This document shows positions 1 to 64,000 of a stretch of 64,000 bases of DNA, piece after piece (the stretch's first letter is position 1; each line of letters opens with the position of its first letter). The notes under the pieces are model-generated. The model searched no databases. It was not told where the DNA came from and was given only the letters and a program-made list of their open reading frames with translations. The stretch is from NCBI GenBank assembly GCA_031082125.1, contig JAVHLM010000010.1, positions 62,001-126,000 of the forward strand, in the 5' to 3' direction. Both the position numbers and the translations under genes were made by a program. The DNA is from Candidatus Eremiobacterota bacterium. GTDB lineage: Bacteria; Vulcanimicrobiota; CADAWZ01; Ess09-12.

Positions 1-606
1 GTCCTTGAAGGCACGCTCGTTGAATGACGAGGCCACCCATAGCTCATCGACGGCGTTGCAGGCCTCAGCCCAGCGGGGGGGAAGCCTTGAGGTCTCCCAT
101 GTGGTGATGCCTATGGAATAGGCGCCTTCCAGCCTCTGGAGCTGAAGGGGAGGCACATGCTGAAGGGATATGAAAGGAGCGGCCTTCATTGAGCGCGCCG
201 GTGGAAGGGAGGAGATCCCGGGGAAGAAGCATGGATCAAGCTCATGATCTCCCTTCAGGCTGTCCCTGAAGAGATGCCACTGCCTTCTCTTCAGCTCCCT
301 CACGTAGTCCCTCGTGCCCTGGCCGTATCCTGACACGGCATGGAAATAGCCTTTCCAGACAAGGGGAATCTCTCTGATGAGAAATGCCTTTTCATCGGGG
401 GTTCCCGCGGCGGCCCCCGTCGCATATCCTCTCAGGAAGCTCTCCTTCAGCACAAGGAAGGCATCGTCGGGCCATGAGGCCCCCTTTGGCTCCAGGGGGG
501 CCGGGATTCTCTCCCTTTCCTGCCCGAGGAGCTTTTCCCTGAGGGCCCTGAGCATGCCCCCCATGGAGAAGGCCTGGCAGGCCTCCATTTCAGCAGGCTC
601 TCTCAT
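1..606 (-). CDS. Glycosyltransferase, N-terminal part (runs off left edge)
   Basis: About 200 N-terminal residues are visible; the C-terminal catalytic half lies outside the window. The segment near the edge reads DELWVASSFNERAFKD. It is the counterpart of DEIWVFSTFNERAFRASG in the GT4 protein at 2137-3228, and similar DE/EVWVPS stretches occur in the glycosyltransferases at 13495-17609. This supports a GT-B fold glycosyltransferase of the same local family. The ATG at 606 overlaps the end of the ABC ATPase gene (stop at 590-592) and has GAAAGGGG upstream; an in-frame ATG at 588 is an alternative. It is the last visible gene of a minus-strand run with a polysaccharide ABC exporter, so a role in surface glycan assembly is inferred. 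The donor and acceptor are unknown. Confidence 0.7.
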   Translation of the reverse strand, partial: MREPAEMEACQAFSMGGMLRALREKLLGQERERIPAPLEPKGASWPDDAFLVLKESFLRGYATGAAAGTPDEKAFLIREIPLVWKGYFHAVSGYGQGTRDYVRELKRRQWHLFRDSLKGDHELDPCFFPGISSLPPARSMKAAPFISLQHVPPLQLQRLEGAYSIGITTWETSRLPPRWAEACNAVDELWVASSFNERAFKD

Positions 607-1348
607 CGTCGGCCCCTTTCTCACTCCTGGTGATCTCACAATACTGCCGGGCGATTTCAGCGGTCTCACCCCTGGCGGAGAGCCTGTGGCCCTCTATGAG
701 GAGGGAGCGGGGGCAGATCTCCGCGAGAAGCTCGGGGCTGTGAGAGATGATCAGAATGGTTTTTCCCTCGCTCTTGAGAGCCTTGAGCTTCTCCAGGCAC
801 CTGCGCTGGAAGCCCCTGTCGCCCACGGTGAGGATCTCGTCCAGCAGGATAATCGATGGGCCTGCGTGGACCGCCACGGAGAATGCCAGGCGCGCCGCCA
901 TCCCCGATGAATACGAGCGGAGAGGCTCTTCCAGAAAATCCTCAAGCCCTGAAAAGGCGACAATCTCATCGAGCCTCGCCCGCAGCTCCCTCGAGGGAAC
1001 TCCCAGTATGGCGCCATAGGTGAAGATATTTTCACGTCCTGTGAAATCAGGGTGGAAACCCACACCCAGGTCCAGGATGGCGCTGATTCTTCCGGAAGTT
1101 GAGATTTTTCCCCTCGTGGGCTGAAGAATGCGGGCTATGAGCCTGAAGAGCGTGGTCTTTCCCGCGCCGTTCGCCCCCATGACTCCCCAGCACTCCCCCT
1201 CGTCCACCGAGAAATTGATATCCTCAAGGACCCAGAACTCTCCGCAGATGCCCCTTGTCCCCCTGATGAGGGTCTCCTTGAGAGTCCTGTGTTCTCTCGC
1301 GTACCTCCTGAATTTTTTCCAGACTCCTTCAAGCTCGATTACTTTCAT
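590..1348 (-). CDS. Polysaccharide ABC exporter, ATP-binding subunit (Wzt/TagH type)
   Basis: 252 residues with a complete ABC ATPase core: Walker A GANGAGKTT at 58-66, signature YSSGM at 146-150 and Walker B IILLDE at 166-171. The start ATG overlaps the end of the permease gene by 4 bp, so the two are translationally coupled. The family energises export of lipid-linked O-antigen, capsule or teichoic acid across the inner membrane. The protein stops soon after the ATPase core. The extra C-terminal carbohydrate-binding domain found in some Wzt proteins is therefore absent, which points to the export branch without glycan-end recognition by the ATPase. Glycosyltransferase genes on both sides support glycan export. 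The substrate cannot be told. Confidence 0.9.
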   Translation of the reverse strand: MKVIELEGVWKKFRRYAREHRTLKETLIRGTRGICGEFWVLEDINFSVDEGECWGVMGANGAGKTTLFRLIARILQPTRGKISTSGRISAILDLGVGFHPDFTGRENIFTYGAILGVPSRELRARLDEIVAFSGLEDFLEEPLRSYSSGMAARLAFSVAVHAGPSIILLDEILTVGDRGFQRRCLEKLKALKSEGKTILIISHSPELLAEICPRSLLIEGHRLSARGETAEIARQYCEITRSEKGADDERAC

Positions 1349-2124
1349 AGCTCCTCGGCAAAAAAATCCTGGTGGCGGTTAAAAAGATGGTAACCGGCCA
1401 GGAAAGTGATGAAAGCCGCGAGGGCGCTCCACGAGAACAGCGCCCATGGAGGAGCCCCGGCAAATAGGATGGCGTTCCGGTATGCCATGATGATACCGGT
1501 GAGAGGGTTCCATGCAATCCACGCGGCATAAGGCTCAGGCACCATCGAGAGGGGGTAGAGGATCGGCGTGGCATAAAACCAGAAGGTAAGGCCATGGGTG
1601 AGAAGGACGTTCACGTCACGGTAATATACCTGGAGGCACGAGAGGATAAGGGCGATACCGGCGGTGAACAGCACCTGCACCATGCAGATAAGGGGGATAT
1701 AGAGGAGAGCCGCTCCCACGGGAATCCTGTAGAGGATGATGAGGGCGACGTTTATCACGAGCCCTACGAGGAAGGTGTGGACAAAGTTGGAGAAGAGCAG
1801 CGACAGGGGGATCACCTCCCGGGGGAAGGCCGCCCTGGTGACTACGGGCCCGTAGAGAGGCAGCGACATGGTGGCGGCCTGGAGGCTCTGCTGGAGGAAG
1901 TTCCACGGGATGAGGGCACAGAAGAGGAAAAGGGGGTAATGGGGAATGCCCATCCTGAGGACCCTCGTGAAGACCACCGAGAGTATGGCAAGGGTGATGA
2001 GGGGATTGATGAGGGCCCACAGAAAGCCAAGCGCCGACCCGCGGTATTTCATAGTCAGGTCCCTCATGAAGAGGCTCATGAGAAGCTCGCGGAAATGGAA
2101 AAGGGTCTTGAGTCTCTCTCTCAC
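1345..2124 (-). CDS. Polysaccharide ABC exporter, membrane subunit (Wzm/TagG, ABC-2 family)
   Basis: 259 residues with about six hydrophobic segments and the ABC-2 permease N-terminal pattern LFMRDLTMKYRGSALGFLW, followed by INPL. This is typical of Wzm, KpsM and TagG proteins. The start codon is GTG at 2124. The gene overlaps the ATPase gene by 4 bp at its 3' end and lies 12 bp after the GT4 gene. Together with the ATPase it would form the inner-membrane channel that carries a completed lipid-linked glycan outward. The length is normal for the family and no key region is missing. Confidence 0.9.
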   Translation of the reverse strand: MRERLKTLFHFRELLMSLFMRDLTMKYRGSALGFLWALINPLITLAILSVVFTRVLRMGIPHYPLFLFCALIPWNFLQQSLQAATMSLPLYGPVVTRAAFPREVIPLSLLFSNFVHTFLVGLVINVALIILYRIPVGAALLYIPLICMVQVLFTAGIALILSCLQVYYRDVNVLLTHGLTFWFYATPILYPLSMVPEPYAAWIAWNPLTGIIMAYRNAILFAGAPPWALFSWSALAAFITFLAGYHLFNRHQDFFAEEL

Positions 2125-2136
2125 AGGCGCTCTCTT

Positions 2137-3228
2137 TCAGATAATACGCTTTTCAATGCTTCTCAGCCGCGAAGCCATGGCGGCGGCCCATCGGCCTGCA
2201 GAATGGTCACGCTTCACTTTGTCGAGCGCTTTTTCCGCTCTGCTCCGCGCCTCGTCCCTGTGCTCATATACATGGCGCATCAGGTGCTTTACATGGTCAA
2301 GATCTACTTCGGCCCATTGCCCCCTGGTGTGGAAAGGGTGGTCATTGGGCGCGACATCCACCAGTCTGTAGTCGGCCAGGTAGGACGTTTCTGCCGTGAG
2401 GTAGTCGCCGGGCCCGCCGAAACTGCTGGAGATGACAGGGATGCCGCATGCCATTGCTTCCAGCAGGGGGAGGCAGAATCCTTCACCCCTGCTTGTGCTC
2501 ACATAGCAATCGGCGCTCCGGTAGAGGGAGGCCAGGGATTCCCTGAAGGGCCCGTCAATGACCACGAGGGGCGGGGCGCCGGGGCCTTTTTCAGAGACCG
2601 CTTTCTCGGCATGGAGAAAAGGATCGCACCCTGGGGAATTAAAATACCGGTAGCTTTTCAGGATCAGGCACACCTCGTCGGAGGCCCTGAACTCCTCCAG
2701 GTATGCCCTGATGAGCACGTCGAGGCCCTTGTAATGGTGAAAGCTCCCGACGGAGAGAAAGACAAAGGCCCCGTAAAGCTCCATCAGGCCTTCTCCCTTT
2801 CCAGGATGGAATTCATCGCTGTTGACGCCGGGAGGAATTACCTTTATGGGAGCCCGCACCCCGGAAGCTCTGAATGCTCTCTCGTTAAAAGTGGAAAATA
2901 CCCAGATCTCGTCCATGCGGTTCAGCAGAGGCGGCCAGCTTTCGGGGAGCTCCGTGGTCTCATGGGACGTGTAGCCTATTCTGTACCGTCCCCTCCCTGC
3001 AGCGAAAGCATAGGGAGGCGCCAGGCAGAGGGTTATGGCACCGTCGTCCTCAGTGGCCTCATGAGGAGCCGCCGGGGAGGAGGCCTCGGCCGAGATCTCT
3101 TTGAAGGGCCTGAAGCGGACGGCGTAGCCTTCCCCTCCAAGGCCTTTCAGGATTCCCGCGGCCACTTTTCCATAGCCTGACGTGCCGGGACGGGTGGCGT
3201 AAAGGGTCAGCGGCGCCTTCTGGCTCAT
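2137..3228 (-). CDS. GT4-family glycosyltransferase
   Basis: 363 residues from the ATG at 3228, which has GAGGAAGAG just upstream. A longer reading frame to 3381 would run into the preceding radical SAM gene and is rejected. The N-terminal Rossmann half contains DEIWVFSTFNERAF at about 106-119. The C-terminal half has SVGSFHHYKGLDVLIRAY at about 159-176 and the E-x7-E type motif GEGFCLPLLE at 248-257, the donor nucleotide-sugar site of GT4 retaining enzymes. The tail LMRHVYEHRDEA recurs in the 712-residue enzyme at 15471-17609, so these are paralogues. It sits between the lipoate module and the ABC exporter. The transferred sugar is unknown. Confidence 0.88.
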   Translation of the reverse strand: MSQKAPLTLYATRPGTSGYGKVAAGILKGLGGEGYAVRFRPFKEISAEASSPAAPHEATEDDGAITLCLAPPYAFAAGRGRYRIGYTSHETTELPESWPPLLNRMDEIWVFSTFNERAFRASGVRAPIKVIPPGVNSDEFHPGKGEGLMELYGAFVFLSVGSFHHYKGLDVLIRAYLEEFRASDEVCLILKSYRYFNSPGCDPFLHAEKAVSEKGPGAPPLVVIDGPFRESLASLYRSADCYVSTSRGEGFCLPLLEAMACGIPVISSSFGGPGDYLTAETSYLADYRLVDVAPNDHPFHTRGQWAEVDLDHVKHLMRHVYEHRDEARSRAEKALDKVKRDHSAGRWAAAMASRLRSIEKRII

Positions 3229-3245
3229 AGATCTCTTCCTCGGGA

Positions 3246-4283
3246 TCAGGGAGTTCCCAGTTCCTCTCTTATCGCTGCAATATCCCCGGGCTCCGGGAGA
3301 AAGGGGAAGTTTCTTATGGCCTCGCCGGGCATTGAGTCCGAATAGGGCCTGTTGCAGTCGGCGGCGCCGCTGTTGGGGCACCCGCTCGTCATGAAGGGAA
3401 GCCCTGATGCGATGACCTTCTCGAGCCTCTCGCTGTCAAGCCCGAAAGAGGTGAGCTTCCCCGGGGGATTAAAGGCAAATTCCCCTGCCATGTTTTCATC
3501 GATGAGGTACCGTGCAAGCTGTATCCTGCGGTAATGGCCAAGCGAAGGCCTTGGGTGCCCTGAGAGCCTGGAGTTCCCTTCAGGAAAAAAGGAGAAGAGA
3601 TGGGTGCTCCCCCCGCTCGAGTGGATTTTCTCCATCAGGGCCACCATCTCCCTTTCTGACTCGCCAAGCCCCACGATGAGGTGGATGCCCACGTTCCCTT
3701 TCCCGAATATTTCCAGGGCCTCGTGGAAGCACTCCCAGTACCTCTCCCAGCGGTGGGGGCCTCCCACGCCTTTTCCCCTTATTTCCTCGAAAATGTCCTC
3801 CCTTGCGCAGTCCACGGCAATGCCCGCCATCTGGACGCCGGCCCTCTTCAGCTCATCAAGGTGTTTCTTTCTGGTGACCGAGGGGGAGAGGAGGACAGAA
3901 AGGGGGATGTCAAGGCTTTTCCTGATCTCTCCCGCGATGGTTATGGTATCTTTGCAGGCTTTCTGGTGGGTAATCATGGAGATGCATATTCTTTTCACCT
4001 GCCCGGGCCTGGCCTTGATGCGCTCAATGATATCGCTGAGCAGGTAGGGATCCCATTTTACCCTGATAAAGCTCTTCTCCTTGTAAGAGCCTTTCCGGTT
4101 CAGTGAGAGTCCGCAATAGGCGCAGCTCCCCGCGCATCCTGAATCATAGGTGAGAAGCACGTTGATGCAGGGCGACAGGGCGTTCCTGTGGAAAAGCCCT
4201 CCCTTGAGATCAAGCATCATCGCCGCCGCAAGGCTTATCCTCACGTAATCGGGGCTTTTGGTTTTCAGCGTTTCTGTCTTCAT
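3246..4283 (-). CDS. Radical SAM protein, one half of a LipS1/LipS2-type lipoyl synthase
   Basis: 345 residues. The radical SAM CxxxCxxC triad is C50/C54/C57 (GCAGSCAYCG). A second Cys set lies near the C terminus (SGCPNSGAADCNRPYSDS), a possible auxiliary Fe-S site. The family is biotin-synthase-like. The diagnosis rests on context: the gene overlaps a second biotin-synthase-like radical SAM gene by 4 bp and is co-directional with a lipoate-protein ligase and a geranylgeranyl-reductase-type flavoprotein. Established work on archaea and bacteria lacking LipA shows that two such proteins, LipS1 and LipS2, together insert the two sulfurs into octanoyl groups. Which of the two is LipS1 cannot be decided here, so no symbol is given. 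Confidence 0.72.
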   Translation of the reverse strand: MKTETLKTKSPDYVRISLAAAMMLDLKGGLFHRNALSPCINVLLTYDSGCAGSCAYCGLSLNRKGSYKEKSFIRVKWDPYLLSDIIERIKARPGQVKRICISMITHQKACKDTITIAGEIRKSLDIPLSVLLSPSVTRKKHLDELKRAGVQMAGIAVDCAREDIFEEIRGKGVGGPHRWERYWECFHEALEIFGKGNVGIHLIVGLGESEREMVALMEKIHSSGGSTHLFSFFPEGNSRLSGHPRPSLGHYRRIQLARYLIDENMAGEFAFNPPGKLTSFGLDSERLEKVIASGLPFMTSGCPNSGAADCNRPYSDSMPGEAIRNFPFLPEPGDIAAIREELGTP

Positions 4284-5224
4284 GCGATTCCTCCTTTAAA
4301 GCCTTCCGGCAGAGAGCAGCACGTCTTTTCCCACGTGACGGCAAGGCCGTGCTCTTCAGCTTTTTTCACTGCCTCGTCTGCCGGTATGGCAATCCTGTTC
4401 ACGCCGCACTCCACCGCCAGGATGTCTATGAGGGCCCTTCCTCTCTCCCTTGCACACCCCAGGGCAATCAAGGAATCAGGGTTCCCCAGGCGCGCCTCGG
4501 CAAGCACATCGGCCACCTCATAAGGATCTGGTGGGGCGGCTTTCTCCATCGGTGTGCCTGCGAGGGGCATGAACGATACTATCACAATTATTTCAGGGCG
4601 GTATTTCTTCACCATCTCAATGGCCCTGTATTCCCCTTGAAGCTTTCCTCCCTTCAGGCCCACGATGATGTGGGGGATGACAGGGATTGCCTTTCCATGA
4701 AGGGCATCGAGGGACCCGGCGATCTTCTCGATGCCGAAGGGCACCCGGCATACCTCCCGGAAAGTCCCGTCGTCACCAATGATGTCGATGAGGGCCTGAT
4801 CCACCCCGGCGTCTTTCAATGCCCCTGCAAGGGCCTCGTCCACGATGCCGCTGTGGACCGAGATGAAGAGCCCCGTCTCATTCTTCACTTCCCGCAGCGC
4901 TTCGGTAAACCCTTCCCAGGGGAGCTCACCCTTTTTTGAAGATCCGCCGGTCACCAGCACGCCCAGGGCTCCTTTTTCCTTTATCCTGCGGCATTTCTTC
5001 ACCAGCTCCTCAGGTGTGACCGCATGAATCATCGGCTCAAGAAGCTTTCCCCTGCAGTGAAGGCACGCCAGCTCGCAGCGGTCCGCCGTGATTGAGAGGG
5101 CGGGGTACTTTCCCCATTCCCCCCGGTAATGAAACATGCCGGGATGATAGAAAGTTATCCTCTTCCCGAATCTCTCCCTTGAGAGCTCCCGGGCTCTTTT
5201 CATCTTCTCGCTGGCACGCACCAT
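4280..5224 (-). CDS. Radical SAM protein, partner half of a LipS1/LipS2-type lipoyl synthase
   Basis: 314 residues with the CxxxCxxC triad at C50/C54/C57 (RCELACLHCRG), the same residue positions as in the neighbouring radical SAM protein. The barrel continues with VLVTGGSSKKGE, which resembles the glycine-rich SAM-binding strand. Late cysteines (GCARER, AVECGV, KTCCSL) may bind a second cluster. It is biotin-synthase-like in size and order. It overlaps the next gene by 4 bp and follows the FAD protein by 16 bp, so a joint product is expected. Lipoyl synthesis is inferred from the gene neighbourhood. A different sulfur insertion or methylthiolation role is possible but less likely. Confidence 0.72.
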   Translation of the reverse strand: MVRASEKMKRARELSRERFGKRITFYHPGMFHYRGEWGKYPALSITADRCELACLHCRGKLLEPMIHAVTPEELVKKCRRIKEKGALGVLVTGGSSKKGELPWEGFTEALREVKNETGLFISVHSGIVDEALAGALKDAGVDQALIDIIGDDGTFREVCRVPFGIEKIAGSLDALHGKAIPVIPHIIVGLKGGKLQGEYRAIEMVKKYRPEIIVIVSFMPLAGTPMEKAAPPDPYEVADVLAEARLGNPDSLIALGCARERGRALIDILAVECGVNRIAIPADEAVKKAEEHGLAVTWEKTCCSLPEGFKGGIA

Positions 5225-5240
5225 GGAATCTTCTGTCTCC

Positions 5241-6302
5241 TTACCCCTCCCGGTAATATTCTCTGAAAATGACCCAGGTCTTCTTTACGACAGCATCAAG
5301 GGTGTCCCACTGCGACTCGAGGAGCTGCCTTTTCTTCCGGGCCCTTGCAAGCTCGTCATGGAAGAGGAGCTGCCATTCCTTTTCGTAGGCTTGGAGGAGC
5401 TCCATGGAGCCTGCGGCAGCGGCTCTCGCGGCGGCCCTGCCCGCCATTTTCCCGCATAAGACCGCCTGGGGAACGCCGCCTCCCGTGATGGCATGAGTCT
5501 GCCCTGCAGCGTCGCCTGCGAGCACGATGGCGTCCTTCACCGTTCTGAGAGGCCCGCCGCAGGGAATGAGCCCCGACACGAAGGAGAGGGGATCGCCTTT
5601 TACCTTTCCTTGCTTTGCGAGGCTTTCGGCAAAGCCCGCGAGGAGGCTCCTGAGGTAAGGCCTCCTGCTGAGCGGCTTCGAGAGCCTCACTCCTATGCCG
5701 ACCCTCGCCGTGTGCTCCTTGGGAAAGAGCCAGCCGTAGCCTCCGTAAAACTCATGCCGGAAATGTATCTCCGTGTGCTCAAGAGGCTTTGCAAGGGGGA
5801 GCTCGTACTGCAGGCCTATGATAAAGTCCTTATTCACGCTTCCCATCCATTTTCCCACGGTGGAGGCGGGGCCGTCGGCGCCGATGATTACCCTGGGCAC
5901 TATGGAGATTTCTCCGCTGCCCGCTGACATTATCACTTCTCCCCGCCGGTATTCTGTGCACCGGGCCCCGGTGATGAGCTTCGCTCCTTCTCCTGCGGCA
6001 TATTCCGCCAGGGCCTGGTCAAAGAGGTTCCTGTGGAGCATCACGCCAGGCAGGGAAGAGACAATCTCCTCTCCTCCCGGAAGGAAGGTCTTCATCCCTG
6101 TGGTGCTCCTGCTGACGGCCGCTGCGGGGATGTCCAGCTCACGGAGCAGCATGAGGGGCACAAATTCGGCGCAGCGCACCGGCTCCCCCACGGTTCTCTG
6201 CTTTTCCGCGATGATGGTCTCAGCGCCGAGCTTCGCGGCCTCGGCGGCTGCAGCGGAGCCTGCAGGCCCTCCGCCCACGACGAGCACGTCACAGTACCGC
6301 AT
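5241..6302 (-). CDS. FAD-dependent oxidoreductase, geranylgeranyl reductase family (LipT-like by context)
   Basis: 353 residues from ATG 6302; the codon before it is TTG, which would add one residue. The N-terminal dinucleotide motif GGGPAGSAAA binds FAD, followed by the family motif GEPVRCAEF. Further features are IIGADGPASTVG in the middle and VLAGDAAGQTHAITGGG near residue 270, the usual FAD pyrophosphate contact. The gene overlaps the end of the lipoate ligase gene by 14 bp and precedes two radical SAM genes. In lipoate loci with LipS1/LipS2, a flavoprotein of this family is often encoded alongside and has been proposed to supply electrons. Archaeal lipid reduction is the family's other known role; nothing else here suggests it. 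Confidence 0.8.
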   Translation of the reverse strand: MRYCDVLVVGGGPAGSAAAAEAAKLGAETIIAEKQRTVGEPVRCAEFVPLMLLRELDIPAAAVSRSTTGMKTFLPGGEEIVSSLPGVMLHRNLFDQALAEYAAGEGAKLITGARCTEYRRGEVIMSAGSGEISIVPRVIIGADGPASTVGKWMGSVNKDFIIGLQYELPLAKPLEHTEIHFRHEFYGGYGWLFPKEHTARVGIGVRLSKPLSRRPYLRSLLAGFAESLAKQGKVKGDPLSFVSGLIPCGGPLRTVKDAIVLAGDAAGQTHAITGGGVPQAVLCGKMAGRAAARAAAAGSMELLQAYEKEWQLLFHDELARARKKRQLLESQWDTLDAVVKKTWVIFREYYREG

Positions 6303-7848
6303 CAAGGACCCTTTCCAGGAGGCCGATTTTCAGCGTCGTCTCGTTTTCAAAGGCCCCGTGGTAGGCCTCTTCCTCCTTGCCCAGCTCATAGCACGTCGTA
6401 TCATCGATATTGAGCAGTATGCCGGGAACGCCGGCTTCGTCAAAGTCCTCCAGGTGCTTCCGATAGAAGCCTTCGCAGCAGCAGCCTATGAAAGAGGCCT
6501 TCCTTTGTTCCTTGAGCCTCACGAGCGTGGCCTTGAGGTCTTCAAAGCTGGTGATGCTCACGGCTTCAAGGCCCCTGTCCCTGGCAAGCTCGTAAGCTTT
6601 GCCGACGGTGCATCTCCCGCAGAGTGCGCACTCTTTCTGCTGGCGGTAGCGGCAGTCAAGAGGCTTCGCGCAGTAAGGGAGGAGCATGTGCCGCGGCGAA
6701 TGGCCGGCCACTTTCCTGAAGGAGCCCCCTGTCAGGAAGATGTCATTGGCATGGGAGAGAGGAATGCCCCATTCGGTGACCTGCACCTTTTCCAGGGCCT
6801 TTTCTATGGCCCCTGCGAAATCAGCAGGGGAGACTCCCGGGAACCGGGCGTTACCCCCTTCAAAGAACCTGGCAAGGCTGCGCTCTACTGCCTCCCTGTC
6901 GGAGGGGGTTCCTTTCAGTGATGCCTCCAGGTCCGCCATGGCTCTCGGGGGGCAGGAAAAAAAGTCCCCGGTGATCACGATGTCAAGAATTCTCTTTGTC
7001 TTTGTGCTGACTATCAGGGAAGTCCTGAGGAGGCCCCCTTCGGCCCTGTGGAGGGAGTGGACCAGAGGCTGCTCGGCACCGGGCATTTTCACCTTGTCCA
7101 CGTACTCCCGGGAAGAAAAAAGGGGGAGCTTCTCTGCAAAGCGCTCCTGTTCTGAAGCCGTGAGGCCTCCCTCCCTGAGGGTGACCTTGAAGACCTCGCT
7201 GAAGCTCCCGGCGATGAGGCGCTTCAGCTCTACGGCCGATGGCACTCTTCCGAGCTCCCACTTGAGGCACGTGACTCTTTCCCGCGCATGGCGGAGCTCC
7301 TTCTCACGGAGCTTTTCAATGGGGACTCTCAGGGCCCTGAGCATCGTGGCGATGTCAAAATCCACCAGCAGGGTTCCCTGGAAGAAGAAGGCGGGCCCTT
7401 CGTCGGTGCCTCCCGTGCCGGAGATTTTTCTCCCCTCGATTTCCACGTCATTTCTCGGCCTGAAGGAGGCCTTGAGCCCCAGCTTCTCCAGGGCTCTCAC
7501 GAGGGGCTCGCAGAGCCTCCTGAAGAAGTCGATGGTGGGAAGGCCAAGGCCGAAGGAATCCTTTGCCGCGATGATCTCCCACCCCAGCTGCGACTCGTCG
7601 AAGAGGATGGCGCCGCCGCCGGTGATCCTCCTGTTCAGGTCAAGCTTTCTCCCGGTGCAGTAATCGAGGCGCACCTCGTGGCTGAGGCATTGATGCTGCC
7701 CCACCAGCACCGCAGGCGGGGAGAACTGGAGAAACCTCAGCGTGTCGGGGCTCTCGCCCCGGGCCCGCGCCTGGAGAAGGGCTTCGTCAAGCGCCATATT
7801 TTCAGCGGCCGGGAGGGCTCCCGTGTCAAGGATGCGCCAGGTATTCAC
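6289..7848 (-). CDS. lplA: Lipoate-protein ligase A fused to a C-terminal DUF116 domain
   Basis: 519 residues. Residues 1 to about 245 form the LplA catalytic domain, with RRITGGGA at 73-80 and the catalytic-lysine motif RKISGTG (K141). About 250-370 resembles the LplA accessory domain (ITGDFFSCPP). About 385-515 is a cysteine-rich DUF116-type domain (CAKPLDCRYRQQKECALCGRC, then GCCCEGFYRKH and NIDDTTCYELG). LplA attaches lipoate or octanoate to the lysine of E2 or H proteins via an acyl-adenylate. DUF116 is uncharacterised, but its many cysteines suggest a metal or Fe-S site. It is the first gene of the lipoate module. The single-chain fusion is unusual and suggests that ligation and sulfur insertion work together. 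Confidence 0.85.
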   Translation of the reverse strand: MNTWRILDTGALPAAENMALDEALLQARARGESPDTLRFLQFSPPAVLVGQHQCLSHEVRLDYCTGRKLDLNRRITGGGAILFDESQLGWEIIAAKDSFGLGLPTIDFFRRLCEPLVRALEKLGLKASFRPRNDVEIEGRKISGTGGTDEGPAFFFQGTLLVDFDIATMLRALRVPIEKLREKELRHARERVTCLKWELGRVPSAVELKRLIAGSFSEVFKVTLREGGLTASEQERFAEKLPLFSSREYVDKVKMPGAEQPLVHSLHRAEGGLLRTSLIVSTKTKRILDIVITGDFFSCPPRAMADLEASLKGTPSDREAVERSLARFFEGGNARFPGVSPADFAGAIEKALEKVQVTEWGIPLSHANDIFLTGGSFRKVAGHSPRHMLLPYCAKPLDCRYRQQKECALCGRCTVGKAYELARDRGLEAVSITSFEDLKATLVRLKEQRKASFIGCCCEGFYRKHLEDFDEAGVPGILLNIDDTTCYELGKEEEAYHGAFENETTLKIGLLERVLDAVL

Positions 7849-7930
7849 GGCAGGGAGATACCAGAACCTTTCTCTATGCTCTTGTCAACACTATGCCAGG
7901 GAGAGGAAAAACTCCTCCTCCATTGACGCG

Positions 7931-8155
7931 CTAAGGGGAAAACCACCAGAAGGGATCGACGCAGATACCAAAGGCCGAGCCCTGCCTGAAGGCCATGCCG
8001 GGGCCTGTCTGCCCCCCCCCCGGCCCCGTTCCCACCTTTATTCTCTGCACCACCTCATCCTTTTTAGTGTCAATAACGGCCACAAGCCCGCCCTTCATGA
8101 TGCCCGAGGTGATATAGACCCTCGCGCCGTCAGACCTGACGGCGAGATCGTGGGG
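7931..8155 (-). pseudogene. Displaced C-terminal part of the propeller lipoprotein gene, beyond an in-frame TGA
   Basis: Reading on past the TGA at 8156-8158 in the same frame gives PHDLAVRSDGARVYITSG, then VAVIDTKKDEVVQRIKVG. This is a standard YVTN-type propeller blade, and it continues to a TAG at 7931-7933. A run of ten C (8012-8021 on the plus strand) falls in this tail, so its last part may also be out of frame. The remaining gap, 7849-7930, contains only the 5' leader of nothing recognisable on the plus strand and the short space before the ligase gene; I see no other feature there. Confidence 0.6.
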
Positions 8156-9232
8156 TCAGCCGCCGACGTCCAGGGCTATCACTTTTTTCAGCACGTGCTT
8201 TTCAGCATCGAAGACGAAGGCCGAGTCCTGGAGGCCGCCGCATATGCCGTACACCTTCTTCCCGTCGGGAGTGTAAGCGAGATCGCTTATGGGGTGCGTT
8301 CCAGGGTAGGTGATGGTCCTGATGATTTTTCCGCCCGCCGTGTCAATTACCGCAACGGGCCCCTTGGTGAGGGCCGTGTAAGGCTTTCGCACCACGTTGT
8401 TCACCGAGGCATAGAGGAGGGAGCCGTCAGGCTTCAGGGCGAGGCCCGCCGGTATCCCCTTCACCGCGATTTTTTCAGTGACCTTGTCGCTGGCCGTGTC
8501 AATGACGGTGACATATTCGCTTCCTGTATCAACCCTGGGGAGCTTTATCCCCTGGGGCGTCGTGACGGTATCCGCCGTCACCGCCGATGAATGGCCCACG
8601 TAGAGACGGCGGCCGTCAAAGGACACACAGAGGCTCTTGGGGTGCTTTCCGGCATCGATGGCTCCCGTTTTTTTACGGGTCTTCACGTCATAGACCTCCA
8701 CGGTGCTCGAAGCGATGAGGGATACGTAGGCTTTTTCCGAGTCGGGGGTAAAGGCCGTCATCACCGCGCCGGGGCAGGGGATTTTCTCCATGATGGCGCC
8801 ATTTTTGGGATTCATGACCATGAGGGGGAGCCTGAGGAGGCCCTTGCCGAACTCCCAGTAGGGCGGAGTGCACCACAGCTCGGTCCCGTCGGGCCTCAGG
8901 GCAAGGTGGTACTTTATGGTCTCCGAAGGCCACTTTTCTTTGACCTTGTGCTCTTTTCCCTCAATGACTTTTACGAGGGGCGAGGCGTCGCCGGCCGAGC
9001 AGTACACAAGCCCGGGCGCCGTCTTAAGGCGGGAAGCGAGGACCTCTTTCCAGTGTTCTCCAACTTTACCCGGACTTTCAGTGGGCCGGGCTCCCGGGGA
9101 CCCGGTGGAAAGTACCGGAGAAGAGGTGGCCGCAGGCGGCGGGGGAGAGATGCCCCCTGTGCCTCCGGGGGTGCATGAGAAAAGGTGGAATGCCAGCAGG
9201 AGAGCCGCGAGAAAACGAGGTGCCCTTCTCAT
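8156..9232 (-). CDS. YVTN beta-propeller lipoprotein, probably truncated by an in-frame TGA
   Basis: 358 residues. The start has a lipoprotein signal: MRRAPRFLAALLLAFHLFSC with the lipobox Cys at 20, then a Pro/Ser/Gly-rich linker. The body has repeated blades of the form VYDVKTRKKTGAIDAGKHP, YVTVIDTASDKVTEKI and VAVIDTAGGKIIRTITYPG, each about 45 residues. The last blade ends ALDVGG-stop, exactly where family members continue with PHDLAV, and that continuation lies downstream in the same frame. The protein is therefore probably missing its closing blade. Surface-anchored YVTN proteins often take part in binding or in redox loci; no specific role is visible. It ends 2 bp after the purine-salvage gene and may be its downstream operon partner. 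Confidence 0.8.
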   Translation of the reverse strand: MRRAPRFLAALLLAFHLFSCTPGGTGGISPPPPAATSSPVLSTGSPGARPTESPGKVGEHWKEVLASRLKTAPGLVYCSAGDASPLVKVIEGKEHKVKEKWPSETIKYHLALRPDGTELWCTPPYWEFGKGLLRLPLMVMNPKNGAIMEKIPCPGAVMTAFTPDSEKAYVSLIASSTVEVYDVKTRKKTGAIDAGKHPKSLCVSFDGRRLYVGHSSAVTADTVTTPQGIKLPRVDTGSEYVTVIDTASDKVTEKIAVKGIPAGLALKPDGSLLYASVNNVVRKPYTALTKGPVAVIDTAGGKIIRTITYPGTHPISDLAYTPDGKKVYGICGGLQDSAFVFDAEKHVLKKVIALDVGG

Positions 9233-9234
9233 CG

Positions 9235-10524
9235 CTAGTCACCTTCAAATTCCACGAGGTTGAAGACCTTGTACCCGGCATCCTCAAGCTTTTTCTTTCC
9301 CCCCAGGTCGGGGAGATCGACAATAAAGCAGCACTCGAGGATCTCGGCGCCCAGTTTCTTCAGGAGATTGCAGGCTGCCAGGGCCGTTCCCCCCGTGGCG
9401 ATGAGATCATCCACCAGGAGGACCCGGCTTCCCTTCTCCAGGGCGTCCTTGTGAATCTCTACCCTGTCCTTGCCGTATTCAAGGGTGTATTCTTCCGACA
9501 CGGTCTCGGCGGGGAGCTTTCCCGGCTTTCTTATGGGGATGAATCCCACCTTGAGCCTGTGGGCCAGCACCGACCCGACTATGAAGCCCCTCGATTCTAT
9601 CCCTGCCACGGCGTTGATCCCCATGTCCCTGTAGCGCGTGGAGAAGATATCTATCATGAGGTTGAATCCCTCGGGGTCCTTGAGAAGCGTCGTGATATCC
9701 CTGAACATGATGCCTTCCTTGGGCCAGTTGGGGATGGTCCTTATCTTTTCCGTGAGCTTCTCCTTGATGCCGGCGCGGCTCCTTACCTTGGGGATTGCGC
9801 TGATTATGAGCCTTGTCACCTTTTCCACGTTCTGGGCAAAGATGGCCAGGACGGCCTCCCAGGTGACGGGCTCTTCATCTTCTTTCCAGCAGTCATAGTC
9901 GGTGCTCATCGCTATGGCGGCATAGGGGATGCCGGCCTCGTTGGCAAGAATCGCCTCGGGAGCGATGCTCATGTTGATGACGTCGGCGCCCCACTGCCTG
10001 AACATATGGCTTTCAGCCCTCGTGGAGAAGCGGGGGCCTTCGATGGTGACGACGGTGCCTTTTTGATGGTATTTAAGCTTAAGCTCCCCGCAGGTCTCGT
10101 TCAGAATGTCTCTCAGCAGCTTTGAGAAAGGAGCGCTCATAGGCGCATGGATCGGCTCGTGGGGAAGGAAATCCTCGTAATAGGTGATTGCGCGATGCCT
10201 GGTGAAATCTATGAACTGGTCCAAAATCACCAGGTCGCCCCTTCCTATCTCATTGCGAAGGCTCCCGCAGGCCGTGGTGGCGATGATGTGGGTGCACCCG
10301 GCGGTTTTAAGGGCATCAATGTGAGCCCGGTAGTTCACCTGCGTGGGAGGAACGATGTGGCCGATACCGTGGCGGGCAAGGAGCGCCACCTGGACGCCTG
10401 ATATCATCCCTTCCTTGAGCAGGACGGGCCTCCCGTAGGGAGTTCTTACATAGGTATCTTTCGGGTTGCTGAGTATGTCGGGGTTGTCAAGCCCGCTGCC
10501 TCCTATGATGCCGATTTTAACCAT
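9235..10524 (-). CDS. mtnP-apt: Bifunctional S-methyl-5'-thioadenosine phosphorylase / adenine phosphoribosyltransferase fusion
   Basis: 429 residues with two complete enzymes. Residues 1 to about 248 are an MTA phosphorylase: IGIIGGSGL at the start, [32 protein letters not shown] and AMSTDYDCW. The DYD triplet is the mark of 6-aminopurine specificity, against the Asn of PNPs. Residues about 250-429 are [38 protein letters not shown] and the PRPP loop [18 protein letters not shown] releases adenine from MTA; APRT converts adenine and PRPP to AMP. One chain therefore performs two consecutive steps. Family members are normally separate proteins of about 260-290 and 170-180 residues. The divergent neighbour is a purine permease, which fits adenine salvage. 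Confidence 0.92.
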
Positions 10525-10749
10525 CCTTATGCTCCTTCTCCAGGTTATAGGGTATTTTTTCCGCGCCCTGCCTCCTCCAAGGGCCGGGCGGCAGGACCTA
10601 GTATTTTCTTTTTTGCGCCATGCTTTTCCTTTTTTGCTTTTTTACCGGGGTATGACCCTCCTCCCCGGCACCGGGTGGCGGCGCCTTCACTGAAGGAAAA
10701 TCCAGCGGGGGGGGATAATTCTTCCTGGACATCACAGGAGGGGGAGACC

Positions 10750-12114
10750 ATGCTGGAAAAACTTTTTAAACTCGGCGAGAACGGGACAGACGTGAAGACG
10801 GAGGTCAGGGGAGGCATCGTGACCTTTCTTACCATGAGCTACATTATTTTCGTGAACCCCGCCATCCTCGCCGCCTTTAACAAGACCGGCATGGACTTCA
10901 ACGCCGTCATGGTGGCCACATGCATCTCGGCGGCGCTTGCCACGCTCATAATGGGCCTCTACGCGAACTATCCCATTGCCCAGGCGCCCCTGATGGGCGA
11001 AAACGCTTTTTTTGCCGCCACGGTCATCATGAGCATGGGAATCCCCTGGCAGGCGGCCCTTGGCGCCGTATTCATCTCGGGTCTCCTTTTCCTGCTCCTC
11101 ACCTTTGCCAGGGTCCGCGAGATAATCCTGGACTCCGTGCCTCAGGGCCTGAAATACTCGATAGCTGCGGGCATAGGTCTTTTCATCGCTTTCATAGGGC
11201 TCCAGCAGGGCGGCATCATCGTCGGCAACCCCGTCACCATGGTTTCCATGGGGTCTCTTATCGGGAGGCCGGCTCTCCTCACCATTGCGGGGATTATCAT
11301 CACAGGGACCCTGATGATCCGCAGAGTGAAGGGCGCCATACTCTGGGGGATGCTCATCTCCACCGTGATAGCCCTTGTGACGGGAATGGTCCAGCCTGAT
11401 ATGAAAAACGGCCTCCTCGGGGCCCTGGTCAGTGTCCCCCCTTCCCTTGAGCCCACCATGCTCAAGCTGGACCTGAAAGGGGCCCTCACGGTGACCATGA
11501 TCCCCGTCATCACCGTGTTCCTCTTCATGCTTCTTTTTGACACCGTGGGCACCCTTATCGGCGTAGCCCAGCCTGCGGGCCTCCTCAGGGATGGCAAGCT
11601 TCCCAGGGCGGACAAGGCACTTCTCTCCGATGCCGTTGCCACCTGTGCCGGCGCCCTGATGGGCACCTCAACGGTGTCGAGCTACATTGAGAGCGCCACG
11701 GGCATCTCCGAAGGGGCCCGGACAGGCCTTGCCAACATGGTCACGGGCCTTCTCTTTCTTGTCGCCCTTTTCTTCTCACCGCTTGTGCGCCTTATCGGAG
11801 GAGGCTGCGTGGAGAACGGCAATCCATTCAACCCCATAACGGCACCAGTCTTAATACTCGTGGGATGCCTCATGCTCACCAATATAAAGCATATCGATAC
11901 CGATGACTTTACCGAAACGATACCTGCCTTTCTCACCATCATGGCCACTCCCCTCACTTACAATATTGCCTATGGGCTCGCCCTGGGCTTCATCTCCTAC
12001 CCTGTGCTGAAGCTCCTCTCGGGGAGGGGCAGGGAAGTGAGCCCCGTGGTGTATATCACGGCAGTGATCCTGGCCTGCGGCCTCCTCTTCAAGGAGCTCT
12101 ACTTCAAAGGCTAG
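10750..12114 (+). CDS. NCS2/AzgA-family purine (adenine/hypoxanthine/guanine) permease
   Basis: 454 residues from the ATG at 10750, preceded by GGAGGGGGAG; a start at 10675 would add 25 residues without a ribosome site. The N-terminal TEVRGGIVTFLTMSYIIFVNP is the AzgA-branch hallmark. MGENAFFAATV follows around residue 80, then FDTVGTLIGVAQPAG near 265 and GTSTVSSYIESATGISEGARTG-type sequence near 305. About 12-14 membrane segments are expected. The family imports purine bases with protons. The gene starts 226 bp from the divergent MTAP-APRT gene, so imported adenine could feed that enzyme directly. No purine riboswitch could be recognised by eye in the 10525-10749 leader. Confidence 0.9.
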   Translation: MLEKLFKLGENGTDVKTEVRGGIVTFLTMSYIIFVNPAILAAFNKTGMDFNAVMVATCISAALATLIMGLYANYPIAQAPLMGENAFFAATVIMSMGIPWQAALGAVFISGLLFLLLTFARVREIILDSVPQGLKYSIAAGIGLFIAFIGLQQGGIIVGNPVTMVSMGSLIGRPALLTIAGIIITGTLMIRRVKGAILWGMLISTVIALVTGMVQPDMKNGLLGALVSVPPSLEPTMLKLDLKGALTVTMIPVITVFLFMLLFDTVGTLIGVAQPAGLLRDGKLPRADKALLSDAVATCAGALMGTSTVSSYIESATGISEGARTGLANMVTGLLFLVALFFSPLVRLIGGGCVENGNPFNPITAPVLILVGCLMLTNIKHIDTDDFTETIPAFLTIMATPLTYNIAYGLALGFISYPVLKLLSGRGREVSPVVYITAVILACGLLFKELYFKG

Positions 12115-12125
12115 AGGCGGGGAGC

Positions 12126-13226
12126 ATGAAAAAAGACATACCCACCAGTTCCCGGGAATATTACCGGCTCATCGAGCGTGACGGAGCCTTCCGCGCAGGG
12201 CTTGCCTCTCTCTGTGCCCCGCGCCAGATCACGTGGCATATCACTTACCGCTGCAACCTGGACTGCCTCCACTGCGGCGTGGCCTCCATGAACAGGAGCT
12301 GCACTTACACCGAAAGAGATGAGCTCACGTTCCGCGAGGTCTGCCGGATCATCGACGAGGGGGCCGCCTCAGGGGTGAAGTCGCTCTATTTCACTGGAGG
12401 AGAGCCCTTCATGAGGAGCGATATGCTGGATATCCTGAGATACAGCCGGCAAAAGGGCATGAAGACAGGGATGGTCTCAAACGGGACTCTCATTACCGGG
12501 AAGGTGGCTAGGGATCTCATGAGGCTCGAGATCGGCGAGATAATGGTAAGCCTTGACGGCGCCTCTCCCGCCACCTATGACGTCCTCAGGCAGCGGAAAG
12601 GTGCTTTCCGGAAGGCCCTGCGGGGGCTTGAGAACCTTGTGGAGGCAAAAAAGGTCTCGGGGAGCGGGACCATCGTATGCACCAATACGGTGCTGGTTAA
12701 GGACACCCTGGAAGAGCTCCCCGCCATTGCCGCCCTCTCCTGCCGGACAGGTGCCGATGAAGTGAGGGTGCAGCCCTATATTCCAGGTACCGAGCATGAC
12801 GGCAGGCTCATTTTCCGGGAAAGAGGCCATGTCCGCAGGATACTCAGGGAGTTTGAGAAGGCCGTGGCCCCCCCTGCATTCTGTGATCCCGACATGGTGG
12901 CCCAGGCTGCCCATCTTCTCGCCAGGGGAGAGCGCTTCGCGCCGCGGTGCATGGCGCCTTCCCTGTCAAGTTTTGTCACGCCGCCCGGCGAGGTGTATCC
13001 CTGCTGCTTTCTCTGCGAGTTGGGCGAGTTCCTTATGGGGAGCCTGAAGAGGGACTCCCTGGAGGCCATATGGGGAAAGAGGCTCTACAGCAAGCTCCGT
13101 GAGGATATGCTTGAGTGCCTCTCCTTCAGTCGCTGCAGAGCATGTGCGGCGCTCCCTGAGCTTGCAGGCCGGGATCTGCTGGAAGAAGCACTCAGGGAGC
13201 AGGCTCTGCCGTCGCCGGCGATATGA
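12126..13226 (+). CDS. Radical SAM/SPASM domain protein (peptide- or cofactor-modifying type)
   Basis: 366 residues. The radical SAM triad CNLDCLHC lies around residues 39-46, followed by LYFTGGEPFMRSD and VSLDGASPATYD. The C-terminal SPASM region has clustered cysteines: PRCMAPS, YPCCFLCELG, MLECLSFSRCRAC. SPASM enzymes bind auxiliary Fe-S clusters and most often act on ribosomal peptides or on PQQ-like or haem-like cofactors. The gene starts 11 bp after the permease (GGGGAGC before ATG) and its 3' end overlaps that of a convergent PqqD-family gene by 35 bp. A PqqD protein is the usual peptide chaperone for this enzyme class. No precursor peptide is adjacent, so the substrate is unknown. Confidence 0.85.
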   Translation: MKKDIPTSSREYYRLIERDGAFRAGLASLCAPRQITWHITYRCNLDCLHCGVASMNRSCTYTERDELTFREVCRIIDEGAASGVKSLYFTGGEPFMRSDMLDILRYSRQKGMKTGMVSNGTLITGKVARDLMRLEIGEIMVSLDGASPATYDVLRQRKGAFRKALRGLENLVEAKKVSGSGTIVCTNTVLVKDTLEELPAIAALSCRTGADEVRVQPYIPGTEHDGRLIFRERGHVRRILREFEKAVAPPAFCDPDMVAQAAHLLARGERFAPRCMAPSLSSFVTPPGEVYPCCFLCELGEFLMGSLKRDSLEAIWGKRLYSKLREDMLECLSFSRCRACAALPELAGRDLLEEALREQALPSPAI

Positions 13227-13491
13227 CGGCGAGATTTTTCTGCACCATGTCGCCTACCACCCTTATCACGTCCTGGCGCGCCTGGGACTCCTCGACGTCA
13301 TAGAGGGTGAGGACCTCGCCGACAAGAGAGGCCACCGTGCGGCTCCCGTCCAGGAGCTTCCAGAGATCTGCCGCCACGGCATTGAGAGAAAAGTAGCTTC
13401 CCTGGTCTATGTCCAGCAGGACCACCTCGTCATCAAGCTCGCTCCAGGCAATCTCCTCATTTCTGGCAACATACATCTCGTCTATCTCCAT
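13192..13491 (-). CDS. PqqD-family protein
   Basis: 99 residues. The pattern EVVLLDIDQGSYFSLNAVA, followed by DLWKLLDG, matches the PqqD fold, a small winged-helix-like domain that binds precursor peptides and delivers them to radical SAM enzymes. It starts at ATG 13491 with AAGGAGCG upstream, overlapping the end of the preceding glycosyltransferase gene. It is therefore the last gene of a methyltransferase-GT-GT-PqqD operon. Its 3' end overlaps the convergent SPASM radical SAM gene. The pairing of PqqD with glycosyltransferases on one strand and a SPASM enzyme on the other is uncommon. PqqD-like domains also occur without peptide substrates, so the function stays open. Confidence 0.85.
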   Translation of the reverse strand: MEIDEMYVARNEEIAWSELDDEVVLLDIDQGSYFSLNAVAADLWKLLDGSRTVASLVGEVLTLYDVEESQARQDVIRVVGDMVQKNLAVISPATAEPAP

Positions 13492-13494
13492 CCT

Positions 13495-15474
13495 TCACGC
13501 TCCTTTCGGGAATGCGGCAATCTCCCAGAGGCGCCGCGCCATTCTCTCCCCCGCGCTTCTTGAGTCCCATTCAGAATCCCCTTTATTCCGGGATTTCCAG
13601 GCTTTCCGCGCGATTTCATCACGGTGCTCAAAGGCAAAGCGCAGCATGGATCCCATTTTTTCAAGGGCAGAAATGCCTTCGAAAGCCATTTCAATGCCGG
13701 GACAGGGCATGCTGTCCCCCGCGGTGCTTATGGAGGGGAGGGCCGACGCCTTTGCTTCGAGAGCCGTGAGAAAACCCCAGGCAGTGGCGCCCTGATGGAC
13801 CAGGAGATGACCTGATGCGTAAAGCATCGGCCTTCGAGACGGCGGCGGGCTTCCCAGCACCACCGCCGCTGGGCTTTTTCTTCTCACTGTTCCCGCTCCC
13901 TGCAGGGGAGCAAGGTTTTCTGGAAGGCCCTCAGGCGGCCCATCCCATGCCACGGCGAGGAGCACCTTCTCAGCAGCGCCAAATTCTCTGAAATAGGCGC
14001 CGGCGGTGAGCTCGAGCCCTCCAGGGGAGCGCCCTTCAAAGGCTGCCAGGATTGTGAAATGGCCTGGCCATTCAAAAAGGGGCATCGAGGCGCCGGGCCT
14101 GAAGAGTGCCCTGTCCACGCCGGGCGCCATCACATGAAGGGGCTTCCCCCTCCAGGCCTTCTCAAAGCTTTTTCTGAGCTCCTCGGAGGGGACCCATACC
14201 TCATCGAGCCCCGCCAATCCCTCGGCTGAGAGAGCATCCCCGCCGGGAGGGACGTCAAGGTAGCCTATGGCATAGGGTTTTACCTCAGCTTTCATCACCG
14301 CTTCGGCACCGATGAGAAGTGATATGGTGCAGCTCCTGCCGGGGACAGGCGGCCTGACAAGAAACCCCCTGCGCGAGAGCTCCTGTTTCATCATAAATCC
14401 CATCCTGGCCGCCCAGGAGCTTCCGCCGGAAGGAAACGCCATCTCAAGCGGGATCCCTGTGAGCTGTTGTGAAGGGACAGGAGCGGGGGCGATGCGCTCC
14501 AGCAGAGAGTGCTGATGGGGAAGCTTCTGGGCCTCGCAGTGCATTCCCTCGGCGAATGAATAGTCGATGAGCCTGAGGCACTCCTGCTCAAGGCGCTCCT
14601 CTATGAGGAGCGAGGGCTTTTTTTTCATCAGCTCCCCGTAGCGGTCAACGTCGCTGAGAAGCCTCTCCCTCTCTGGCACAGTGAGAACCCTGAAGTACCT
14701 TCCTGTGAAAGCCAAAAGCGACGTCATGTTCCTGCTGAAACGGATTGAGTAGCGCCTTGAGAGCATTGCCGGGCTTGCCCTGAGCGCCCAAATGAAGAAC
14801 CTGCCCGTATTGAACTGGCTTCTTGCCGCCTCGCAGGCAGTAAGGGTCTTGTCATGCCACGCGAGGGCCTCCTCGTTGTAGATGAGGGGGAGATTGAGGA
14901 TGCTCCTGAGCCTGAAGCCGAACTCCGTGTCCTCGCACCCCACGCCGGTAAAGAGCTCCCTGAAGCCCCCCACCTTTTCCATGAGGACTCTTTCAAGCGA
15001 AAGATTGGCCGTCACTGCGTTGAATTCCATCACGTCGCCGTGGCGGTAAAGTGCATAGGAATAATCCATGATCTTCCTGGTGAGCATTCCCGTACCGGGG
15101 AGAGGGAGCACCTTCCCCATTACCATGCAGCGCTTCCGCTCGCCATGCATTTTCACATGGGCCGCTATCAGGCCGGCTGTAGCAATCACGTCGTCATCGA
15201 GAAAGAGAAGGTAGTTCCCCCCCGCCAGGGAGGCGCCCCTGTTCCGGGCCTTTGCGGGACCTCCCCTCCCTGTGGCGGTGTAGCGCATCCTGTAAGGCGT
15301 CGGGAGGCTTTTCACCATTTCCTTGGTGCCGTCGGTGCCGCCGTCATCGGCGACTATCACGTCAAAGCGGCTGAAAGGAAAGGTCTGGGCCCCGAGAGAG
15401 AGGAGGAGGCTCCTGAGCTTCTCTTTTCTCCCGCAGGTGGGGATGATGACCGTCACTTCCGGTGCCGCTCTCAT
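13495..15474 (-). CDS. Two-domain glycosyltransferase: GT2 domain plus degenerate GT-B domain
   Basis: 659 residues. Residues about 5-230 are a GT2 (GT-A fold) domain: VTVIIPTCGRKEKL, then VIVADDGGTDGTKE and the DxD-type metal motif LFLDDDVI. The C-terminal part (about 340-650) follows a GT-B plan, with DEVWVPSEELRKSF and MLRFAFEHRDEIARKAW. The donor-site motif is eroded, however: WGFLTALEAKASALPSI stands where an active paralogue has GEGFCLPALEALSLGRPVI. The second half may be inactive or serve only as a binding module. The stop codon overlaps the ribosome site of the PqqD gene, and the start overlaps the previous glycosyltransferase by 4 bp. Confidence 0.85.
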   Translation of the reverse strand: MRAAPEVTVIIPTCGRKEKLRSLLLSLGAQTFPFSRFDVIVADDGGTDGTKEMVKSLPTPYRMRYTATGRGGPAKARNRGASLAGGNYLLFLDDDVIATAGLIAAHVKMHGERKRCMVMGKVLPLPGTGMLTRKIMDYSYALYRHGDVMEFNAVTANLSLERVLMEKVGGFRELFTGVGCEDTEFGFRLRSILNLPLIYNEEALAWHDKTLTACEAARSQFNTGRFFIWALRASPAMLSRRYSIRFSRNMTSLLAFTGRYFRVLTVPERERLLSDVDRYGELMKKKPSLLIEERLEQECLRLIDYSFAEGMHCEAQKLPHQHSLLERIAPAPVPSQQLTGIPLEMAFPSGGSSWAARMGFMMKQELSRRGFLVRPPVPGRSCTISLLIGAEAVMKAEVKPYAIGYLDVPPGGDALSAEGLAGLDEVWVPSEELRKSFEKAWRGKPLHVMAPGVDRALFRPGASMPLFEWPGHFTILAAFEGRSPGGLELTAGAYFREFGAAEKVLLAVAWDGPPEGLPENLAPLQGAGTVRRKSPAAVVLGSPPPSRRPMLYASGHLLVHQGATAWGFLTALEAKASALPSISTAGDSMPCPGIEMAFEGISALEKMGSMLRFAFEHRDEIARKAWKSRNKGDSEWDSRSAGERMARRLWEIAAFPKGA

Positions 15475-17609
15475 TGCGGGCCCCCCACGTGAAACAGATT
15501 CTCCATGGCCTTCCCGTAGTCATGGTAGATAGCTTCGAGCCTTGCGGCGATTCTTTCTCTCAGGTTCTTCAGGGTGAAGCTCCGCCGCACGAGGAGCTGT
15601 CCCCGCGCGGCCTTCAGGAGGGCCTCTTCCCGGTGCTCATAGACATGGCGCATCAGGGCCCTGAGATGCTCGCGGGAGGGCTCAGCCCAGAGGCCCTGCC
15701 GGTGCTCGCCATGATCCCTTGACGAGGCCTCCACGAGGCGATACTCAACGAGGTACGAGTTGTCCTCAGAGAGAAAGTCAAGATGCCCGCCGAAGGCAGT
15801 GGCGATTACAGGCCTGCCGAGGCTCAGGGCCTCCAGGGCGGGGAGGCAGAAGCCCTCGCCGCGGCTCGGCACCACGTAGGCATGGCAGGTGCCGATGAAG
15901 TCGGCGAGCTCTTCGTCGGCCAGGTCCTCATAATAGAGAAAGAGGGGAGGAAAGCTCTTCTTTTTCACCGAGCGCCTTATCCCTTCCAGGAGCCCATGGA
16001 CGGCCTCCCTTGCCGCCAGCGGCGACAAGGCGCCATGAGGCTTCACCTTGAGGGCGAGGAGGACATCGTCCTCCCTGCGGAACTCCTCGTAATAGGCTCT
16101 CACAAGGATATCAAAGCCTTTGTACTCGTAAAGGGAGCCCAGGGCCATGAAACAGAAGCGGCTGTCGGGGAAATATCTCCTTCTCAGCGACGAAGGCGCG
16201 AACCTGCCCATGTCTACGGCGTAGGGCAGTATGTGGACCGGCACTCTCACGCCGGAATTGAAAAAGCTCTCGCGGCAGAACTCCGAGGGCACCCAGGCTT
16301 CATGCATGGAGTTGATGGCTGCCGCGGTTTCATGGGGAATGACGGTGGTCTCGCAGGCCGACACTTGGATGCGGTAAGGCCCCACGGGGTAGAGGAGAGG
16401 TCCTTTCCAGTAATGATGAAAATAGAGGTGGTGGCTTTCCCTGGAAAGAGCTGCTCCTCTAGGGTGAGCGCCTTCCCTGTCACAGACGGTGAGCCCATGG
16501 CCAAGCTCCCCGAGGGCCTTGACGCACTGGCGCGATACTGTGCCGAATCCCCCCTTGAGCTCAGTGGGGCCGTGCCAGAAGATTCTGTACCCTCTGTACG
16601 AAGCCTCTTCACCCTGGAGGAGAGGGCCGCAGGGGCCCTTGATTCTCCTGGCGGCCAGGAAAGCTCCTTCAATGAACGAGTAATCAAGGATGCTGCGGCA
16701 GGCTTTGTCCCTGGCGGCGGCGGCGCTCTCCCCGGGGGTTTCAAGGCATATCCTCTCGAGCCTCTCATAGTGCTCCCTCTGTGCCGAGGCTTCCCGGGCA
16801 GTATATGCCCTGAACGAGCAGGCCCTGGCGAGGGTCTCGCGCAGGTGTCCTGTTATCGTGGGGAAAGCCGATGCCTTCAGAGCCGCAGGGTGCTTGAGAA
16901 TAAACCTCACAAAAGATGCGCCGGCCTGGAAATAATTGGTGCAGGCCTCCCTTATGGAGAGCTCCCTGTAATGCCACGCCCGTGCCCCTTTTGCATACCT
17001 CAGGGTGACACCCGCGTCCTTCACAAGGCGGAAGCCCAGCTCCAGGTCCTCAAAGCCGTAAAGGGTGAACTGCTCGTCGAAAAAACCGGCCTTTTCGATA
17101 GCCTCCCTGTGCACTGAAAGGTTGCAGGTGACAGTGCCATATTCCAGAGCTTTGCCGTCATGCTGCCCCCTGAAGGTCTCCGCGAGGTGGAGGCGGTCGG
17201 CAGGTGACGTGCCGGGGCAGGGGAGCACCTCGCCCAGCACGGCGCTTCCCGGGTATCTCAGGTGCATCTCCCAGTGGGCCTTTGCAAGCTGAGGCTCGGG
17301 GAGCACGTCATCATCAAGGAAGATGAGAAGCCTCCCTCTTGATTCCCTTATTCCCCTGTTCCGGGCAGCGGCACGGCAACGCTTTTTCTCGGTGACCACT
17401 TTATGGCTGAAGGGGAGCGCGAGGAGCCACTCTTCGGGGATGGTCTTCTCTGAGTTGTTTACCACGATGACTTCAAGCTGCCGGGGAGGATACATGAGAA
17501 GGGCCGCGTTTTGCAGGGTGTGCCGAAGGCCGTCGTGGGCCATGGCCGAGGGAATGATGAGGCTCACTTCAATGGCTTCCCTTGTTCTTGAGGCTTTTCC
17601 GCGGTCCAT
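15471..17609 (-). CDS. Two-domain glycosyltransferase: GT2 plus GT4
   Basis: 712 residues. The N-terminal GT2 domain has VSLIIPSAMAHDGL, EVIVVNNSEKT and LIFLDDDVLPEPQ. The C-terminal GT4 domain (about 340-700) has EAWVPSEFCRESFFNSGV, MALGSLYEYKGFDILVRAYYEEF and the intact donor motif GEGFCLPALEALSLGRPVI. Its tail, LMRHVYEHREEA, is shared with the GT4 protein at 2137-3228. Two active sites in one chain suggest that two successive sugars are added to the same acceptor. The gene abuts the methyltransferase gene (stop at 17610) and overlaps the next glycosyltransferase by 4 bp. Sugar and linkage cannot be predicted. Confidence 0.88.
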   Translation of the reverse strand: MDRGKASRTREAIEVSLIIPSAMAHDGLRHTLQNAALLMYPPRQLEVIVVNNSEKTIPEEWLLALPFSHKVVTEKKRCRAAARNRGIRESRGRLLIFLDDDVLPEPQLAKAHWEMHLRYPGSAVLGEVLPCPGTSPADRLHLAETFRGQHDGKALEYGTVTCNLSVHREAIEKAGFFDEQFTLYGFEDLELGFRLVKDAGVTLRYAKGARAWHYRELSIREACTNYFQAGASFVRFILKHPAALKASAFPTITGHLRETLARACSFRAYTAREASAQREHYERLERICLETPGESAAAARDKACRSILDYSFIEGAFLAARRIKGPCGPLLQGEEASYRGYRIFWHGPTELKGGFGTVSRQCVKALGELGHGLTVCDREGAHPRGAALSRESHHLYFHHYWKGPLLYPVGPYRIQVSACETTVIPHETAAAINSMHEAWVPSEFCRESFFNSGVRVPVHILPYAVDMGRFAPSSLRRRYFPDSRFCFMALGSLYEYKGFDILVRAYYEEFRREDDVLLALKVKPHGALSPLAAREAVHGLLEGIRRSVKKKSFPPLFLYYEDLADEELADFIGTCHAYVVPSRGEGFCLPALEALSLGRPVIATAFGGHLDFLSEDNSYLVEYRLVEASSRDHGEHRQGLWAEPSREHLRALMRHVYEHREEALLKAARGQLLVRRSFTLKNLRERIAARLEAIYHDYGKAMENLFHVGGPQ

Positions 17610-19325
17610 TTACTGCACCTGCCGGTCTGCGGCGGGAGGCACTTTTTCGAGCCCCAGCGCGCTGATTTCCAGTCCGTCGCCCCGGCTTTCCTCGCCAGGA
17701 AGGGAAAGCGTGACTTTCAGCGGGTCTTCAAACCTCTCCTCGAGAGGCTCGGGAAAAAGGAATGCCAGGGTCTGCCACTCTTTTCCCGCCGCGAGGCCCT
17801 TCTCCATTTCATGCCCATCGGCGTGCACATGGAGCATCAGGGGACCATCGGCGCTGCCGCTCCTTCTGCAGGTGATCATGAGAGCTGTCTCGCCGCCCCC
17901 TGGATAGAGGGTCACCGATGCCCTGTCCTTCAGCGGCCGCACGGAAGGGGGAGCGCACTCCAGGGGCCCCCATCCCTCCCCCAGCAGCAAGGGCTCGTTT
18001 TCTCCCATGGTGAGCCTGTCACCTCTGAAGAGGCGCATTGCCACAAGGGCAATACCAAGGATACGCCGATCCTCGCTTGAGGGGTCAACCTCCCGGGGCA
18101 CATAGGTTTTTCCTGCAGTTATCACGATTTTTCTCAGGGTGTCCCTTGATTCGGGGAGGAGGAGCACCATGTGATAGCGATCCTGGAATGCTTCTCTCCT
18201 GCTGAAATGAAGGAGGTGAAGGGCCTCTCCCTTTCCCGTGGCGAGCCGCGGCACGGCGGCTTCCCCTTCAATCACGGGGATGATGAGCTCAAGGGAGAGA
18301 AGCCTGAGGGGCAGTGATGCCCTGAGATAGACTTCGCCGCTTGAGCCTGCCCAGCGGTAATGAAAGCCCGAATATTCCCCCCCATGCCATCCTTCGCCAA
18401 GCTGGATGCCGTCGTTGAAGCCCGCCTCCACAAAATCAAGCAGAAATGCCCTGTGGGCTGCCACGGCGGGCGGGAGGGAAGGCACGATCCCGCAGGCTTC
18501 CTCCTCTTCACTCTCCGAGGAGTAGATGCCCCGGGGGAAGGCGTAGGCCCGCTCTCCCTCCTTTTCGGCAATGATGAAGAGGTGGTCGTGGTGCTCCTCT
18601 TTCGGCGCCCCGGGAAAAAGATTGACAAGGAGCTCCTTGAGCGATGAGAATACCCTTCGCTGAAGGGTGTTGAAGGGCTTCACGTCCTGCGGGGCACTTT
18701 CAGTCACCTTGAAGTGATGGGCTTCCAGCAGCTCCTTTACCTCGGCCCTGGAGAACTCCCTGCAGAGGGTTCCCCGGAGACCCAGGCCGGAGTAAGGGGG
18801 ATAGATATTCTCCCCGCGGAAGAGCTTCAGTATATTTGAGGCCGAGAGGGCATTGGGCGTGGACAGGAAGAGAAAGCCGCCCTTTCTGAGGACCCTGTGG
18901 AGCTCCGCAAGAACAAAGGAGGGGTTCTCCGTGAGATAATGAAGGGCCTCGTAGAGCAGGGCGCCGTCGTAAGTCTCATCGGGAACGGGGAAGTGCTCAT
19001 GCTCGATATGGAAGGTCAGGGACGGGAAAGAAATCTTCTCTCCTTTTCCTGTCGTGACGCCCCTGTGGAAGCCGGTGGGGCACAGGGCGCCGTCTTCCCA
19101 GCGGAACACCGTATCAACGGCAAAGTCCGAAAACCGTGAGAGGAGCGCCGCAAGGAAATAGGGATAGGCCATCACATCCAGCAGTCTTCCCGACGCTCTG
19201 TATGCCCTGAGGAAATCAAAGGCCCGCGAGAGCTTCACCGCCTCTTCCTCGCCGATAATTCCGAGGGAGAGGAGCGTCTGGTACTCCCTGAGGCCGTACA
19301 GAAAATCGAGCTGCTTTGTATCCAT
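17610..19325 (-). CDS. SAM-dependent methyltransferase with long C-terminal extension
   Basis: 571 residues. About residues 95-225 form a class I methyltransferase: YDGALLYEALHYL, ELHRVLRKGGFLFLSTPNALS, then GLRGTLCREFSRAEVKELLEAHHF. This is the usual UbiE/Methyltransf_11 order, although the glycine-rich SAM loop is not obvious upstream. The C-terminal 300 residues contain two weakly similar beta-rich stretches, each beginning LGEGW (about residues 325 and 445). They may be carbohydrate-binding-type sandwiches; this is inference. It is the first gene of the operon with two glycosyltransferases and PqqD, so a methylated glycan or capping reaction is plausible. No strong ribosome site precedes the ATG. 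Confidence 0.75.
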   Translation of the reverse strand: MDTKQLDFLYGLREYQTLLSLGIIGEEEAVKLSRAFDFLRAYRASGRLLDVMAYPYFLAALLSRFSDFAVDTVFRWEDGALCPTGFHRGVTTGKGEKISFPSLTFHIEHEHFPVPDETYDGALLYEALHYLTENPSFVLAELHRVLRKGGFLFLSTPNALSASNILKLFRGENIYPPYSGLGLRGTLCREFSRAEVKELLEAHHFKVTESAPQDVKPFNTLQRRVFSSLKELLVNLFPGAPKEEHHDHLFIIAEKEGERAYAFPRGIYSSESEEEEACGIVPSLPPAVAAHRAFLLDFVEAGFNDGIQLGEGWHGGEYSGFHYRWAGSSGEVYLRASLPLRLLSLELIIPVIEGEAAVPRLATGKGEALHLLHFSRREAFQDRYHMVLLLPESRDTLRKIVITAGKTYVPREVDPSSEDRRILGIALVAMRLFRGDRLTMGENEPLLLGEGWGPLECAPPSVRPLKDRASVTLYPGGGETALMITCRRSGSADGPLMLHVHADGHEMEKGLAAGKEWQTLAFLFPEPLEERFEDPLKVTLSLPGEESRGDGLEISALGLEKVPPAADRQVQ

Positions 19326-19422
19326 TGCCTGCGTCTCTTTTCAGGATCAATTCTTTTGAGGCGTGATAAATTCCTATCGGATGATCAGGCAGGGCTCTCT
19401 TGCCTCGCAGTCAGTGCCCGGA

Positions 19423-19884
19423 TCACCATTTCAGCCTTACAGACATTTTCCCGAGGGATGTCAGCTCGATATGGCACTCCTCCGTGAGAATGCCTTCGAG
19501 GGATCGTACAAGCATCTTTTTCATGAGCTCCCTCAGGAGGCTCTCGTCCTCGCTCTCTTTTCTGAAGCCGGGAAAGAGCACGGGGGGAGTGATATTCTCA
19601 GAGGTGGAGAGGGAGAGCAGCGTTTTTTTCGCCCTTTCGTCAAGGGAGGCAATGTCATCCTTGAGCCTCAGCAGGGCATCCTCAACAAGCTTGCAGGCCT
19701 CATCGCCTTTCAGGGATAGTTTCCCCCCGCCGGGGACTCTTACCTTGACGGCAGCGGTCCCGCCTATCTTTGCCGCCAGGGGCTCGCGGTAGATGAGGAA
19801 GAGAAAGCAGAGTACTGTTGCAGGGATAGCGATGCTGCATATCCTGATAACAAAATCCAGCATAAGCTCAAGCTGCGGATCCAT
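19423..19884 (-). CDS. Single-pass membrane protein of unknown function
   Basis: 153 residues. The start is ATG 19884, placed 7 bp after GGAGGTG; the codon before it is TTG. One hydrophobic segment (about residues 9-32, IRICSIAIPATVLCFLFLIY) is followed by a mostly polar, helical body. This contains LSLKGDEACKLVEDALLRL and a C-terminal stretch with LLRELMKKMLVRSLEGIL. I do not recognise the family. The small intergenic space before the methyltransferase gene (19326-19422) shows nothing. The region upstream (19885-20036) has a near-duplicated GGGGAGCTGCCGGGT/GGGGAAGCTGCCGGGT pair and leads into the divergent M48 gene promoter. Confidence 0.65.
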   Translation of the reverse strand: MDPQLELMLDFVIRICSIAIPATVLCFLFLIYREPLAAKIGGTAAVKVRVPGGGKLSLKGDEACKLVEDALLRLKDDIASLDERAKKTLLSLSTSENITPPVLFPGFRKESEDESLLRELMKKMLVRSLEGILTEECHIELTSLGKMSVRLKW

Positions 19885-20036
19885 CAAGAATCACCTCCAT
19901 AACCAGGGGAGCTGCCGGGTCTCCAAAAAGCCGGGGAAGCTGCCGGGTTTCTCATGATAATAAAGTGATTCGCCGGGGAGAGATGGTTTCCATCCAGAGA
20001 GCGAGAACTCCCGGCTTTTGAAAGCCTGCCAAAATA

Positions 20037-20080
20037 TTAACACTTTGCTAATGTCAAGGCACCGCTTTCCATGGTAGAAT
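20037..20080 (+). promoter_or_regulatory. 11-bp direct repeats followed by a -10-like box, upstream of the M48 protease gene
   Basis: TTAAC at 20037 and CTAAT at 20048 are spaced exactly 11 bp; a weak third copy, GCACC, is at 20059. TAGAAT at 20075-20080 follows 11 bp after the third copy and could be a -10 box. No good -35 hexamer is seen, as expected if an activator binds the repeats. It belongs to the set of 11-bp arrays described under findings. Confidence 0.4.
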
Positions 20081-20152
20081 TATCGTGGCATGAGAGGGCG
20101 GCGGGTCTCCCCTGGTGAAACTGCCGTCAACATGCCGGAAGGAAGGCCGGAA

Positions 20153-21019
20153 ATGAGATATATAAGCGTCTGCCTGCTTTTCATACTGCTTCTTGCCTCC
20201 CCGCTCTGGGCCGATACTTCGGAGCAGCAGAGAATCGCTCTTTCAGATCAGATGATGAAGGATATCCACAGGACTTATGGGTCTACGTCTGATATTCCCG
20301 AAGAGTGGCCCCTCACGCAGGTCTTCAGGAATCTCGTGGCCCATGCAGGCCGCAAGAATATAAACTACCGGCTGAGAGTCGTGGACAGCTCAAGAATAAA
20401 TGCCTATGCCCTGCCCGACGGGAGAATCGTATTTTTCTCCGAGCTCATCAAGTCGCTGCCTACCGATGATATGGCCCCCCTTGCCTGGGTGGCCGCCCAT
20501 GAGATCTCCCATATCGAGATGCGCCATGGAGAAAAGCAGATGACGCGCTCCCTCGCTTCCGGTATTCTGCTGTCGCTGGTGCTGGGAAGGGCCAGCGGCT
20601 GGGTGCAGGCTGTCGGGGGCATAAGCTATGGGCTCCTGATGTCGGGATATTCCAGGGTTGATGAATACGAGGCAGACAGGAAGGCCCTGGAGCTCATGAG
20701 GGCATCGGGGTATGACCCCAATGGGGCCCTTACGACCCTCAGGCTCTTCCAGGACCTGGAAGGCAGGAGAAGAGGCATGCGCGTATTCCCCACCCATCCA
20801 CGGGCCGGTGACCGCATGAGCAGCGTCGTGGCCTGGATGCAGGGCAGCGGCGTCGCCGTGAGCGGCGCAGGCGGCCAGGGCGCCGGAGCGCCTGCGGGCG
20901 GCCAGGGGCAGCAGGTGACGACCTTCTCTCTCGATCCGATAGACCTCACCCTCGATCCCCCCAGGCCCCTCGAAAGGGAAAGGACGGTCAACACCGCCAT
21001 TGTCCCCGCCGGGCAGTAA
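20153..21019 (+). CDS. M48-family zinc metalloprotease, exported
   Basis: 289 residues from ATG 20153, chosen because a signal peptide begins there (MRYISVCLLFILLLASPLWA) and GGAAGG lies upstream; longer starts at 20090 and 20132 would bury the signal. The zinc motif HEISH is at 116-120, and the third-ligand glutamate is in EYEAD (E173). HPRAGDRMS near residue 225 is the typical family tail motif. A Gly/Ala/Gln-rich linker follows (about 245-265). BepA/LoiP-type periplasmic proteases of this family control outer-membrane protein quality. With no further membrane segment, a periplasmic enzyme is likely. The gene is monocistronic and converges on the HD-GYP gene. Confidence 0.88.
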   Translation: MRYISVCLLFILLLASPLWADTSEQQRIALSDQMMKDIHRTYGSTSDIPEEWPLTQVFRNLVAHAGRKNINYRLRVVDSSRINAYALPDGRIVFFSELIKSLPTDDMAPLAWVAAHEISHIEMRHGEKQMTRSLASGILLSLVLGRASGWVQAVGGISYGLLMSGYSRVDEYEADRKALELMRASGYDPNGALTTLRLFQDLEGRRRGMRVFPTHPRAGDRMSSVVAWMQGSGVAVSGAGGQGAGAPAGGQGQQVTTFSLDPIDLTLDPPRPLERERTVNTAIVPAGQ

Positions 21020-21051
21020 AACAGTAATCTGGCCCTGCTCCTGGGCGCTCC

Positions 21052-23334
21052 TCATTCCTCGCCGCGGGGGGAGAGATCAAGGTTCTCCACCTCGGAGTAC
21101 AGGCCTACTTCCTCGATAACGGAGGGATCGAGCCTTTCGAGCTCCCCGATGAAGGCCGTGACCACCCCGGGATCAAAGAGCGTTCCCGAGCCCTCCTTCA
21201 GGATGGCAATGGACTTCTCCCAGGTGAAGCCCTCCTTGTAAGGGCGGTCTGTCACGAGGGCATCGTAGACATCGGCCACGGAGATTATCCTTGAGATAAG
21301 GGGAATCTCCTCACCTTTCAGGCCGTCAGGATAGCCCCTGCCGTCCCACTGCTCATGGTGGTGCCTCACGTAAGGCGCTATATGGGAGAAGGCCTCGATG
21401 CACTCGAGGAGCTCGGCGCCTGTGGCGGGATGGCCCTTTATGGCCTCGAACTCGTCTTCGTCGAGCTTGGCGCTCTTGTGGAGCACCGAGAGCCTCACGC
21501 CGATTTTCCCTATGTCATGGAAAAATGCGGCGAGCCTCAGGTCCTCTTTCCCCTTTTCATCGAGGCCGCAGGCGTCGCCCACAAGGCGGCAATATTTCGC
21601 AACCCGCTCGGTGTGGCCCTTGGTATAGGGATCCTTTGCTTCAAGGGCGAAGGCGAGGGAATAGATAAGCTCAAGGTGAAAAGCCTGGAGCTTCCTGAGG
21701 GAGAGAAGGAGGAGGCGGGCTGCCCTTCTGGTCCTGTCAAGGAAATAGGCCATCACCGATGCTACAAAACCCACAGCAGTGATGTAAAGCATGTTCCACT
21801 GCGTGAGGGATGTCGGCTCATGAGGATAGAGGGTGAAGATGATAAGGTAAAGGGAGAAGGCGCCGCCTATGATGCCTGCAGGGAAATAGGCGAGGCTCGC
21901 CGCTGCCGGCGACTCCCAGAAAGGTGAGTGCCCTTTCCTCAAAAATGCCAGTATTTTCTCGGCAAGGGGGCTAACGAGAAATATCACGAAACCGATAAAG
22001 AGCCCCTGGCACAGCGAGGACACTATTCTCATGGGCTCACCGCGCAGCGCAAAGATGGAGAACCCCACGAGCAGGCCGAGCAGGAGCCCGGCGGCAAGGG
22101 CATAGAGAAGGGCGCTCAGGGCCTGGTGCCTCTCCTGGCCGAAAAGAAGGTAGAATCTTCTCATGGTGCCGATTCTCTTCGCGGTGCCGGTAATCTCAAA
22201 AGCGGCGTCGAAATCCCTTTCCTGGCGGTCAAGGAAGCCTTCAGGCTCAATCATGGAGCGGATCTCCCCGGGGGTGGGCAGGGTAAAGGAGCCGGGATCT
22301 CCTATCAGACCTGACAGGTGCTTCACCACCTCGCCGTCAAACTGGCTTCCTGAAAGATCAACAAGCTCCTGGAGGGCTTCCTCGGCAGTCCTTGCCTTCC
22401 TGAAGGGCGTGTCGGTGGTCATGGAGTCAAAGGCCTCGGCGGCGATTATGATCCGGGAGCCCAGGGGCACCTTGTCGCCGGGGACCTTCTTGTAGCCTTT
22501 CCCGTCAGACCTCTCGTGGTGGAACTGGATGAGCTTGATGATGGTGGTGAACTCCCTGAGAGGCTTCAGGATTTTTTTGGCGATGTCGGGGTGGCTTTTC
22601 AGCACTTTCCATTCTTCCCCGGTGAGGGGCTCCTCCTTGAGGAGTATTTTTTCGCTTATCCCGATTTTCCCGATGTCATGGAGGAGGGCCGCCCTCGCGA
22701 TAGTGCGCTGAAGGTCGTCATCGAGGCCCATCCTTTTTGCCGTGCCAAGGGCATACCAGGCCACTCTCTCGCTGTGGCCCCTGTTGTAGGGCTCGATGAC
22801 GTCAAGGCTGCTGTTGAGCGATATGACAATCTGCCGGTATTCCCTTTCAAGGAGCTCCATGGAGTTCCTGATGAGGTCCTGGACCCTTGCGTGGCCTTCG
22901 AGAAAAAGGCCGATTGCCACCGTGGAGATGGTGATGCCGAGAACCCAGGTGAAATGGGCGCCCCCGAGCCTGAACACAAAGAGCTCCGCCATGACGCCGG
23001 CAAGGGTGCTCCCTGCGGGGAAGACCACCAGGTGCACCAGGGTGCGCTTCACCACGTCTCTCCTGAAGCGGCTGATGAGCCTGTCAGAGAGGTAGATGAT
23101 AAGGGCCAGGCAGGCGCCCACGAAGGCACCTGCCGTGAGTATGACGGGAACACGGACAAGGCTGAAAAGGGAGTATGAGACAAAAAAGGCGATAATAAGG
23201 GAGGTCGCCCATGAGAGGAGGAAAAAGTCGGCGGCCCGCTTCCACGACTCCCCTGCGGGGCCCTTGAAAAGGGAGCTCAGGCTTTTTCGTTTCATAATAA
23301 GAAAAGAAATTCGCCGGAAGGCGCAGGATACCAT
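21052..23334 (-). CDS. Membrane protein with two HD-GYP domains (cyclic-di-GMP phosphodiesterase type)
   Basis: 760 residues, or 747 from the ATG at 23295; neither start has a clear ribosome site. The order is about 3-4 membrane segments, HD-GYP 1 (about 175-350), a second membrane block of 3-4 segments (about 400-515), then HD-GYP 2 (about 545-735). Domain 2 is canonical: FHDIGKIG, HHHEQWDGRGYPDGLKGEEIP and SVADVYDALVTDRPY. Domain 1 keeps LLHDIGKIG and HHERSDGKGY but has AAEAFDSMTTDTPF, with Glu in place of the usual Asp of ADxYD. Domain 1 may therefore be impaired, or bind metal differently. Two copies of the whole membrane-HD unit suggest an internal duplication. It presumably hydrolyses cyclic di-GMP at the inner membrane. 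Confidence 0.88.
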   Translation of the reverse strand: MVSCAFRRISFLIMKRKSLSSLFKGPAGESWKRAADFFLLSWATSLIIAFFVSYSLFSLVRVPVILTAGAFVGACLALIIYLSDRLISRFRRDVVKRTLVHLVVFPAGSTLAGVMAELFVFRLGGAHFTWVLGITISTVAIGLFLEGHARVQDLIRNSMELLEREYRQIVISLNSSLDVIEPYNRGHSERVAWYALGTAKRMGLDDDLQRTIARAALLHDIGKIGISEKILLKEEPLTGEEWKVLKSHPDIAKKILKPLREFTTIIKLIQFHHERSDGKGYKKVPGDKVPLGSRIIIAAEAFDSMTTDTPFRKARTAEEALQELVDLSGSQFDGEVVKHLSGLIGDPGSFTLPTPGEIRSMIEPEGFLDRQERDFDAAFEITGTAKRIGTMRRFYLLFGQERHQALSALLYALAAGLLLGLLVGFSIFALRGEPMRIVSSLCQGLFIGFVIFLVSPLAEKILAFLRKGHSPFWESPAAASLAYFPAGIIGGAFSLYLIIFTLYPHEPTSLTQWNMLYITAVGFVASVMAYFLDRTRRAARLLLLSLRKLQAFHLELIYSLAFALEAKDPYTKGHTERVAKYCRLVGDACGLDEKGKEDLRLAAFFHDIGKIGVRLSVLHKSAKLDEDEFEAIKGHPATGAELLECIEAFSHIAPYVRHHHEQWDGRGYPDGLKGEEIPLISRIISVADVYDALVTDRPYKEGFTWEKSIAILKEGSGTLFDPGVVTAFIGELERLDPSVIEEVGLYSEVENLDLSPRGEE

Positions 23335-23423
23335 TCAGGCCGTGGAATAAAAGGATTTGCCGTGGAGGCCGGATAAAATAACAGGTCCTGTGAAGGTCCT
23401 GGTGACGTGGAGGTGGAGGAGAG

Positions 23424-23981
23424 ATGGCCATTGAAGTTTCGGTGTTCCAGGGGAGCGCCCTTGAGGTGAAGGGCATGGCGGCCCTTGTCATCCCTGCAAA
23501 CAGGCAGCTCTCGCTGGGCTGGGGCTCCCACCTGTCGGAGCTGGTGAGAAAGGAGGCAGGAAGCGCCATCGAGAGAGAGGCTCTCGAGGCTCACCCCGGC
23601 GGCATTGCCCTGGGCGAAGCGGTGCTTACCGGCGCCGGCAGCCTCAGGAACTTCACCCATATAATCCATGCCGCGGTGCTTGACAAGTATGACTTCAACC
23701 CCCTTTTCCTGCTCCGGCTCAAGGAGCGGACCAGCAGGGACGTCCTCGCCAGGGCCGTGCACTCATCGCTCGAAGCGGCTGCGAAAGCCGGCATAGGGAG
23801 CCTGGTCTTCACCCCCATGGGCGCCGGTATCGGCGGCATGGCTGACGGTGCATGCGCTGTCGTAATGCGCGATGCCATCAGGGCCTTTGATCAATCAACG
23901 CCTGAGTCACCTGTGAGGAATTTAGTGATTGCGTGCCTTGGCGAAAAGACTGCCGGCGTCTTCAGGAAGGCTTTTGCGTAG
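23424..23981 (+). CDS. Macro domain protein
   Basis: 185 residues, a stand-alone domain. ALVIPANRQLSLGWGSHLSE gives the usual ligand-loop Asn and Gly pattern. GIALGEAVLTGAGSLRNFTHIIHA and FTPMGAGIGGMADGACA give the second phosphate-binding loop. Macro domains bind or hydrolyse ADP-ribose and its derivatives. GGAGGAGAG lies just before the ATG. The 3' end overlaps the convergent zinc-ribbon gene by 20 bp. No ADP-ribosyltransferase or sirtuin is encoded nearby, so a partner system is not visible. Confidence 0.85.
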   Translation: MAIEVSVFQGSALEVKGMAALVIPANRQLSLGWGSHLSELVRKEAGSAIEREALEAHPGGIALGEAVLTGAGSLRNFTHIIHAAVLDKYDFNPLFLLRLKERTSRDVLARAVHSSLEAAAKAGIGSLVFTPMGAGIGGMADGACAVVMRDAIRAFDQSTPESPVRNLVIACLGEKTAGVFRKAFA

Positions 23982-24618
23982 GTCCGCCCCTGCCGTCCAC
24001 GCTTTTTGCCTTCCGGAATGCCGAGACAAGCATACTGATGGCGACGATAAGGAGCACAAGGCTGATGAGGCCATTGTGGAAAATGAAGGCAAGGATGATA
24101 AGCATTATCGGCACGAACAGGGACGGTTTTTTCCCCTTTGCGCTCCCGGGCTCTGATGGTGCCGGGCTCTGTACAGAAGGCTGATCCGTGAAGCCGGCCT
24201 GAGGCGCTCCCTGATGAATCCCCGGGAAATCGGGCACCGGCAGTCCCGGTGCGTGGCCCTCATGAGAGTCAGGGAGCGGCGGGGGGCCCTGGGCAGGGTC
24301 CCCGTAGGCATCATGAGGCAAGGGAGGCAGGCCCGGTAGTGGCGGCAGACCCTTCAATGCCTGAGGGCTTGAGGGCTGCGGCGTGAAGGAGGGTGCAGGA
24401 GGGCTCCCTGGTGCAGTGCCAGGCGGCGGCAGCGGCGCCATTACCTGAATTGGCGATGAGCCTGCCAGGGGCGCGCCGCATCCGTCACAGAATTTTGCCG
24501 CGCCGTCGCAGGACTTTCCGCAGGAAGGGCAGCGGCTGTGGGAATCCATCGGTGCGCCGCAGTGGGAACAGAATTTCGCATCGGGAGCATTTGCCCCCCT
24601 GCATCGATTGCACTCCAT
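23962..24618 (-). CDS. Zinc-ribbon, proline-rich membrane protein
   Basis: 218 residues. Two zinc ribbons fill residues 1 to about 48: CNRCRGANAPDAKFCSHCG and CPSCGKSCDGAAKFCDGCG. A long Pro/Gly-rich linker follows (about 50-160), then one or two hydrophobic segments near the end (FVPIMLIILAFIFHNGLISL, then VLLIVAISMLVSAF). The layout resembles the many small bacterial zinc-ribbon membrane proteins of unknown role. The gene converges on the macro-domain gene. I do not recognise a specific family. Confidence 0.75.
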   Translation of the reverse strand: MECNRCRGANAPDAKFCSHCGAPMDSHSRCPSCGKSCDGAAKFCDGCGAPLAGSSPIQVMAPLPPPGTAPGSPPAPSFTPQPSSPQALKGLPPLPGLPPLPHDAYGDPAQGPPPLPDSHEGHAPGLPVPDFPGIHQGAPQAGFTDQPSVQSPAPSEPGSAKGKKPSLFVPIMLIILAFIFHNGLISLVLLIVAISMLVSAFRKAKSVDGRGGPTQKPS

Positions 24619-24718
24619 GCCAGGGCCTCCTTGTCAGCGTGCTTCTGAGTATAACGTCTAATTCATCTCCCCATGGACAACTCCTTCAAGGGCCTCCTCG
24701 GCCCGTCATCCCAAAATG

Positions 24719-24759
24719 TTAATATTCCGGCAACAATCCGGCAATAAACGGCATATAAG
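24719..24759 (+). promoter_or_regulatory. 11-bp direct repeats followed by a -10-like box
   Basis: TTAAT (24719), GCAAC (24730) and GCAAT (24741) recur at exact 11-bp spacing. TATAAG follows at 24754-24759, 8 bp after the last copy (TAAGTT, 10 bp after it, is an alternative). The site lies about 60 bp upstream of the small membrane protein gene on the same strand. No -35-like hexamer is present at the right distance, so activator-dependent transcription is inferred. Confidence 0.45.
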
Positions 24760-24819
24760 TTTACGAAGATCCTCTTTATCCAGGCAGGTCCATGGGGCAT
24801 AATAAAAGTGGAGGGTACC

Positions 24820-25158
24820 ATGACAGTAAACGTATATAATTTCTATGCAAAGCCTCAGATTAATCCTGAAATCACGGCGTCCATTGAGAAGTACAGAAAG
24901 AGTAACGCCATCAAAGTGCTGGTGAGCTTTTTTTCCCGGAAGGTGACGCTGAATACCACCTCGCTCACGGCGGCATTGTCGCTGGTGATAAGCCTTCTCA
25001 CCGCTTTTTCACTGGTCTATACCGCAGGCGTCTGCCCCATCGTGGCGCTTTTTCTCTTCACGAGCCTCCTCCTTGAATTGAGCCTGTTCCACCAGTTCGC
25101 CCTTTTATGGACACAGGATTTCAAGAGGCAGGAGCAGGTCAGAGAGGACGCTCGGTAG
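24820..25158 (+). CDS. Small membrane protein of unknown function
   Basis: 112 residues from ATG 24820, preceded by GGAGGG; an in-frame GTG at 24808 overlaps the ribosome site and is not used. A polar N-terminal third (VYNFYAKPQINPEITASIEKY) precedes two hydrophobic segments (about 48-68 and 72-92). A short basic/acidic tail follows. I do not recognise the family. It is preceded by an array of 11-bp repeats with a -10-like box, and its end overlaps the convergent coiled-coil gene by 20 bp. Confidence 0.65.
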   Translation: MTVNVYNFYAKPQINPEITASIEKYRKSNAIKVLVSFFSRKVTLNTTSLTAALSLVISLLTAFSLVYTAGVCPIVALFLFTSLLLELSLFHQFALLWTQDFKRQEQVREDAR

Positions 25159-25336
25159 CGCCCATCTGGCTTTCTATCGCCTGTGCCTTTTCCTCGGTTT
25201 TTATAATGCGGTGCAATTCCTTTGGATCAAGCTTTTTCTCCTGCACTTTCAACCTGTTGTCAAGGGCATAGAGCTTGCTTTCAAGCTGTGAAACCCGGTC
25301 TCTCAGAAGATCGAAGTCGCGTTTGCTTATTGCCAT
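25139..25336 (-). CDS. Small coiled-coil protein
   Basis: 65 residues. GAGGAGG is 8 bp before the ATG, a strong site that supports translation. RDRVSQLESKLYALDNRLKVQEKKL shows heptad spacing of hydrophobic residues, so a short coiled coil is expected. It lies 28 bp downstream of the deoxynucleoside kinase gene on the same strand. The function is unknown. Confidence 0.6.
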   Translation of the reverse strand: MAISKRDFDLLRDRVSQLESKLYALDNRLKVQEKKLDPKELHRIIKTEEKAQAIESQMGATERPL

Positions 25337-25364
25337 GGCTTTACCTCCTCAGGAACTTGCCTTT

Positions 25365-26084
25365 TCAGGGGCAGCAGAAGATCTCCCTTTTCTCCCACTC
25401 GGCGTTGTTGTTCTTGTGCACAGCGGGGAGAAAGCTCTTGAGCTTGTTGAGCCCTACAGCCTCGCTGGGAATGTCGTCATTGAGCACTTTCGTATGGATG
25501 GCCTTGAAAAAGTAGAACCAGTCCGGGTGAAGATCGCATGTGAGATCCAGATCGTCGGTTTCCACAATGAGCTTCTTGTGGGGGTACTCCTCGATCCACT
25601 CCTCGTAGGCTTTTGAGAGCATCTCAAGATAGTCCCGCTGTATTCCTTTTTCCATTGAGCGCTGTCGTTTTCCGATCCTGTACATCAGCGTGTCCACCGA
25701 GGCTCTCAGGTAAATCATCAGATCGGGCGGCTGGAGTATGCGGCAGAGGAGCTTGTAATGGGGAAGGTACGTCAGGTTGTAATCGTCGTGATCCAGCACA
25801 TTGCGCTGGTAGAGCACCTTGGCGAAGATCCCGTCTTCATAAATGCAGCGGTCTGCTACAAGGTCCCTTCCGCTCTGCACCGAGGAGTAGTGCTTGTTGA
25901 ACCTGTCCCATAGGAAGAAGGCCTGGGCCTTGAAGGCGTATTCCAGGGGATTGGCGTAGAACTTTTCAAGATAGGGATGGCCTACTACCGTCTCAAAAAG
26001 GGGCTCAAAGCCGGTAATCTGCGAATAGATGCGGGTTACTGTTGATTTTCCGGCACCGATTGGACCTGCCACTACTATGAACAT
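25365..26084 (-). CDS. Deoxynucleoside kinase (dAK/dGK family)
   Basis: 239 residues. P-loop GPIGAGKST at 7-15; DRCIYEDGIFAKVLY near 95-109, the counterpart of the family's DRS motif; YLRASVDTLMYRIGKRQRSMEKGI near 150-173, the arginine-rich lid. These are the marks of bacterial deoxyadenosine/deoxyguanosine kinases, which phosphorylate salvaged deoxynucleosides with ATP. The length is slightly above the usual 210-220 because of a C-terminal tail. GAGGTGAG lies 3 bp before the ATG. The purine/pyrimidine preference cannot be read reliably. Confidence 0.87.
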   Translation of the reverse strand: MFIVVAGPIGAGKSTVTRIYSQITGFEPLFETVVGHPYLEKFYANPLEYAFKAQAFFLWDRFNKHYSSVQSGRDLVADRCIYEDGIFAKVLYQRNVLDHDDYNLTYLPHYKLLCRILQPPDLMIYLRASVDTLMYRIGKRQRSMEKGIQRDYLEMLSKAYEEWIEEYPHKKLIVETDDLDLTCDLHPDWFYFFKAIHTKVLNDDIPSEAVGLNKLKSFLPAVHKNNNAEWEKREIFCCP

Positions 26085-26394
26085 TGTCTCACCTCATTTA
26101 TACAAATGATATCCATGAGAAATACAAAGCATCTACATCATTCTGGTAACATTGTAAGGAGTTTTCGCTTGCGGACTAATTTTGCAGTATGTGCCCTGCA
26201 GCTTGAAAGATAAAATTCCTCCCGGACCAGCAATTTCCTGCAGAATATCTTTCAAATCAGAAATATATTTTACGCCATTTTTCCCATGAACAAAGGGTTT
26301 TTTTGAAAGAAATTCTGCTTTGGGGCAAAGCCTGCCCGGATGTTCCATGCCATGAGGGAATAGGAGGGGGTAAGGGCCTTCCCGGCCATTTCGC
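26085..26394. other. 310-base intergenic gap, AT-richer than its surroundings
   Basis: The first 40 bases hold the deoxynucleoside kinase leader. The rest is visibly poorer in GC than the neighbouring genes. It contains one doubtful small reading frame on the minus strand (listed separately) and no terminator, RNA gene or array that I can recognise. A remnant of acquired DNA is possible. Confidence 0.4.
26133..26348 (-). CDS. Doubtful 71-residue ORF in an AT-rich gap
   Basis: From ATG 26348 the frame gives MEHPGRLCPKAEF, then KPFVHGKNGVKYISDLKDIL, then LSFKLQGTYCKIS. The composition looks protein-like in its second half, but the ATG has no ribosome site. The frame extends upstream into the 26395-26769 gene only as a shadow. 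It may be a gene remnant. Treat as unproven. Confidence 0.2.
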   Translation of the reverse strand: MEHPGRLCPKAEFLSKKPFVHGKNGVKYISDLKDILQEIAGPGGILSFKLQGTYCKISPQAKTPYNVTRMM

Positions 26395-26769
26395 CTATTT
26401 CTTCCAGAATTTCCAGTCTTTCTTTTCAACAGGTGCTGCCGTCGTCCTGTTGAGGTACCACCACCAGTGCTCCCTGGGAGGGTCATTGATTATCTGATAC
26501 TGCTTGAAGTTCTGGTGGCCCACCTCGTTGACGAACTGCTGGGCGCTCTTTCTGAGGACATTGTCAAGGGTCACCACCTTTCTCCACTGATCGCGCAGGT
26601 CAATATCCTGCATGGAGAGCTCTGTCATGAGCTCCTGCACCTCGTCGCGGTAATTCATCAGAAGGCTTGCCGAGAGGCCGTTTTTGCCGATGTTCATGAC
26701 CAGGCGCTCATATTCAAAGAGCACTTCTTCCAGGTATTCCAGTGATTCCTTCAGGTCTTCATTGTCCAT
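26395..26769 (-). CDS. Hypothetical helical protein downstream of ispD
   Basis: 124 residues, mostly acidic helix: DNEDLKESLEYLEEVLFEYERLV, then LLMNYRDEVQELMTELSMQDIDLRDQW. The tail is rich in Trp and Lys (EHWWWYLNR, KKDWKFWKK). The start overlaps the ispD 3' end by 11 bp, so it is translated from the same message. I do not recognise a family. The helical pattern would fit a small binding or scaffolding protein; this is inference. Confidence 0.65.
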   Translation of the reverse strand: MDNEDLKESLEYLEEVLFEYERLVMNIGKNGLSASLLMNYRDEVQELMTELSMQDIDLRDQWRKVVTLDNVLRKSAQQFVNEVGHQNFKQYQIINDPPREHWWWYLNRTTAAPVEKKDWKFWKK

Positions 26770-27499
26770 TGGATATCCTGCTCTCTTTGCCCAGACTGCC
26801 TTTAAAGACGTTCCCGGCCCTTTCCTTCAGGACAGCCTCGCAGAGGGCCAGGTCGCCCGCCGTGGTGAGCTTGAGGTTCTCGTGGCGGGCCTGCACCATG
26901 ACCACCTTCCCCCCGAAATGCTCGACAATACTGGCGTCATCGGTGGTCCTCAGGGATTCTCTCGCAGCTTTTTCGTAGGCCTCCATGATTTTTTCAAGCC
27001 TGAAGACCTGGGGAGTGAAAGCGCTCCAGTATTCTTCGCGGTGTGGAGTTCCAATGATGACGCCGTTTCTTCCCACATGCTTTATCGTGTCCCTGAGGGG
27101 TGATCCAAGCACGGCCCCGTCGGCATCATGGGCCGCCTCTATGGTGGCGAGAAGGTCTTCCTCTGAGAGAAGGGGGCGCGCCCCGTCGTGAATGGCCACA
27201 AATTCTGTTTCCCCCCCGAGGGCCCTCAGCATGGCAAGCACGGAATCCTGGCGCTCTTCGCCGCCTTCCACTATGTGCTTCACCTTGGCAAGGCCCCACC
27301 TGCTGCAGAGCTCACTGAGGGGCTCTTTCTCATCGCGGTGGCATGCCACGACGAGGGAGACAATCTCTGCGCTTTTCTCAAATACCTCAAGGGTATGGAT
27401 CAGCACGGGCTTCCCGCAGAGAGGAAGGAGGAGCTTGTTGCGGCCCAGGCGCATGCGGCTCCCCTTTCCTGCGGCAGGTATCAGAGCGGTAACGCCCAT
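26759..27499 (-). CDS. ispD: 2-C-methyl-D-erythritol 4-phosphate cytidylyltransferase
   Basis: 246 residues. The N-terminal nucleotidyltransferase motif ALIPAAGKGSRMRLGRNKLLLPL (CTP-binding loop) is at about 5-27. VAIHDGARPLLSEEDL near 100 matches the conserved VHDAARP-type region, and TDDASIVEHFGGKVVMV follows near 200. The enzyme makes CDP-methylerythritol in the non-mevalonate isoprenoid pathway. It starts 3 bp after the yacL stop and is the fourth gene of clpC-radA-yacL-ispD. No ispF is adjacent. Confidence 0.93.
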   Translation of the reverse strand: MGVTALIPAAGKGSRMRLGRNKLLLPLCGKPVLIHTLEVFEKSAEIVSLVVACHRDEKEPLSELCSRWGLAKVKHIVEGGEERQDSVLAMLRALGGETEFVAIHDGARPLLSEEDLLATIEAAHDADGAVLGSPLRDTIKHVGRNGVIIGTPHREEYWSAFTPQVFRLEKIMEAYEKAARESLRTTDDASIVEHFGGKVVMVQARHENLKLTTAGDLALCEAVLKERAGNVFKGSLGKESRISNGQ

Positions 27500-27502
27500 G
27501 GC

Positions 27503-28627
27503 CTACTCCTTGCCCTGTGAGCTGTCTTCTTTTTCTGCATCGGCAGGTCTCATAAGCTTTGCGAATATCATTTTCCCTGCCACTGTCTGCAGAGAGCTTG
27601 TTACCTCTATCAGGCTCATTTCCCCTATATGCCGCCTTGCTCCCTCTACCACTACCATCGTGCCGTCCTCGAGGTACGCGACACCCTGGCCGTGCTCCTT
27701 GCCCTCCTTGATGATTCTCACTTTCATGGTTTCGCCGGGGAGCATGATGGGCTTCACGGCGTTTGCGAGCTCGTTGATGTTCAGGATGTTGATTTCCTGC
27801 AGTGATGCCAGCTTGTTCAGGTTGTAGTCTGTCGTGACGATTGTCGCCTTCACCTCGTTGGCGAGCTTTATCAGCTTGCTGTCCACGCCGGGCTCGTTGT
27901 AGTCCTTCTCCAGGATCTGGATGCCGAAGTCCTTCCTGAGGGTGTTGAGCATGTCCAGGCCTCTCCTGCCGCGGTTTCTTTTCTGGGAGTCCGATGAGTC
28001 GGCTATCTGTTGGAGCTCCCGGAGCACAAAGCGCGGTATCACTATAGTGCCCTCGATGAAGCCTGTCTTGGTGATATCGGCGATTCTTCCGTCAATGATC
28101 ACGCTTGTGTCAAGGACCTTGTAATTTTTCCCCCAGATGAGATCGGAGCTCTGCACGGTGGTGCCCATAAGGGTGTTGAGATTCCCCGCAAAGGACATCC
28201 TCGTGCCGAAGAACACGCCGATATAGCTGAAGAATATGGCGATCAGTATGTTGATGAGGGGGGTGAGGTATTCGCCAACCCAGGGGATGCTGGAAAAGGG
28301 TATGGCAGTGAGGGGCAGAGTAATGAGGTACGATAGGATAAGCCCTATTATGAGTCCGAATGATCCCACAAGGATCTGCGGCAGGGAAGATTTCTGCAGG
28401 TGCACGATAACCTTCTCTATCGCCTTGAGAAAGAGATTGGCAAAAAAGGGAGACACGGCAAGCCCCATCAGGAAGCCCAGGCAGATGAAGGCGAAAGCGT
28501 TCACCTTCAGGGCCTCGGGGGGGAGCAGCTTGAAGTATGTCACTGTCTCTGCGGAGAGCTTCCAGCCTATATTGCTGCCAAAGAGACCAAAAATGGCGTA
28601 AAAGAGTAATCTCACGAATTTTTCCAT
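27503..28627 (-). CDS. YacL-type membrane protein with PIN and TRAM domains
   Basis: 374 residues. About four N-terminal membrane segments (1-150) precede a PIN domain: VLDTSVIIDGRIADI near 170-184, then VLRELQQIADSS and IVTTDYNLNKLA, which supply the acidic metal-binding residues. The last 70 residues form a TRAM-like beta domain (GETMKVRIIKEGKEHGQGVAYLEDG). The family is B. subtilis YacL-like, a predicted membrane-tethered ribonuclease. GGAGGTG lies before the ATG. It lies between radA and ispD, as in Firmicutes. Confidence 0.88.
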   Translation of the reverse strand: MEKFVRLLFYAIFGLFGSNIGWKLSAETVTYFKLLPPEALKVNAFAFICLGFLMGLAVSPFFANLFLKAIEKVIVHLQKSSLPQILVGSFGLIIGLILSYLITLPLTAIPFSSIPWVGEYLTPLINILIAIFFSYIGVFFGTRMSFAGNLNTLMGTTVQSSDLIWGKNYKVLDTSVIIDGRIADITKTGFIEGTIVIPRFVLRELQQIADSSDSQKRNRGRRGLDMLNTLRKDFGIQILEKDYNEPGVDSKLIKLANEVKATIVTTDYNLNKLASLQEINILNINELANAVKPIMLPGETMKVRIIKEGKEHGQGVAYLEDGTMVVVEGARRHIGEMSLIEVTSSLQTVAGKMIFAKLMRPADAEKEDSSQGKE

Positions 28628-28652
28628 AATTTCACCTCCTTTCCCTGTGCCC

Positions 28653-30014
28653 CTATTCCAGGGCTTTTTCTATGCCGCCCCTTATCAGCTCGACGGCGTG
28701 GAGCTTTATTGATGAAGGCATCGGCGAGTCAGCGTTGAGATTGTGCGGTGAGAGAAGGCATTCCTTGAAGCCGAGCCTTTCCGCCTCTATGATCCTCCTG
28801 TCGCTGTGGCTTGCCCCCCTTATTTCGCCCCCCAGCCCCACTTCCCCGAAAGCCACGAGGCCCGGCCTGAGGGGCTTGTTCTTGAGGCTCGAGGCAATGG
28901 CAAGAGCAAGGCCCAGGTCCACGGCAGGCTCGTCAATCTCCATGCCTCCCACGACATTGACAAAGACGTCGGAGGCGCCAAGGCCCAGCGATGCTCTTTT
29001 CTCCAGCACGGCGATGACCAGTGCAAGCCTGTTTATATCGATTCCCTTGGCCCTGCGTGTGGGAACTGCATAGTTCGCCTTTGCCACGAGGGCCTGGAGC
29101 TCCACAAGGATTGCCCTCGTGCCTTCCATGACAGGGATTATGATGGAGCCTGCCACGGCGCGGCTCCTCTGGGCAAGGAAATAGGCAGAGGGGTTCTTGA
29201 GGCCCCTGAGGCCCAGGCTCCCCATCTCGAAAATACCCACTTCATTGGTGGAGCCGAAACGGTTTTTCACCGACTTGATGATTCTGAAGTTCTGGATGCC
29301 CTCGCCTTCAAAGGAGAGGACCGTGTCCACGAGGTGCTCCAGGACCCTGGGGCCGGCGAGCATTCCATCCTTTGTCACGTGGCCCACGATGACCAGGGTG
29401 ATTCCTATCGATTTGGCAATCCTCACCAGGGCTGCCGCACATTCTCTGACCTGCGTCACGCTCCCCGGCGCCCCGTCAAGCTCAGGGCGGTAAATGGTCT
29501 GGATCGAATCAACAAGCACAAGGACCGGCTTGATGGCTTCAATCTGTGCCGCGATGCTTTCAAGGTTCACTTCAGGCAGTATATAGATATTGTCGGGGGC
29601 AATCTGGAGCCTCACTGACCTGAGCTTGACCTGCGCTGACGACTCTTCGCCTGTCACATAGAGCACCGTGCCGGTCTTTGTCGATACTCCATGGGCGAGC
29701 TGCAGGAGCAGCGTAGACTTGCCGATTCCCGGGGGGCCTCCCACCAGCACGACGGACCCCGGCACCAGGCCGCCGCCAAGGACCCTGTCGAACTCCTCTA
29801 TATGGGTGAGCATCCTGGTTTCCAGGCTTGTCTCTATCTCCTTAAGGAGCTCCGGTTCTCCCCGGGCCGCCGGGAAGAGCCCTTTTGCGGGGAGCGGCGC
29901 TGCCAGCTCCTCTATAAAGGTGTTCCAGTTCCCGCAGTCGGGGCACTTTCCCTGCCACTTTACGGCGATGGCGCCGCATTCCTGGCAGACGAACCGTGAT
30001 TTTGGCTTACCCAT
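28653..30014 (-). CDS. radA: DNA repair protein RadA (Sms)
   Basis: 453 residues. A zinc finger, CQECG...CPDCG, occupies residues 10-31. The Walker A GGPPGIGKSTLLLQ is near 93-106 and the RadA-specific KNRFGS motif is near 250. The C-terminal Lon-protease-like domain has GGMEIDEPAVDLGLALAIASS. RadA is a RecA-like, DnaB-type helicase that drives branch migration in recombination. The gene follows the clpC terminator by about 40 bp and precedes yacL by 25 bp. Confidence 0.95.
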   Translation of the reverse strand: MGKPKSRFVCQECGAIAVKWQGKCPDCGNWNTFIEELAAPLPAKGLFPAARGEPELLKEIETSLETRMLTHIEEFDRVLGGGLVPGSVVLVGGPPGIGKSTLLLQLAHGVSTKTGTVLYVTGEESSAQVKLRSVRLQIAPDNIYILPEVNLESIAAQIEAIKPVLVLVDSIQTIYRPELDGAPGSVTQVRECAAALVRIAKSIGITLVIVGHVTKDGMLAGPRVLEHLVDTVLSFEGEGIQNFRIIKSVKNRFGSTNEVGIFEMGSLGLRGLKNPSAYFLAQRSRAVAGSIIIPVMEGTRAILVELQALVAKANYAVPTRRAKGIDINRLALVIAVLEKRASLGLGASDVFVNVVGGMEIDEPAVDLGLALAIASSLKNKPLRPGLVAFGEVGLGGEIRGASHSDRRIIEAERLGFKECLLSPHNLNADSPMPSSIKLHAVELIRGGIEKALE

Positions 30015-30050
30015 AAAAGTTCCTTATAAGCCTTTTCTTCACCCTCGATG

Positions 30051-30073
30051 AAAAGGGCGGCCGCCGGCCGCCC
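30051..30073 (-). terminator. Intrinsic terminator of clpC
   Basis: On the minus strand an 8-bp perfect stem, GGGCGGCC/GGCCGCCC, with a 3-base loop is followed directly by TTTT. It begins 7 bp after the clpC stop and ends before the radA leader, so radA probably has its own promoter or depends on read-through. Confidence 0.75.
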
Positions 30074-30079
30074 TGTCAC

Positions 30080-32578
30080 TCAGGCATCCTGCGGTTCCTC
30101 TTTCTTGTCCTCCGGCGGCGGCGGCGGTACTGCCTCTTTCTTGCCGAAGCTCAGCTTCGCTTTATCCTCAGGATTGAGGTCAATCAGCACAGTATCTCCC
30201 TCTTTAAAGCTGTTCCTGATGAACTCCTCGGCAAGGGGATCCTCCACGAGGCGCTGAATGGCCCTGCGAAGAGGCCTCGCGCCGAAGACGGGATCAAATC
30301 CCTCTTTGGCGAGGAGCTCCTTGCTTTCCTGGGAGTATTCCATGAAGCGCCCCTGGGCCTCGATTTCCTTCTTCACGCGGCCCATCATGAGATCCACGAT
30401 GTCCTTGATCTCATTCTCCGAGAGGTGGTGGAAGACGATAACCTCGTCAAGCCTGTTGATGAATTCGGGCTTGAAGATCTTTTTCACCTCGTCGAGGATC
30501 TTCTTCTTCATTCTCTCGTACTTCACATCTGCCGAGCCTTCGTCCTTGACGGTGCGGAAGCCCATCTCGGTGGTTTCCATGGTGCCCGAGGTGCCGATGT
30601 TGCTTGTCATGATGATGACGGTATTCTTGAAGTTCACGATCCTGCCCTGGGAATCGGTAAGGCGGCCGTCTTCAAGCACCTGGAGCAGGATGTTGAATAC
30701 ATCAGGATGGGCCTTTTCAATTTCGTCGAGGAGGATGACGCAATAAGGCTTTCTTCTTACTGCCTCGGTGAGCTGGCCGCCCTCTTCAAATCCCACGTAG
30801 CCTGGAGGTGCGCCTACGAGGCGCGAGACGGCGAATTTTTCCATATACTCGGACATGTCGATTCTTACAAGGGAGTCCTCGTCATCAAAGATGAACTCGG
30901 CAAGGGCCTTGGCAAGCTCCGTCTTGCCGATGCCGGTGGGGCCGAGGAACAGGAAGGTGCCCACCGGCTTCTTGGCGTCCTGGAGGCCGGCACGGGCCCG
31001 GCGTATCGATTTCGAGATGATATTGATAGGCTCATCCTGGCCGATGACTCTCTTGTGGATATCCTTTTCCATGTTCAGAAGCTTCATGGACTCTGCCTCG
31101 GCAAGCTTGGTGACGGGGATTTTTGTCCACTGGGAGACAATGTAGGCTATCTCCTCCTCGGTCACCATGTTTATCCTGTCACCCTTGTTGTTCTTCTTCT
31201 CCTGCCAGTCCTTCTCGAGCTCCTCCTTCTTTTTGCGGAGCTTTTCCTCTTCCTCCCTGAACTTGGCGGCCTTTTCATATTCCTGGGCCTTGATGACTAT
31301 CTCTTTCTCCTCGCGGATCTTGCGGAGCTTCTGTTCCACCTGCCGGAGCTCCACGGGGGGGAGCGTTGACTGGAGCCTCACACGCGAGGCTGATTCGTCC
31401 ATGACATCGATGGCCTTATCAGGGAGGAACCTGTCGCTGATATAGCGGTCGGCCAGCTTTGCGGCAATGACAAGGGCCTCGTCGGTGATGCGCACCTTGT
31501 GATGGGCCTCGTACCTGTCGCGGAGGCCCTTCAGGATATCTATCGTTTCTTCAACGGTAGGCTCGTTCACGGTGATGGGCTGGAACCTTCTCTCGAGGGC
31601 CGCGTCCTTCTCGATATACTTTCTGTACTCGTCGAGGGTCGTGGCGCCTATGCACTGGAGCTCGCCCCTTGAGAGGGAAGGCTTCAGTATGTTTGAGGCA
31701 TCGATTGCCCCCTCGGCGGCACCGGCGCCCACTATGGTGTGAAGCTCGTCAACAAAGAGAATAATCTCTCCTGCGGCGGCACGGATCTCCTCCATCACTC
31801 TCTTGAGGCGCTCCTCGAATTCGCCGCGGTATTTCGTGCCCGCAACGAGGCCCGCAAGGTCAAGGGCTATCACCCGCTTATCCCTGAGGAGCTCGGGGAC
31901 GTCGGATTCCACTATTCTCTGCGAAAGCCCCTCGACGATGGCAGTCTTTCCCACGCCAGGCTCGCCGATGAGGGCGGGGTTGTTCTTGGTTCTCCGGGAG
32001 AGCACCTGGATGACCCGCTCAATTTCCTGGTGGCGGCCTATACAGGGATCAAGCTTCTTCTCCCTGGCGAGCTGGGTGAGGTCTCTTCCGTACTGGTCGA
32101 GAGTCGGTGTTCTTGTCCTCTCCTTGGAGGGCGACGGCGATGTCTCCACGCCCAGGAGCTTGGTGATCTCGGCCCTTATCTTTGTAGGCTCCACGCCCAG
32201 GTTGGTGAGAACCCTGGCGGCAACTCCTTCACCTTCCCTGATAAGGCCCAGCAGCAGGTGCTCCGTCCCTATGTAGTTATGGGTAAGGCTCCTTGCCTCC
32301 TCGAAGGCAAGCTCTATGACCCTCTTCGCCCTTGGGGTGAACACCATCTCCTGCGAGGAGGTCTTCCCTCCTTTACCTACAAGCGATTCCACCTCCTGGC
32401 GTACTTTCTGAAGGCTTATGCCGAGGTTTTCAAGCACTTTGGCAGCTACGCTCTCCCCCTCGCTGATGATGCCAAGGAGCAGGTGCTCTGTGCCAATATA
32501 ATTATTTCCCAGTCTCTGTGCTTCTTCCTGGGCAAGTACTATGGACCGGCGCGCACGTTCAGTGAATGGTTCCCACAT
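30080..32578 (-). CDS. clpC: ATP-dependent Clp protease ATPase subunit ClpC
   Basis: 832 residues, the normal ClpC length. Two Clp_N repeats (about 1-150) are followed by AAA+ domain 1 (Walker A GEPGVGKT near 213). The ClpC-type middle coiled coil (about 420-475) comes next, then AAA+ domain 2 (Walker A GPTGIGKT near 555; [24 protein letters not shown]). The C terminus ends in a short Pro/Glu-rich tail. ClpC unfolds substrates for ClpP. GGAGGT lies 11 bp before the ATG. There is no ctsR-mcsA-mcsB cluster upstream, unlike Firmicutes. Only one CtsR-like half-site (GGTCAAA) occurs, so CtsR control is not supported. Confidence 0.96.
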
Positions 32579-32900
32579 TGATGGCTTTGACCTCCTTCAT
32601 TTATGAATCCAGTAAGACTTTTCTCCCTCATGTAAGGCCGTCATCCCCGAAAAAGGGGCCTGATGGTATGAGTTTTCGACGGTAAAAGGACTATTCCTCC
32701 AGCAAAATAGTAAGCCTTCCTGAAATAAAAGATGCATAAAAAGGGGAAGAGATGCCTTGAAAATGGGATCCCTGCCCAGGGGCCGGGAGCAGGTGAGAGT
32801 ATTGATGAGGAGGAAAATTATGGCGCCAATAAGAATGTAATTGATAAGGCAAGAAAATCCCTTCCCTTAAGGGAAAATGAATCTGTGACAGGAGCTCTTC
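32579..32900. other. Divergent intergenic region clpC/glmS
   Basis: 322 bases. It holds the clpC leader, a small hairpin CCCC-GAAAAA-GGGG at 32645-32658, and the palindrome at 32862-32875. A TTGATA at about 32841 is the best -35 for glmS, but no matching -10 is convincing. The conserved core of a glmS ribozyme could not be recognised by eye. Confidence 0.4.
32862..32875. promoter_or_regulatory. 14-bp perfect palindrome upstream of glmS
   Basis: TTCCCTTAAGGGAA is its own reverse complement and lies 25 bp before the glmS ATG, between possible promoter and ribosome site. An operator or a short hairpin are both possible; nothing identifies the binding protein. Confidence 0.35.
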
Positions 32901-34724
32901 ATGTGCGGTATTATCGGCTACATCGGGAAAAAGGAAACGGTGCCCATTCTGATTGAGGGCCTGAGCAAGCTTGAATACAGGGGATATGACTCTGCCGGCG
33001 TGGTCGTCGTCAGAGAGGGCAGTCTTCATGAGATAAAAAGCGTAGGGAAACTCGAGAAGCTCGAGAAAAAGCTCCAGGGAGCCACCCCCTCGGGCTCACC
33101 GGGCATAGGCCACACCAGGTGGGCTACCCATGGGAAGCCATCGGATATCAATGCCCACCCTCATCTCGACTGCTCAAGAACAATAGCGCTTGTTCACAAC
33201 GGTATTATTGAGAATTATCTTGAGCTCAAGGAGTCCCTTGCCAGGGAGGGCCACCGCTTTCTCTCCGACACCGACACGGAGGTGCTGGTTCATCTCATAG
33301 AAAAGTATTATGGCTCTTCCCTTGAAGAGGCAGTGTGCCGCACTCTTCAGGAGGTGAGAGGGGCATATGCGCTGGCGATTATAAGCGTGAGGGAGCCTGA
33401 AAAGATTGTTATCGCAAGGAAAGAGAGCCCTCTCGTGGTGGGAATCGGTAAAGGGGAAAATTTCGTTGCCTCCGATGTGCCGGCTTTTCTCTCCCACACC
33501 AGAGAGGTAGTCCTTTTGAATGACGGCGAGGTGGGCGTCCTGACAGAAAAGGGCTTGAAGCTCATGACAATTGAGGGAACGCCTGTTGAGAGGAAAAGCA
33601 TTATTGTCCTGTGGGATGCCATGATGGCCGAGAAAGCGGGCCACAAGCATTTCATGCTGAAGGAAATCTATGAGCAGCCCTCAAGCATCAGCAGCACCCT
33701 CAAGGGCCGCTTCCATGGCTCCAGGATAGTCCTGCCTGAAGCGGAGCTTACCAGGGAGGTCATAGAAGGAATAAGGAAGATCACCATTGTAGCCTGCGGC
33801 ACTGCATACCATGCCGGCCTCATCGGGAAGTATGTCATCGAAGAGATGACAGGCATACCCGTGGAAGTGGATGTGGCATCGGAATATCGTTACCGCAACC
33901 CCATTGTGCTGGAAGGGACGCTCTTTGTGGCCATAAGCCAGTCGGGGGAGACAGCCGACACCCTTGCCGCGGTGAAAGAGGCCAGGGTGAAGGGAGCCCA
34001 CCCAATCGCAGTCACTAATGTGGTAGGAAGCTCAATCACCCGCGAGGTCCGTGGCGTGATTTACACCAGGGCGGGCCTGGAGATAGGCGTAGCCGCCACG
34101 AAAACCTTCACGGCCCAGGTGCTCACGATGTACCTTCTCGGCTTTTATCTCGCCCAGGAGAAGGGGCTCATTGATGAGAAGGAAAGGACAAGGCTGATCG
34201 GCGAGTTGGAGGCGATCCCATCCCTTATGGAGGTCCTCCTGAAGCAGAGCCACAAGGTGAAGCTTGTGGCAAGGCGTTTCCAGAAGTGCCGTGATTTTCT
34301 TTTCCTCGGCCGCAATGTCAATTTCCCCGTGGCCCTTGAAGGAGCCCTCAAGCTCAAGGAGATTTCCTATATCCACGCGGAGGGATACGCAGCGGGAGAA
34401 ATGAAGCACGGGCCCATCGCCCTTGTTGACCGCATGTGCCCCGTAGTGGTGGTGATGACCAGGAACCAGGTCTATGAGAAAATAATAGGGAACGTCAAGG
34501 AGGTGGCCGCCCGTGATGCCTTCGTAATAGGCATCGCCACCGAGGGCGATGACAAGACCGCCGAGTACCTCGATCATATGCTCACCGTGCCGGAGACGGA
34601 CCCTTTGATCTCGCCCCTTCTCTCCATCATTCCCCTGCAGCTTCTCTCCTATCACATTGCCGACGTGAAAGGATGCGACGTGGATCAGCCGAGAAACCTG
34701 GCAAAAAGTGTAACCGTCGAATAG
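32901..34724 (+). CDS. glmS: Glutamine-fructose-6-phosphate aminotransferase (isomerizing)
   Basis: 607 residues, the normal length. The catalytic Cys2 begins the class II amidotransferase domain (MCGIIGYIG), with HTRWATHGKPSDINAHPH near 75-92. Two SIS domains follow: ISQSGETADTLAAV near 350 and the second around 460-590. The protein ends AKSVTVE, the conserved tail of the family. The enzyme makes glucosamine-6-phosphate for peptidoglycan and surface glycans. AGGAGC lies before the ATG. Confidence 0.97.
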   Translation: MCGIIGYIGKKETVPILIEGLSKLEYRGYDSAGVVVVREGSLHEIKSVGKLEKLEKKLQGATPSGSPGIGHTRWATHGKPSDINAHPHLDCSRTIALVHNGIIENYLELKESLAREGHRFLSDTDTEVLVHLIEKYYGSSLEEAVCRTLQEVRGAYALAIISVREPEKIVIARKESPLVVGIGKGENFVASDVPAFLSHTREVVLLNDGEVGVLTEKGLKLMTIEGTPVERKSIIVLWDAMMAEKAGHKHFMLKEIYEQPSSISSTLKGRFHGSRIVLPEAELTREVIEGIRKITIVACGTAYHAGLIGKYVIEEMTGIPVEVDVASEYRYRNPIVLEGTLFVAISQSGETADTLAAVKEARVKGAHPIAVTNVVGSSITREVRGVIYTRAGLEIGVAATKTFTAQVLTMYLLGFYLAQEKGLIDEKERTRLIGELEAIPSLMEVLLKQSHKVKLVARRFQKCRDFLFLGRNVNFPVALEGALKLKEISYIHAEGYAAGEMKHGPIALVDRMCPVVVVMTRNQVYEKIIGNVKEVAARDAFVIGIATEGDDKTAEYLDHMLTVPETDPLISPLLSIIPLQLLSYHIADVKGCDVDQPRNLAKSVTVE

Positions 34725-34779
34725 TGCCCGGAATGTTCCGCGCCTGAGAGGAATTTGGCTGCAAAGGTCGTATGATTTA

Positions 34780-34788
34780 TGTTATAAT
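34780..34788 (+). promoter_or_regulatory. Extended -10 promoter for pilC
   Basis: TGTTATAAT contains a perfect TATAAT (34783-34788) with the TGn extension. The -35 position holds only the weak TGCAAA. Transcription would start about 40 bp before the pilC ATG at 34837. Confidence 0.5.
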
Positions 34789-34836
34789 AGAGAAGGATTC
34801 CCTTCCTTACACCATCATGCTGCAGGGAGACCAGAG

Positions 34837-36054
34837 ATGCCTGTCTATAAATATACCGCTCAGACCAAGGAAGGCCAGATGGTGGGCGGCACTATTGAAG
34901 CAGTGAATCTCAACCTTGCCATTGACACCCTCACGGCAAGCAAGCTCAAAATCCTCGAGATAAAGCCTCTCAGCTTCGATCCCTTTGCCTGGATGCGCAA
35001 TATGGGCGGCATAAGCCGCGAAGCTGTGGTGCTTATGACGAGAAGGCTCGGCGCGATGCTCAAGGCAGGTCTTCCTGTGGCAAGGGCGATGCAGGTGCTC
35101 CACGACCAGGAATCGGACAGGAAGCTGAAAGCAGTGCTGATGAACGTCCTCCATGACATCCGCGTGGGCTCAACGCTCTCATGGTCCCTCGGCAAGCATC
35201 CGCAGGTCTTCGGCTGCCTTTTCATCAGTATGGTGAAAGTGGGGGAGACCACCGGCGATCTTTCCCTCATGCTTGACAAGCTTTCAGATTTCCTGGAGCG
35301 TGACCTCGCTGTGCGCAAGCAGGCACAGTCTGCCATGGCGTACCCCATGTTCGTGCTTGTCTTCTGTCTCGGCACGGTGGCGGGAATATTCCTCTACGTG
35401 CTTCCCCAGATATTCCAGGTTTTCACTGAGCTGGCCACGGAGCTCCCGCTTCCCACGAAGATCATGCTCTTTATCATCACCACTTTGAAAAATCCCTATG
35501 TACAGCTTGCCAGTATTCTCGGCGGCATCTATTATTTCATCTATTTCAGGGACTACATCAAGACCGCTGAGGGCAAGTTCAGGTTTGACAGGCTGAAAGT
35601 GACGATTCCGCTGCTGGGGGGCTTGAATAAGAAGCTCATCATCGCCAATTTCTGCCGGGCCCTGGGCGTGCTTCTCTCGACAGGCATCCCCATCCTGAGG
35701 GCCATCGAGATCCTCGTGGAGTTCATGGAAAACGACTTTTTCCGCCAGATCGTGCTGAAGCCGATGTATGAAGAGATCAAAGAGGGGAGCAGCGTGACGC
35801 AGGCAATCCACAACCAGGCCTCATTCTTCCCTCTTATGACCATCAATATGATAGCCGTCGGTGAGAATACCGGCGAGATGCCCCAGATGCTCAACAAGAT
35901 ATCGCATTTCTATGACGGCGAGATTGTCTATGCCGTTGAGACGTTCCTGAACCTCCTGGAGCCTCTGATGATATGCTTTATGGGCCTTGTGGTGTGCTTC
36001 GTGCTGCTCTCGATATTCCTTCCCCTTTACTCCATCATCCTGAACCTGGGATAG
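34837..36054 (+). CDS. pilC: Type IV pilus / type II secretion inner-membrane platform protein (PilC/GspF)
   Basis: 405 residues. The N terminus MPVYKYTAQTKEGQMVGGTIEA is the typical start. Two T2SSF domains follow (about 65-190 and 270-390): LMTRRLGAMLKAGLPVARAM in the first and IANFCRALGVLLSTGIPILRAIEI in the second, with GENTGEMPQML near the end. Three membrane helices are expected. PilC/GspF links the assembly ATPase to the growing pseudopilus. No pilB, pilT or pilin gene is in the window, so the gene stands alone here and the choice between pilus and secretion system is open. Confidence 0.9.
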   Translation: MPVYKYTAQTKEGQMVGGTIEAVNLNLAIDTLTASKLKILEIKPLSFDPFAWMRNMGGISREAVVLMTRRLGAMLKAGLPVARAMQVLHDQESDRKLKAVLMNVLHDIRVGSTLSWSLGKHPQVFGCLFISMVKVGETTGDLSLMLDKLSDFLERDLAVRKQAQSAMAYPMFVLVFCLGTVAGIFLYVLPQIFQVFTELATELPLPTKIMLFIITTLKNPYVQLASILGGIYYFIYFRDYIKTAEGKFRFDRLKVTIPLLGGLNKKLIIANFCRALGVLLSTGIPILRAIEILVEFMENDFFRQIVLKPMYEEIKEGSSVTQAIHNQASFFPLMTINMIAVGENTGEMPQMLNKISHFYDGEIVYAVETFLNLLEPLMICFMGLVVCFVLLSIFLPLYSIILNLG

Positions 36055-36061
36055 GCCCCGC

Positions 36062-37927
36062 TCAGGCTGACCTGGAGATTTTCCCGGCGCTCTTTTTAGG
36101 CGTGATATCCTGGGGCTTTTCCTTCTCGACATGCTCGCGGTACTGCATAAATTTTATTATATCAATGAATACTGCCCTTGCAAGGGTCACCACGTACTGG
36201 CTCTCGAGGGATTTCAGTATATCAAGCTGGCAGAGGAGGTATTCGCCCTTGCCTTCCTTGCAGATCCCCACAAGGGTGCCCCGCGCTCCTGTCTGCCGGT
36301 GGTAGGTGGTAATCATGGGAACGTCCACAGGCTTGTTGTTCACGGTGAAATAGATGTGATCCGGTGAGAAGGGAAAGATGTTTTTCTCAAGCTCCGCTAT
36401 TTTCGTGCGTTTCCATATCGATGGCTTTATCGTGAAGGAGATGTCCTCGTCAAATTTCTTGAGGGGCATGAAATTCGGCGCCACGGGCATGGAAGTGATG
36501 CTTTCCATGCCGTGGGGAAGGACGATGACTCTCCCTCCTTCTTCCACGTAGGCCTTGAGGAGGTAGAGATCCTTCTTAATCGTGCTGCTTGCCTGGTTCT
36601 CTATGATCACGACCCGGGGAAGCTCCTGCCCCTTCTTCCTCTCAAGCAGGTTTCGCTCCTCGCTGATGAGCTCAACAGAGAAGGGCACCACGGGAACCCT
36701 CATGGCGGTGAGGGCCTTGGAAAGCGCCTTGCCCTCGCTTGATTCAATGACAATGATCTCCTGGGAGAAAGGCTTTCTGGAGAGCACGAACTTCATGTAG
36801 CGGTATATGAAATAGACAAGGGCCGATAAAAGGATTATCACTATGATTGAGAGCGGGGTCGAGAGGAACCGCACTTTTTCCAGAGGGGTCTCCTCCCGCT
36901 TGATGAGGAGCCTCGGGACGAACCGGCCCTTGGCCTCGCCGAACTTCCATACCAGCGAGGGATCGACATACCCGAAGATATCTTTCGTGGGGATGTTGAT
37001 CTCGAAGTTTGTGAGCTCGGCCTCCACTACCATTTTTCCATCAACACTCACTTCCATTGCCTGGAAGAAATAGAATGTCTTGCCGTCCTTGGTGAACTCA
37101 TTGAAGTTCTTGAAGTAGCCGTCCACCTCTTTGTTGTTTCCCGGGTCAAAGTACCGTATCTTGTTGATATAATAGGTTTTCTTGTTCACCCAGATGGTGA
37201 ATTCGCCCCGTATGGTGCTTCCGACATTCAGGACGTAACAGTCCTCGTCGTAGATCTTTTCAGAGCCTATGATATCGGCATAGTCCTCAGGAGTTCTCAT
37301 CTTGAGGCAGAAGGGGAAGGCGAGGGCCAGGGCGTGCATGTCCTGCGTCACGTCGCCGGAAAAAGACATCGGCGTGCCCGGCGCCTCGGTGCTGCCTGGA
37401 GAAGCCGACAGGGAGGAGCTGGGAGTGAAATTATAGACTGAGGTGCTCTCTGACACAGTCGGCGATGGAGAGGAAGGCGAAGGGCCGCTTTCTGTCGGTG
37501 AAGGCGTGGAAGTGGCTCCGGGAGAAGCGGTGGGAGTGGGGGTAACGCCCGGCTGGAAGCCGGCAGGATAGACCGTGGAGAACTGTTCGCGGAGCACGAG
37601 CCCCACGCCATCCATACTGAAGAGGGACATTATCTTTTTATCGGGGGTCTCAAACATGAGGTTGAAATAATTCGGCTTGTAAAAGCTCACCTTGCCCTTG
37701 AAAGGCACGGTGCCCGGCTGGTTGCGCGTCTCGGGGAAGAACCTGTCCAGGTAGTATGGATCCTGTTTCAGAATGATGATATCGGCCTGGAAGTTATTGA
37801 CCGAGAGGGTCTTCTCATAGACCTTGTCCATTATCTGGCCGGCATTCTCAGCGGGCAGAACCTGGTGGGGCGCTGCGAGGCAGAGGCAGGCGAGGGCGAG
37901 GAATATCAGTAGATAATGCTTTTTCAA
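36062..37927 (-). CDS. LolA-like periplasmic domain, membrane helix and C-terminal GATase-like domain
   Basis: 621 residues. A signal peptide (MKKHYLLIFLALACLCLAAP) starts a LolA/outer-membrane lipoprotein-sorting-like domain (VNNFQADIIIL, then VSFYKPNYFNLMFETPDKKI). This domain is interrupted at about 125-185 by a Pro/Ser/Thr-rich low-complexity insert. A single helix near 375-395 (STPLSIIVIILLSALVYFIY) leads to a cytosolic domain of about 200 residues. That domain has VVIIENQASS and LLKAYVEEGGRVIVLPHGMES, a layout seen in class I glutamine amidotransferase-like folds of glycosidase and BatA-type proteins. The combination is not one I recognise. The 3' end meets that of pilC with only 7 bp between. 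Confidence 0.7.
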   Translation of the reverse strand: MKKHYLLIFLALACLCLAAPHQVLPAENAGQIMDKVYEKTLSVNNFQADIIILKQDPYYLDRFFPETRNQPGTVPFKGKVSFYKPNYFNLMFETPDKKIMSLFSMDGVGLVLREQFSTVYPAGFQPGVTPTPTASPGATSTPSPTESGPSPSSPSPTVSESTSVYNFTPSSSLSASPGSTEAPGTPMSFSGDVTQDMHALALAFPFCLKMRTPEDYADIIGSEKIYDEDCYVLNVGSTIRGEFTIWVNKKTYYINKIRYFDPGNNKEVDGYFKNFNEFTKDGKTFYFFQAMEVSVDGKMVVEAELTNFEINIPTKDIFGYVDPSLVWKFGEAKGRFVPRLLIKREETPLEKVRFLSTPLSIIVIILLSALVYFIYRYMKFVLSRKPFSQEIIVIESSEGKALSKALTAMRVPVVPFSVELISEERNLLERKKGQELPRVVIIENQASSTIKKDLYLLKAYVEEGGRVIVLPHGMESITSMPVAPNFMPLKKFDEDISFTIKPSIWKRTKIAELEKNIFPFSPDHIYFTVNNKPVDVPMITTYHRQTGARGTLVGICKEGKGEYLLCQLDILKSLESQYVVTLARAVFIDIIKFMQYREHVEKEKPQDITPKKSAGKISRSA

Positions 37928-38012
37928 GGATAGTGCTCCTTCCTTTTTTGGGTCAATGCATGGTCTTTTTTTCTGTCTATGGGCAAGAATCGTATTTTCC
38001 TCTTCTGACTTT

Positions 38013-38042
38013 ATTGTAATAAAGAACTCTTCTTCATGTCAA
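38013..38042 (-). promoter_or_regulatory. Sigma-70-type promoter for the LolA-like gene
   Basis: On the minus strand TTGACA (38037-38042) and TACAAT (38013-38018) are separated by 18 bp. The -10 lies inside a CTTTATT-GT-AATAAAG inverted repeat (38010-38025), which could also be an operator. The gene starts about 85 bp downstream. Confidence 0.65.
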
Positions 38043-38068
38043 TCAGTCGCGGGGAGCGAAAATTTTCT

Positions 38069-38929
38069 TCAAAACCTTATCGTGATTCCTCCGTAATATT
38101 TATTTACCCAGTACCTGTCGAAATTATCCCGGTACCAGCCGGCGGTGACATCAAGCGACGCTGCCGCGGTGCCGGTGATCTGTGCCCCGTATGAGCTGTT
38201 GAGGGTCTCCAGGTTCGTGTAGAAATTTGAGACATCGTTGTCAATGCAGTTTATTCTCTTTCCCGTGGCACCCGAGAGCTGGAGGGAAAGAGAAGGGGAG
38301 AGGGCCAGGTCTATCTTTTCCTGGACAGCCGTCCCCAGTCTTGAATCGCTGGCATTTGCAAAATACACTTTCGTGGTAAATCGCATGGCTCCCGGAGGGG
38401 TGTAATAAAGCCTGAGGCTTGTCTGGTTCACGTGATAAAAGGGGAGGGCTGCGGAGTAGAAGCCTAAGCCTGCGGCAAGCTGAGGATCCATCCTGTAAAA
38501 AACCTCGCCCCCCACGATTTCACTGAGAAGAGAGAGAGAGTTGCTCATGAAAAAATAGTCGGCCTGGTACGAGATGCGGTCGTTGTAAACGAAGTATCCT
38601 CCCATGGTATGGAATTCCTCCTTGTAGGAGCCTCCGAGAAAGCCGTATGGCATGTGATAATGGAGGGACTGGTAGCCGAACCACACCTTGTTGAAGCGGG
38701 GAAGGTTCACCGTGAGATAGGAGGCCAGGATGTCCGATGTCTCCCCTGTGCTGTAATAAGAGCTGGTATAAAAATTGAGGAGCTTCACCGAGATCTCTTC
38801 GGCCTGGCATACCCCTGCCGTATTGGCGATCAGAAAGACAAGCGTGAGTAAACAGGCAGCCGCAGTGCCTGATGAGATCCCGGAAAGCAATGATTTGCCG
38901 TCGGTGCGGGCAGATTGTCTGTTGCTCAT
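38069..38929 (-). CDS. Exported protein, probable small outer-membrane beta-barrel
   Basis: 286 residues. The N terminus has a charged stretch, then a hydrophobic segment (CLLTLVFLIANTAGVCQAE) consistent with a signal peptide cleaved near residue 43. The rest alternates aromatic and polar residues in short strands (YSTGETSDILASYLTVNL, ISYQADYFFMSNSLSL, MRFTTKVYFANAS) and ends ITIRF. A C-terminal Phe after alternating hydrophobics is the BAM recognition pattern of outer-membrane barrels. No family is recognised. It lies 42 bp downstream of dinB on the same strand. Confidence 0.6.
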   Translation of the reverse strand: MSNRQSARTDGKSLLSGISSGTAAACLLTLVFLIANTAGVCQAEEISVKLLNFYTSSYYSTGETSDILASYLTVNLPRFNKVWFGYQSLHYHMPYGFLGGSYKEEFHTMGGYFVYNDRISYQADYFFMSNSLSLLSEIVGGEVFYRMDPQLAAGLGFYSAALPFYHVNQTSLRLYYTPPGAMRFTTKVYFANASDSRLGTAVQEKIDLALSPSLSLQLSGATGKRINCIDNDVSNFYTNLETLNSSYGAQITGTAAASLDVTAGWYRDNFDRYWVNKYYGGITIRF

Positions 38930-38971
38930 ATCAGGAGTTAAATGTTGTACATTTTTTCCCCGAGTCCTCCT

Positions 38972-40234
38972 TTACCGCTTTTTCACGCCTACATAGCCTC
39001 CCGTGCGCTTCCTGAGGCGCGTGCCCGTTATGGAGGCCCGCAGGATGGTGAATTCCCCGTACCGGTCGTTGATCCTGTCAAGAGCCTCCAGCAGGAAATG
39101 GGCCTTGCGCTCGTCGTCAAAGAGGGGGAGGGGGCGGTACTCCTTCACCAGGCTGCTTACACTGACGCCTATCATTCTCACGGCCCCCCGGAAGGCCAGG
39201 CTTTCCATGATGGCGCAGGCTTCGGTGTAGATGCGGTAGCCGTCATCTATGTAATCTCCTATGGTGCGCTGCCGTCGGTGTGAAAAGAAGTCAAAGGCTC
39301 TCAAGGTCAGCGTGATGGTTTTTCCCGCATAGTGCTGAGCCCTGAGGCGCCTTCCCACCTGTTCCGAGAGCCTCAGGAGCGTTCTTTTCACCTCCTCCAG
39401 GTCTTCCAGGTCGCGGGGAAAGGTATAGTGGTGGCCCATCGATTTGTAAGGGGGGCTCTCGTAGTAAGGCAGCACCGGGCTCGAGTCTTCTCCCAGGCTC
39501 ATTCTGTGAAGCACATGGCCTGTAATTCCGAAGCGCCTCACGAGGTGCTCCACAGGGGCGGCGCGCAGTTTCTCTATCGTGTCGATCCCTGCGTCGATGA
39601 GGCGCTTCTCCATGCGCTCCCCTATCCCGCAGAGGTCTGAAAGCTTCATCCTGCCGAGGAGAGCGCCTATCTCCCCTTTCTCCACCATAACGAGCCCGTC
39701 GGGTTTTTTCAGCTCCGAGGCAAGCTTCGCGATGATTTTTGACGGCCCTATGCCGATGGAGCAGCGGATCCATTCTCCTATCTCTTCCCGGAGCCTTCTT
39801 TTTATCCCAAGGGCCACCTCCAGGCTTCCTCCGAAGCGCTCGCACGTGTCCGTGATGTCAAGGAAGGCCTCGTCTATACTGAAGAGCTCCAGGAGCGGCG
39901 TGTAATCCCGCAGTATCCTGAAGATGCGCGTGGTGAGCTCCATATACTTGTCCTGGTCGCCCTCGACGACGATGAGGCCCGGGCAGAGGCCCATGGCCTT
40001 CCCCAGGGGCATCCCCGATTTGACGCCGAATTTCTTGGCTTCTACCGAGGCGGCGGCGACGACGGTCCTGGAGGAGAGGCTCCCGCCTACGGCGATGGGG
40101 CGCCCCCTGAGGAGAGGATTGGCCTGCTGCTCCACGGTGGCGAAATAAGAATTCATGTCCGCATGGAGGATGATCCTTTCCCTGGGACCCATGCCCGACT
40201 CCCCCGCCCCACCCGCAGAAGTACCGGAGCTCAT
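38972..40234 (-). CDS. dinB: DNA polymerase IV (Y family, DinB)
   Basis: 420 residues from ATG 40234, which has GGAGGT directly upstream; an internal ATG at 40192 with GGGGGAG is an alternative. IILHADMNSYFATVEQ gives the first catalytic Asp. VKSGMPLGKAMGLCPGLIVVEGD and ELFSIDEAFLDITD (catalytic Asp-Glu pair) follow, then a helix-hairpin-helix region (LCGIGERMEKRLIDAGI) and the little-finger domain. Pol IV performs error-prone translesion synthesis. It starts 20 bp after the lexA stop, so SOS control through the lexA promoter is expected. Confidence 0.95.
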   Translation of the reverse strand: MSSGTSAGGAGESGMGPRERIILHADMNSYFATVEQQANPLLRGRPIAVGGSLSSRTVVAAASVEAKKFGVKSGMPLGKAMGLCPGLIVVEGDQDKYMELTTRIFRILRDYTPLLELFSIDEAFLDITDTCERFGGSLEVALGIKRRLREEIGEWIRCSIGIGPSKIIAKLASELKKPDGLVMVEKGEIGALLGRMKLSDLCGIGERMEKRLIDAGIDTIEKLRAAPVEHLVRRFGITGHVLHRMSLGEDSSPVLPYYESPPYKSMGHHYTFPRDLEDLEEVKRTLLRLSEQVGRRLRAQHYAGKTITLTLRAFDFFSHRRQRTIGDYIDDGYRIYTEACAIMESLAFRGAVRMIGVSVSSLVKEYRPLPLFDDERKAHFLLEALDRINDRYGEFTILRASITGTRLRKRTGGYVGVKKR

Positions 40235-40254
40235 GGGACCTCCATAAGAGCAGG

Positions 40255-40860
40255 TCAGTATTTTCTTATTATGCCGACTACTTTCCCGCTGAGAGCAAGG
40301 CGCTCCCCGGGCTCTATATCCTGGTATGAGGGGTTGAGGGGATGGAGCACGAAGTCTCCTCCGGGACGGCGCACCAGCTTTTTTACCGTTGCCTCGCCCT
40401 CAATGAGCGCCACTACGATATCGCCGGGCAGGGCGTGGCGCTGGTGCCTTACCACCACGAGGTCACCGTCCTGGATCTCGGGGTCCATGCTGTCGCCCTT
40501 TACCTTGAGAAGGTAGAGCGGTGAATCGGCGCTTCCCCAGAAGGAGCCGTCAAGCGACACGAGGTCCTCCTTCTCTTCCACGGCAGCCATGGGAGTGCCG
40601 GCGGCAATCCTGCCGACGATGGGGAGCTGGCCTTCCGGGCTGTACGAGTTGTGGATATGGATCCCCCGTGAGCGCGAGTTCTCAACGGTGATGAGCTTCT
40701 TTCTCTCGAGGGCCTTGAGGTGCACCCTGACGGCATTAAGGGAGATGATGCGGAAATGGGATGCAATCTCCCTGATGGTGGGGGGATATCCTCTTTCCTC
40801 GGTAAACTGGAAGAGGAAGTCAAAAATCTCTTTCTGGCGGGGTGTGATGTTTTTGGTCAC
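40255..40860 (-). CDS. lexA: SOS repressor LexA
   Basis: 201 residues starting with GTG at 40860. The winged-helix N domain has TPRQKEIFDFLFQFTEERGYPPTIREIASHF. The self-cleavage site A87-G88 (RIAAGTP), catalytic S124 (KGDSMDP) and K160 (EATVKKL) are intact. It is a few residues shorter than E. coli LexA in the linker. It precedes dinB in an operon. The promoter overlaps a palindrome (40895-40908), indicating autoregulation. Confidence 0.96.
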   Translation of the reverse strand: MTKNITPRQKEIFDFLFQFTEERGYPPTIREIASHFRIISLNAVRVHLKALERKKLITVENSRSRGIHIHNSYSPEGQLPIVGRIAAGTPMAAVEEKEDLVSLDGSFWGSADSPLYLLKVKGDSMDPEIQDGDLVVVRHQRHALPGDIVVALIEGEATVKKLVRRPGGDFVLHPLNPSYQDIEPGERLALSGKVVGIIRKY

Positions 40861-40887
40861 GTTTTTTTCCTTTCAGGATCTCCTTCT

Positions 40888-40916
40888 ATTGTAAGATACA
40901 AATGTATCCTTGTCAA
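40888..40916 (-). promoter_or_regulatory. lexA-dinB promoter
   Basis: Minus strand: perfect -35 TTGACA (40911-40916), 17-bp spacer, -10 TACAAT (40888-40893). The spacer holds the putative LexA operator, so repressor binding would block RNA polymerase directly. Confidence 0.85.
40895..40908. promoter_or_regulatory. Putative LexA operator (SOS box)
   Basis: GATACA-AA-TGTATC, a perfect 6+2+6 inverted repeat, lies in the spacer of the lexA promoter. It differs from the E. coli (CTGT-N8-ACAG) and Bacillus (GAAC-N4-GTTC) boxes. Position and symmetry suggest a lineage-specific SOS box. No second copy was seen elsewhere in the window. Confidence 0.7.
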
Positions 40917-41036
40917 GGGATTACGGCGGAGAAATATGGCGTATTAGAATGAAATAAGAAGTATAAGTGAGAATTTATTATAATTTCGAATTCTATTTCA
41001 CCGCTTCCGGATTCTTTTTTTCGTGCGAGATGTGGA

Positions 41037-41063
41037 AATTATTCTCTCCTCCGAGGAATAATT
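41037..41063. repeat. 8-bp inverted repeat upstream of the GGDEF-like gene
   Basis: AATTATTC (41037-41044) and GAATAATT (41056-41063) are perfect arms around an 11-base loop, in an AT-rich leader about 90 bp before the start at 41151. It could be an operator or an RNA hairpin. Confidence 0.35.
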
Positions 41064-41150
41064 CAATTTGTGTCAAATTACTTAATACAGCCAGGGAGGA
41101 GGCCTGAGGGAGAGGCCAGGGCTTCCAATTGCCGGCAGGTGGAGAGGTAT

Positions 41151-41642
41151 ATGGCGGAAGACAAGAACAAGGAAGCAATGGACAGGCTTGAGATAAGCCT
41201 GAAAAGAGAGCTCAAGCGTGCTATCCGTTACAGGGAGTCTATCTCCATCATTCTGATCGAATGCCATATAGAAAATGACCAGTATCGCAAGAGCCTTTTT
41301 GTGCCCCTTTTCAAGCAGATTGCCGGCATCATCAGAAAAACCATAAGGGATGAGGATACGGAGATAATTCTCGGCAGGAACGTGCTGCTTATCCTCCCCA
41401 TGACCTTTCTGGACGGCGCTCATACCGTGGCTCACAAGATAGCAAAAAAAGTGAAGGACTTCAAGTTCAAGGAAGCAGAAGGCCTGAGTGATTTCGCCTT
41501 GCATCTCCTCTTCGGTTTTGCGAACTTCCCCTATGACGGCTCGGAAAAAGGAGAGCTTCTCGAGGCGGCCCGCGCGAATCTCGCGGAGAGCCGTGAGAAG
41601 CTCAAGAACAAGATTTCCCGCCGGAGTGCCCCTGAAGAGTAG
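41151..41642 (+). CDS. Degenerate GGDEF-like domain protein
   Basis: 163 residues from ATG 41151, preceded by GGAGAGG; a longer frame to 41070 lacks a ribosome site. The order matches a diguanylate cyclase fold: YRESISIILIECH (first strand), DEDTEIILGRNVLLILPMTFLDGAHTVAHKIAKKV (where GGDEF should be), then LLFGFANFPYDGSEKGELLEAARANLAESREK (typical late GGDEF strand and helix). The signature itself is replaced by GRNV and the first metal-binding Asp is absent. Catalysis is therefore unlikely; a sensory, GTP-binding or protein-binding role is inferred. It converges on the PrsW gene. Confidence 0.65.
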   Translation: MAEDKNKEAMDRLEISLKRELKRAIRYRESISIILIECHIENDQYRKSLFVPLFKQIAGIIRKTIRDEDTEIILGRNVLLILPMTFLDGAHTVAHKIAKKVKDFKFKEAEGLSDFALHLLFGFANFPYDGSEKGELLEAARANLAESREKLKNKISRRSAPEE

Positions 41643-41651
41643 CTCCCGCAG

Positions 41652-42548
41652 TTATGCCCTCCCGTCAGATTCCGCGCCCTTTTCTCCATTGCCTTCCAGG
41701 TGATTTTCCTCTCCTGTCGGAGCAGTGTTTTCCTGAAGAGCGGCATCGGCTGCACCAGGAGGCTCCTCGGCCGGCGTGCCGCATTTGCTGCAGATCCCTT
41801 TGTCGGAGGGGACTGAATAACCGCATGCCCTGCATGTTTTGTCAGAACCGGGAGCCGCACCTTCTTTCTGGGGGTTGTAGCGGTATATGGAAAGAGACTG
41901 TGAATGCCGCGCCAGCAGGAACACCACGATCCAGAGGAACCCTATGAAGGGGAATATCGACAGCACAAGCCAGGGATTCCGGGAGAATGCAAGGGTGTCA
42001 AAAATGGCATGGCCGAGTGTGGCGAGAAAAAGTCCCCACAGCAGGAGAGAAGTCCTGTTCCTGCGGAACTTTGAGAGCCCGATGAAGTACCCCATGAGGG
42101 CTCCGTAGAGGGCATGGCCGGGAACGGTGATGAGAGCCCTGAGGATGCCTACTGCAATCCCCATGTTGAAAACGTAAAGGATGTTCTCGAAAGCGGCGAA
42201 GCCCAGCGATGCGGCGACGGTATAGACAATGCCGTCATAAGGCTCATCAAACTCCCATGATTTGTATATCCCTGAGATGATCACCGCGAATTTGCAGAGC
42301 TCTTCCACAAGGGCCACGGCAAAGAACATTGCGATGAAGAGGGACAGGAGGTTGAGGTTGCCCTCGCGGTACTTGAATACCGGCATCAGGATGAGCTCCA
42401 TTATTATGGCTGGCAGGACGCTCACTATTCCAAAGGCAAAGACCTTGAACACGATCTTCTTGGGCTCGGGCTCATACCTGTCATAGAGATAAAACATGAT
42501 TATGAGCGCGATCACAGGCGCGAGAGAGAGATATAAGAGCGTGTGCAT
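41652..42548 (-). CDS. PrsW-family intramembrane protease with zinc-ribbon tail
   Basis: 298 residues. About seven or eight membrane segments carry the PrsW motifs: EELCKF (about 80), GFAAFENILY, PGHALYGALMGY and LGHAIFDT, which provide the Glu/His residues proposed to bind the metal. A zinc ribbon follows at about 235-255 (CRACGYSVPSDKGICSKCG), then a charged low-complexity tail. PrsW cleaves anti-sigma factors in Bacillus; no anti-sigma gene is adjacent. It follows the LytR-type gene by 21 bp and may share its message. Confidence 0.85.
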   Translation of the reverse strand: MHTLLYLSLAPVIALIIMFYLYDRYEPEPKKIVFKVFAFGIVSVLPAIIMELILMPVFKYREGNLNLLSLFIAMFFAVALVEELCKFAVIISGIYKSWEFDEPYDGIVYTVAASLGFAAFENILYVFNMGIAVGILRALITVPGHALYGALMGYFIGLSKFRRNRTSLLLWGLFLATLGHAIFDTLAFSRNPWLVLSIFPFIGFLWIVVFLLARHSQSLSIYRYNPQKEGAAPGSDKTCRACGYSVPSDKGICSKCGTPAEEPPGAADAALQENTAPTGEENHLEGNGEKGAESDGRA

Positions 42549-42551
42549 AGT

Positions 42552-42573
42552 CCTGCTGTTATCCTGCTGTTAT
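42552..42573. repeat. Tandem 11-bp duplication at the lytR/prsW junction
   Basis: CCTGCTGTTAT occurs twice in direct succession (42552-42562, 42563-42573). On the minus strand it spans the stop codon of the LytR-type gene and leaves a GCAGGA ribosome site just before the prsW ATG. It looks like a slippage duplication. Confidence 0.6.
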
Positions 42574-44204
42574 TGCTGAGGCGGGCTTTCTGCCTTGTTT
42601 TTTTTCTGCGGTTCTTCTGAAGGAGCAACGTGTGGCGTGGAGTCTTGTCCCGACGGCTCTTCTGTTGCCTGCACCGGCGACGGTACGGGCTCATTCCCTG
42701 TAGATGGCGGTCCGGTGCTCCCTTTCCTGAAGGGCTCCGGATTCGCTGAAGGCTCAATGAGAGGCTTTTCCAGATTCTCCTCGTTGATCCTCTCGGCCTC
42801 CGGATTTTCCTCGGGGTTTTCAGCCTCTCCGGGAGCGGGTTCCTCGACATCCGGGGATTCCCTGAGCGGCCTGCGGCTGCTTGAGGGGCTCTTTTCCGGC
42901 GACGAGGAGTTCTTTTCCTCTCTGGACGCTTTCCAGCTCTTCCAGTTGTTGCCTATGATGATGGTGAAGTCTTCATCGGCGCCCTCAGGGTTTTCCGTAT
43001 TTTCTTCATACTCGATGGGACCGAGAAACTCCTCGAGGCTCTCGGCAATTTTCCTGTCCTTCATATGGCATATTATCCTTGTGGAATCATAGTCATTGCG
43101 GTCTGCATCGGAAATCCTGACGACCTTGAATCCCCTGTGCTCAATGATTTTTGCGAGCTCCGTGGCGAGGCCTTCGGTGCTGCTGCCATTGAGGACCCCT
43201 ATGCGTATATCTGACGGCGGGAGTGAGCTGTCCCTCATCAGGAGCTTCTTTACCAGGAACTTCTTCTCATCCTCGTAGGGAACAATATAGCTCATCCCGT
43301 CAGCGGTGGCGCCGTCGTCTCCCTTGATGACGCCTGTTTTCATATTCGCCCTGTCAAAATCCTTGTAGAGCCTTCCCAGGTCTATGAGCTGCGCAATGGA
43401 GAGGTCGGTTTCTATGCCGTCTTTGAGCACTTTTGCAATTTTTTCCATCCGCATGATGTTGGCAGGCTTTTTCAGCTCTCTGATGAGGGCGTTGAGGACC
43501 TGCTGCTGCCTTCTGATTCTGCCCCAGTCACCTTCCTCATCATGGCGGAACCGGGCATATCCTACGGCCTGCTGGCCGTTCAGCACCTGCGGCCCCTTTT
43601 TCAGGTGCACATGGAGATTCCCCCAGTTGTCATCGTAGTCCATGTCCTTCATCACATCGACTTCAATTCCCCCGATGGCGTTCACGATATTCTCCGTGGA
43701 TTTCACCTTCAGTATGATGTAGTGATCAACAGTGATGCCAAGGAAGTCCTCAATCACCTTTCTCGCTTTCTGCACTCCCCCGTAAGCATAAGCGGCATTT
43801 ACCTTGTCGAAGCCATCTTCATCGGATATCTTGACCCAGGTGTCTCGGGGAATTGAGAGCATGTTGATCTGATCCGCCTTTGCATCGATTGAGAGGACGA
43901 ATATGGTGTCAGATCGGGCATTTTTTGTATATAATATGCCTTTTTCATTGTAGTTATAGTCAATTCCCAGGCACAGAATGTTCATAGTCTCTTTTTCGCC
44001 GAAGGCTGTCTGGCCGGGACTTACTATGAATCTTATGCTGTCAACGATTGTTCCATGGGAGTCAGCGGGGGTGATGCTGTAAATGTAGGCAAAACCGGCG
44101 ACAAGGACTCCAAAGGCCACGATAAAAGCCACAAGGAGAAAAAGAATGATGCGCTTGATGCTCGGTTTCCTCTTACTGAAACTGAGGTTTTCCAGCTTAC
44201 CCAT
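42570..44204 (-). CDS. LytR-CpsA-Psr family glycopolymer ligase with LytR_C domain
   Basis: 544 residues. One N-terminal membrane helix (IILFLLVAFIVAFGVLVAGF) is followed by the LCP domain: NILCLGIDYN, ARSDTIFVLSIDAKADQINMLSIPRDT, VDVMKDMDYDD, GYARFRHDEEGDWGRIRRQQQ. The catalytic Arg and Asp residues are present. A LytR_C domain (IRIGVLNGSSTEGLATEL) follows at about 330-400. The last 130 residues are Pro/Glu/Ser-rich and look disordered. LCP enzymes transfer lipid-linked glycopolymers to peptidoglycan or proteins, which fits the glycan genes at the left end. GGAGGGG lies before the ATG. Confidence 0.9.
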   Translation of the reverse strand: MGKLENLSFSKRKPSIKRIILFLLVAFIVAFGVLVAGFAYIYSITPADSHGTIVDSIRFIVSPGQTAFGEKETMNILCLGIDYNYNEKGILYTKNARSDTIFVLSIDAKADQINMLSIPRDTWVKISDEDGFDKVNAAYAYGGVQKARKVIEDFLGITVDHYIILKVKSTENIVNAIGGIEVDVMKDMDYDDNWGNLHVHLKKGPQVLNGQQAVGYARFRHDEEGDWGRIRRQQQVLNALIRELKKPANIMRMEKIAKVLKDGIETDLSIAQLIDLGRLYKDFDRANMKTGVIKGDDGATADGMSYIVPYEDEKKFLVKKLLMRDSSLPPSDIRIGVLNGSSTEGLATELAKIIEHRGFKVVRISDADRNDYDSTRIICHMKDRKIAESLEEFLGPIEYEENTENPEGADEDFTIIIGNNWKSWKASREEKNSSSPEKSPSSSRRPLRESPDVEEPAPGEAENPEENPEAERINEENLEKPLIEPSANPEPFRKGSTGPPSTGNEPVPSPVQATEEPSGQDSTPHVAPSEEPQKKNKAESPPQQ

Positions 44205-44369
44205 GAGGCCCCTCCTGGTCAGGTATCAAATACAGGCTTCGTTCACTGTGAAGACGGCAAGTGACCTTATTAATATTATAATAATTTTCATTCAATGAGA
44301 AAAGTCCTCTCATCATCTCCTTTTCGCCTCCGGCAGGGCTCCCCGGCCGGGAAGAGAAGTCTTACCATC

Positions 44370-45224
44370 ATGCCCAGAGAACACCGCCGGAATTCTCCCC
44401 CTGGCAGGATTGCCCTGCAAAAGAGGCTCGGCCAGCACCTCCTCACAGACCCGTATTTCCTTGAGAGCATTGTAAAGGCGGCATCGCTGGGTTCCGATGA
44501 CAGTATTCTTGAGATAGGGCCGGGGCCGGGAAACCTCACGAAACACCTCCTTGGTGCCGCGGCGAGGGTTGCAGCGGTAGAGCTCGACAGGCGCTTCGAG
44601 CCGGAGCTCCGGCGCCTCGAGCAAGGCGCACGGGGAAGGCTCGCCCTCTTTTTCACTGATATCCTGGCCTTTGATTTTTCTGCGCTCCCTGCACTCTGCC
44701 GGGGACCCTGGAAGGTTCTGGCCAATATACCTTATTACATTTCAACTCCCCTCATCGAAAAGCTCCTGGAGCACCAGGGCCTCTTTTCCCATATTTATCT
44801 CACCATTCAGAGGGAGCTTGCAGAGAGGATCTGCGCTCCCGGCGGTTCCCGCGACAGGGGGTCCTTCACGTTTTTCGTCGAGTATCATGCCGTGCCATCC
44901 CTGCTTATTCATATACCTGCCGCTGCCTTCACGCCTCCCCCTGAAGTCGACTCCTCACTTATAGGTCTCACCATCAGGGAGACCCCGCCCGCAGACTCCT
45001 CGCCCCGGCTCCTCTTCAGCATCATACGGAGGGCTTTTGCCCAGAGGAGGAAGGGGATCAAGAATTCCCTCAAAGGGATTCAGCCTGTCCCGGGTGATAG
45101 GATTCTCTCAGAAGTGCTTCGCTCCTGCGGCATCGATCCCATGGCCCGCCCTGAGACCCTTGCCCTGGCGGATTTCGACAGGCTCGCCTGCCTGCTGGAG
45201 AGAGGCGGGAAAACTCATGAATAA
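44370..45224 (+). CDS. ksgA: 16S rRNA dimethyladenosine transferase KsgA
   Basis: 284 residues from ATG 44370; a start at 44295 would add 25 residues without homology or a ribosome site. Markers are KRLGQHLLTD, the SAM loop EIGPGPGNLT, the catalytic NIPYYISTPLI, and FTPPPEVDSSLI with RRAFAQRRKGIKNSL in the C-terminal part. The enzyme dimethylates two adjacent adenosines near the 3' end of 16S rRNA. The gene starts beyond the divergent LytR-type gene and is monocistronic. Confidence 0.95.
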   Translation: MPREHRRNSPPGRIALQKRLGQHLLTDPYFLESIVKAASLGSDDSILEIGPGPGNLTKHLLGAAARVAAVELDRRFEPELRRLEQGARGRLALFFTDILAFDFSALPALCRGPWKVLANIPYYISTPLIEKLLEHQGLFSHIYLTIQRELAERICAPGGSRDRGSFTFFVEYHAVPSLLIHIPAAAFTPPPEVDSSLIGLTIRETPPADSSPRLLFSIIRRAFAQRRKGIKNSLKGIQPVPGDRILSEVLRSCGIDPMARPETLALADFDRLACLLERGGKTHE

Positions 45225-45277
45225 GTATAGCGGGACAAGGTTACGGGAATGTTACAGTTCCATTACCGGGAGGCAAC
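45224..45277 (-). promoter_or_regulatory. Four tandem 11-bp repeats with a -10-like box, between convergent genes
   Basis: Minus-strand copies GTTGC (45273-45277), GTAAT (45262-45266), GTAAC (45251-45255) and GTAAC (45240-45244) are spaced exactly 11 bp. TATACT at 45224-45229 follows 10 bp later. The space lies between the 3' ends of ksgA and exbD, so a promoter here would transcribe antisense to ksgA. Confidence 0.45.
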
Positions 45278-45285
45278 AGAAACAG

Positions 45286-45699
45286 TCATTCTCCTTTCAG
45301 CTTGGTGGCAAGGGCGATTGAGGTGAGCCCGGACTTCTTGGCGCAGTCCATGGCAGAGATTACCTTGCCGTAAGGCACGTCGGAATCTCCATTGATAATG
45401 ATACGGTTCGTATGCTTGGTGGCGGCAAGCTTCTTCAGGTATGCCTCAAGGTTGTTGGTTGCCACCTTGTTGGCGCCTACGAAGTAATCTCCCGCCTTGG
45501 ACACAGAGAGGACAATCTGCGAGGGAGGCGCTTCTTCCTTGGTGCTGACTCGGGGAAGCTGGATGTTGAATCCAGTCTGCGACATTGCCGTGCTTGCAAT
45601 CATGAAGATAATGAGAAGCACCATGATACAGTCTGTAAGAGGGGTGATATTGATGGAGCTCATGGTATCCTCTTCGGATTCGCCGCCACCCATAGCCAT
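45286..45699 (-). CDS. exbD: ExbD/TolR-family biopolymer transport protein
   Basis: 137 residues. A short cytoplasmic N terminus (GGGESEEDTMSSINITPLTDCIMVLLIIFMI) contains the conserved Asp of the single membrane helix, which carries protons. A periplasmic domain follows (QIVLSVSKAGDYFVGANKV, IIINGDSDVPYGKVISAMD). It works with ExbB to energise an outer-membrane or cell-surface process. GGAGGT is 8 bp before the ATG. It lies 38 bp after exbB; no TonB or TolA is seen in the window. Confidence 0.92.
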   Translation of the reverse strand: MAMGGGESEEDTMSSINITPLTDCIMVLLIIFMIASTAMSQTGFNIQLPRVSTKEEAPPSQIVLSVSKAGDYFVGANKVATNNLEAYLKKLAATKHTNRIIINGDSDVPYGKVISAMDCAKKSGLTSIALATKLKGE

Positions 45700-45737
45700 G
45701 GGAGATTACCTCCTTTCCCTGTCAACCCAGGGGGATG

Positions 45738-46466
45738 TTATTTTTCATGCCTTCCCTTGGCAGCGGTCTTTTCCATGACCACCGAGGGCCTCAGGTCTTC
45801 GGGAAGAGGCTCATCGGCATCGGCAAGAACCAGCATCTCCGCAAGGCGGGACCCGGAAAACCGCATCTGCTGCTGGGTGGTTTTCACGCGGTTCTTGAAA
45901 TAGTTGAAAAATACCGATGCGGGGATGGCCACGTAGAGGCCTGCCGCCGTGGCGGTGAGGGCTTCTGCCACGCCCTTGGCGACGACTGCCGGGCCTGTGG
46001 CGCCTTTAAGGGCTATATCGGCAAATGCTCTCATGATGCCGAGCACAGTGCCCAGGAGACCGATAAAGGGCGCGATGACTGCAAGGGTTCCCACATAAGA
46101 GAGGTTTTTGTCGAAGCCCAGAATCTCTTCCGAAATCGTTGAGTTCATGGCCTCCTCTATCTCCTGGCGGGGCTTGCCTGCCCTGAGAAGCCCTGTTTCA
46201 AAGACGCGTGCGAGGCTCCCGGAGATCTGCCTGCAGAAATGGATGGCCTCGGGGATCTGCTTGTTTTCTATGAAATAGGCCATCTGCATCAGCATCCACT
46301 CGTAGTCGAGGCCCATTTTCCAGAAGAAGTAGAACCTCTCTATCACGAGGCCAAGGAGAACGACAGAACACGTGACGATGGCGTACATCGTCATGCCGCC
46401 TTCATTGATTATTCTGAATATTGCTCCGATTGGGTTCTGGTCTTCCAAGTGCTTCTCTCCTTTCAC
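45738..46466 (-). CDS. exbB: ExbB/TolQ/MotA-family proton channel subunit
   Basis: 242 residues from a GTG at 46466. A TTG at 46448, preceded by AAAGGAGAG, is a better-placed start and would remove six residues. Three membrane helices are predicted; the second and third carry the family pattern APFIGLLGTVLGIMRAF and VAKGVAEALTATAAGLYVAIPA. With ExbD it forms the proton-driven motor. The pair is preceded by a perfect palindrome at 46494-46508. Confidence 0.92.
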   Translation of the reverse strand: MKGEKHLEDQNPIGAIFRIINEGGMTMYAIVTCSVVLLGLVIERFYFFWKMGLDYEWMLMQMAYFIENKQIPEAIHFCRQISGSLARVFETGLLRAGKPRQEIEEAMNSTISEEILGFDKNLSYVGTLAVIAPFIGLLGTVLGIMRAFADIALKGATGPAVVAKGVAEALTATAAGLYVAIPASVFFNYFKNRVKTTQQQMRFSGSRLAEMLVLADADEPLPEDLRPSVVMEKTAAKGRHEK

Positions 46467-46493
46467 CCTGAAATGAATAATGGTTTCTCTGTC

Positions 46494-46508
46494 AGGTGAT
46501 AATCACCT
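46494..46508. promoter_or_regulatory. 15-bp palindrome upstream of exbBD
   Basis: AGGTGAT-A-ATCACCT is a perfect inverted repeat in the 49-bp space between the HD-GYP stop and exbB. It has no T-run after it, so it is more likely an operator than a terminator. Metal-responsive control of exbBD is possible but unproven. Confidence 0.4.
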
Positions 46509-46515
46509 TCAATTA

Positions 46516-48051
46516 TTATTGTTTTTTTTCCAGGACCTCGGCAATGTCCCCCCTGGCAAAGAGCCTGGCAAAGACCTCTACCACGGAGGGATCAAATTGA
46601 GTCCCGCTCGCATCCTTGATGCAGGAGAGGGCCTTTTCGGGATTCATGCCTTTTCTGTAAGGCCTGTCGGTGGTAAGGGCGTCAAAGGTGTCGGCGATGC
46701 TGAGGATCCTGGCGCCCAGGGGAATCTCGTCTCCTCTTTTTCCATAGGCATAGCCCTTGCCGTCAAAGCGCTCATGATGGGAATAGGCAAGCTCCACCGG
46801 TATTTTTTCCAGGAGCTTCTTCTTGCCTTCGAACAAGTCCTTGATCGCAAGGGCATGGCCTTTCATGATGGCATATTCATTGTCGTCAAGCTTTCCCTGC
46901 TTCCTGAGGATGGCGTCCGGTATGCCGATTTTCCCGAGATCATGAATCTGGCCGGCCCTCTCGATTGCCTCCACTTTCTGCGGTGAGAGTCCCATCTCTT
47001 TGGCAATGGTCTTGGAGTATCTTGCAACCCGGTCAGAATGGCCGTAAGTATAATGGTCTCTTGCATCCAGCGCGTTGGCGAGTGAAATGATGAACTGCTC
47101 GCAGTCTTCAATTATTCTCTCTATGTTCTTCATGGCGCGGTGCATAGCGTAGAGGGGCACCAGGATCAGAACGAGCGCCAGGGGCTCGCGCTGGTAAATG
47201 AGGGCAAAAAGAAGCCCCAGGGGGCAGAGCATGAAGATATAGATCGAGGGATCGGAATACATCTCCCACCAGATGACGGGAAAATATCTTCTGGGGCGCC
47301 TCTCCCTGAGCATGATGGTAAGGGCGCTTATAAATGTCGCGATGGTGAAATAGACAAAGAACATCGCAAGCACGGCCGCTATGTTGGTCCAGGAGCCAAG
47401 GGGGCTTCCCCTGTTTATGCATTCATAAAGAATGCCTGCCGGGACAATCATGGTGACCCTGTTAAAGGGGCTTGTGAAGCCGTAGAGGACCTGGCCGAGG
47501 GGGAATGGTTTCCCTTTCCTGAACTTGTCGCTGATTTTCCTCTTCTTCTCGATGATTATGAAGCGCTTGCCTTTCTTGATCCGCTTCTTGATTGCCGAGT
47601 GAAGGAGATAGACCTGGAAGGAGAATGAGGCAAGGGCGATTACCCACGCGGCGACGCCCACTCCTTTCAGGAAAAGGGCGGCATAGAGAATGATTTCATC
47701 CATAATCCACTTGACGCTCCCCCCCCTGGTCTTTTTGCGAAGCGGCGTCTTCAGGATGCGGAGCGCCATTTTTTTAAGGTGGAGCAGAAAGCAGAGCGCG
47801 GCGAAGATCAGGGTGAAGATGAAAGTCTCCCTGTTGAGGAGCAGGGTATGAAGGTTCAGAAAGATACGCAGGGTCTTGAGGAAAGCAGGGGAAAGCAGTG
47901 CATGAGCGTCTGAAGCGGCCGCGAGGGCACAGGGCATGCTCCAGGGCACTCTCCATGGCGCCATCGGCGTGGCATAGATGAGAAGAACAGTCCCAAGGGC
48001 AATTAAAAGTGGATAAACAATCTTCTCCTGCCAGGAGAGCTCTTCTTGCAT
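46516..48051 (-). CDS. Membrane HD-GYP protein (cyclic-di-GMP phosphodiesterase type)
   Basis: 511 residues. Several membrane segments fill residues 1 to about 305. The HD-GYP domain follows at about 325-505: HTYGH-like YTYGHSDRVARYS, QIHDLGKIGIPD, HHERFDGKGYAYGKRGDEIP, SIADTFDALTTDRPYRKGM. All usual metal ligands appear present; the Pro of GYP is Ala. AGGTGAAA precedes the ATG. It is one of three HD-GYP genes in the window. No sensory domain other than the membrane part is recognised. Confidence 0.88.
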   Translation of the reverse strand: MQEELSWQEKIVYPLLIALGTVLLIYATPMAPWRVPWSMPCALAAASDAHALLSPAFLKTLRIFLNLHTLLLNRETFIFTLIFAALCFLLHLKKMALRILKTPLRKKTRGGSVKWIMDEIILYAALFLKGVGVAAWVIALASFSFQVYLLHSAIKKRIKKGKRFIIIEKKRKISDKFRKGKPFPLGQVLYGFTSPFNRVTMIVPAGILYECINRGSPLGSWTNIAAVLAMFFVYFTIATFISALTIMLRERRPRRYFPVIWWEMYSDPSIYIFMLCPLGLLFALIYQREPLALVLILVPLYAMHRAMKNIERIIEDCEQFIISLANALDARDHYTYGHSDRVARYSKTIAKEMGLSPQKVEAIERAGQIHDLGKIGIPDAILRKQGKLDDNEYAIMKGHALAIKDLFEGKKKLLEKIPVELAYSHHERFDGKGYAYGKRGDEIPLGARILSIADTFDALTTDRPYRKGMNPEKALSCIKDASGTQFDPSVVEVFARLFARGDIAEVLEKKQ

Positions 48052-48107
48052 GAACTTTCACCTGTCACTGGCATGCGGACTTAACATCAAGCAGGGATCG
48101 GGATATA

Positions 48108-48135
48108 TTAAAAGCGCTCAGAAAAGCGCTTTTAA
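48108..48135. terminator. Hairpin with 11-bp perfect arms, possible bidirectional terminator
   Basis: TTAAAAGCGCT and AGCGCTTTTAA flank a 6-base loop. On either strand the second arm ends in TTTTAA. It sits 24 bp after the stop of the repeat protein gene, as expected for its terminator, although the T-run is short. Confidence 0.5.
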
Positions 48136-48158
48136 ACTCTTGCATGGTGAAACGGGCT

Positions 48159-48692
48159 TTAATGCGGCTTGTCGCCATAGCCCGGATAGTTGTCGGGTCC
48201 CAGGGTGATGGGAAGGTTCCCTATCCCGTTCATCAAGCCCTGGCAGCCTGCAGTGAGCAGTGTATCAGCCGGCTTGGCCTTATCGCCATAGTTGGGATAG
48301 TTGTCGGGGCCTTCTGCGGTAGCGTTTCCCCTCGCCTGGGGCTCTTTTTTCGTGCTTGTGCCGCCTGCGCCGCAGGCAATGTAATATTCTTCCCCGCTGT
48401 TTTCTATTGCAGGCTCAGCAGGAGTTTCAGGCTTTGGCTTCCCTCCCTGCCGGGCAGAGGCGTCGCTCTTGTCGCCGTAACTGGGATAGTTGTCAGGGCC
48501 TTCAGTGTCCGCTGTGCTCTGTGCACTCTGGGCAGGGGGAGGGTCATTTCCTCTCTCGCCGCTCGATATCGAGGTGGAATCTTCCGCAGGGGGAGGTGAG
48601 GCATCACCGGACGATTGCGGTCCGGGTAAAGCCCGGAGCCCTTTTTCCGGGAAAAGAGGTGGCATGGAATTTCCGACCTGCTGAATTGCCAT
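48159..48692 (-). CDS. Protein with three GPDNYPxYGDK repeats
   Basis: 177 residues with no recognised domain, signal peptide or membrane segment. GPDNYPSYGDK (65-75), GPDNYPNYGDK (128-138) and GPDNYPGYGDK (165-175) are near-identical, and the last one is followed only by PH. The spacers are low-complexity, rich in Pro, Ser, Gly and Ala, with single Cys at 107 and 150. Strong repeat conservation within a drifting background argues for selection on the motif. It has its own promoter (48737-48766), a GGAGGG ribosome site and a downstream hairpin. It might be a binding scaffold, a surface-attached protein or a modified peptide precursor; none is proven. Confidence 0.7.
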   Translation of the reverse strand: MAIQQVGNSMPPLFPEKGLRALPGPQSSGDASPPPAEDSTSISSGERGNDPPPAQSAQSTADTEGPDNYPSYGDKSDASARQGGKPKPETPAEPAIENSGEEYYIACGAGGTSTKKEPQARGNATAEGPDNYPNYGDKAKPADTLLTAGCQGLMNGIGNLPITLGPDNYPGYGDKPH

Positions 48693-48736
48693 GGCGCTCT
48701 GCCCTCCACGATGAAGTAGAAAGATATCCCGTTCTC

Positions 48737-48766
48737 TTTATACCATAAACCTGCCCGGGAGGTCAA
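48737..48766 (-). promoter_or_regulatory. Sigma-70-type promoter for the repeat protein gene
   Basis: Minus strand: TTGACC (48761-48766) and TATAAA (48737-48742), 18 bp apart. The start codon is about 45 bp downstream. Confidence 0.6.
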
Positions 48767-48788
48767 TCAGAAATCGTCTCCCTCTTTG

Positions 48789-48815
48789 TTAACAATTTGC
48801 TAACTTATCGCCATA
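48789..48815. promoter_or_regulatory. 11-bp repeats upstream of the repeat protein promoter
   Basis: TTAAC (48789) and CTAAC (48800) are 11 bp apart, with a weak third copy CCATA at 48811. The array lies 22 bp upstream of the -35 of the minus-strand promoter. On the plus strand, TATCCT at 48814 follows 9 bp after the second copy and would run antisense to the HD-GYP gene. Confidence 0.35.
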
Positions 48816-48835
48816 TCCTCAAGAGACGGGGACTG

Positions 48836-50281
48836 CTACTGCGGAACAGCAGCCTGTCCCTGTCTCTTTACGATGGCAAGAAACGCATCGACGACCTGGG
48901 GATCAAACTGGGTTCCCCTTTTTTTTCTCAGTTCGTCAAGTATGACAGGAAGCGGGATAGGGTCGCGGTAGGATCGCGGCGAGGCCATTGAGTCAAAAGC
49001 CTCGGCAACGGCAAGAATTCTTGAGCCGATGAGGATCTCCTCTCCCCGTTTCCCCTCGGGGTATCCCGACCCGTCAAACCACTCGTGGTGGGAATAGATG
49101 AGCTTGGCTTCATCTTCATACCACTTGAGCTGGTAGGCAACCTTGAAGCCCGTCTCGGGGTGCTTTCTGATCTCCTCGTATTCTTCAAAACTGAGCTGTT
49201 CCAGCTTCCCCTTCTCCAGGATCTCGTCGGCAATTCCGATTTTACCGATGTCATGGAGCTTTCCCGCCGAAATGATCTTTTCTATCTCCTCTTCCTCCAG
49301 GAACATCTCCCGGGCGATTTCCCCGGCGATCTGGGCCACATTGAGGGAATGGCTCCTGGAAAAGGGATCGCGGCTCTCGTAGGCAAGGGCAAGATCTTCT
49401 ATGGCTGCGCGGGCCTCCCGCGAAATCTCGGAATAATTCTTTATGGAGGCGTACATGAGGTACACGGGGGCGAGGAGGAGAAGGGCCTTGGGATCGATGA
49501 GATACACGGTGGCAACGAGCAGTCCCACCGGCACAAGCATCGCGAGATGGACTTTTATGTTCCCTAGATTGATTTTCAGCAGGTACCTCAAATTTATGCC
49601 TGTATTGATTTTTCTCTCGATGAAGGTGAGGATATGATTCAGTAATAATATGATAAGGGCAGTGAGAATAAGGACAAGGACGGTATGCACATCAAGGAGT
49701 TTTGAAAAGGGCCTGTCAATGAGGGCCCGGTAGATCAGCCCGCCTGTTCCGAAACAGATAAAGAGGAAAAACAGCTCTCTTTCCTCCTCTTTCGGCACTT
49801 TTCTTTTCAGTGCCCGGCAAGAGAGAAACTTGGCGGCGCCGGAAATGGTGATGAGCAGCTGGCACCACAGGGGGCCGTAGAGAAGAAGGGCGGCATAGAG
49901 GACGGGGGTGAGCATGACTATCCTGCCGTAACGGGGCATGTCAAGAACCCAGAAGCTTGTGATAACGGAAAGAAGAATAAAGATTCCGTGGCCTGTGCTG
50001 AAAAATTGTTCCTGTGACCCGTTCCCGTAGGACAGGCTTTTCCCCCACACTATGTAAATGATAAGGAGAGCGCTTATCAGCCCTGCAATGGAGCTTCTGA
50101 AGAGCCTTCTCTGCACGCCGTCATGGAGTTTTCCGCCCATCAGTCCTGTAAGCCTTCCATAAGACTTGTCGCATCTCTCACTATTCCACAAATTCCATTC
50201 TGCTCCTCTCATGGTAATGGTTCGCAAGGACTGTCTCTCAAGAAACTCCTGTGCCATGGGAAAAATCAAAAATGTTAACAA
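48836..50281 (-). CDS. Membrane HD-GYP protein with altered metal site
   Basis: 481 residues in the longest frame. ATGs at 50257, 50212 and 50140 are alternatives, and the latter fits the first membrane segment best. About six membrane segments (to about 285) precede an HD-GYP domain: SRSHSLNVAQIAGEIA, KLHDIGKIGIADE, HHEWFDGSGYPEGKRGEE. The expected ADxYD is AEAFD, so a likely metal-ligand Asp is Glu, as in domain 1 of the tandem protein at 21052-23334. The enzyme may still bind cyclic di-GMP. It is divergent from the flagellar block at 50382. Confidence 0.85.
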   Translation of the reverse strand: MLTFLIFPMAQEFLERQSLRTITMRGAEWNLWNSERCDKSYGRLTGLMGGKLHDGVQRRLFRSSIAGLISALLIIYIVWGKSLSYGNGSQEQFFSTGHGIFILLSVITSFWVLDMPRYGRIVMLTPVLYAALLLYGPLWCQLLITISGAAKFLSCRALKRKVPKEEERELFFLFICFGTGGLIYRALIDRPFSKLLDVHTVLVLILTALIILLLNHILTFIERKINTGINLRYLLKINLGNIKVHLAMLVPVGLLVATVYLIDPKALLLLAPVYLMYASIKNYSEISREARAAIEDLALAYESRDPFSRSHSLNVAQIAGEIAREMFLEEEEIEKIISAGKLHDIGKIGIADEILEKGKLEQLSFEEYEEIRKHPETGFKVAYQLKWYEDEAKLIYSHHEWFDGSGYPEGKRGEEILIGSRILAVAEAFDSMASPRSYRDPIPLPVILDELRKKRGTQFDPQVVDAFLAIVKRQGQAAVPQ

Positions 50282-50328
50282 GTTGGAAACAAACTGTTAA
50301 TATATTGGTAACAGCCCTCTTTTATAAT
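50275..50328 (+). promoter_or_regulatory. Four tandem 11-bp repeats and perfect -10 box, promoter of the flagellar block
   Basis: TTAAC (50275), GAAAC (50286), TTAAT (50297) and GTAAC (50308) recur at exactly 11 bp. A perfect TATAAT at 50323-50328 follows 10 bp after the last copy, where the repeats take the place of a -35 hexamer. The first gene of the flagellar block starts 53 bp after the -10. This is the clearest member of the array set. Confidence 0.65.
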
Positions 50329-50381
50329 GAGACTGAGGATTAACGGGCTTTTTCTATTATGAGTTGTGAGGGAATCTGCCA

Positions 50382-51716
50382 ATGCAGCTGCCGAACATGC
50401 CGGCTCCTGTGAGTTTTACCCCGATGCCCTTCCAGGTGCAGCCCCAGAGCGGCCTTAACCTCGCGATGGGAAGGGTCCTCAACGGCCAGGTGCTGGCAAA
50501 GACGGGAAACCAGATGACGCTCCGGCTCGGCAACAATGTGCTCCAGGCCGAGGGAAATCTGCCTGTCGATGTGGGAGCGCAGTTCCAGGTCCAGGTGAAA
50601 GGCAAGGACTCGCAGGGGACTCTTAACCTTCAGCTGCTGAGGGCCCAGTCTTTCACCCCCATGACGGAAGACGACCTCATGAGCACCATGGCGGCCATGA
50701 AGCTCCCCGTCACGGAGAAAAATGTGACACTTGCCAAAGGTATGCTGGAAAATGGCATACCCCTCACCTCGGAGAACCTCAAGGAGTTCAATGAAGCCTT
50801 TTCACAGCTGCCCAAAACCCTTTCAACGGACATGCAGTCAGCCTCCTTTCTCAAGATGAGCTCCCTTCCCTTTACTCCGCAGAATATCACCACCCTCTCC
50901 AACTTCATCACCACCCATCCCCTCATAGGGGCCCAGCTTTTCGAGGTGCAGCAGGAGTTCAGGAAGCTCACCGGGGGAAAGTCGGGCAGGGTCTCCCGTG
51001 AGATGGTGGAGATTCTCTCGGCGGCATCGGGGCTTCTGGGCGAGTACATCATAGACGGGAAGAGCAAGCCCAGGGCGAAGAACTCCAAGGCATCGAAGAA
51101 TATGGCCCGCCAGGTAGGCATCGAGATGCTCGGGCCGGGATGGGGAAGCGAAGATGAGTGGGATCTGCTCAAGATGCTCGCCGCCGTGAGAGGAAAGCTC
51201 TCACAGGAGGAGATGAGCGAAGAGGAAGCGGCCCTTATGAAGCTCCTCGCCCTTATGGGCCAGCTTGAGGAGAATATCGCCGCGCAGCAGCTCATCAACG
51301 GCGCGAAAAAAAGTAACGAGGCGCCCTATTACTATATGCAGGTTCCTCTCAGGCTCGATGAGAGAGAGGTCACCGCCGAGGTGAAGATATATTACACCAC
51401 CGATTATTACAACGAGAAAAAGGTCGATGAGGACAATGCCAGGCTTGAGTTCTCCGTGGTTACGGAGCATCTTGGGGCCCTCTATTTCCAGGTGGAGATA
51501 GTTCATGGTATAATATATATGGATGTCGGTACAGGAAGCGAGGAAGTGTGCGCCTTTGTTGAGAGATATGTGCCGGCCCTTATGGAGAACCTGAAGAGGA
51601 TCCCTTACGCACCGGGGAAAACCAGGTGCTACGTGAAGGAAGACGATCCTCTGGTTTCTTTTACCGAGGCAGCCGGGGAGTTTGAAAAAATGGAAAGAGT
51701 CAATATCAGCGGTTAG
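50382..51716 (+). CDS. Flagellar hook-length control-like protein (FliK C-terminal domain)
   Basis: 444 residues. The first 300 are variable. About 315-425 resembles the Flg_hook domain of FliK: MQVPLRLDEREVTAEVKIYY, ARLEFSVVTEHLGALYFQVEI, VCAFVERYVPALMENL. The arrangement FliK-like plus FlhB-C-domain homologue next door matches the ylqG-ylqH pair of Bacillus. FliK-type proteins measure the hook and switch export specificity. Motif strength is moderate, so a FliK-related protein of other function remains possible. It heads the flagellar run. Confidence 0.65.
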   Translation: MQLPNMPAPVSFTPMPFQVQPQSGLNLAMGRVLNGQVLAKTGNQMTLRLGNNVLQAEGNLPVDVGAQFQVQVKGKDSQGTLNLQLLRAQSFTPMTEDDLMSTMAAMKLPVTEKNVTLAKGMLENGIPLTSENLKEFNEAFSQLPKTLSTDMQSASFLKMSSLPFTPQNITTLSNFITTHPLIGAQLFEVQQEFRKLTGGKSGRVSREMVEILSAASGLLGEYIIDGKSKPRAKNSKASKNMARQVGIEMLGPGWGSEDEWDLLKMLAAVRGKLSQEEMSEEEAALMKLLALMGQLEENIAAQQLINGAKKSNEAPYYYMQVPLRLDEREVTAEVKIYYTTDYYNEKKVDEDNARLEFSVVTEHLGALYFQVEIVHGIIYMDVGTGSEEVCAFVERYVPALMENLKRIPYAPGKTRCYVKEDDPLVSFTEAAGEFEKMERVNISG

Positions 51717-51751
51717 AGAAATAACCTGATGCAAGATGACAGGTAGAGAAA

Positions 51752-52069
51752 ATGGAAGGACAGAATAATGAGAGAAAGGCCTTGGCAGTAAGGAGAGAGG
51801 AGGATGGAACCCTGAGTGTCCTCGCGTACGGCGAGGGAGAAGAAGCCGACGCGATAATAGAAAGAGCCAGAGAATCCGAAGTAGAGATTGTCAAGGATGA
51901 GGAAGAGATACGGAGGCTCCTGGGCGGGACGGCACCGCAGGCGGTACCGAATAAGATATACAGTCTTGTCGCCGAGATAGAAGCCTTCGTGACCGAGCTC
52001 AACGAGGCCTGGTTAAGGAGGGATACAGGGACAGTCGAGGAAGAGAGCCCGGAAGAGGGCGAAGGGTAA
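51752..52069 (+). CDS. FlhB C-terminal domain homologue (FhlB/YlqH type)
   Basis: 105 residues. KALAVRREEDGTLSVLAYGEGEEADAIIERARESEVEIVKDEEEIRRLL is the core of the FlhB/YscU cytoplasmic domain, and VAEIEAFVTELNEAWL ends it. The NPTH self-cleavage loop and the membrane part of FlhB are absent, as in FhlB/YlqH proteins, which can partly replace the FlhB C-domain. AGGTAGAG lies before the ATG. It follows the FliK-like gene by 35 bp. Confidence 0.85.
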   Translation: MEGQNNERKALAVRREEDGTLSVLAYGEGEEADAIIERARESEVEIVKDEEEIRRLLGGTAPQAVPNKIYSLVAEIEAFVTELNEAWLRRDTGTVEEESPEEGEG

Positions 52070-52119
52070 AGGAATTAATTCCCGCAAGGGATTAAAGAGT
52101 ATTAATGGAGGTGCGGCAT

Positions 52120-52905
52120 ATGTATGATGGAATAAAAAAGGCGACGTTAGGAATGCAGGCGATGAACCAGAAGCAGGACGTCATACTCAACAACCTGGCC
52201 AACGTGGGCACCACGGGCTACAGGAGGGAGAACATGACCTTCTCGTCCTTCAGCGAGGTGATGGAGAAGGAGATGACCTTCAACCCCAGTCCCACCAAGA
52301 AGAGCAGCGAGTACCAGCAGGCCGGCATCGGTGTTGAGTCAGACGGGATGCTCTACCAGCGCACGCTGACCTCTTTTTCGCAGGGCTCCCTGAAGAACAC
52401 CGGCAACACCCTGGACCTTGCCCTTGATGACGACGGGAGAGGCTTCTTCACCATCAAGACGGATAAGGGCCTGGCCTTTTCGAGGGGCGGCTCCTTCCGC
52501 ATCGACAACCAGGGTTACCTGTGCACCCAGGATGGCTCGTTCGTGATGGGCCACAAGGGGAAGATACAGCTCGGGGGCTCGAGCGTAGGGGTGACCAACG
52601 AGGGGATGATCAAGGTTGACGGGAAAGAGGTTGACAAGCTTCTTGTCACCGAGTTCAACGACAAGATGGCCAACAGGGGCCTCATGCACTCCGGTGACAA
52701 CAACTTCCAGGCGAATGCCGGCGGCAGGATTGCCACGAACTCTCATGTGAAGCAGGGCTTCCTGGAGATGGCAAATGTCAATGCCGTGCAGTCGATGATT
52801 GAGCTCATGACCATCATGAGGGCCTACGAGGCGAACCAGAAGACCCTCCAGGCGGAAGACAAGATGATCCAGAAGACGGTGAACGAGACCGGTAAGGTTC
52901 GGTAA
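52120..52905 (+). CDS. Flagellar basal-body rod protein, FlgF/FlgG family
   Basis: 261 residues from ATG 52120, 7 bp after GGAGGT; an ATG at 52105 lies inside the ribosome site. GMQAMNQKQDVILNNLANVGTTGYRRE is the N-terminal rod signature and SMIELMTIMRAYEANQKTLQAEDKM the C-terminal one. LDLALDDDGRGFFTIKTDKGLAFSRGGSFRID is the middle FlgG-type domain. It builds the rod that crosses the cell wall. Proximal (FlgF) against distal (FlgG) cannot be settled, but its downstream neighbour is the better FlgG. Confidence 0.9.
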   Translation: MYDGIKKATLGMQAMNQKQDVILNNLANVGTTGYRRENMTFSSFSEVMEKEMTFNPSPTKKSSEYQQAGIGVESDGMLYQRTLTSFSQGSLKNTGNTLDLALDDDGRGFFTIKTDKGLAFSRGGSFRIDNQGYLCTQDGSFVMGHKGKIQLGGSSVGVTNEGMIKVDGKEVDKLLVTEFNDKMANRGLMHSGDNNFQANAGGRIATNSHVKQGFLEMANVNAVQSMIELMTIMRAYEANQKTLQAEDKMIQKTVNETGKVR

Positions 52906-52936
52906 GTTTTATAAATCAACAAGGAGGGTGAACCAT

Positions 52937-53701
52937 ATGTTAAGAGGGCTTTACACAGCAGCGTCAGGAATGTCTGCCCAGCAGATGAATATTGACAATA
53001 TTGCCAATAACCTGGCGAACATTCAGACGACGGGGTACAAAAAATCCCGCCTGGATTTCCAGGATCTTCTCTACTCCCACACCCAGGATCCCGGCACCGA
53101 CGCGACGGTGGGCACCCAGATCGGTATGGGCGTGAGAGCCTCGGCGACGCAGCAGATCTTCACCGACGGGAGCTTACTTCAGACGGGCCGTGACCTTGAC
53201 GTGGCCGTACAGGGCCAGGGCTTTTTTGAAGTGACCCTTCCCAACAACAAGAAGGCCTATACCAGGGACGGCGCCTTCAAAATGGACGGCCAGGGGAATC
53301 TCCTCACCGGTGCCGGCTACTCACTGGGCGTGCAGATTCCCAAGGATGTCTCCAACCTTGTGATAGAATCTGACGGCACCATCAAGGGAACGCCCATAAG
53401 CTCGACAGAGCCCAAGGTGATAGGCCATCTCACCCTGGTGCGCTTCCTGAACCCTGCGGGCCTCAAGTCGATGGGGAGCAACCTCTATGACAGGACGCCC
53501 ATTGCCGGTGACATGTTCAAGGGCACGCCCGGCAAGGAAGGGCTGGGTACGCTTGCCCAGGGCCACCTTGAAAAAGCCAACGTGAATGTCATCGAGGAGA
53601 TGATCAGTATCGTGCAGGCCCAGCGCGCCTATGAAATGAACCAGAAGGGCGTTCAGGCTTCCGATGAAATGGTGAGAATGGCCAACCAGCTCCAGAAATA
53701 A
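52937..53701 (+). CDS. flgG: Flagellar distal rod protein FlgG
   Basis: 254 residues from ATG 52937, with AAGGAGGG upstream. MLRGLYTAASGMSAQQMNIDNIANNLANIQTTGYKKS is the FlgG start. DLDVAVQGQGFFEV and YTRDGAFKMDGQGNLLTGAGY follow, and EEMISIVQAQRAYEMNQKGVQASDEM ends the rod signature. It forms the distal rod. It lies 31 bp after its paralogue. Confidence 0.93.
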   Translation: MLRGLYTAASGMSAQQMNIDNIANNLANIQTTGYKKSRLDFQDLLYSHTQDPGTDATVGTQIGMGVRASATQQIFTDGSLLQTGRDLDVAVQGQGFFEVTLPNNKKAYTRDGAFKMDGQGNLLTGAGYSLGVQIPKDVSNLVIESDGTIKGTPISSTEPKVIGHLTLVRFLNPAGLKSMGSNLYDRTPIAGDMFKGTPGKEGLGTLAQGHLEKANVNVIEEMISIVQAQRAYEMNQKGVQASDEMVRMANQLQK

Positions 53702-53797
53702 CCATGAGGGACAGCCCAGGGTGAAAAAGTTGCCCATTGGTGTGAGGGAGCGGAAGGAAAACGGGGATATCTTGACTAATAAAGGAGGTAGGGGAAG

Positions 53798-54091
53798 ATG
53801 CAGATCGAGGGTATTACACCCCAACCGATTAAGGATGCAGCTGATGTCACCCCTTCCAAGAAGCAGGAGGAGTCGAAGCTGAAGGATGCCTGCCAGCAGT
53901 TCGAGTCTCTTTTCCTGTCCCAGATTCTGAAGGAGATGAAAAAATCCATACCAAAGGCCGAAGGTGAAGAGGGAAAAGACAAGGATATGTATGAGGATCT
54001 CATGTACGAGGAGATCTCCAAGTCAATGGCGGCTTCGGGCGGAATCGGTATGGCCAATATTCTCTATCAGCAGATGAAGGATATCATGTGA
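53798..54091 (+). CDS. flgJ: Rod-binding protein, FlgJ N-terminal domain
   Basis: 97 residues. KLKDACQQFESLFLSQILKEMKKSI and YEDLMYEEISKSMAASGGIGMANILYQQM give the Rod-binding domain of FlgJ. The muramidase part of proteobacterial FlgJ is absent, as in many other phyla. It caps the growing rod in the periplasm. AGGAGGT lies before the ATG. Confidence 0.85.
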   Translation: MQIEGITPQPIKDAADVTPSKKQEESKLKDACQQFESLFLSQILKEMKKSIPKAEGEEGKDKDMYEDLMYEEISKSMAASGGIGMANILYQQMKDIM

Positions 54092-54143
54092 GCGAAAGGG
54101 AGCATGGCTGCCGGTAGTTTCTTCTCCTTATGGAGGTTTATGC

Positions 54144-54950
54144 ATGCCGGTAGACGTTGCTGAGCTGTGGGGAAAGTTCAAATCCCAGGCTGATCTCGGG
54201 GCCAAGGAGACGCTTATTGCCTCCTATCTCCCCCTGGTGAGGCAGATTGCAGTAAGCATCATCAAGAAGCTCAGGCCGGGTGTTGATCTTGACGACCTCA
54301 TAAGCGACGGCACTTTTGGCCTCATGCGGGCCGTGGAGCAGTTTGACCCCGGACGGGGAGTGAAGTTTGAAACTTACGCCACTCCTGTCGTTCGGGGTGC
54401 TATTTATAATGGCCTCCGCGCCCTGGACTGGATGCCTGAGCGCACCAGGGGGAAGGCAAGGGCTCTTCAGCGCGCCATGGAGAAGTTTTCAGTGCTCTAC
54501 GGGAGGCCCGGCACCGAGGAGGAGCTTGCCGAAGAGCTCAAAATGAGCACCTCGGAAGTTTATGAGCTCATCACCGATCTTGGCTGTGTTTACTTGCTCT
54601 CGCTTGATCAGCCCTTCCCCACAAGCGACGATGACGAGGCAAGCATTCTTGATATCATAGAGGACAAGGACGGCACCGATCCCTCGATAGAGATCGAGTT
54701 CATTGAGCAGCGCGAGATACTGCGGCGCAGCGTTGAGGAGCTTTCCGAGCGGGAGCGGACCCTTATCCAGATGCACTATTTTGATGGCGTTCCCTTTGAC
54801 AAGATTGCCCAGATAATGGGAGTTTCCAAGCAGAGGATCTCGCAGATCCACAGCCGCGCGGTGAGAAGGCTCAGGGAACAGCTCTCCATGGAAGGCTTCA
54901 GGGAGGGGCAAAGGGAGGAGACTGTTCACAGCTACGACCAGCATATCTGA
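54144..54950 (+). CDS. fliA: RNA polymerase sigma factor, FliA/WhiG (sigma-28) family
   Basis: 268 residues. Region 2 has LVRQIAVSIIKKLRPGVDLDDLISDGTFGLMRAVEQFDPGRGVKFETYA-type sequence; regions 3 and 4 have RPGTEEELAEELKMS and LIQMHYFDGVPFDKIAQIMGVSKQRISQIHSRAVRRLRE. Sigma-28 drives late flagellar and chemotaxis genes. GGAGGT is 7 bp before the ATG. It closes the block of flagellar genes; no FlgM anti-sigma gene is visible. Confidence 0.93.
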   Translation: MPVDVAELWGKFKSQADLGAKETLIASYLPLVRQIAVSIIKKLRPGVDLDDLISDGTFGLMRAVEQFDPGRGVKFETYATPVVRGAIYNGLRALDWMPERTRGKARALQRAMEKFSVLYGRPGTEEELAEELKMSTSEVYELITDLGCVYLLSLDQPFPTSDDDEASILDIIEDKDGTDPSIEIEFIEQREILRRSVEELSERERTLIQMHYFDGVPFDKIAQIMGVSKQRISQIHSRAVRRLREQLSMEGFREGQREETVHSYDQHI

Positions 54951-54984
54951 AGCCGGCCCCTGGTGCGCCCACACAACAATCATT

Positions 54985-55962
54985 ATGGCTTTAATCGGCA
55001 TCACCACCACCATCCCTGTTGAGCTGCTCTTCGCCTCGGGCCATGTGCCCGTTGATTTGAACAATATCTTCATTACCCGTCAGAACCCTCTCGAGCTGAT
55101 AGAGCGTGCCGAGTTCAGAGGACTTCCAAGAACTCTCTGCAGCTGGATAAAAGGCATATACGGAATCCTCTGCGAGCGGCAGGATATCGAGACTGTCGTG
55201 GCCGTCGTTGAAGGGGACTGCAGCAACACCCTTCCCCTCCTGGAAATCCTCAGGGACGAAGGCAGGGAGGTGATACCTTTTTCTTTCCCCTTCGACAGGG
55301 ACCGTCATCACCTGGAGAGGGAGATGGAAAAGCTCACCGCCCGCTTTCCCTCTGAAAAGGACGCCCTTGAAGCCTGGAGAACAAGGCTTGATGCAATACG
55401 CAGGAAAGTCCACAGGGTTGATGAGCTCTGCTGGAAGGAGGGGAAGGTTACCGGCCTGGAAAATCATCTTTACCTGGTCTCTTCCAGTGATTTTCAAGGT
55501 GAGCCCGATAGTTATGAGAAGCGTCTTGATGAGTTTATCGCAGAGGCCTCGGAGAGAAAGAGCGACTTTTCCATGGTGCCTCTGGGCTTTGTCGGGGTGC
55601 CGCCTATTTTTTCCGATTTTTATGATTTCCTTGAGGAAAAGGGGGCGAAGGTGATCTTCAACGAGGTGCAGCGGCAGTTTTCCATGCCCGGCCTGAAGGA
55701 AAATCTCGTTGAGAGGTTCCTGGAGTATACCTATCCTTACGGCCTGCCTGAAAGAATAGATGATATCAGGAGGGAGACGGCGGCAAGGGGCCTCTGGGGG
55801 ATCATCCACTATACCCAGTCATTCTGCCACCACCAGATGGAACATTTACTGCTGCGTGAAAAGCTCAGGGTCCCTCTCCTTCTGCTTGAAGGGGACAGGC
55901 CTGGAGGGCTTGACGAGCGGACAAAAGTGCGCCTTGAAAGTTTCCTTGAAATGCTCAGGTAG
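54985..55962 (+). CDS. 2-hydroxyacyl-CoA dehydratase family (HgdB/BcrB-like) protein
   Basis: 325 residues, one subunit-sized domain. Three cysteines stand at the positions of the Fe-S ligands of the family: LPRTLCSWIKG (about 51), VEGDCSNT (about 78) and TQSFCHHQ (about 276). IPVELLFASGHVPVDLN is the family's N-terminal motif, and the end LLLLEGDRPGGLDERTKVRLESFLEML is typical. Members catalyse reductive dehydration or dearomatisation with an ATP-driven activator (HgdC type). No activator or second subunit is adjacent, so it may act in an uncharacterised reduction. The ATG lacks a strong ribosome site. Confidence 0.8.
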   Translation: MALIGITTTIPVELLFASGHVPVDLNNIFITRQNPLELIERAEFRGLPRTLCSWIKGIYGILCERQDIETVVAVVEGDCSNTLPLLEILRDEGREVIPFSFPFDRDRHHLEREMEKLTARFPSEKDALEAWRTRLDAIRRKVHRVDELCWKEGKVTGLENHLYLVSSSDFQGEPDSYEKRLDEFIAEASERKSDFSMVPLGFVGVPPIFSDFYDFLEEKGAKVIFNEVQRQFSMPGLKENLVERFLEYTYPYGLPERIDDIRRETAARGLWGIIHYTQSFCHHQMEHLLLREKLRVPLLLLEGDRPGGLDERTKVRLESFLEMLR

Positions 55963-56049
55963 GAATTTTCATAAAAAGGAAGAATGTACCATAACTTCTT
56001 CCAGAGAAAAGGCGCCTCAATCGGCCTGTTGACAGGAGAGAGGGAGAGA

Positions 56050-57279
56050 ATGAAAAGCAGGACAGGCATTATTTTTTTTGGCATTGCCCTTGCAATGGTG
56101 GTTTTTTTCTGCGGCTGCGAGAAAAGGAGGACCCCCGAGGAACTGCTGAACATGGTGAAGACAAAGTATTCCCAGGTGGCGGACTTCCACGAGGTCTCCA
56201 CTGCCGAAGTGGTGAATAACCTTGATGAAGGCAAGGTGAGCACCACGGAAACGGAAATGTGGTACCGGAAGCCCAACAGGATCCTCTTCACCTCGAATTC
56301 GGGCCAGGTTTCTGCGGTAGCGGCCTGCGACAGCAAGCTCTTCTATCTCTTTGTGAGCTCCCTCAACAAATGCCATACAGGAGCCGCTCCCGGTAGCATC
56401 TCTCTTTTTTACGAGAAAGTCGGGGGTGGAGGTCTCATCAAGCCATCCCATGTGATACTTGAGACATACCTTCTGGACGGGAAGCTTCCCGCAAAAGGGA
56501 TCAAATCGTCAGAGATCCGGAAGAAGCGCGAAAAAATCGGCACCACGGAGTGTCATGTCATCGATATCACTCTCCCTACCGGTGAAAAGCAGACCCTCTG
56601 GATCGGGGTGCACGATCTCTTCATCTGGAAAAACATGATAACAGTCACCAAGGCTTCTCTGATAGGGGAGGCAATTGTTCCCTCGCCGTCGCCGGGGCAG
56701 AAGGATCCGGAATCTGAGGTGCTGCTCGTTTCGACGGAGACCATGAAGGTCGTGGAGGCTGACAAGGGGATTCCTGATGAGAAATTTGCCTGGAAGCCCC
56801 CTGATGGAGTGGAGATAGTCTCAGAGGATGAGGAGAGAGGGAAGGCCGCAAGGGTTGACCTCACGGGGAAAAAAGCCCCCCCCTTCACGCTGGAGGATGC
56901 CTCGGGGAAGAAGGTGAGCATCGCCTCCCTGAAAGGCAAGGTGCTGATCCTGGATTTCTGGGATTCATGGTGCAAGTCCTGTATAAAGGATATGAAAATA
57001 ATGCAGAATATCCAGAACAAGGGCAAGGCAGAAGGGATCGTGGTGCTCGGCATCAATGAAGAGGCCGACAGGACGGCGCGCGAGAAGTTCCGCGCGCTCC
57101 ATGGGATTACCTTCACTGACCTTTATGATACCGCAGGGAGTGTTTCAAAGAACTATGGCGTCGATGCCGTGCCAAGGGTTGTGATAGTCAGCAGGGACGG
57201 CACCGTGGCAGGGGATTTTCTGGGAGTGCAGGATGAAGAGGTAATTACAAAAGTGGTGCAGAAATTGGGAGTGAAATGA
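56050..57279 (+). CDS. Lipoprotein with LolA-like domain and TlpA-type thioredoxin domain
   Basis: 409 residues from ATG 56050, with GGGAGAG upstream. The signal MKSRTGIIFFGIALAMVVFF ends at a lipobox CGC, so the protein is lipid-anchored. About 40-250 resembles the outer-membrane lipoprotein-carrier/DUF2092-like fold (YRKPNRILFTSNSGQVSAVA). About 280-409 is TlpA-like thioredoxin, with ILDFWDSWCKSCIKDMK containing the CxxC pair. The fusion joins a sorting or binding domain to a redox domain. It may protect or reduce an envelope protein; the partner is unknown. Confidence 0.82.
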   Translation: MKSRTGIIFFGIALAMVVFFCGCEKRRTPEELLNMVKTKYSQVADFHEVSTAEVVNNLDEGKVSTTETEMWYRKPNRILFTSNSGQVSAVAACDSKLFYLFVSSLNKCHTGAAPGSISLFYEKVGGGGLIKPSHVILETYLLDGKLPAKGIKSSEIRKKREKIGTTECHVIDITLPTGEKQTLWIGVHDLFIWKNMITVTKASLIGEAIVPSPSPGQKDPESEVLLVSTETMKVVEADKGIPDEKFAWKPPDGVEIVSEDEERGKAARVDLTGKKAPPFTLEDASGKKVSIASLKGKVLILDFWDSWCKSCIKDMKIMQNIQNKGKAEGIVVLGINEEADRTAREKFRALHGITFTDLYDTAGSVSKNYGVDAVPRVVIVSRDGTVAGDFLGVQDEEVITKVVQKLGVK

Positions 57280-57307
57280 TCGCGACAGCGCATGAAGGGA
57301 GTTTGCA

Positions 57308-58594
57308 ATGGCTACTGGAAGAAGCAACGAATCTGAATCTGTGGCAAAGAGGAAAGCGAGAGCAAAAAAGGCCGATTCGAAATCGCTCAAGCAGTCTGGA
57401 GACTGGTTCCAGCGTAATAAGAGCCTCGTCACCTGGGCTCTGGTCATTGCCTTTGCCTCCACCTGCATAGGTTTTGGTGCCATATTCTATGTGAATCAGC
57501 TTAATGAGGCCGAGAAGGAGAAGAAGTCACCTGACGTGCAGAAGGTGGACAAAATAGGCGAGAATGTCAGGTACTGGAAGGAGCGGGTCCAGGAAAAGCC
57601 CAATGATGCCGTAAGCCTGAGCAACCTTGCCTATGCCTACCAGGAGGGAGTCTTTGAGATCCTCGCAAAGGATTCGGGAAGCGCCATGGCCCCCGAGGAC
57701 AAAACCAGGCTCGATGAGTATTCAAAGAGCGCAGAGGAGTACTACAGGAAAGCCCTTGACGTTGACAGGAACTACGTGTTTGCCGCGACAAACCTTGCCG
57801 ATATCTACCTGAGCACCGGCAAGCACAAGGAAGCGCTCACGGTGCTGAAAAGTCTCCTGAAGAGCCAGGGCAAGCTTGAGAATGACGGAACACCGGCAGT
57901 CAACCTTGACGACAGGGATACGCTTGTGCTCATGGAAAAGCTCTGCGATGCCTATGTGAAATCAGGTGACAACAAGAATGCCATAGTGATAGGAGAGGCA
58001 GTTCTCAAAAAGGACCAGGGAAATTACAATGTGCTCTATTACCTTGCAAGGGCTTATTTCGGCCAGAAGGACAGCGAAAAATCCCTCGGGCTCCTCAAAG
58101 ATGCCCTCGAGATCTCGCAGGCAAAGCTCGGCATGGTGAACGACCCGGTGATGAAGGGCAACCTGGTGAAGCTCACCGTGGAGATACTGGTGCTTCAGGG
58201 AGATATTTACGTGGTGAAGAAGGATTACCGGAAAGCCCAGGGATCCTTTGAAGTGTCCAAGATATACGTGACGAACGTGCTGAATGACAAGGGCATGTTG
58301 AAGGGGATTCAGGAGCGCCTCAATATGCTGGCGCCGATTATCGCGAAGATGAAGCCTGAAGCTGAGCCCTCCGTGAAGCCGGGCACTGCTCCTTCAGGGG
58401 CGCCAGCCTCGCCGGGCGTTATGCCTTCAGGAGCGCCGGCTTCACCTGATGTTATGCCGTCAGGGGTACCGCCCTTTTCACCGGGCGGGTCGCCGGGGGT
58501 AAAGCCCGGCGCGGTTCAGGGAACCCCGCCGGCAGTACCTTCCGAGCCTATGGCGCCATCGCTTCCAAAGGCTCTTCCCTCTCCCTCACGATAG
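57308..58594 (+). CDS. Membrane-anchored TPR protein with proline-rich tail
   Basis: 428 residues. A basic N terminus precedes one membrane helix (about 38-60, LVTWALVIAFASTCIGFGAIFYV). Tetratricopeptide-like repeats run to about 340 (SLSNLAYAYQEGVFEIL, AATNLADIYLSTGKHKEALTVL, VLYYLARAYFGQKDSEKSLGLL). The tail has imperfect repeats of SGAPASPGVMP. TPR arrays serve as protein docking surfaces, here probably on the outer face of the inner membrane. GGGAG lies before the ATG and the gene follows the thioredoxin lipoprotein by 28 bp. Confidence 0.8.
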   Translation: MATGRSNESESVAKRKARAKKADSKSLKQSGDWFQRNKSLVTWALVIAFASTCIGFGAIFYVNQLNEAEKEKKSPDVQKVDKIGENVRYWKERVQEKPNDAVSLSNLAYAYQEGVFEILAKDSGSAMAPEDKTRLDEYSKSAEEYYRKALDVDRNYVFAATNLADIYLSTGKHKEALTVLKSLLKSQGKLENDGTPAVNLDDRDTLVLMEKLCDAYVKSGDNKNAIVIGEAVLKKDQGNYNVLYYLARAYFGQKDSEKSLGLLKDALEISQAKLGMVNDPVMKGNLVKLTVEILVLQGDIYVVKKDYRKAQGSFEVSKIYVTNVLNDKGMLKGIQERLNMLAPIIAKMKPEAEPSVKPGTAPSGAPASPGVMPSGAPASPDVMPSGVPPFSPGGSPGVKPGAVQGTPPAVPSEPMAPSLPKALPSPSR

Positions 58595-58647
58595 GATGTG
58601 AGAGGAATAGTGAGGGAGACTGTCAAATATTTGGGAAAGGTGTAATC

Positions 58648-58845
58648 ATGCCATTTTGTCCCTTCAAGAAAAAGGAATGTTTCACAGAGTGTCCCTATTT
58701 CGCCCATGGGGTGAAAAAATGCGGCTTGACGGCACAGACAATGATTTTCGAGGACCTTCACAAGCTGAGCCTGGTTCTTCTTGATAATGCGGTGCTGAAA
58801 GAAGAAGATCAGGGGAAGGGGCGCTCCCCCGGCGATAAATCTTGA
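58648..58845 (+). CDS. Small cysteine-rich protein
   Basis: 65 residues with five cysteines in the first 25 (CPFKKKECFTECPY, then KKCGL), spaced like a small zinc or Fe-S site. The rest is helical. AAAGGTG lies before the ATG and the next gene follows 11 bp later, so it looks like a real operon member. I do not recognise a family. Confidence 0.6.
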   Translation: MPFCPFKKKECFTECPYFAHGVKKCGLTAQTMIFEDLHKLSLVLLDNAVLKEEDQGKGRSPGDKS

Positions 58846-58856
58846 TAAGGAACTGA

Positions 58857-59378
58857 ATGACCATGGAAAAAAAGGATAGTCTCTCAGCAGCGGGAAACCT
58901 CCCCCTCTATGATCACCTCCTCTCCAGCATCAGGTACATAAAGTACCAGAGCTTCCCCGACATGGACGAGTCCCGTCCGCAAAGAACACCCATCACCAAG
59001 ATAAAGGAAATGATGGAAAAAGAGGGGAAGGCGCCCATAAAGGAGGATCAGCTCAAGCTCGTGGTGAGCGATATCATATCGCAGCGATTCCAGAGCAACC
59101 TGATAAAATACAAGATGCTGCAGCAGCAGGAATTGCTGCGTGGAATGGCAACAGGCGGCATCTCGCCCGAAGAGGCTATTCTTCTCCTCCTTGATCAGAC
59201 CAGCGGTGAAGAGCTTGAAGAAAAAGTCCTCTCGAAAGGGAAAGTGTCCAACCAGAGCCTTGACGAGCTTTACAAATTTTACAGCCGCATAGGCGAGAAC
59301 ATTGAAAAGCTCGTGCAGAGGAAGCTGGTGCCAAGGAGGGAAGAAAAGCTCGATGATTCTCCCTTCTTCCGCGAGTGA
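58857..59378 (+). CDS. Hypothetical cytosolic helical protein
   Basis: 173 residues, no membrane segment. It is rich in charged helices (KIKEMMEKEGKAPIKEDQLK, LIKYKMLQQQELLRGMA). AAGGAA lies before the ATG. It stands between the Cys-rich gene and a pair of paralogous helical proteins on the same strand. No family is recognised. Confidence 0.6.
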   Translation: MTMEKKDSLSAAGNLPLYDHLLSSIRYIKYQSFPDMDESRPQRTPITKIKEMMEKEGKAPIKEDQLKLVVSDIISQRFQSNLIKYKMLQQQELLRGMATGGISPEEAILLLLDQTSGEELEEKVLSKGKVSNQSLDELYKFYSRIGENIEKLVQRKLVPRREEKLDDSPFFRE

Positions 59379-59420
59379 TGAAGACGGGAGTCGAAGATTA
59401 TCAGAAGGAGTTGGGGCAAT

Positions 59421-59798
59421 ATGACATTCGGTGATGACAGGATGGATCTCCTCACGTTCCTCAGGAATCTGGCTGATTACCTGGCTGCAGGAGTGAAGTT
59501 CGAAGGAAGCGAGATAGAAAACAGCCTCCACGCGGTGATAGAAAATGTGTTATCAATCCGTGCCGAGTATCAGAATCCTTCCCCTCCCGGGACGGAAACC
59601 ATCAGGGAATTCATGCTGGAGGCCCTTGACCTTTTTGAAAGCGCCATCGGAGAGTTCTTTACCTTCTTTGAGGACGGTGACGTCGAGCATCTCAGAATTG
59701 GCGTGATGAATGCAGAGGAAGCCAATGACATCCTCAGCTCGATAGAGTACATCATTGAGCAGAACAAGCAGTGGCTCAGTGAGTTCGTGGCGGGGTAG
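59421..59798 (+). CDS. Helical protein paralogous to the C-terminal part of the MerR-like neighbour
   Basis: 125 residues. DRMDLLTFLRNLADYL, AEYQNPSPPGTETIREFMLEALDLFESAIGEF and ANDILSSIEYIIEQNK align with EKMDLLRFLQKLC, CAYQEKAPQDTLSTEMNGLMLKGIELYLDSIHEI and AHNILSSLEEIAEKKK in the next gene. It lacks any DNA-binding domain, so it may be a partner that joins or opposes the regulator. The two genes are 2 bp apart. Confidence 0.7.
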   Translation: MTFGDDRMDLLTFLRNLADYLAAGVKFEGSEIENSLHAVIENVLSIRAEYQNPSPPGTETIREFMLEALDLFESAIGEFFTFFEDGDVEHLRIGVMNAEEANDILSSIEYIIEQNKQWLSEFVAG

Positions 59799-59800
59799 CG

Positions 59801-60754
59801 ATGAACATTGAAGAAAAAGACTTCTATACCATGGAAGAGGTCCTTGATCTCTCAAAGGAGCTTGCCATTGAGATTGATGAGCGGACCTTCAAATATTATC
59901 TCTCCCTTGAGATCATCTCTAAACCGGTAAAGAATCCCTATCCCCAGGGAGACAAGAGGATTAAATTCTATCCCGCCCGGGTTATCGATGAGCTCAAAAG
60001 GATATTTCAGCTCAAGAACAGGGGATTTTCCCTCAAGCAGATCAAGAAGCTCTTCATTGAGGAAAAGAGCAAGGAGCTTGATGTGCTCATTGATGTCACG
60101 GGAAAGGATGAAAAGCGTGAGATGGCCCATGCTTACCTCGAGGCCCTTCTCGGTTCAGAGTCCAAAATCGCCTGGAAGGAGTTTCTCTCTGCCTCAACAA
60201 GCGAGGTTTCCGAAAAGACTCTTCTCGATGCCTTGAAGCTGTACCTGGAGAGAATGCTCAGCTCATGGCTCCGATCCGACGAGGCGGGCAAGTATGTGGA
60301 GGAGTATCTTCTCGATCTTGATTCCGATATCCGGGAGGGTGTCGTGGATTTTTTCAAGAAGGCCCGCGACAACGAGATAATGAAGCACCGGGCCGAGAAG
60401 ATGGACCTTCTCAGGTTTCTGCAGAAGCTCTGCGGCCGTGTCATCCTGGGGAGATACAACAGGGCAGAGGTTGAGGAGTGGCTCAACGAGGTGATAGCGA
60501 ACCTGGAGAAGCTCAAGTGTGCTTATCAGGAGAAAGCCCCTCAGGATACCCTTTCTACCGAGATGAACGGACTCATGCTAAAGGGGATCGAGCTTTATCT
60601 CGATTCCATTCACGAGATAAAGGAGAACATCTCTTCAAAGAGAAGGGAGATCCTCATTGCGGCACTTGGGAAAGCACGGACTGCCCATAACATCCTCAGC
60701 AGCCTGGAAGAGATAGCGGAAAAAAAGAAGGTTCTCATCGGTCTCGCGCGCTGA
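59801..60754 (+). CDS. MerR-like regulator with helical C-terminal domain
   Basis: 317 residues. About 5-90 is a MerR-type winged helix: YTMEEVLDLSKELAIEIDERTFKYYLSLEII, then RIKFYPARVIDELKRIFQLKNRGFSLKQIKKLF. The remaining 220 residues are helical with no known effector domain; the last 120 are paralogous to the neighbouring 125-residue protein. GGGG lies before the ATG. The DNA target is unknown. Confidence 0.75.
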   Translation: MNIEEKDFYTMEEVLDLSKELAIEIDERTFKYYLSLEIISKPVKNPYPQGDKRIKFYPARVIDELKRIFQLKNRGFSLKQIKKLFIEEKSKELDVLIDVTGKDEKREMAHAYLEALLGSESKIAWKEFLSASTSEVSEKTLLDALKLYLERMLSSWLRSDEAGKYVEEYLLDLDSDIREGVVDFFKKARDNEIMKHRAEKMDLLRFLQKLCGRVILGRYNRAEVEEWLNEVIANLEKLKCAYQEKAPQDTLSTEMNGLMLKGIELYLDSIHEIKENISSKRREILIAALGKARTAHNILSSLEEIAEKKKVLIGLAR

Positions 60755-60783
60755 CCTGAAAAGCACGCCTCGAAGCCCCGCGG

Positions 60784-62763
60784 TTATTTCTTTGAAGAGG
60801 GCTTCTTTTTCTTTTTCGGTGCGGTCTTCACCTTGTCCTCGGTAGTGGCCTGCGGCGGCTTTTCAGGGGTTTTTCTGCCCTTTTTCGCCGGCTGTGTCCT
60901 GGGATGCTCCGTGAGGTTCTCCAGTTCCTTTTCTATCATGGCCTGGTATTTTGCCTTTCCCTGGCGCTTTGCCAGGTCGAGGGCGATTTCAAGCTGCACC
61001 TTTGCATTATCAATCTCGCCGGTCTTTACGTGGAGAAGTCCCAGGTTCCCCTGTGCGGGGAGCAGGTTGGGATCTATCTCTATGGCGGCCTGGTACTCCA
61101 GAATGGCCGACTCCAGATTCCCCAGCTCCGAGTAAGCAAGGCCCAGGTTGAAATGTGCTTCAGCATAGCGGCTGTTGAGGGCTATGGCCTTCTTCCACAT
61201 CTCCACGGCCCCTTCTATCTTTCTCTGCCGGGCATAGACTATGCCGAGATTATTATGGGAGTAAATATCATTGGGATCAAGCTGGATTGATTTCTCAAAA
61301 GCCTCCTGGGCCTTTTCCAGCTGATTCTGATAGGTGAAGGCAAGGCCCAGGTTGTTGTAGGTATAGGCATCCTGGGGATCAATCTCGAGGGCTCTCCTGA
61401 ACACCTCGATTGCTTTTGCCGTGTCATTTATGGAAATATAGGCCAGCCCAAGGTTGTTATAGGTAAAAAGGTCCCGGGGATTTATGGTGAGTGATTTTTC
61501 ATAATGATGTATTGCCTTGTCTATCTGGCCGGTCCTCGCGTAACAGAGTCCCAGATTGTTAAGAGCATAGGTATCATGGTTATCAATGAAGAGAACCCGC
61601 GCGAAGTGCTCGATTGCCTCTGAAAGGTTCCCCATCGAGCAGAGGGCGAATCCCAGGTTGTTGAGGGCAAGAATATCCTGGGGCTGAAGCTCGACAGTGC
61701 GCCTGAACTGGGTTATTGCCTCCCGGATCCGCCCCATCCTTATAAGGCAGAGCCCCAGGTTGTTGTGGGCGTAAATATCCCTGGGATCAATGGAAAGGGA
61801 TACCCTGAATTCCGTCTCGGCCAGATCGAGCTTGTCAATGGTAAGATAAGCCCTGCCCAGGTTGTTTCTGGCATAGGTATCCATCGGATTGATCTCAAGG
61901 GCCTTGTGAAACTCGTCAATTGCCTTCTCCCACTGTGCAAGCTGCGCATAGACCATTCCAAGGTTATGGTGGGCAACGGCGTCTTTCGGGTTGTATTCGA
62001 TGATCCCGTTGAACTGCTCCAGCGCCTCATTCCACCTGCTCTGCTTGGCAAGAACCCTTCCAAGATTGTTGCGGGCGTAAATATCGTTGGGATTGATCTC
62101 CAGAGCCTGGCGGAACTCCACCTCGGCTTCCTCGATGTTTCCCAGTTTTTCAAGGACCTTGCCCAGATTGTTGTGGGCATAGAGATCGTTCTGGTCTATC
62201 TCGATGGCAAGCCGGAACTCCGTCATTGCCTCTTCAAGGTCTCCCCGCTGCGCATAAAGGAGGCCCAGGTTGTTGTGGGCATATACATCCCTGCTGTTTA
62301 TCTGGAGGTCTGTTTTGTACTCGCTGACAGCCTCGTCTATCTTGCCCAGTTTTGAGTAAATGAGCCCCAGGTGATAATGGGCCTGGCTGTAATCCGGATC
62401 AATCTCGATGGCCTTTCTGAGGACATCTATGCTCTCGTTGTACTTCCCCTGCCTGGCAAGAATGAGCCCAAGGTTGTTGTAGGCCGAGACATCGGCATGA
62501 TCAAACTCGATGGCCTGCTGGTAAATCTCCACGGCTTCAGCAAGCTTTCCTATGGAAAGGTAAGCAATGCCGAGCATATAGCGTGCATTTGAGTGATGAG
62601 GGTCAAGATCGATGGCTTTTTTCAACGCCTTGCTTGCGAGCCCCCATTCACCCCGCTGGGCATGCTTGACGCCTGAGTTATAGTGAATCTCCGGATCCTT
62701 TGATTCCTCCAGGGTTCCGGTGTCAGATTTCTCGGTGAATTCGTTGCTGTGAGCCTTGGACAT
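60784..62763 (-). CDS. Long tetratricopeptide-repeat protein
   Basis: 659 residues made almost entirely of 34-residue TPR units, about 17 of them, from residue 25 to about 600. Each has the pattern A.NNLG..Y...G....A...F..A..I.P.D, for example YAHNNLGLLYAQRGDLEEAMTEFRLAIEID-type units. The last 60 residues are Lys/Pro-rich (KKGRKTPEKPP, PKKKKKPSSKK). AAGGGGGA precedes the ATG. Highly regular TPR arrays act as scaffolds, or as the substrate-binding arm of O-GlcNAc-type enzymes; there is no catalytic domain here. It converges on the MerR-like gene. Confidence 0.92.
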   Translation of the reverse strand: MSKAHSNEFTEKSDTGTLEESKDPEIHYNSGVKHAQRGEWGLASKALKKAIDLDPHHSNARYMLGIAYLSIGKLAEAVEIYQQAIEFDHADVSAYNNLGLILARQGKYNESIDVLRKAIEIDPDYSQAHYHLGLIYSKLGKIDEAVSEYKTDLQINSRDVYAHNNLGLLYAQRGDLEEAMTEFRLAIEIDQNDLYAHNNLGKVLEKLGNIEEAEVEFRQALEINPNDIYARNNLGRVLAKQSRWNEALEQFNGIIEYNPKDAVAHHNLGMVYAQLAQWEKAIDEFHKALEINPMDTYARNNLGRAYLTIDKLDLAETEFRVSLSIDPRDIYAHNNLGLCLIRMGRIREAITQFRRTVELQPQDILALNNLGFALCSMGNLSEAIEHFARVLFIDNHDTYALNNLGLCYARTGQIDKAIHHYEKSLTINPRDLFTYNNLGLAYISINDTAKAIEVFRRALEIDPQDAYTYNNLGLAFTYQNQLEKAQEAFEKSIQLDPNDIYSHNNLGIVYARQRKIEGAVEMWKKAIALNSRYAEAHFNLGLAYSELGNLESAILEYQAAIEIDPNLLPAQGNLGLLHVKTGEIDNAKVQLEIALDLAKRQGKAKYQAMIEKELENLTEHPRTQPAKKGRKTPEKPPQATTEDKVKTAPKKKKKPSSKK

Positions 62764-63001
62764 AGGTTTCCCCCTTCAGAAAGGTTTTTCTTTGCGCCCC
62801 TGCCTCTGTGCCGGAGGTCCATTTACAGAAATGGCCTGAAATAACATTCGTTGAGGTATCTTTTTAATCCTTCTTCAAGGCTGTCTCCGTTCTGGCTGTA
62901 TCACGGCCTTCACCCGGCAGAAGCACAGCGGGGAAAGATCTAAGGCAGGAAATGTTTCAGTTCGGTCTGTCCGGGCAGATGCAGGGAAAGGGAAGAGAAT
63001 G

Positions 63002-63017
63002 TTAAAAATATGTTAAA
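63002..63017 (+). repeat. Two 11-bp direct repeats upstream of the annexin gene promoter
   Basis: TGTTAAAAATA and TGTTAAAAGAA follow each other directly (cores at 63002 and 63013). They lie 25 bp before the -35 and resemble the other 11-bp arrays in sequence and period. Confidence 0.4.
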
Positions 63018-63042
63018 AGAACTATTTTGCCCTGAAAACCTC

Positions 63043-63071
63043 TTGCATTTTCTTCATATATATATTATAAT
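63043..63071 (+). promoter_or_regulatory. Sigma-70-type promoter of the annexin gene
   Basis: TTGCAT (63043-63048), 17-bp spacer, perfect TATAAT (63066-63071). Transcription would begin about 65 bp before the ATG at 63144. Confidence 0.7.
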
Positions 63072-63143
63072 AAAGTTGACGGTAGAAAGTGTTGACAGTA
63101 AAAACTGAATTGAAAGAGCTAAAGAGATAAGGAGGCAGAGATA

Positions 63144-64000
63144 ATGAGCAGTTACCCGATGAACTTCAATGTGGGAGTGAACCTCGGATTCCAGGTGGGG
63201 TCGCCCGAGATGATGGCGTACCAGCAGAGGATGATGATGAGGCAGTCGGCCCTGGAAGGGGCTTACATGCCCATGCCTCAGCCCAGCCTTGCCGAGGTCA
63301 TGAGCATGCAGGGCTTTTATAACGGGTGCCTGGGCCATATCCAGCAGCTCCGCTACGGAGTGCCCTTCCCCGGCGGGCTCTTTGAGGGGATGCCTCCAGG
63401 TTCCACAATGGGCGGGCTCATGGCAGGGATGCCTTCATCAAATACCTTTGCTTACTTGGATCCCTCCATCATGCAGTATCTGCAGATGCAGCAGCAGCAG
63501 AGCAACATGACGATCATGATGTGCTTCATGATGCAGCAGCAGGCGCAGATGCAGCAGCAGCTGATGGCCATGCTTCTCCAGCAGAATCAGCTTCCCTGGG
63601 AGCAGATGAGGCAGCTCATGGGACAGCAGAATTTCCCATCGACGCCACCTCCCTCCTATCAGGGAAACCAGGGCACCCAGCAGACCCAGGGCACTCAGGG
63701 CACCCAGCAGACCCAGGGCACCCAGGGCGTTGACAGGGGAGCTGCCCGTGCCGATGCCGTGGCGCTCCATAACGCGATGGAGGGCATGGGGACCGATGAG
63801 CATGTTCTCACGTCCATCCTTTCGAGCAGGAACGATGCCCAGATTGCCGCCATAAAACAGGAATACCAGTCAATGTTCGGCCACCCCCTTGAAAAAGATA
63901 TCAAGGGTGACACGAGTGGATGGTACGAGACGACGCTCCTCGCCCTCAGCGAGGGCAACAAGGGCAACAGGGCCCCCAACGAGTCAGAAGCCCGTGCCGA
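63144..64000 (+). CDS. Annexin-repeat protein with Met/Gln-rich N terminus (runs off right edge)
   Basis: 285 residues are visible from ATG 63144, 9 bp after AAGGAGG. Residues 1-170 are Met/Gln/Pro-rich (YLQMQQQQSNMTIMMCFMMQQQ), then GTQ-rich repeats at about 175-195. From about 200 one annexin repeat is clear: ADAVALHNAMEGMGTDEHVL, SSRNDAQIAAIKQEYQSMFGH, and LEKDIKGDTSGWYETTLLAL. GMGTDE is the type II calcium loop. Further repeats probably follow beyond the window. Annexins bind acidic phospholipid with calcium in eukaryotes; bacterial members are rare and mostly uncharacterised. There is no signal peptide. Confidence 0.85.
   Translation, partial: MSSYPMNFNVGVNLGFQVGSPEMMAYQQRMMMRQSALEGAYMPMPQPSLAEVMSMQGFYNGCLGHIQQLRYGVPFPGGLFEGMPPGSTMGGLMAGMPSSNTFAYLDPSIMQYLQMQQQQSNMTIMMCFMMQQQAQMQQQLMAMLLQQNQLPWEQMRQLMGQQNFPSTPPPSYQGNQGTQQTQGTQGTQQTQGTQGVDRGAARADAVALHNAMEGMGTDEHVLTSILSSRNDAQIAAIKQEYQSMFGHPLEKDIKGDTSGWYETTLLALSEGNKGNRAPNESEARA

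Follow-up and report, generated by a model that had tools for sequence, protein, structure and literature searches.

An annexin gene and its surroundings

The DNA analysed here (the window, 64,000 nucleotides, G000:C10:62001-126000) comes from a Candidatus Eremiobacterota genome (G000) of 7.43 Mb in 69 contigs. On its forward strand, a reading frame opens with ATG at position 63144 and exits the window at 64000, 285 codons on. In the assembly, this frame continues to about 64949 and encodes a protein of 601 amino acids (L009:5145-6950), as shown by the open reading frame list and the genome search. A Shine-Dalgarno sequence, AGGAGG, is read on the same strand at 63130-63135, 8 nt 5' of the ATG, and a strong intrinsic terminator with a 13-bp stem lies directly 3' of the stop codon. 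Because the neighbouring genes on either side are on the opposite strand, the annexin gene probably forms a single-gene unit. Upstream, the forward strand carries a gene for a 125-aa helical protein without Pfam match (59421-59798) and one for a MerR-like regulator (59801-60754), which is similar to the 125-aa protein in its C-terminal part. Between the MerR-like and annexin genes, the opposite strand encodes a 659-aa protein composed almost entirely of TPR repeats (60784-62763). Two FlgF/FlgG-like rod proteins, a FlgJ-like protein and a FliA-type sigma factor were recognised by eye from the translations at 52105-54950.

The Pfam Annexin model matches the 601-aa protein with 334 bits (E 6.7e-102, curated cut-off 25). 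The sequence-only reading had described the GMGTDE type II calcium loop and an annexin repeat as clear, and had proposed to extend the sequence past 64000 and count the repeats. The profile match agrees with this description, with GMGTDE at residue 214, and further repeats were found downstream, giving four in total. Repeat 1 (63753-63947, forward strand, 85.6 bits in the genome search) contains a complete type II site (GMGTDE ... GDTSG). Repeat 2 spans 63999-64193, with only its first bases (63999-64000) inside the window, and repeats 3 and 4 lie beyond it on the same strand, to about 64949. All four repeats carry GxGT[DN]E and the acidic D of IKGDTSG, the signatures of complete type II Ca2+ sites. 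In a single-sequence AlphaFold model of the window fragment, repeat 1 forms five helices with pLDDT up to 87, the model being weak overall (mean pLDDT 52.9). Judged by its sequence, the protein is almost certainly a bona fide annexin.

As a member of the annexin family, it has an unusual arrangement. The four-repeat core is present but non-contiguous (2+2): between the pairs R1-R2 and R3-R4 lie 79 residues, which include 13 Thr-Pro-Asn-Gln units, (TPNQ)13. A quick FastTree of the repeats placed R1 with R3 and R2 with R4, with weak deep supports, and the repeat pair was therefore probably duplicated; the tree was left out of any claim on gene transfer. A second annexin gene of the same genome (L010:8450-10921, G000:C14) has nearly identical internal repeats. 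It encodes at least six of them, a lower bound because of an assembly gap within the gene. Gene calls in the fetched loci are mechanical.

Eukaryotic contamination was rejected in view of the bacterial Shine-Dalgarno sequence, terminator and neighbouring genes. It is also contradicted by paralogues on other contigs and by a syntenic homologue in another genome. A phage or plasmid origin was rejected as well, with no phage match and a single weak plasmid match (28% identity).

An N-terminal head shared by proteins with unrelated tails

The region preceding the annexin repeats contains a module at residues ~27-76 (63222-63371, forward strand; head profile match at C10:125222-125371), hereafter named the head, with the core motif FYNGCLGHIQQLRYGVPFP and the pattern ..FYNxxLxxIxxLRYxxxFP... 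Two other annexin-like proteins of the source genome, encoded on C14 and C17, have a stretch of this head in common (FYNGCLGHIQQLRYG.PFP). The C14 gene carries the head motif in two tandem copies. The C17 protein (L011:362-4117, G000:C17) has 1251 aa, with LysM, a degenerate annexin repeat, a transglutaminase (TGL) match and 121 TPNQ units encoded in 19 synonymous forms.

A profile built from the C10, C14 and C17 heads retrieved ten further proteins of the source genome (E 1.2e-11 to 5.6e-4), so that the head recurs near the N terminus of about 13 of its proteins. With one exception, the profile matches these proteins within roughly their N-terminal 85 residues. The exception, on C37, has a longer upstream frame, in which an internal start would restore the N-terminal position. 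The tails behind these heads matched annexin, VanY, SLT, NlpC/P60, calpain and HNH above the Pfam cut-off, and CHAP and PG_binding_1 just below it; several heads are followed by no recognisable payload domain. Across the phylum, the head profile gave N-terminal matches in several other families, in members with large genomes, where the tails comprise EF-hand plus calpain, HrpK1/NolX-type repeats and others that were not recognised. Profiles A3 and A6 contain their own matches, and the independent E-values are those of the first own-genome and first phylum-wide searches.

When compared with Pfam, NCBIfam and PDB, the head gave no match at a meaningful E-value, and the family appears to be undescribed as far as these libraries show. 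That the head is a sorting module common to proteins of unrelated C-terminal function is well supported.

Downstream from the head, composition delimits a Met/Gln-rich helix at residues ~107-162 (63462-63629, forward strand; a helix at 107-146 in the low-confidence model), and a Gln/Thr/Gly low-complexity linker with GTQ repeats follows at 63639-63734 on the same strand. The Met/Gln-rich and GTQ stretches pointed out from the window alone are thus real, the best 40 residues of the annexin reaching 65% Met+Gln. Heads fall into two subclasses. Those of class I have CLxxIxQLRYG followed by the Met/Gln-rich helix (50-72% over the best 40 residues) and are found on the two annexins and on three peptidoglycan-hydrolase proteins (VanY, SLT, NlpC/P60). 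Those of class II mostly have LxxIDxLRxP and lack the helix (3-17%). None of 207 other open reading frames examined in the source genome reaches 40% Met+Gln over 40 residues.

The sequence-only reading had correctly noted that this N terminus is not a known annexin head. It had added that the region may drive assembly or phase separation. A head peculiar to this annexin and serving such an end is not supported, given that about a dozen proteins with unrelated tails carry the head and that the Met/Gln helix is limited to one subclass. In a broader form of this idea, class I heads would co-assemble as helical bundles or condensates into a body, in the cytosol or at the surface, where enzymes and the annexin gather. 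The Met/Gln-rich 40-residue stretches unique to class I speak for it, as do the Gln-rich TPNQ arrays (13 units in the window annexin, 121 in the C17 protein), and the transglutaminase of the latter might cross-link Gln-rich parts. We nevertheless consider it unlikely: class II heads carry the motif without the helix, which is therefore not the common denominator, and the VanY, SLT and NlpC/P60 payloads act on the wall, outside the membrane. Sorting or export fits the spread of heads over unrelated tails better than an annexin-specific condensate.

Neighbouring genes and candidate routes of export

Seven other genomes (G140, G145, G147, G135, G138, G137 and G013) encode homologues of the 125-aa protein no farther than about 1.5 kb from head genes, and homologues of the MerR-like regulator occur at this distance in G140, G145 and G147. 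At the G140 locus, one assembly frameshift separates the head gene from the part that encodes HrpK/NolX-like repeats, a TQP linker and two annexin repeats; the sequence is described with this frameshift left uncorrected. Two families of the phylum have thus conserved the association of head, Met/Gln stretch and annexin with the small protein and the MerR-like gene; in the source genome, the window locus corresponds to the G140 locus. The TPR gene is absent between the corresponding genes of G140. The linkage makes the 125-aa protein a candidate chaperone.

Association with a MerR-like regulator would also fit a stress regulon. The annexin might then be a cytosolic protein for membrane repair or envelope stress, tagged by its head to the inner face of the membrane, and the protein indeed has no signal peptide-like segment and no strongly hydrophobic stretch. 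We regard this as very improbable. The bacterial cytosolic Ca2+ concentration is normally too low for type II annexin sites, and the same head on wall hydrolases, which need to act outside the membrane, would be left unexplained. Outside the cytosol, wall hydrolases and Ca2+-dependent modules would have a plausible place of action.

Three genomic links tentatively connect the heads with flagellar or type III-type export. The C28 gene encodes a product with two weak head motifs and is immediately followed by a gene for an 80-aa protein. An 84-aa paralogue of this protein (73% identical over 63 residues) is encoded two genes after flhA in the flagellar export operon of the source genome, which comprises fliP, fliQ, fliR, flhB and flhA, all named by eye except fliP and flhA. 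The two small proteins (L055:9556-9798 and L098:9227-9481) have no Pfam match. In G140, the domain of the 80-aa protein is fused behind a head (L076; 38% identity over 52 residues). In addition, two G140 head proteins, one of them joined to annexin, carry HrpK1/NolX repeats (PF16937/PF05819), as partial matches confined to this genome.

Among the FlhA/SctV homologues of the source genome, four are full-length or nearly so and several match the C-terminal part only; the genome also encodes two FliP/SctR and three YscJ/FliF homologues. The C-terminal domain of FlhA, FlhA-C, docks export substrates and chaperones (PMC9431611). The FlhA/SctV homologues of G000 were located at C1:233200, C38:10127-12241, C1:154983-156854, C31:75182 and C6:58989, and further ones at C56:11984, C41:27749, C9:115001 and C2:222441. 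Two of the longer copies adjoin putative effector-like genes (HNH-like; Peptidase_C92), and a similar expansion was seen in the relatives G133-G140. In the stretches read near the additional SctV-, SctR- and SctJ-like genes, these are isolated and no compact non-flagellar injectisome cluster was seen. A single FliP occurs in each of the head-positive genomes G140, G145 and G147, and two can occur in relatives that lack heads; the head and a second export apparatus therefore do not co-vary across the phylum.

On the basis of these genomic links, a flagellar or type III-like route for the heads is kept as a working hypothesis with a roughly even chance of being right. In the reading that we prefer, and to which we give an even chance, the annexin would be a payload of the head family, directed by its head to flagellar or type III-type export and binding membranes outside. 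The head, together with the Met/Gln helix in one subclass, would be bound by a dedicated small chaperone, for which the protein at 59421 is the candidate; this small protein and the MerR-like regulator (59421-60754) would serve the export of head proteins. The head, acting as a secretion or targeting signal, would lead the protein to the flagellar-type export gate. Outside the cytosol, where Ca2+ would be sufficient, the four type II sites could dock the annexin pairs on membranes of acidic phospholipids, and the flexible (TPNQ)13 tether could let one molecule bridge two membrane patches. Docking and bridging would be the putative role of the annexin after delivery. A wider proposal, which we advance tentatively and at somewhat less than even confidence, is that the head defines an undescribed N-terminal export module present in several families of the phylum. 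It would have its own small-protein/MerR locus, use a flagellar-type gate and export calcium-dependent or wall-degrading proteins, the cargo set comprising annexin, calpain, EF-hand, transglutaminase, peptidoglycan hydrolases and a nuclease.

Alternatively, head proteins could be effectors for competition or host interaction, delivered by an unrecognised contact-dependent system in which the annexin is a membrane-binding delivery part. Payloads such as wall hydrolases, a nuclease and calpain do resemble effector repertoires. Annexin is also listed among the predicted effector domains associated with extracellular contractile injection systems (eCIS) (PMC8213781). In the relative G134 (C35; L140, L141), a large annexin-bearing open reading frame lies about 23 kb from eCIS contractile-sheath genes, a proximity that would fit an eCIS link of annexin there. 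However, the source genome gave no match to the eCIS contractile sheath (PF04984), the T6SS sheath TssC/VipB (PF05943) or WXG100 of the T7SS (PF06013), and immunity partners were not evident by eye beside most head genes. The Pfam LXG profile did not match the heads. We consider delivery of this kind improbable.

Comparison with known annexins and N-terminally tagged proteins

Annexins, calpains and EF-hand proteins are generally treated as parts of a calcium toolkit of eukaryotes. Here, an annexin and a calpain of one bacterial genome have the head in common, as have EF-hand/calpain proteins in relatives. As an export signal, if that is its role, the head would provide a searchable handle on a secretome missed by current domain libraries, as well as a concrete test of bacterial annexin function.

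Bacterial annexins as such are already known; what is new is the head family and its sharing. A 2014 survey established 34 bacterial annexins in 17 species, with up to five repeats, some of them joined to toxin, protease or lipase domains, and left their role open (PMC3894181). In our data, annexin matches were found in 6 of the 149 genomes of the phylum, in line with the earlier remark that annexins are rare in bacteria. Searches of contig collections beyond the phylum with annexin queries (a single protein and a 4-row alignment), and of a viral contig collection with annexin and head queries, confirmed no relative. The window protein resembles the surveyed ones in having bacterial annexin repeats, of which they hold 1-5 per protein, and in the occasional attachment of other domains. 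It differs from them by KGD in all four repeats, [RKH]G[DE] having been reported in two bacterial annexins only (PMC3894181), by its new head family, and by a greater closeness to animal repeats than other annexins of the phylum show. Single C10/C14 repeats share 44-54% identity with their best animal match, mostly domain II; this figure is 38-44% for the best G140 repeat and 30-36% for the remaining genomes of the phylum. Such animal-like repeats are relevant to the unsettled question of which way annexins passed between the domains of life.

The head has partial parallels among families of exported proteins. LXG (T7SS) and similar N-terminally tagged effector families also place one short N-terminal module before many enzymatic domains; in contrast, neither Pfam nor NCBIfam has a family that matches the head, and WXG100 was not detected in the source genome. 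With the HrpK/HrpF/NolX type III translocator family, the likeness lies in the PF16937/PF05819 repeats of the G140 sister head proteins, whereas these repeats match partially, in G140 only, and are absent from the window protein. The eCIS-associated annexin proteins (PMC8213781) likewise have annexin repeats and may act on target membranes, but the source genome has no eCIS sheath match.

The closest comparison is with eukaryotic annexins (ANXA5, ANXA6; PDB 2h0l, 1avc), with which the window protein has in common four repeats and type II Ca2+ loops. Over its whole length, the R1-R2 pair aligns with domains II-III of animal annexins, the long inter-domain linker included. In contrast to these, its repeats are split 2+2 by the 79-residue TPNQ linker, and its head, unrelated to known annexin N termini, is common to non-annexin proteins.
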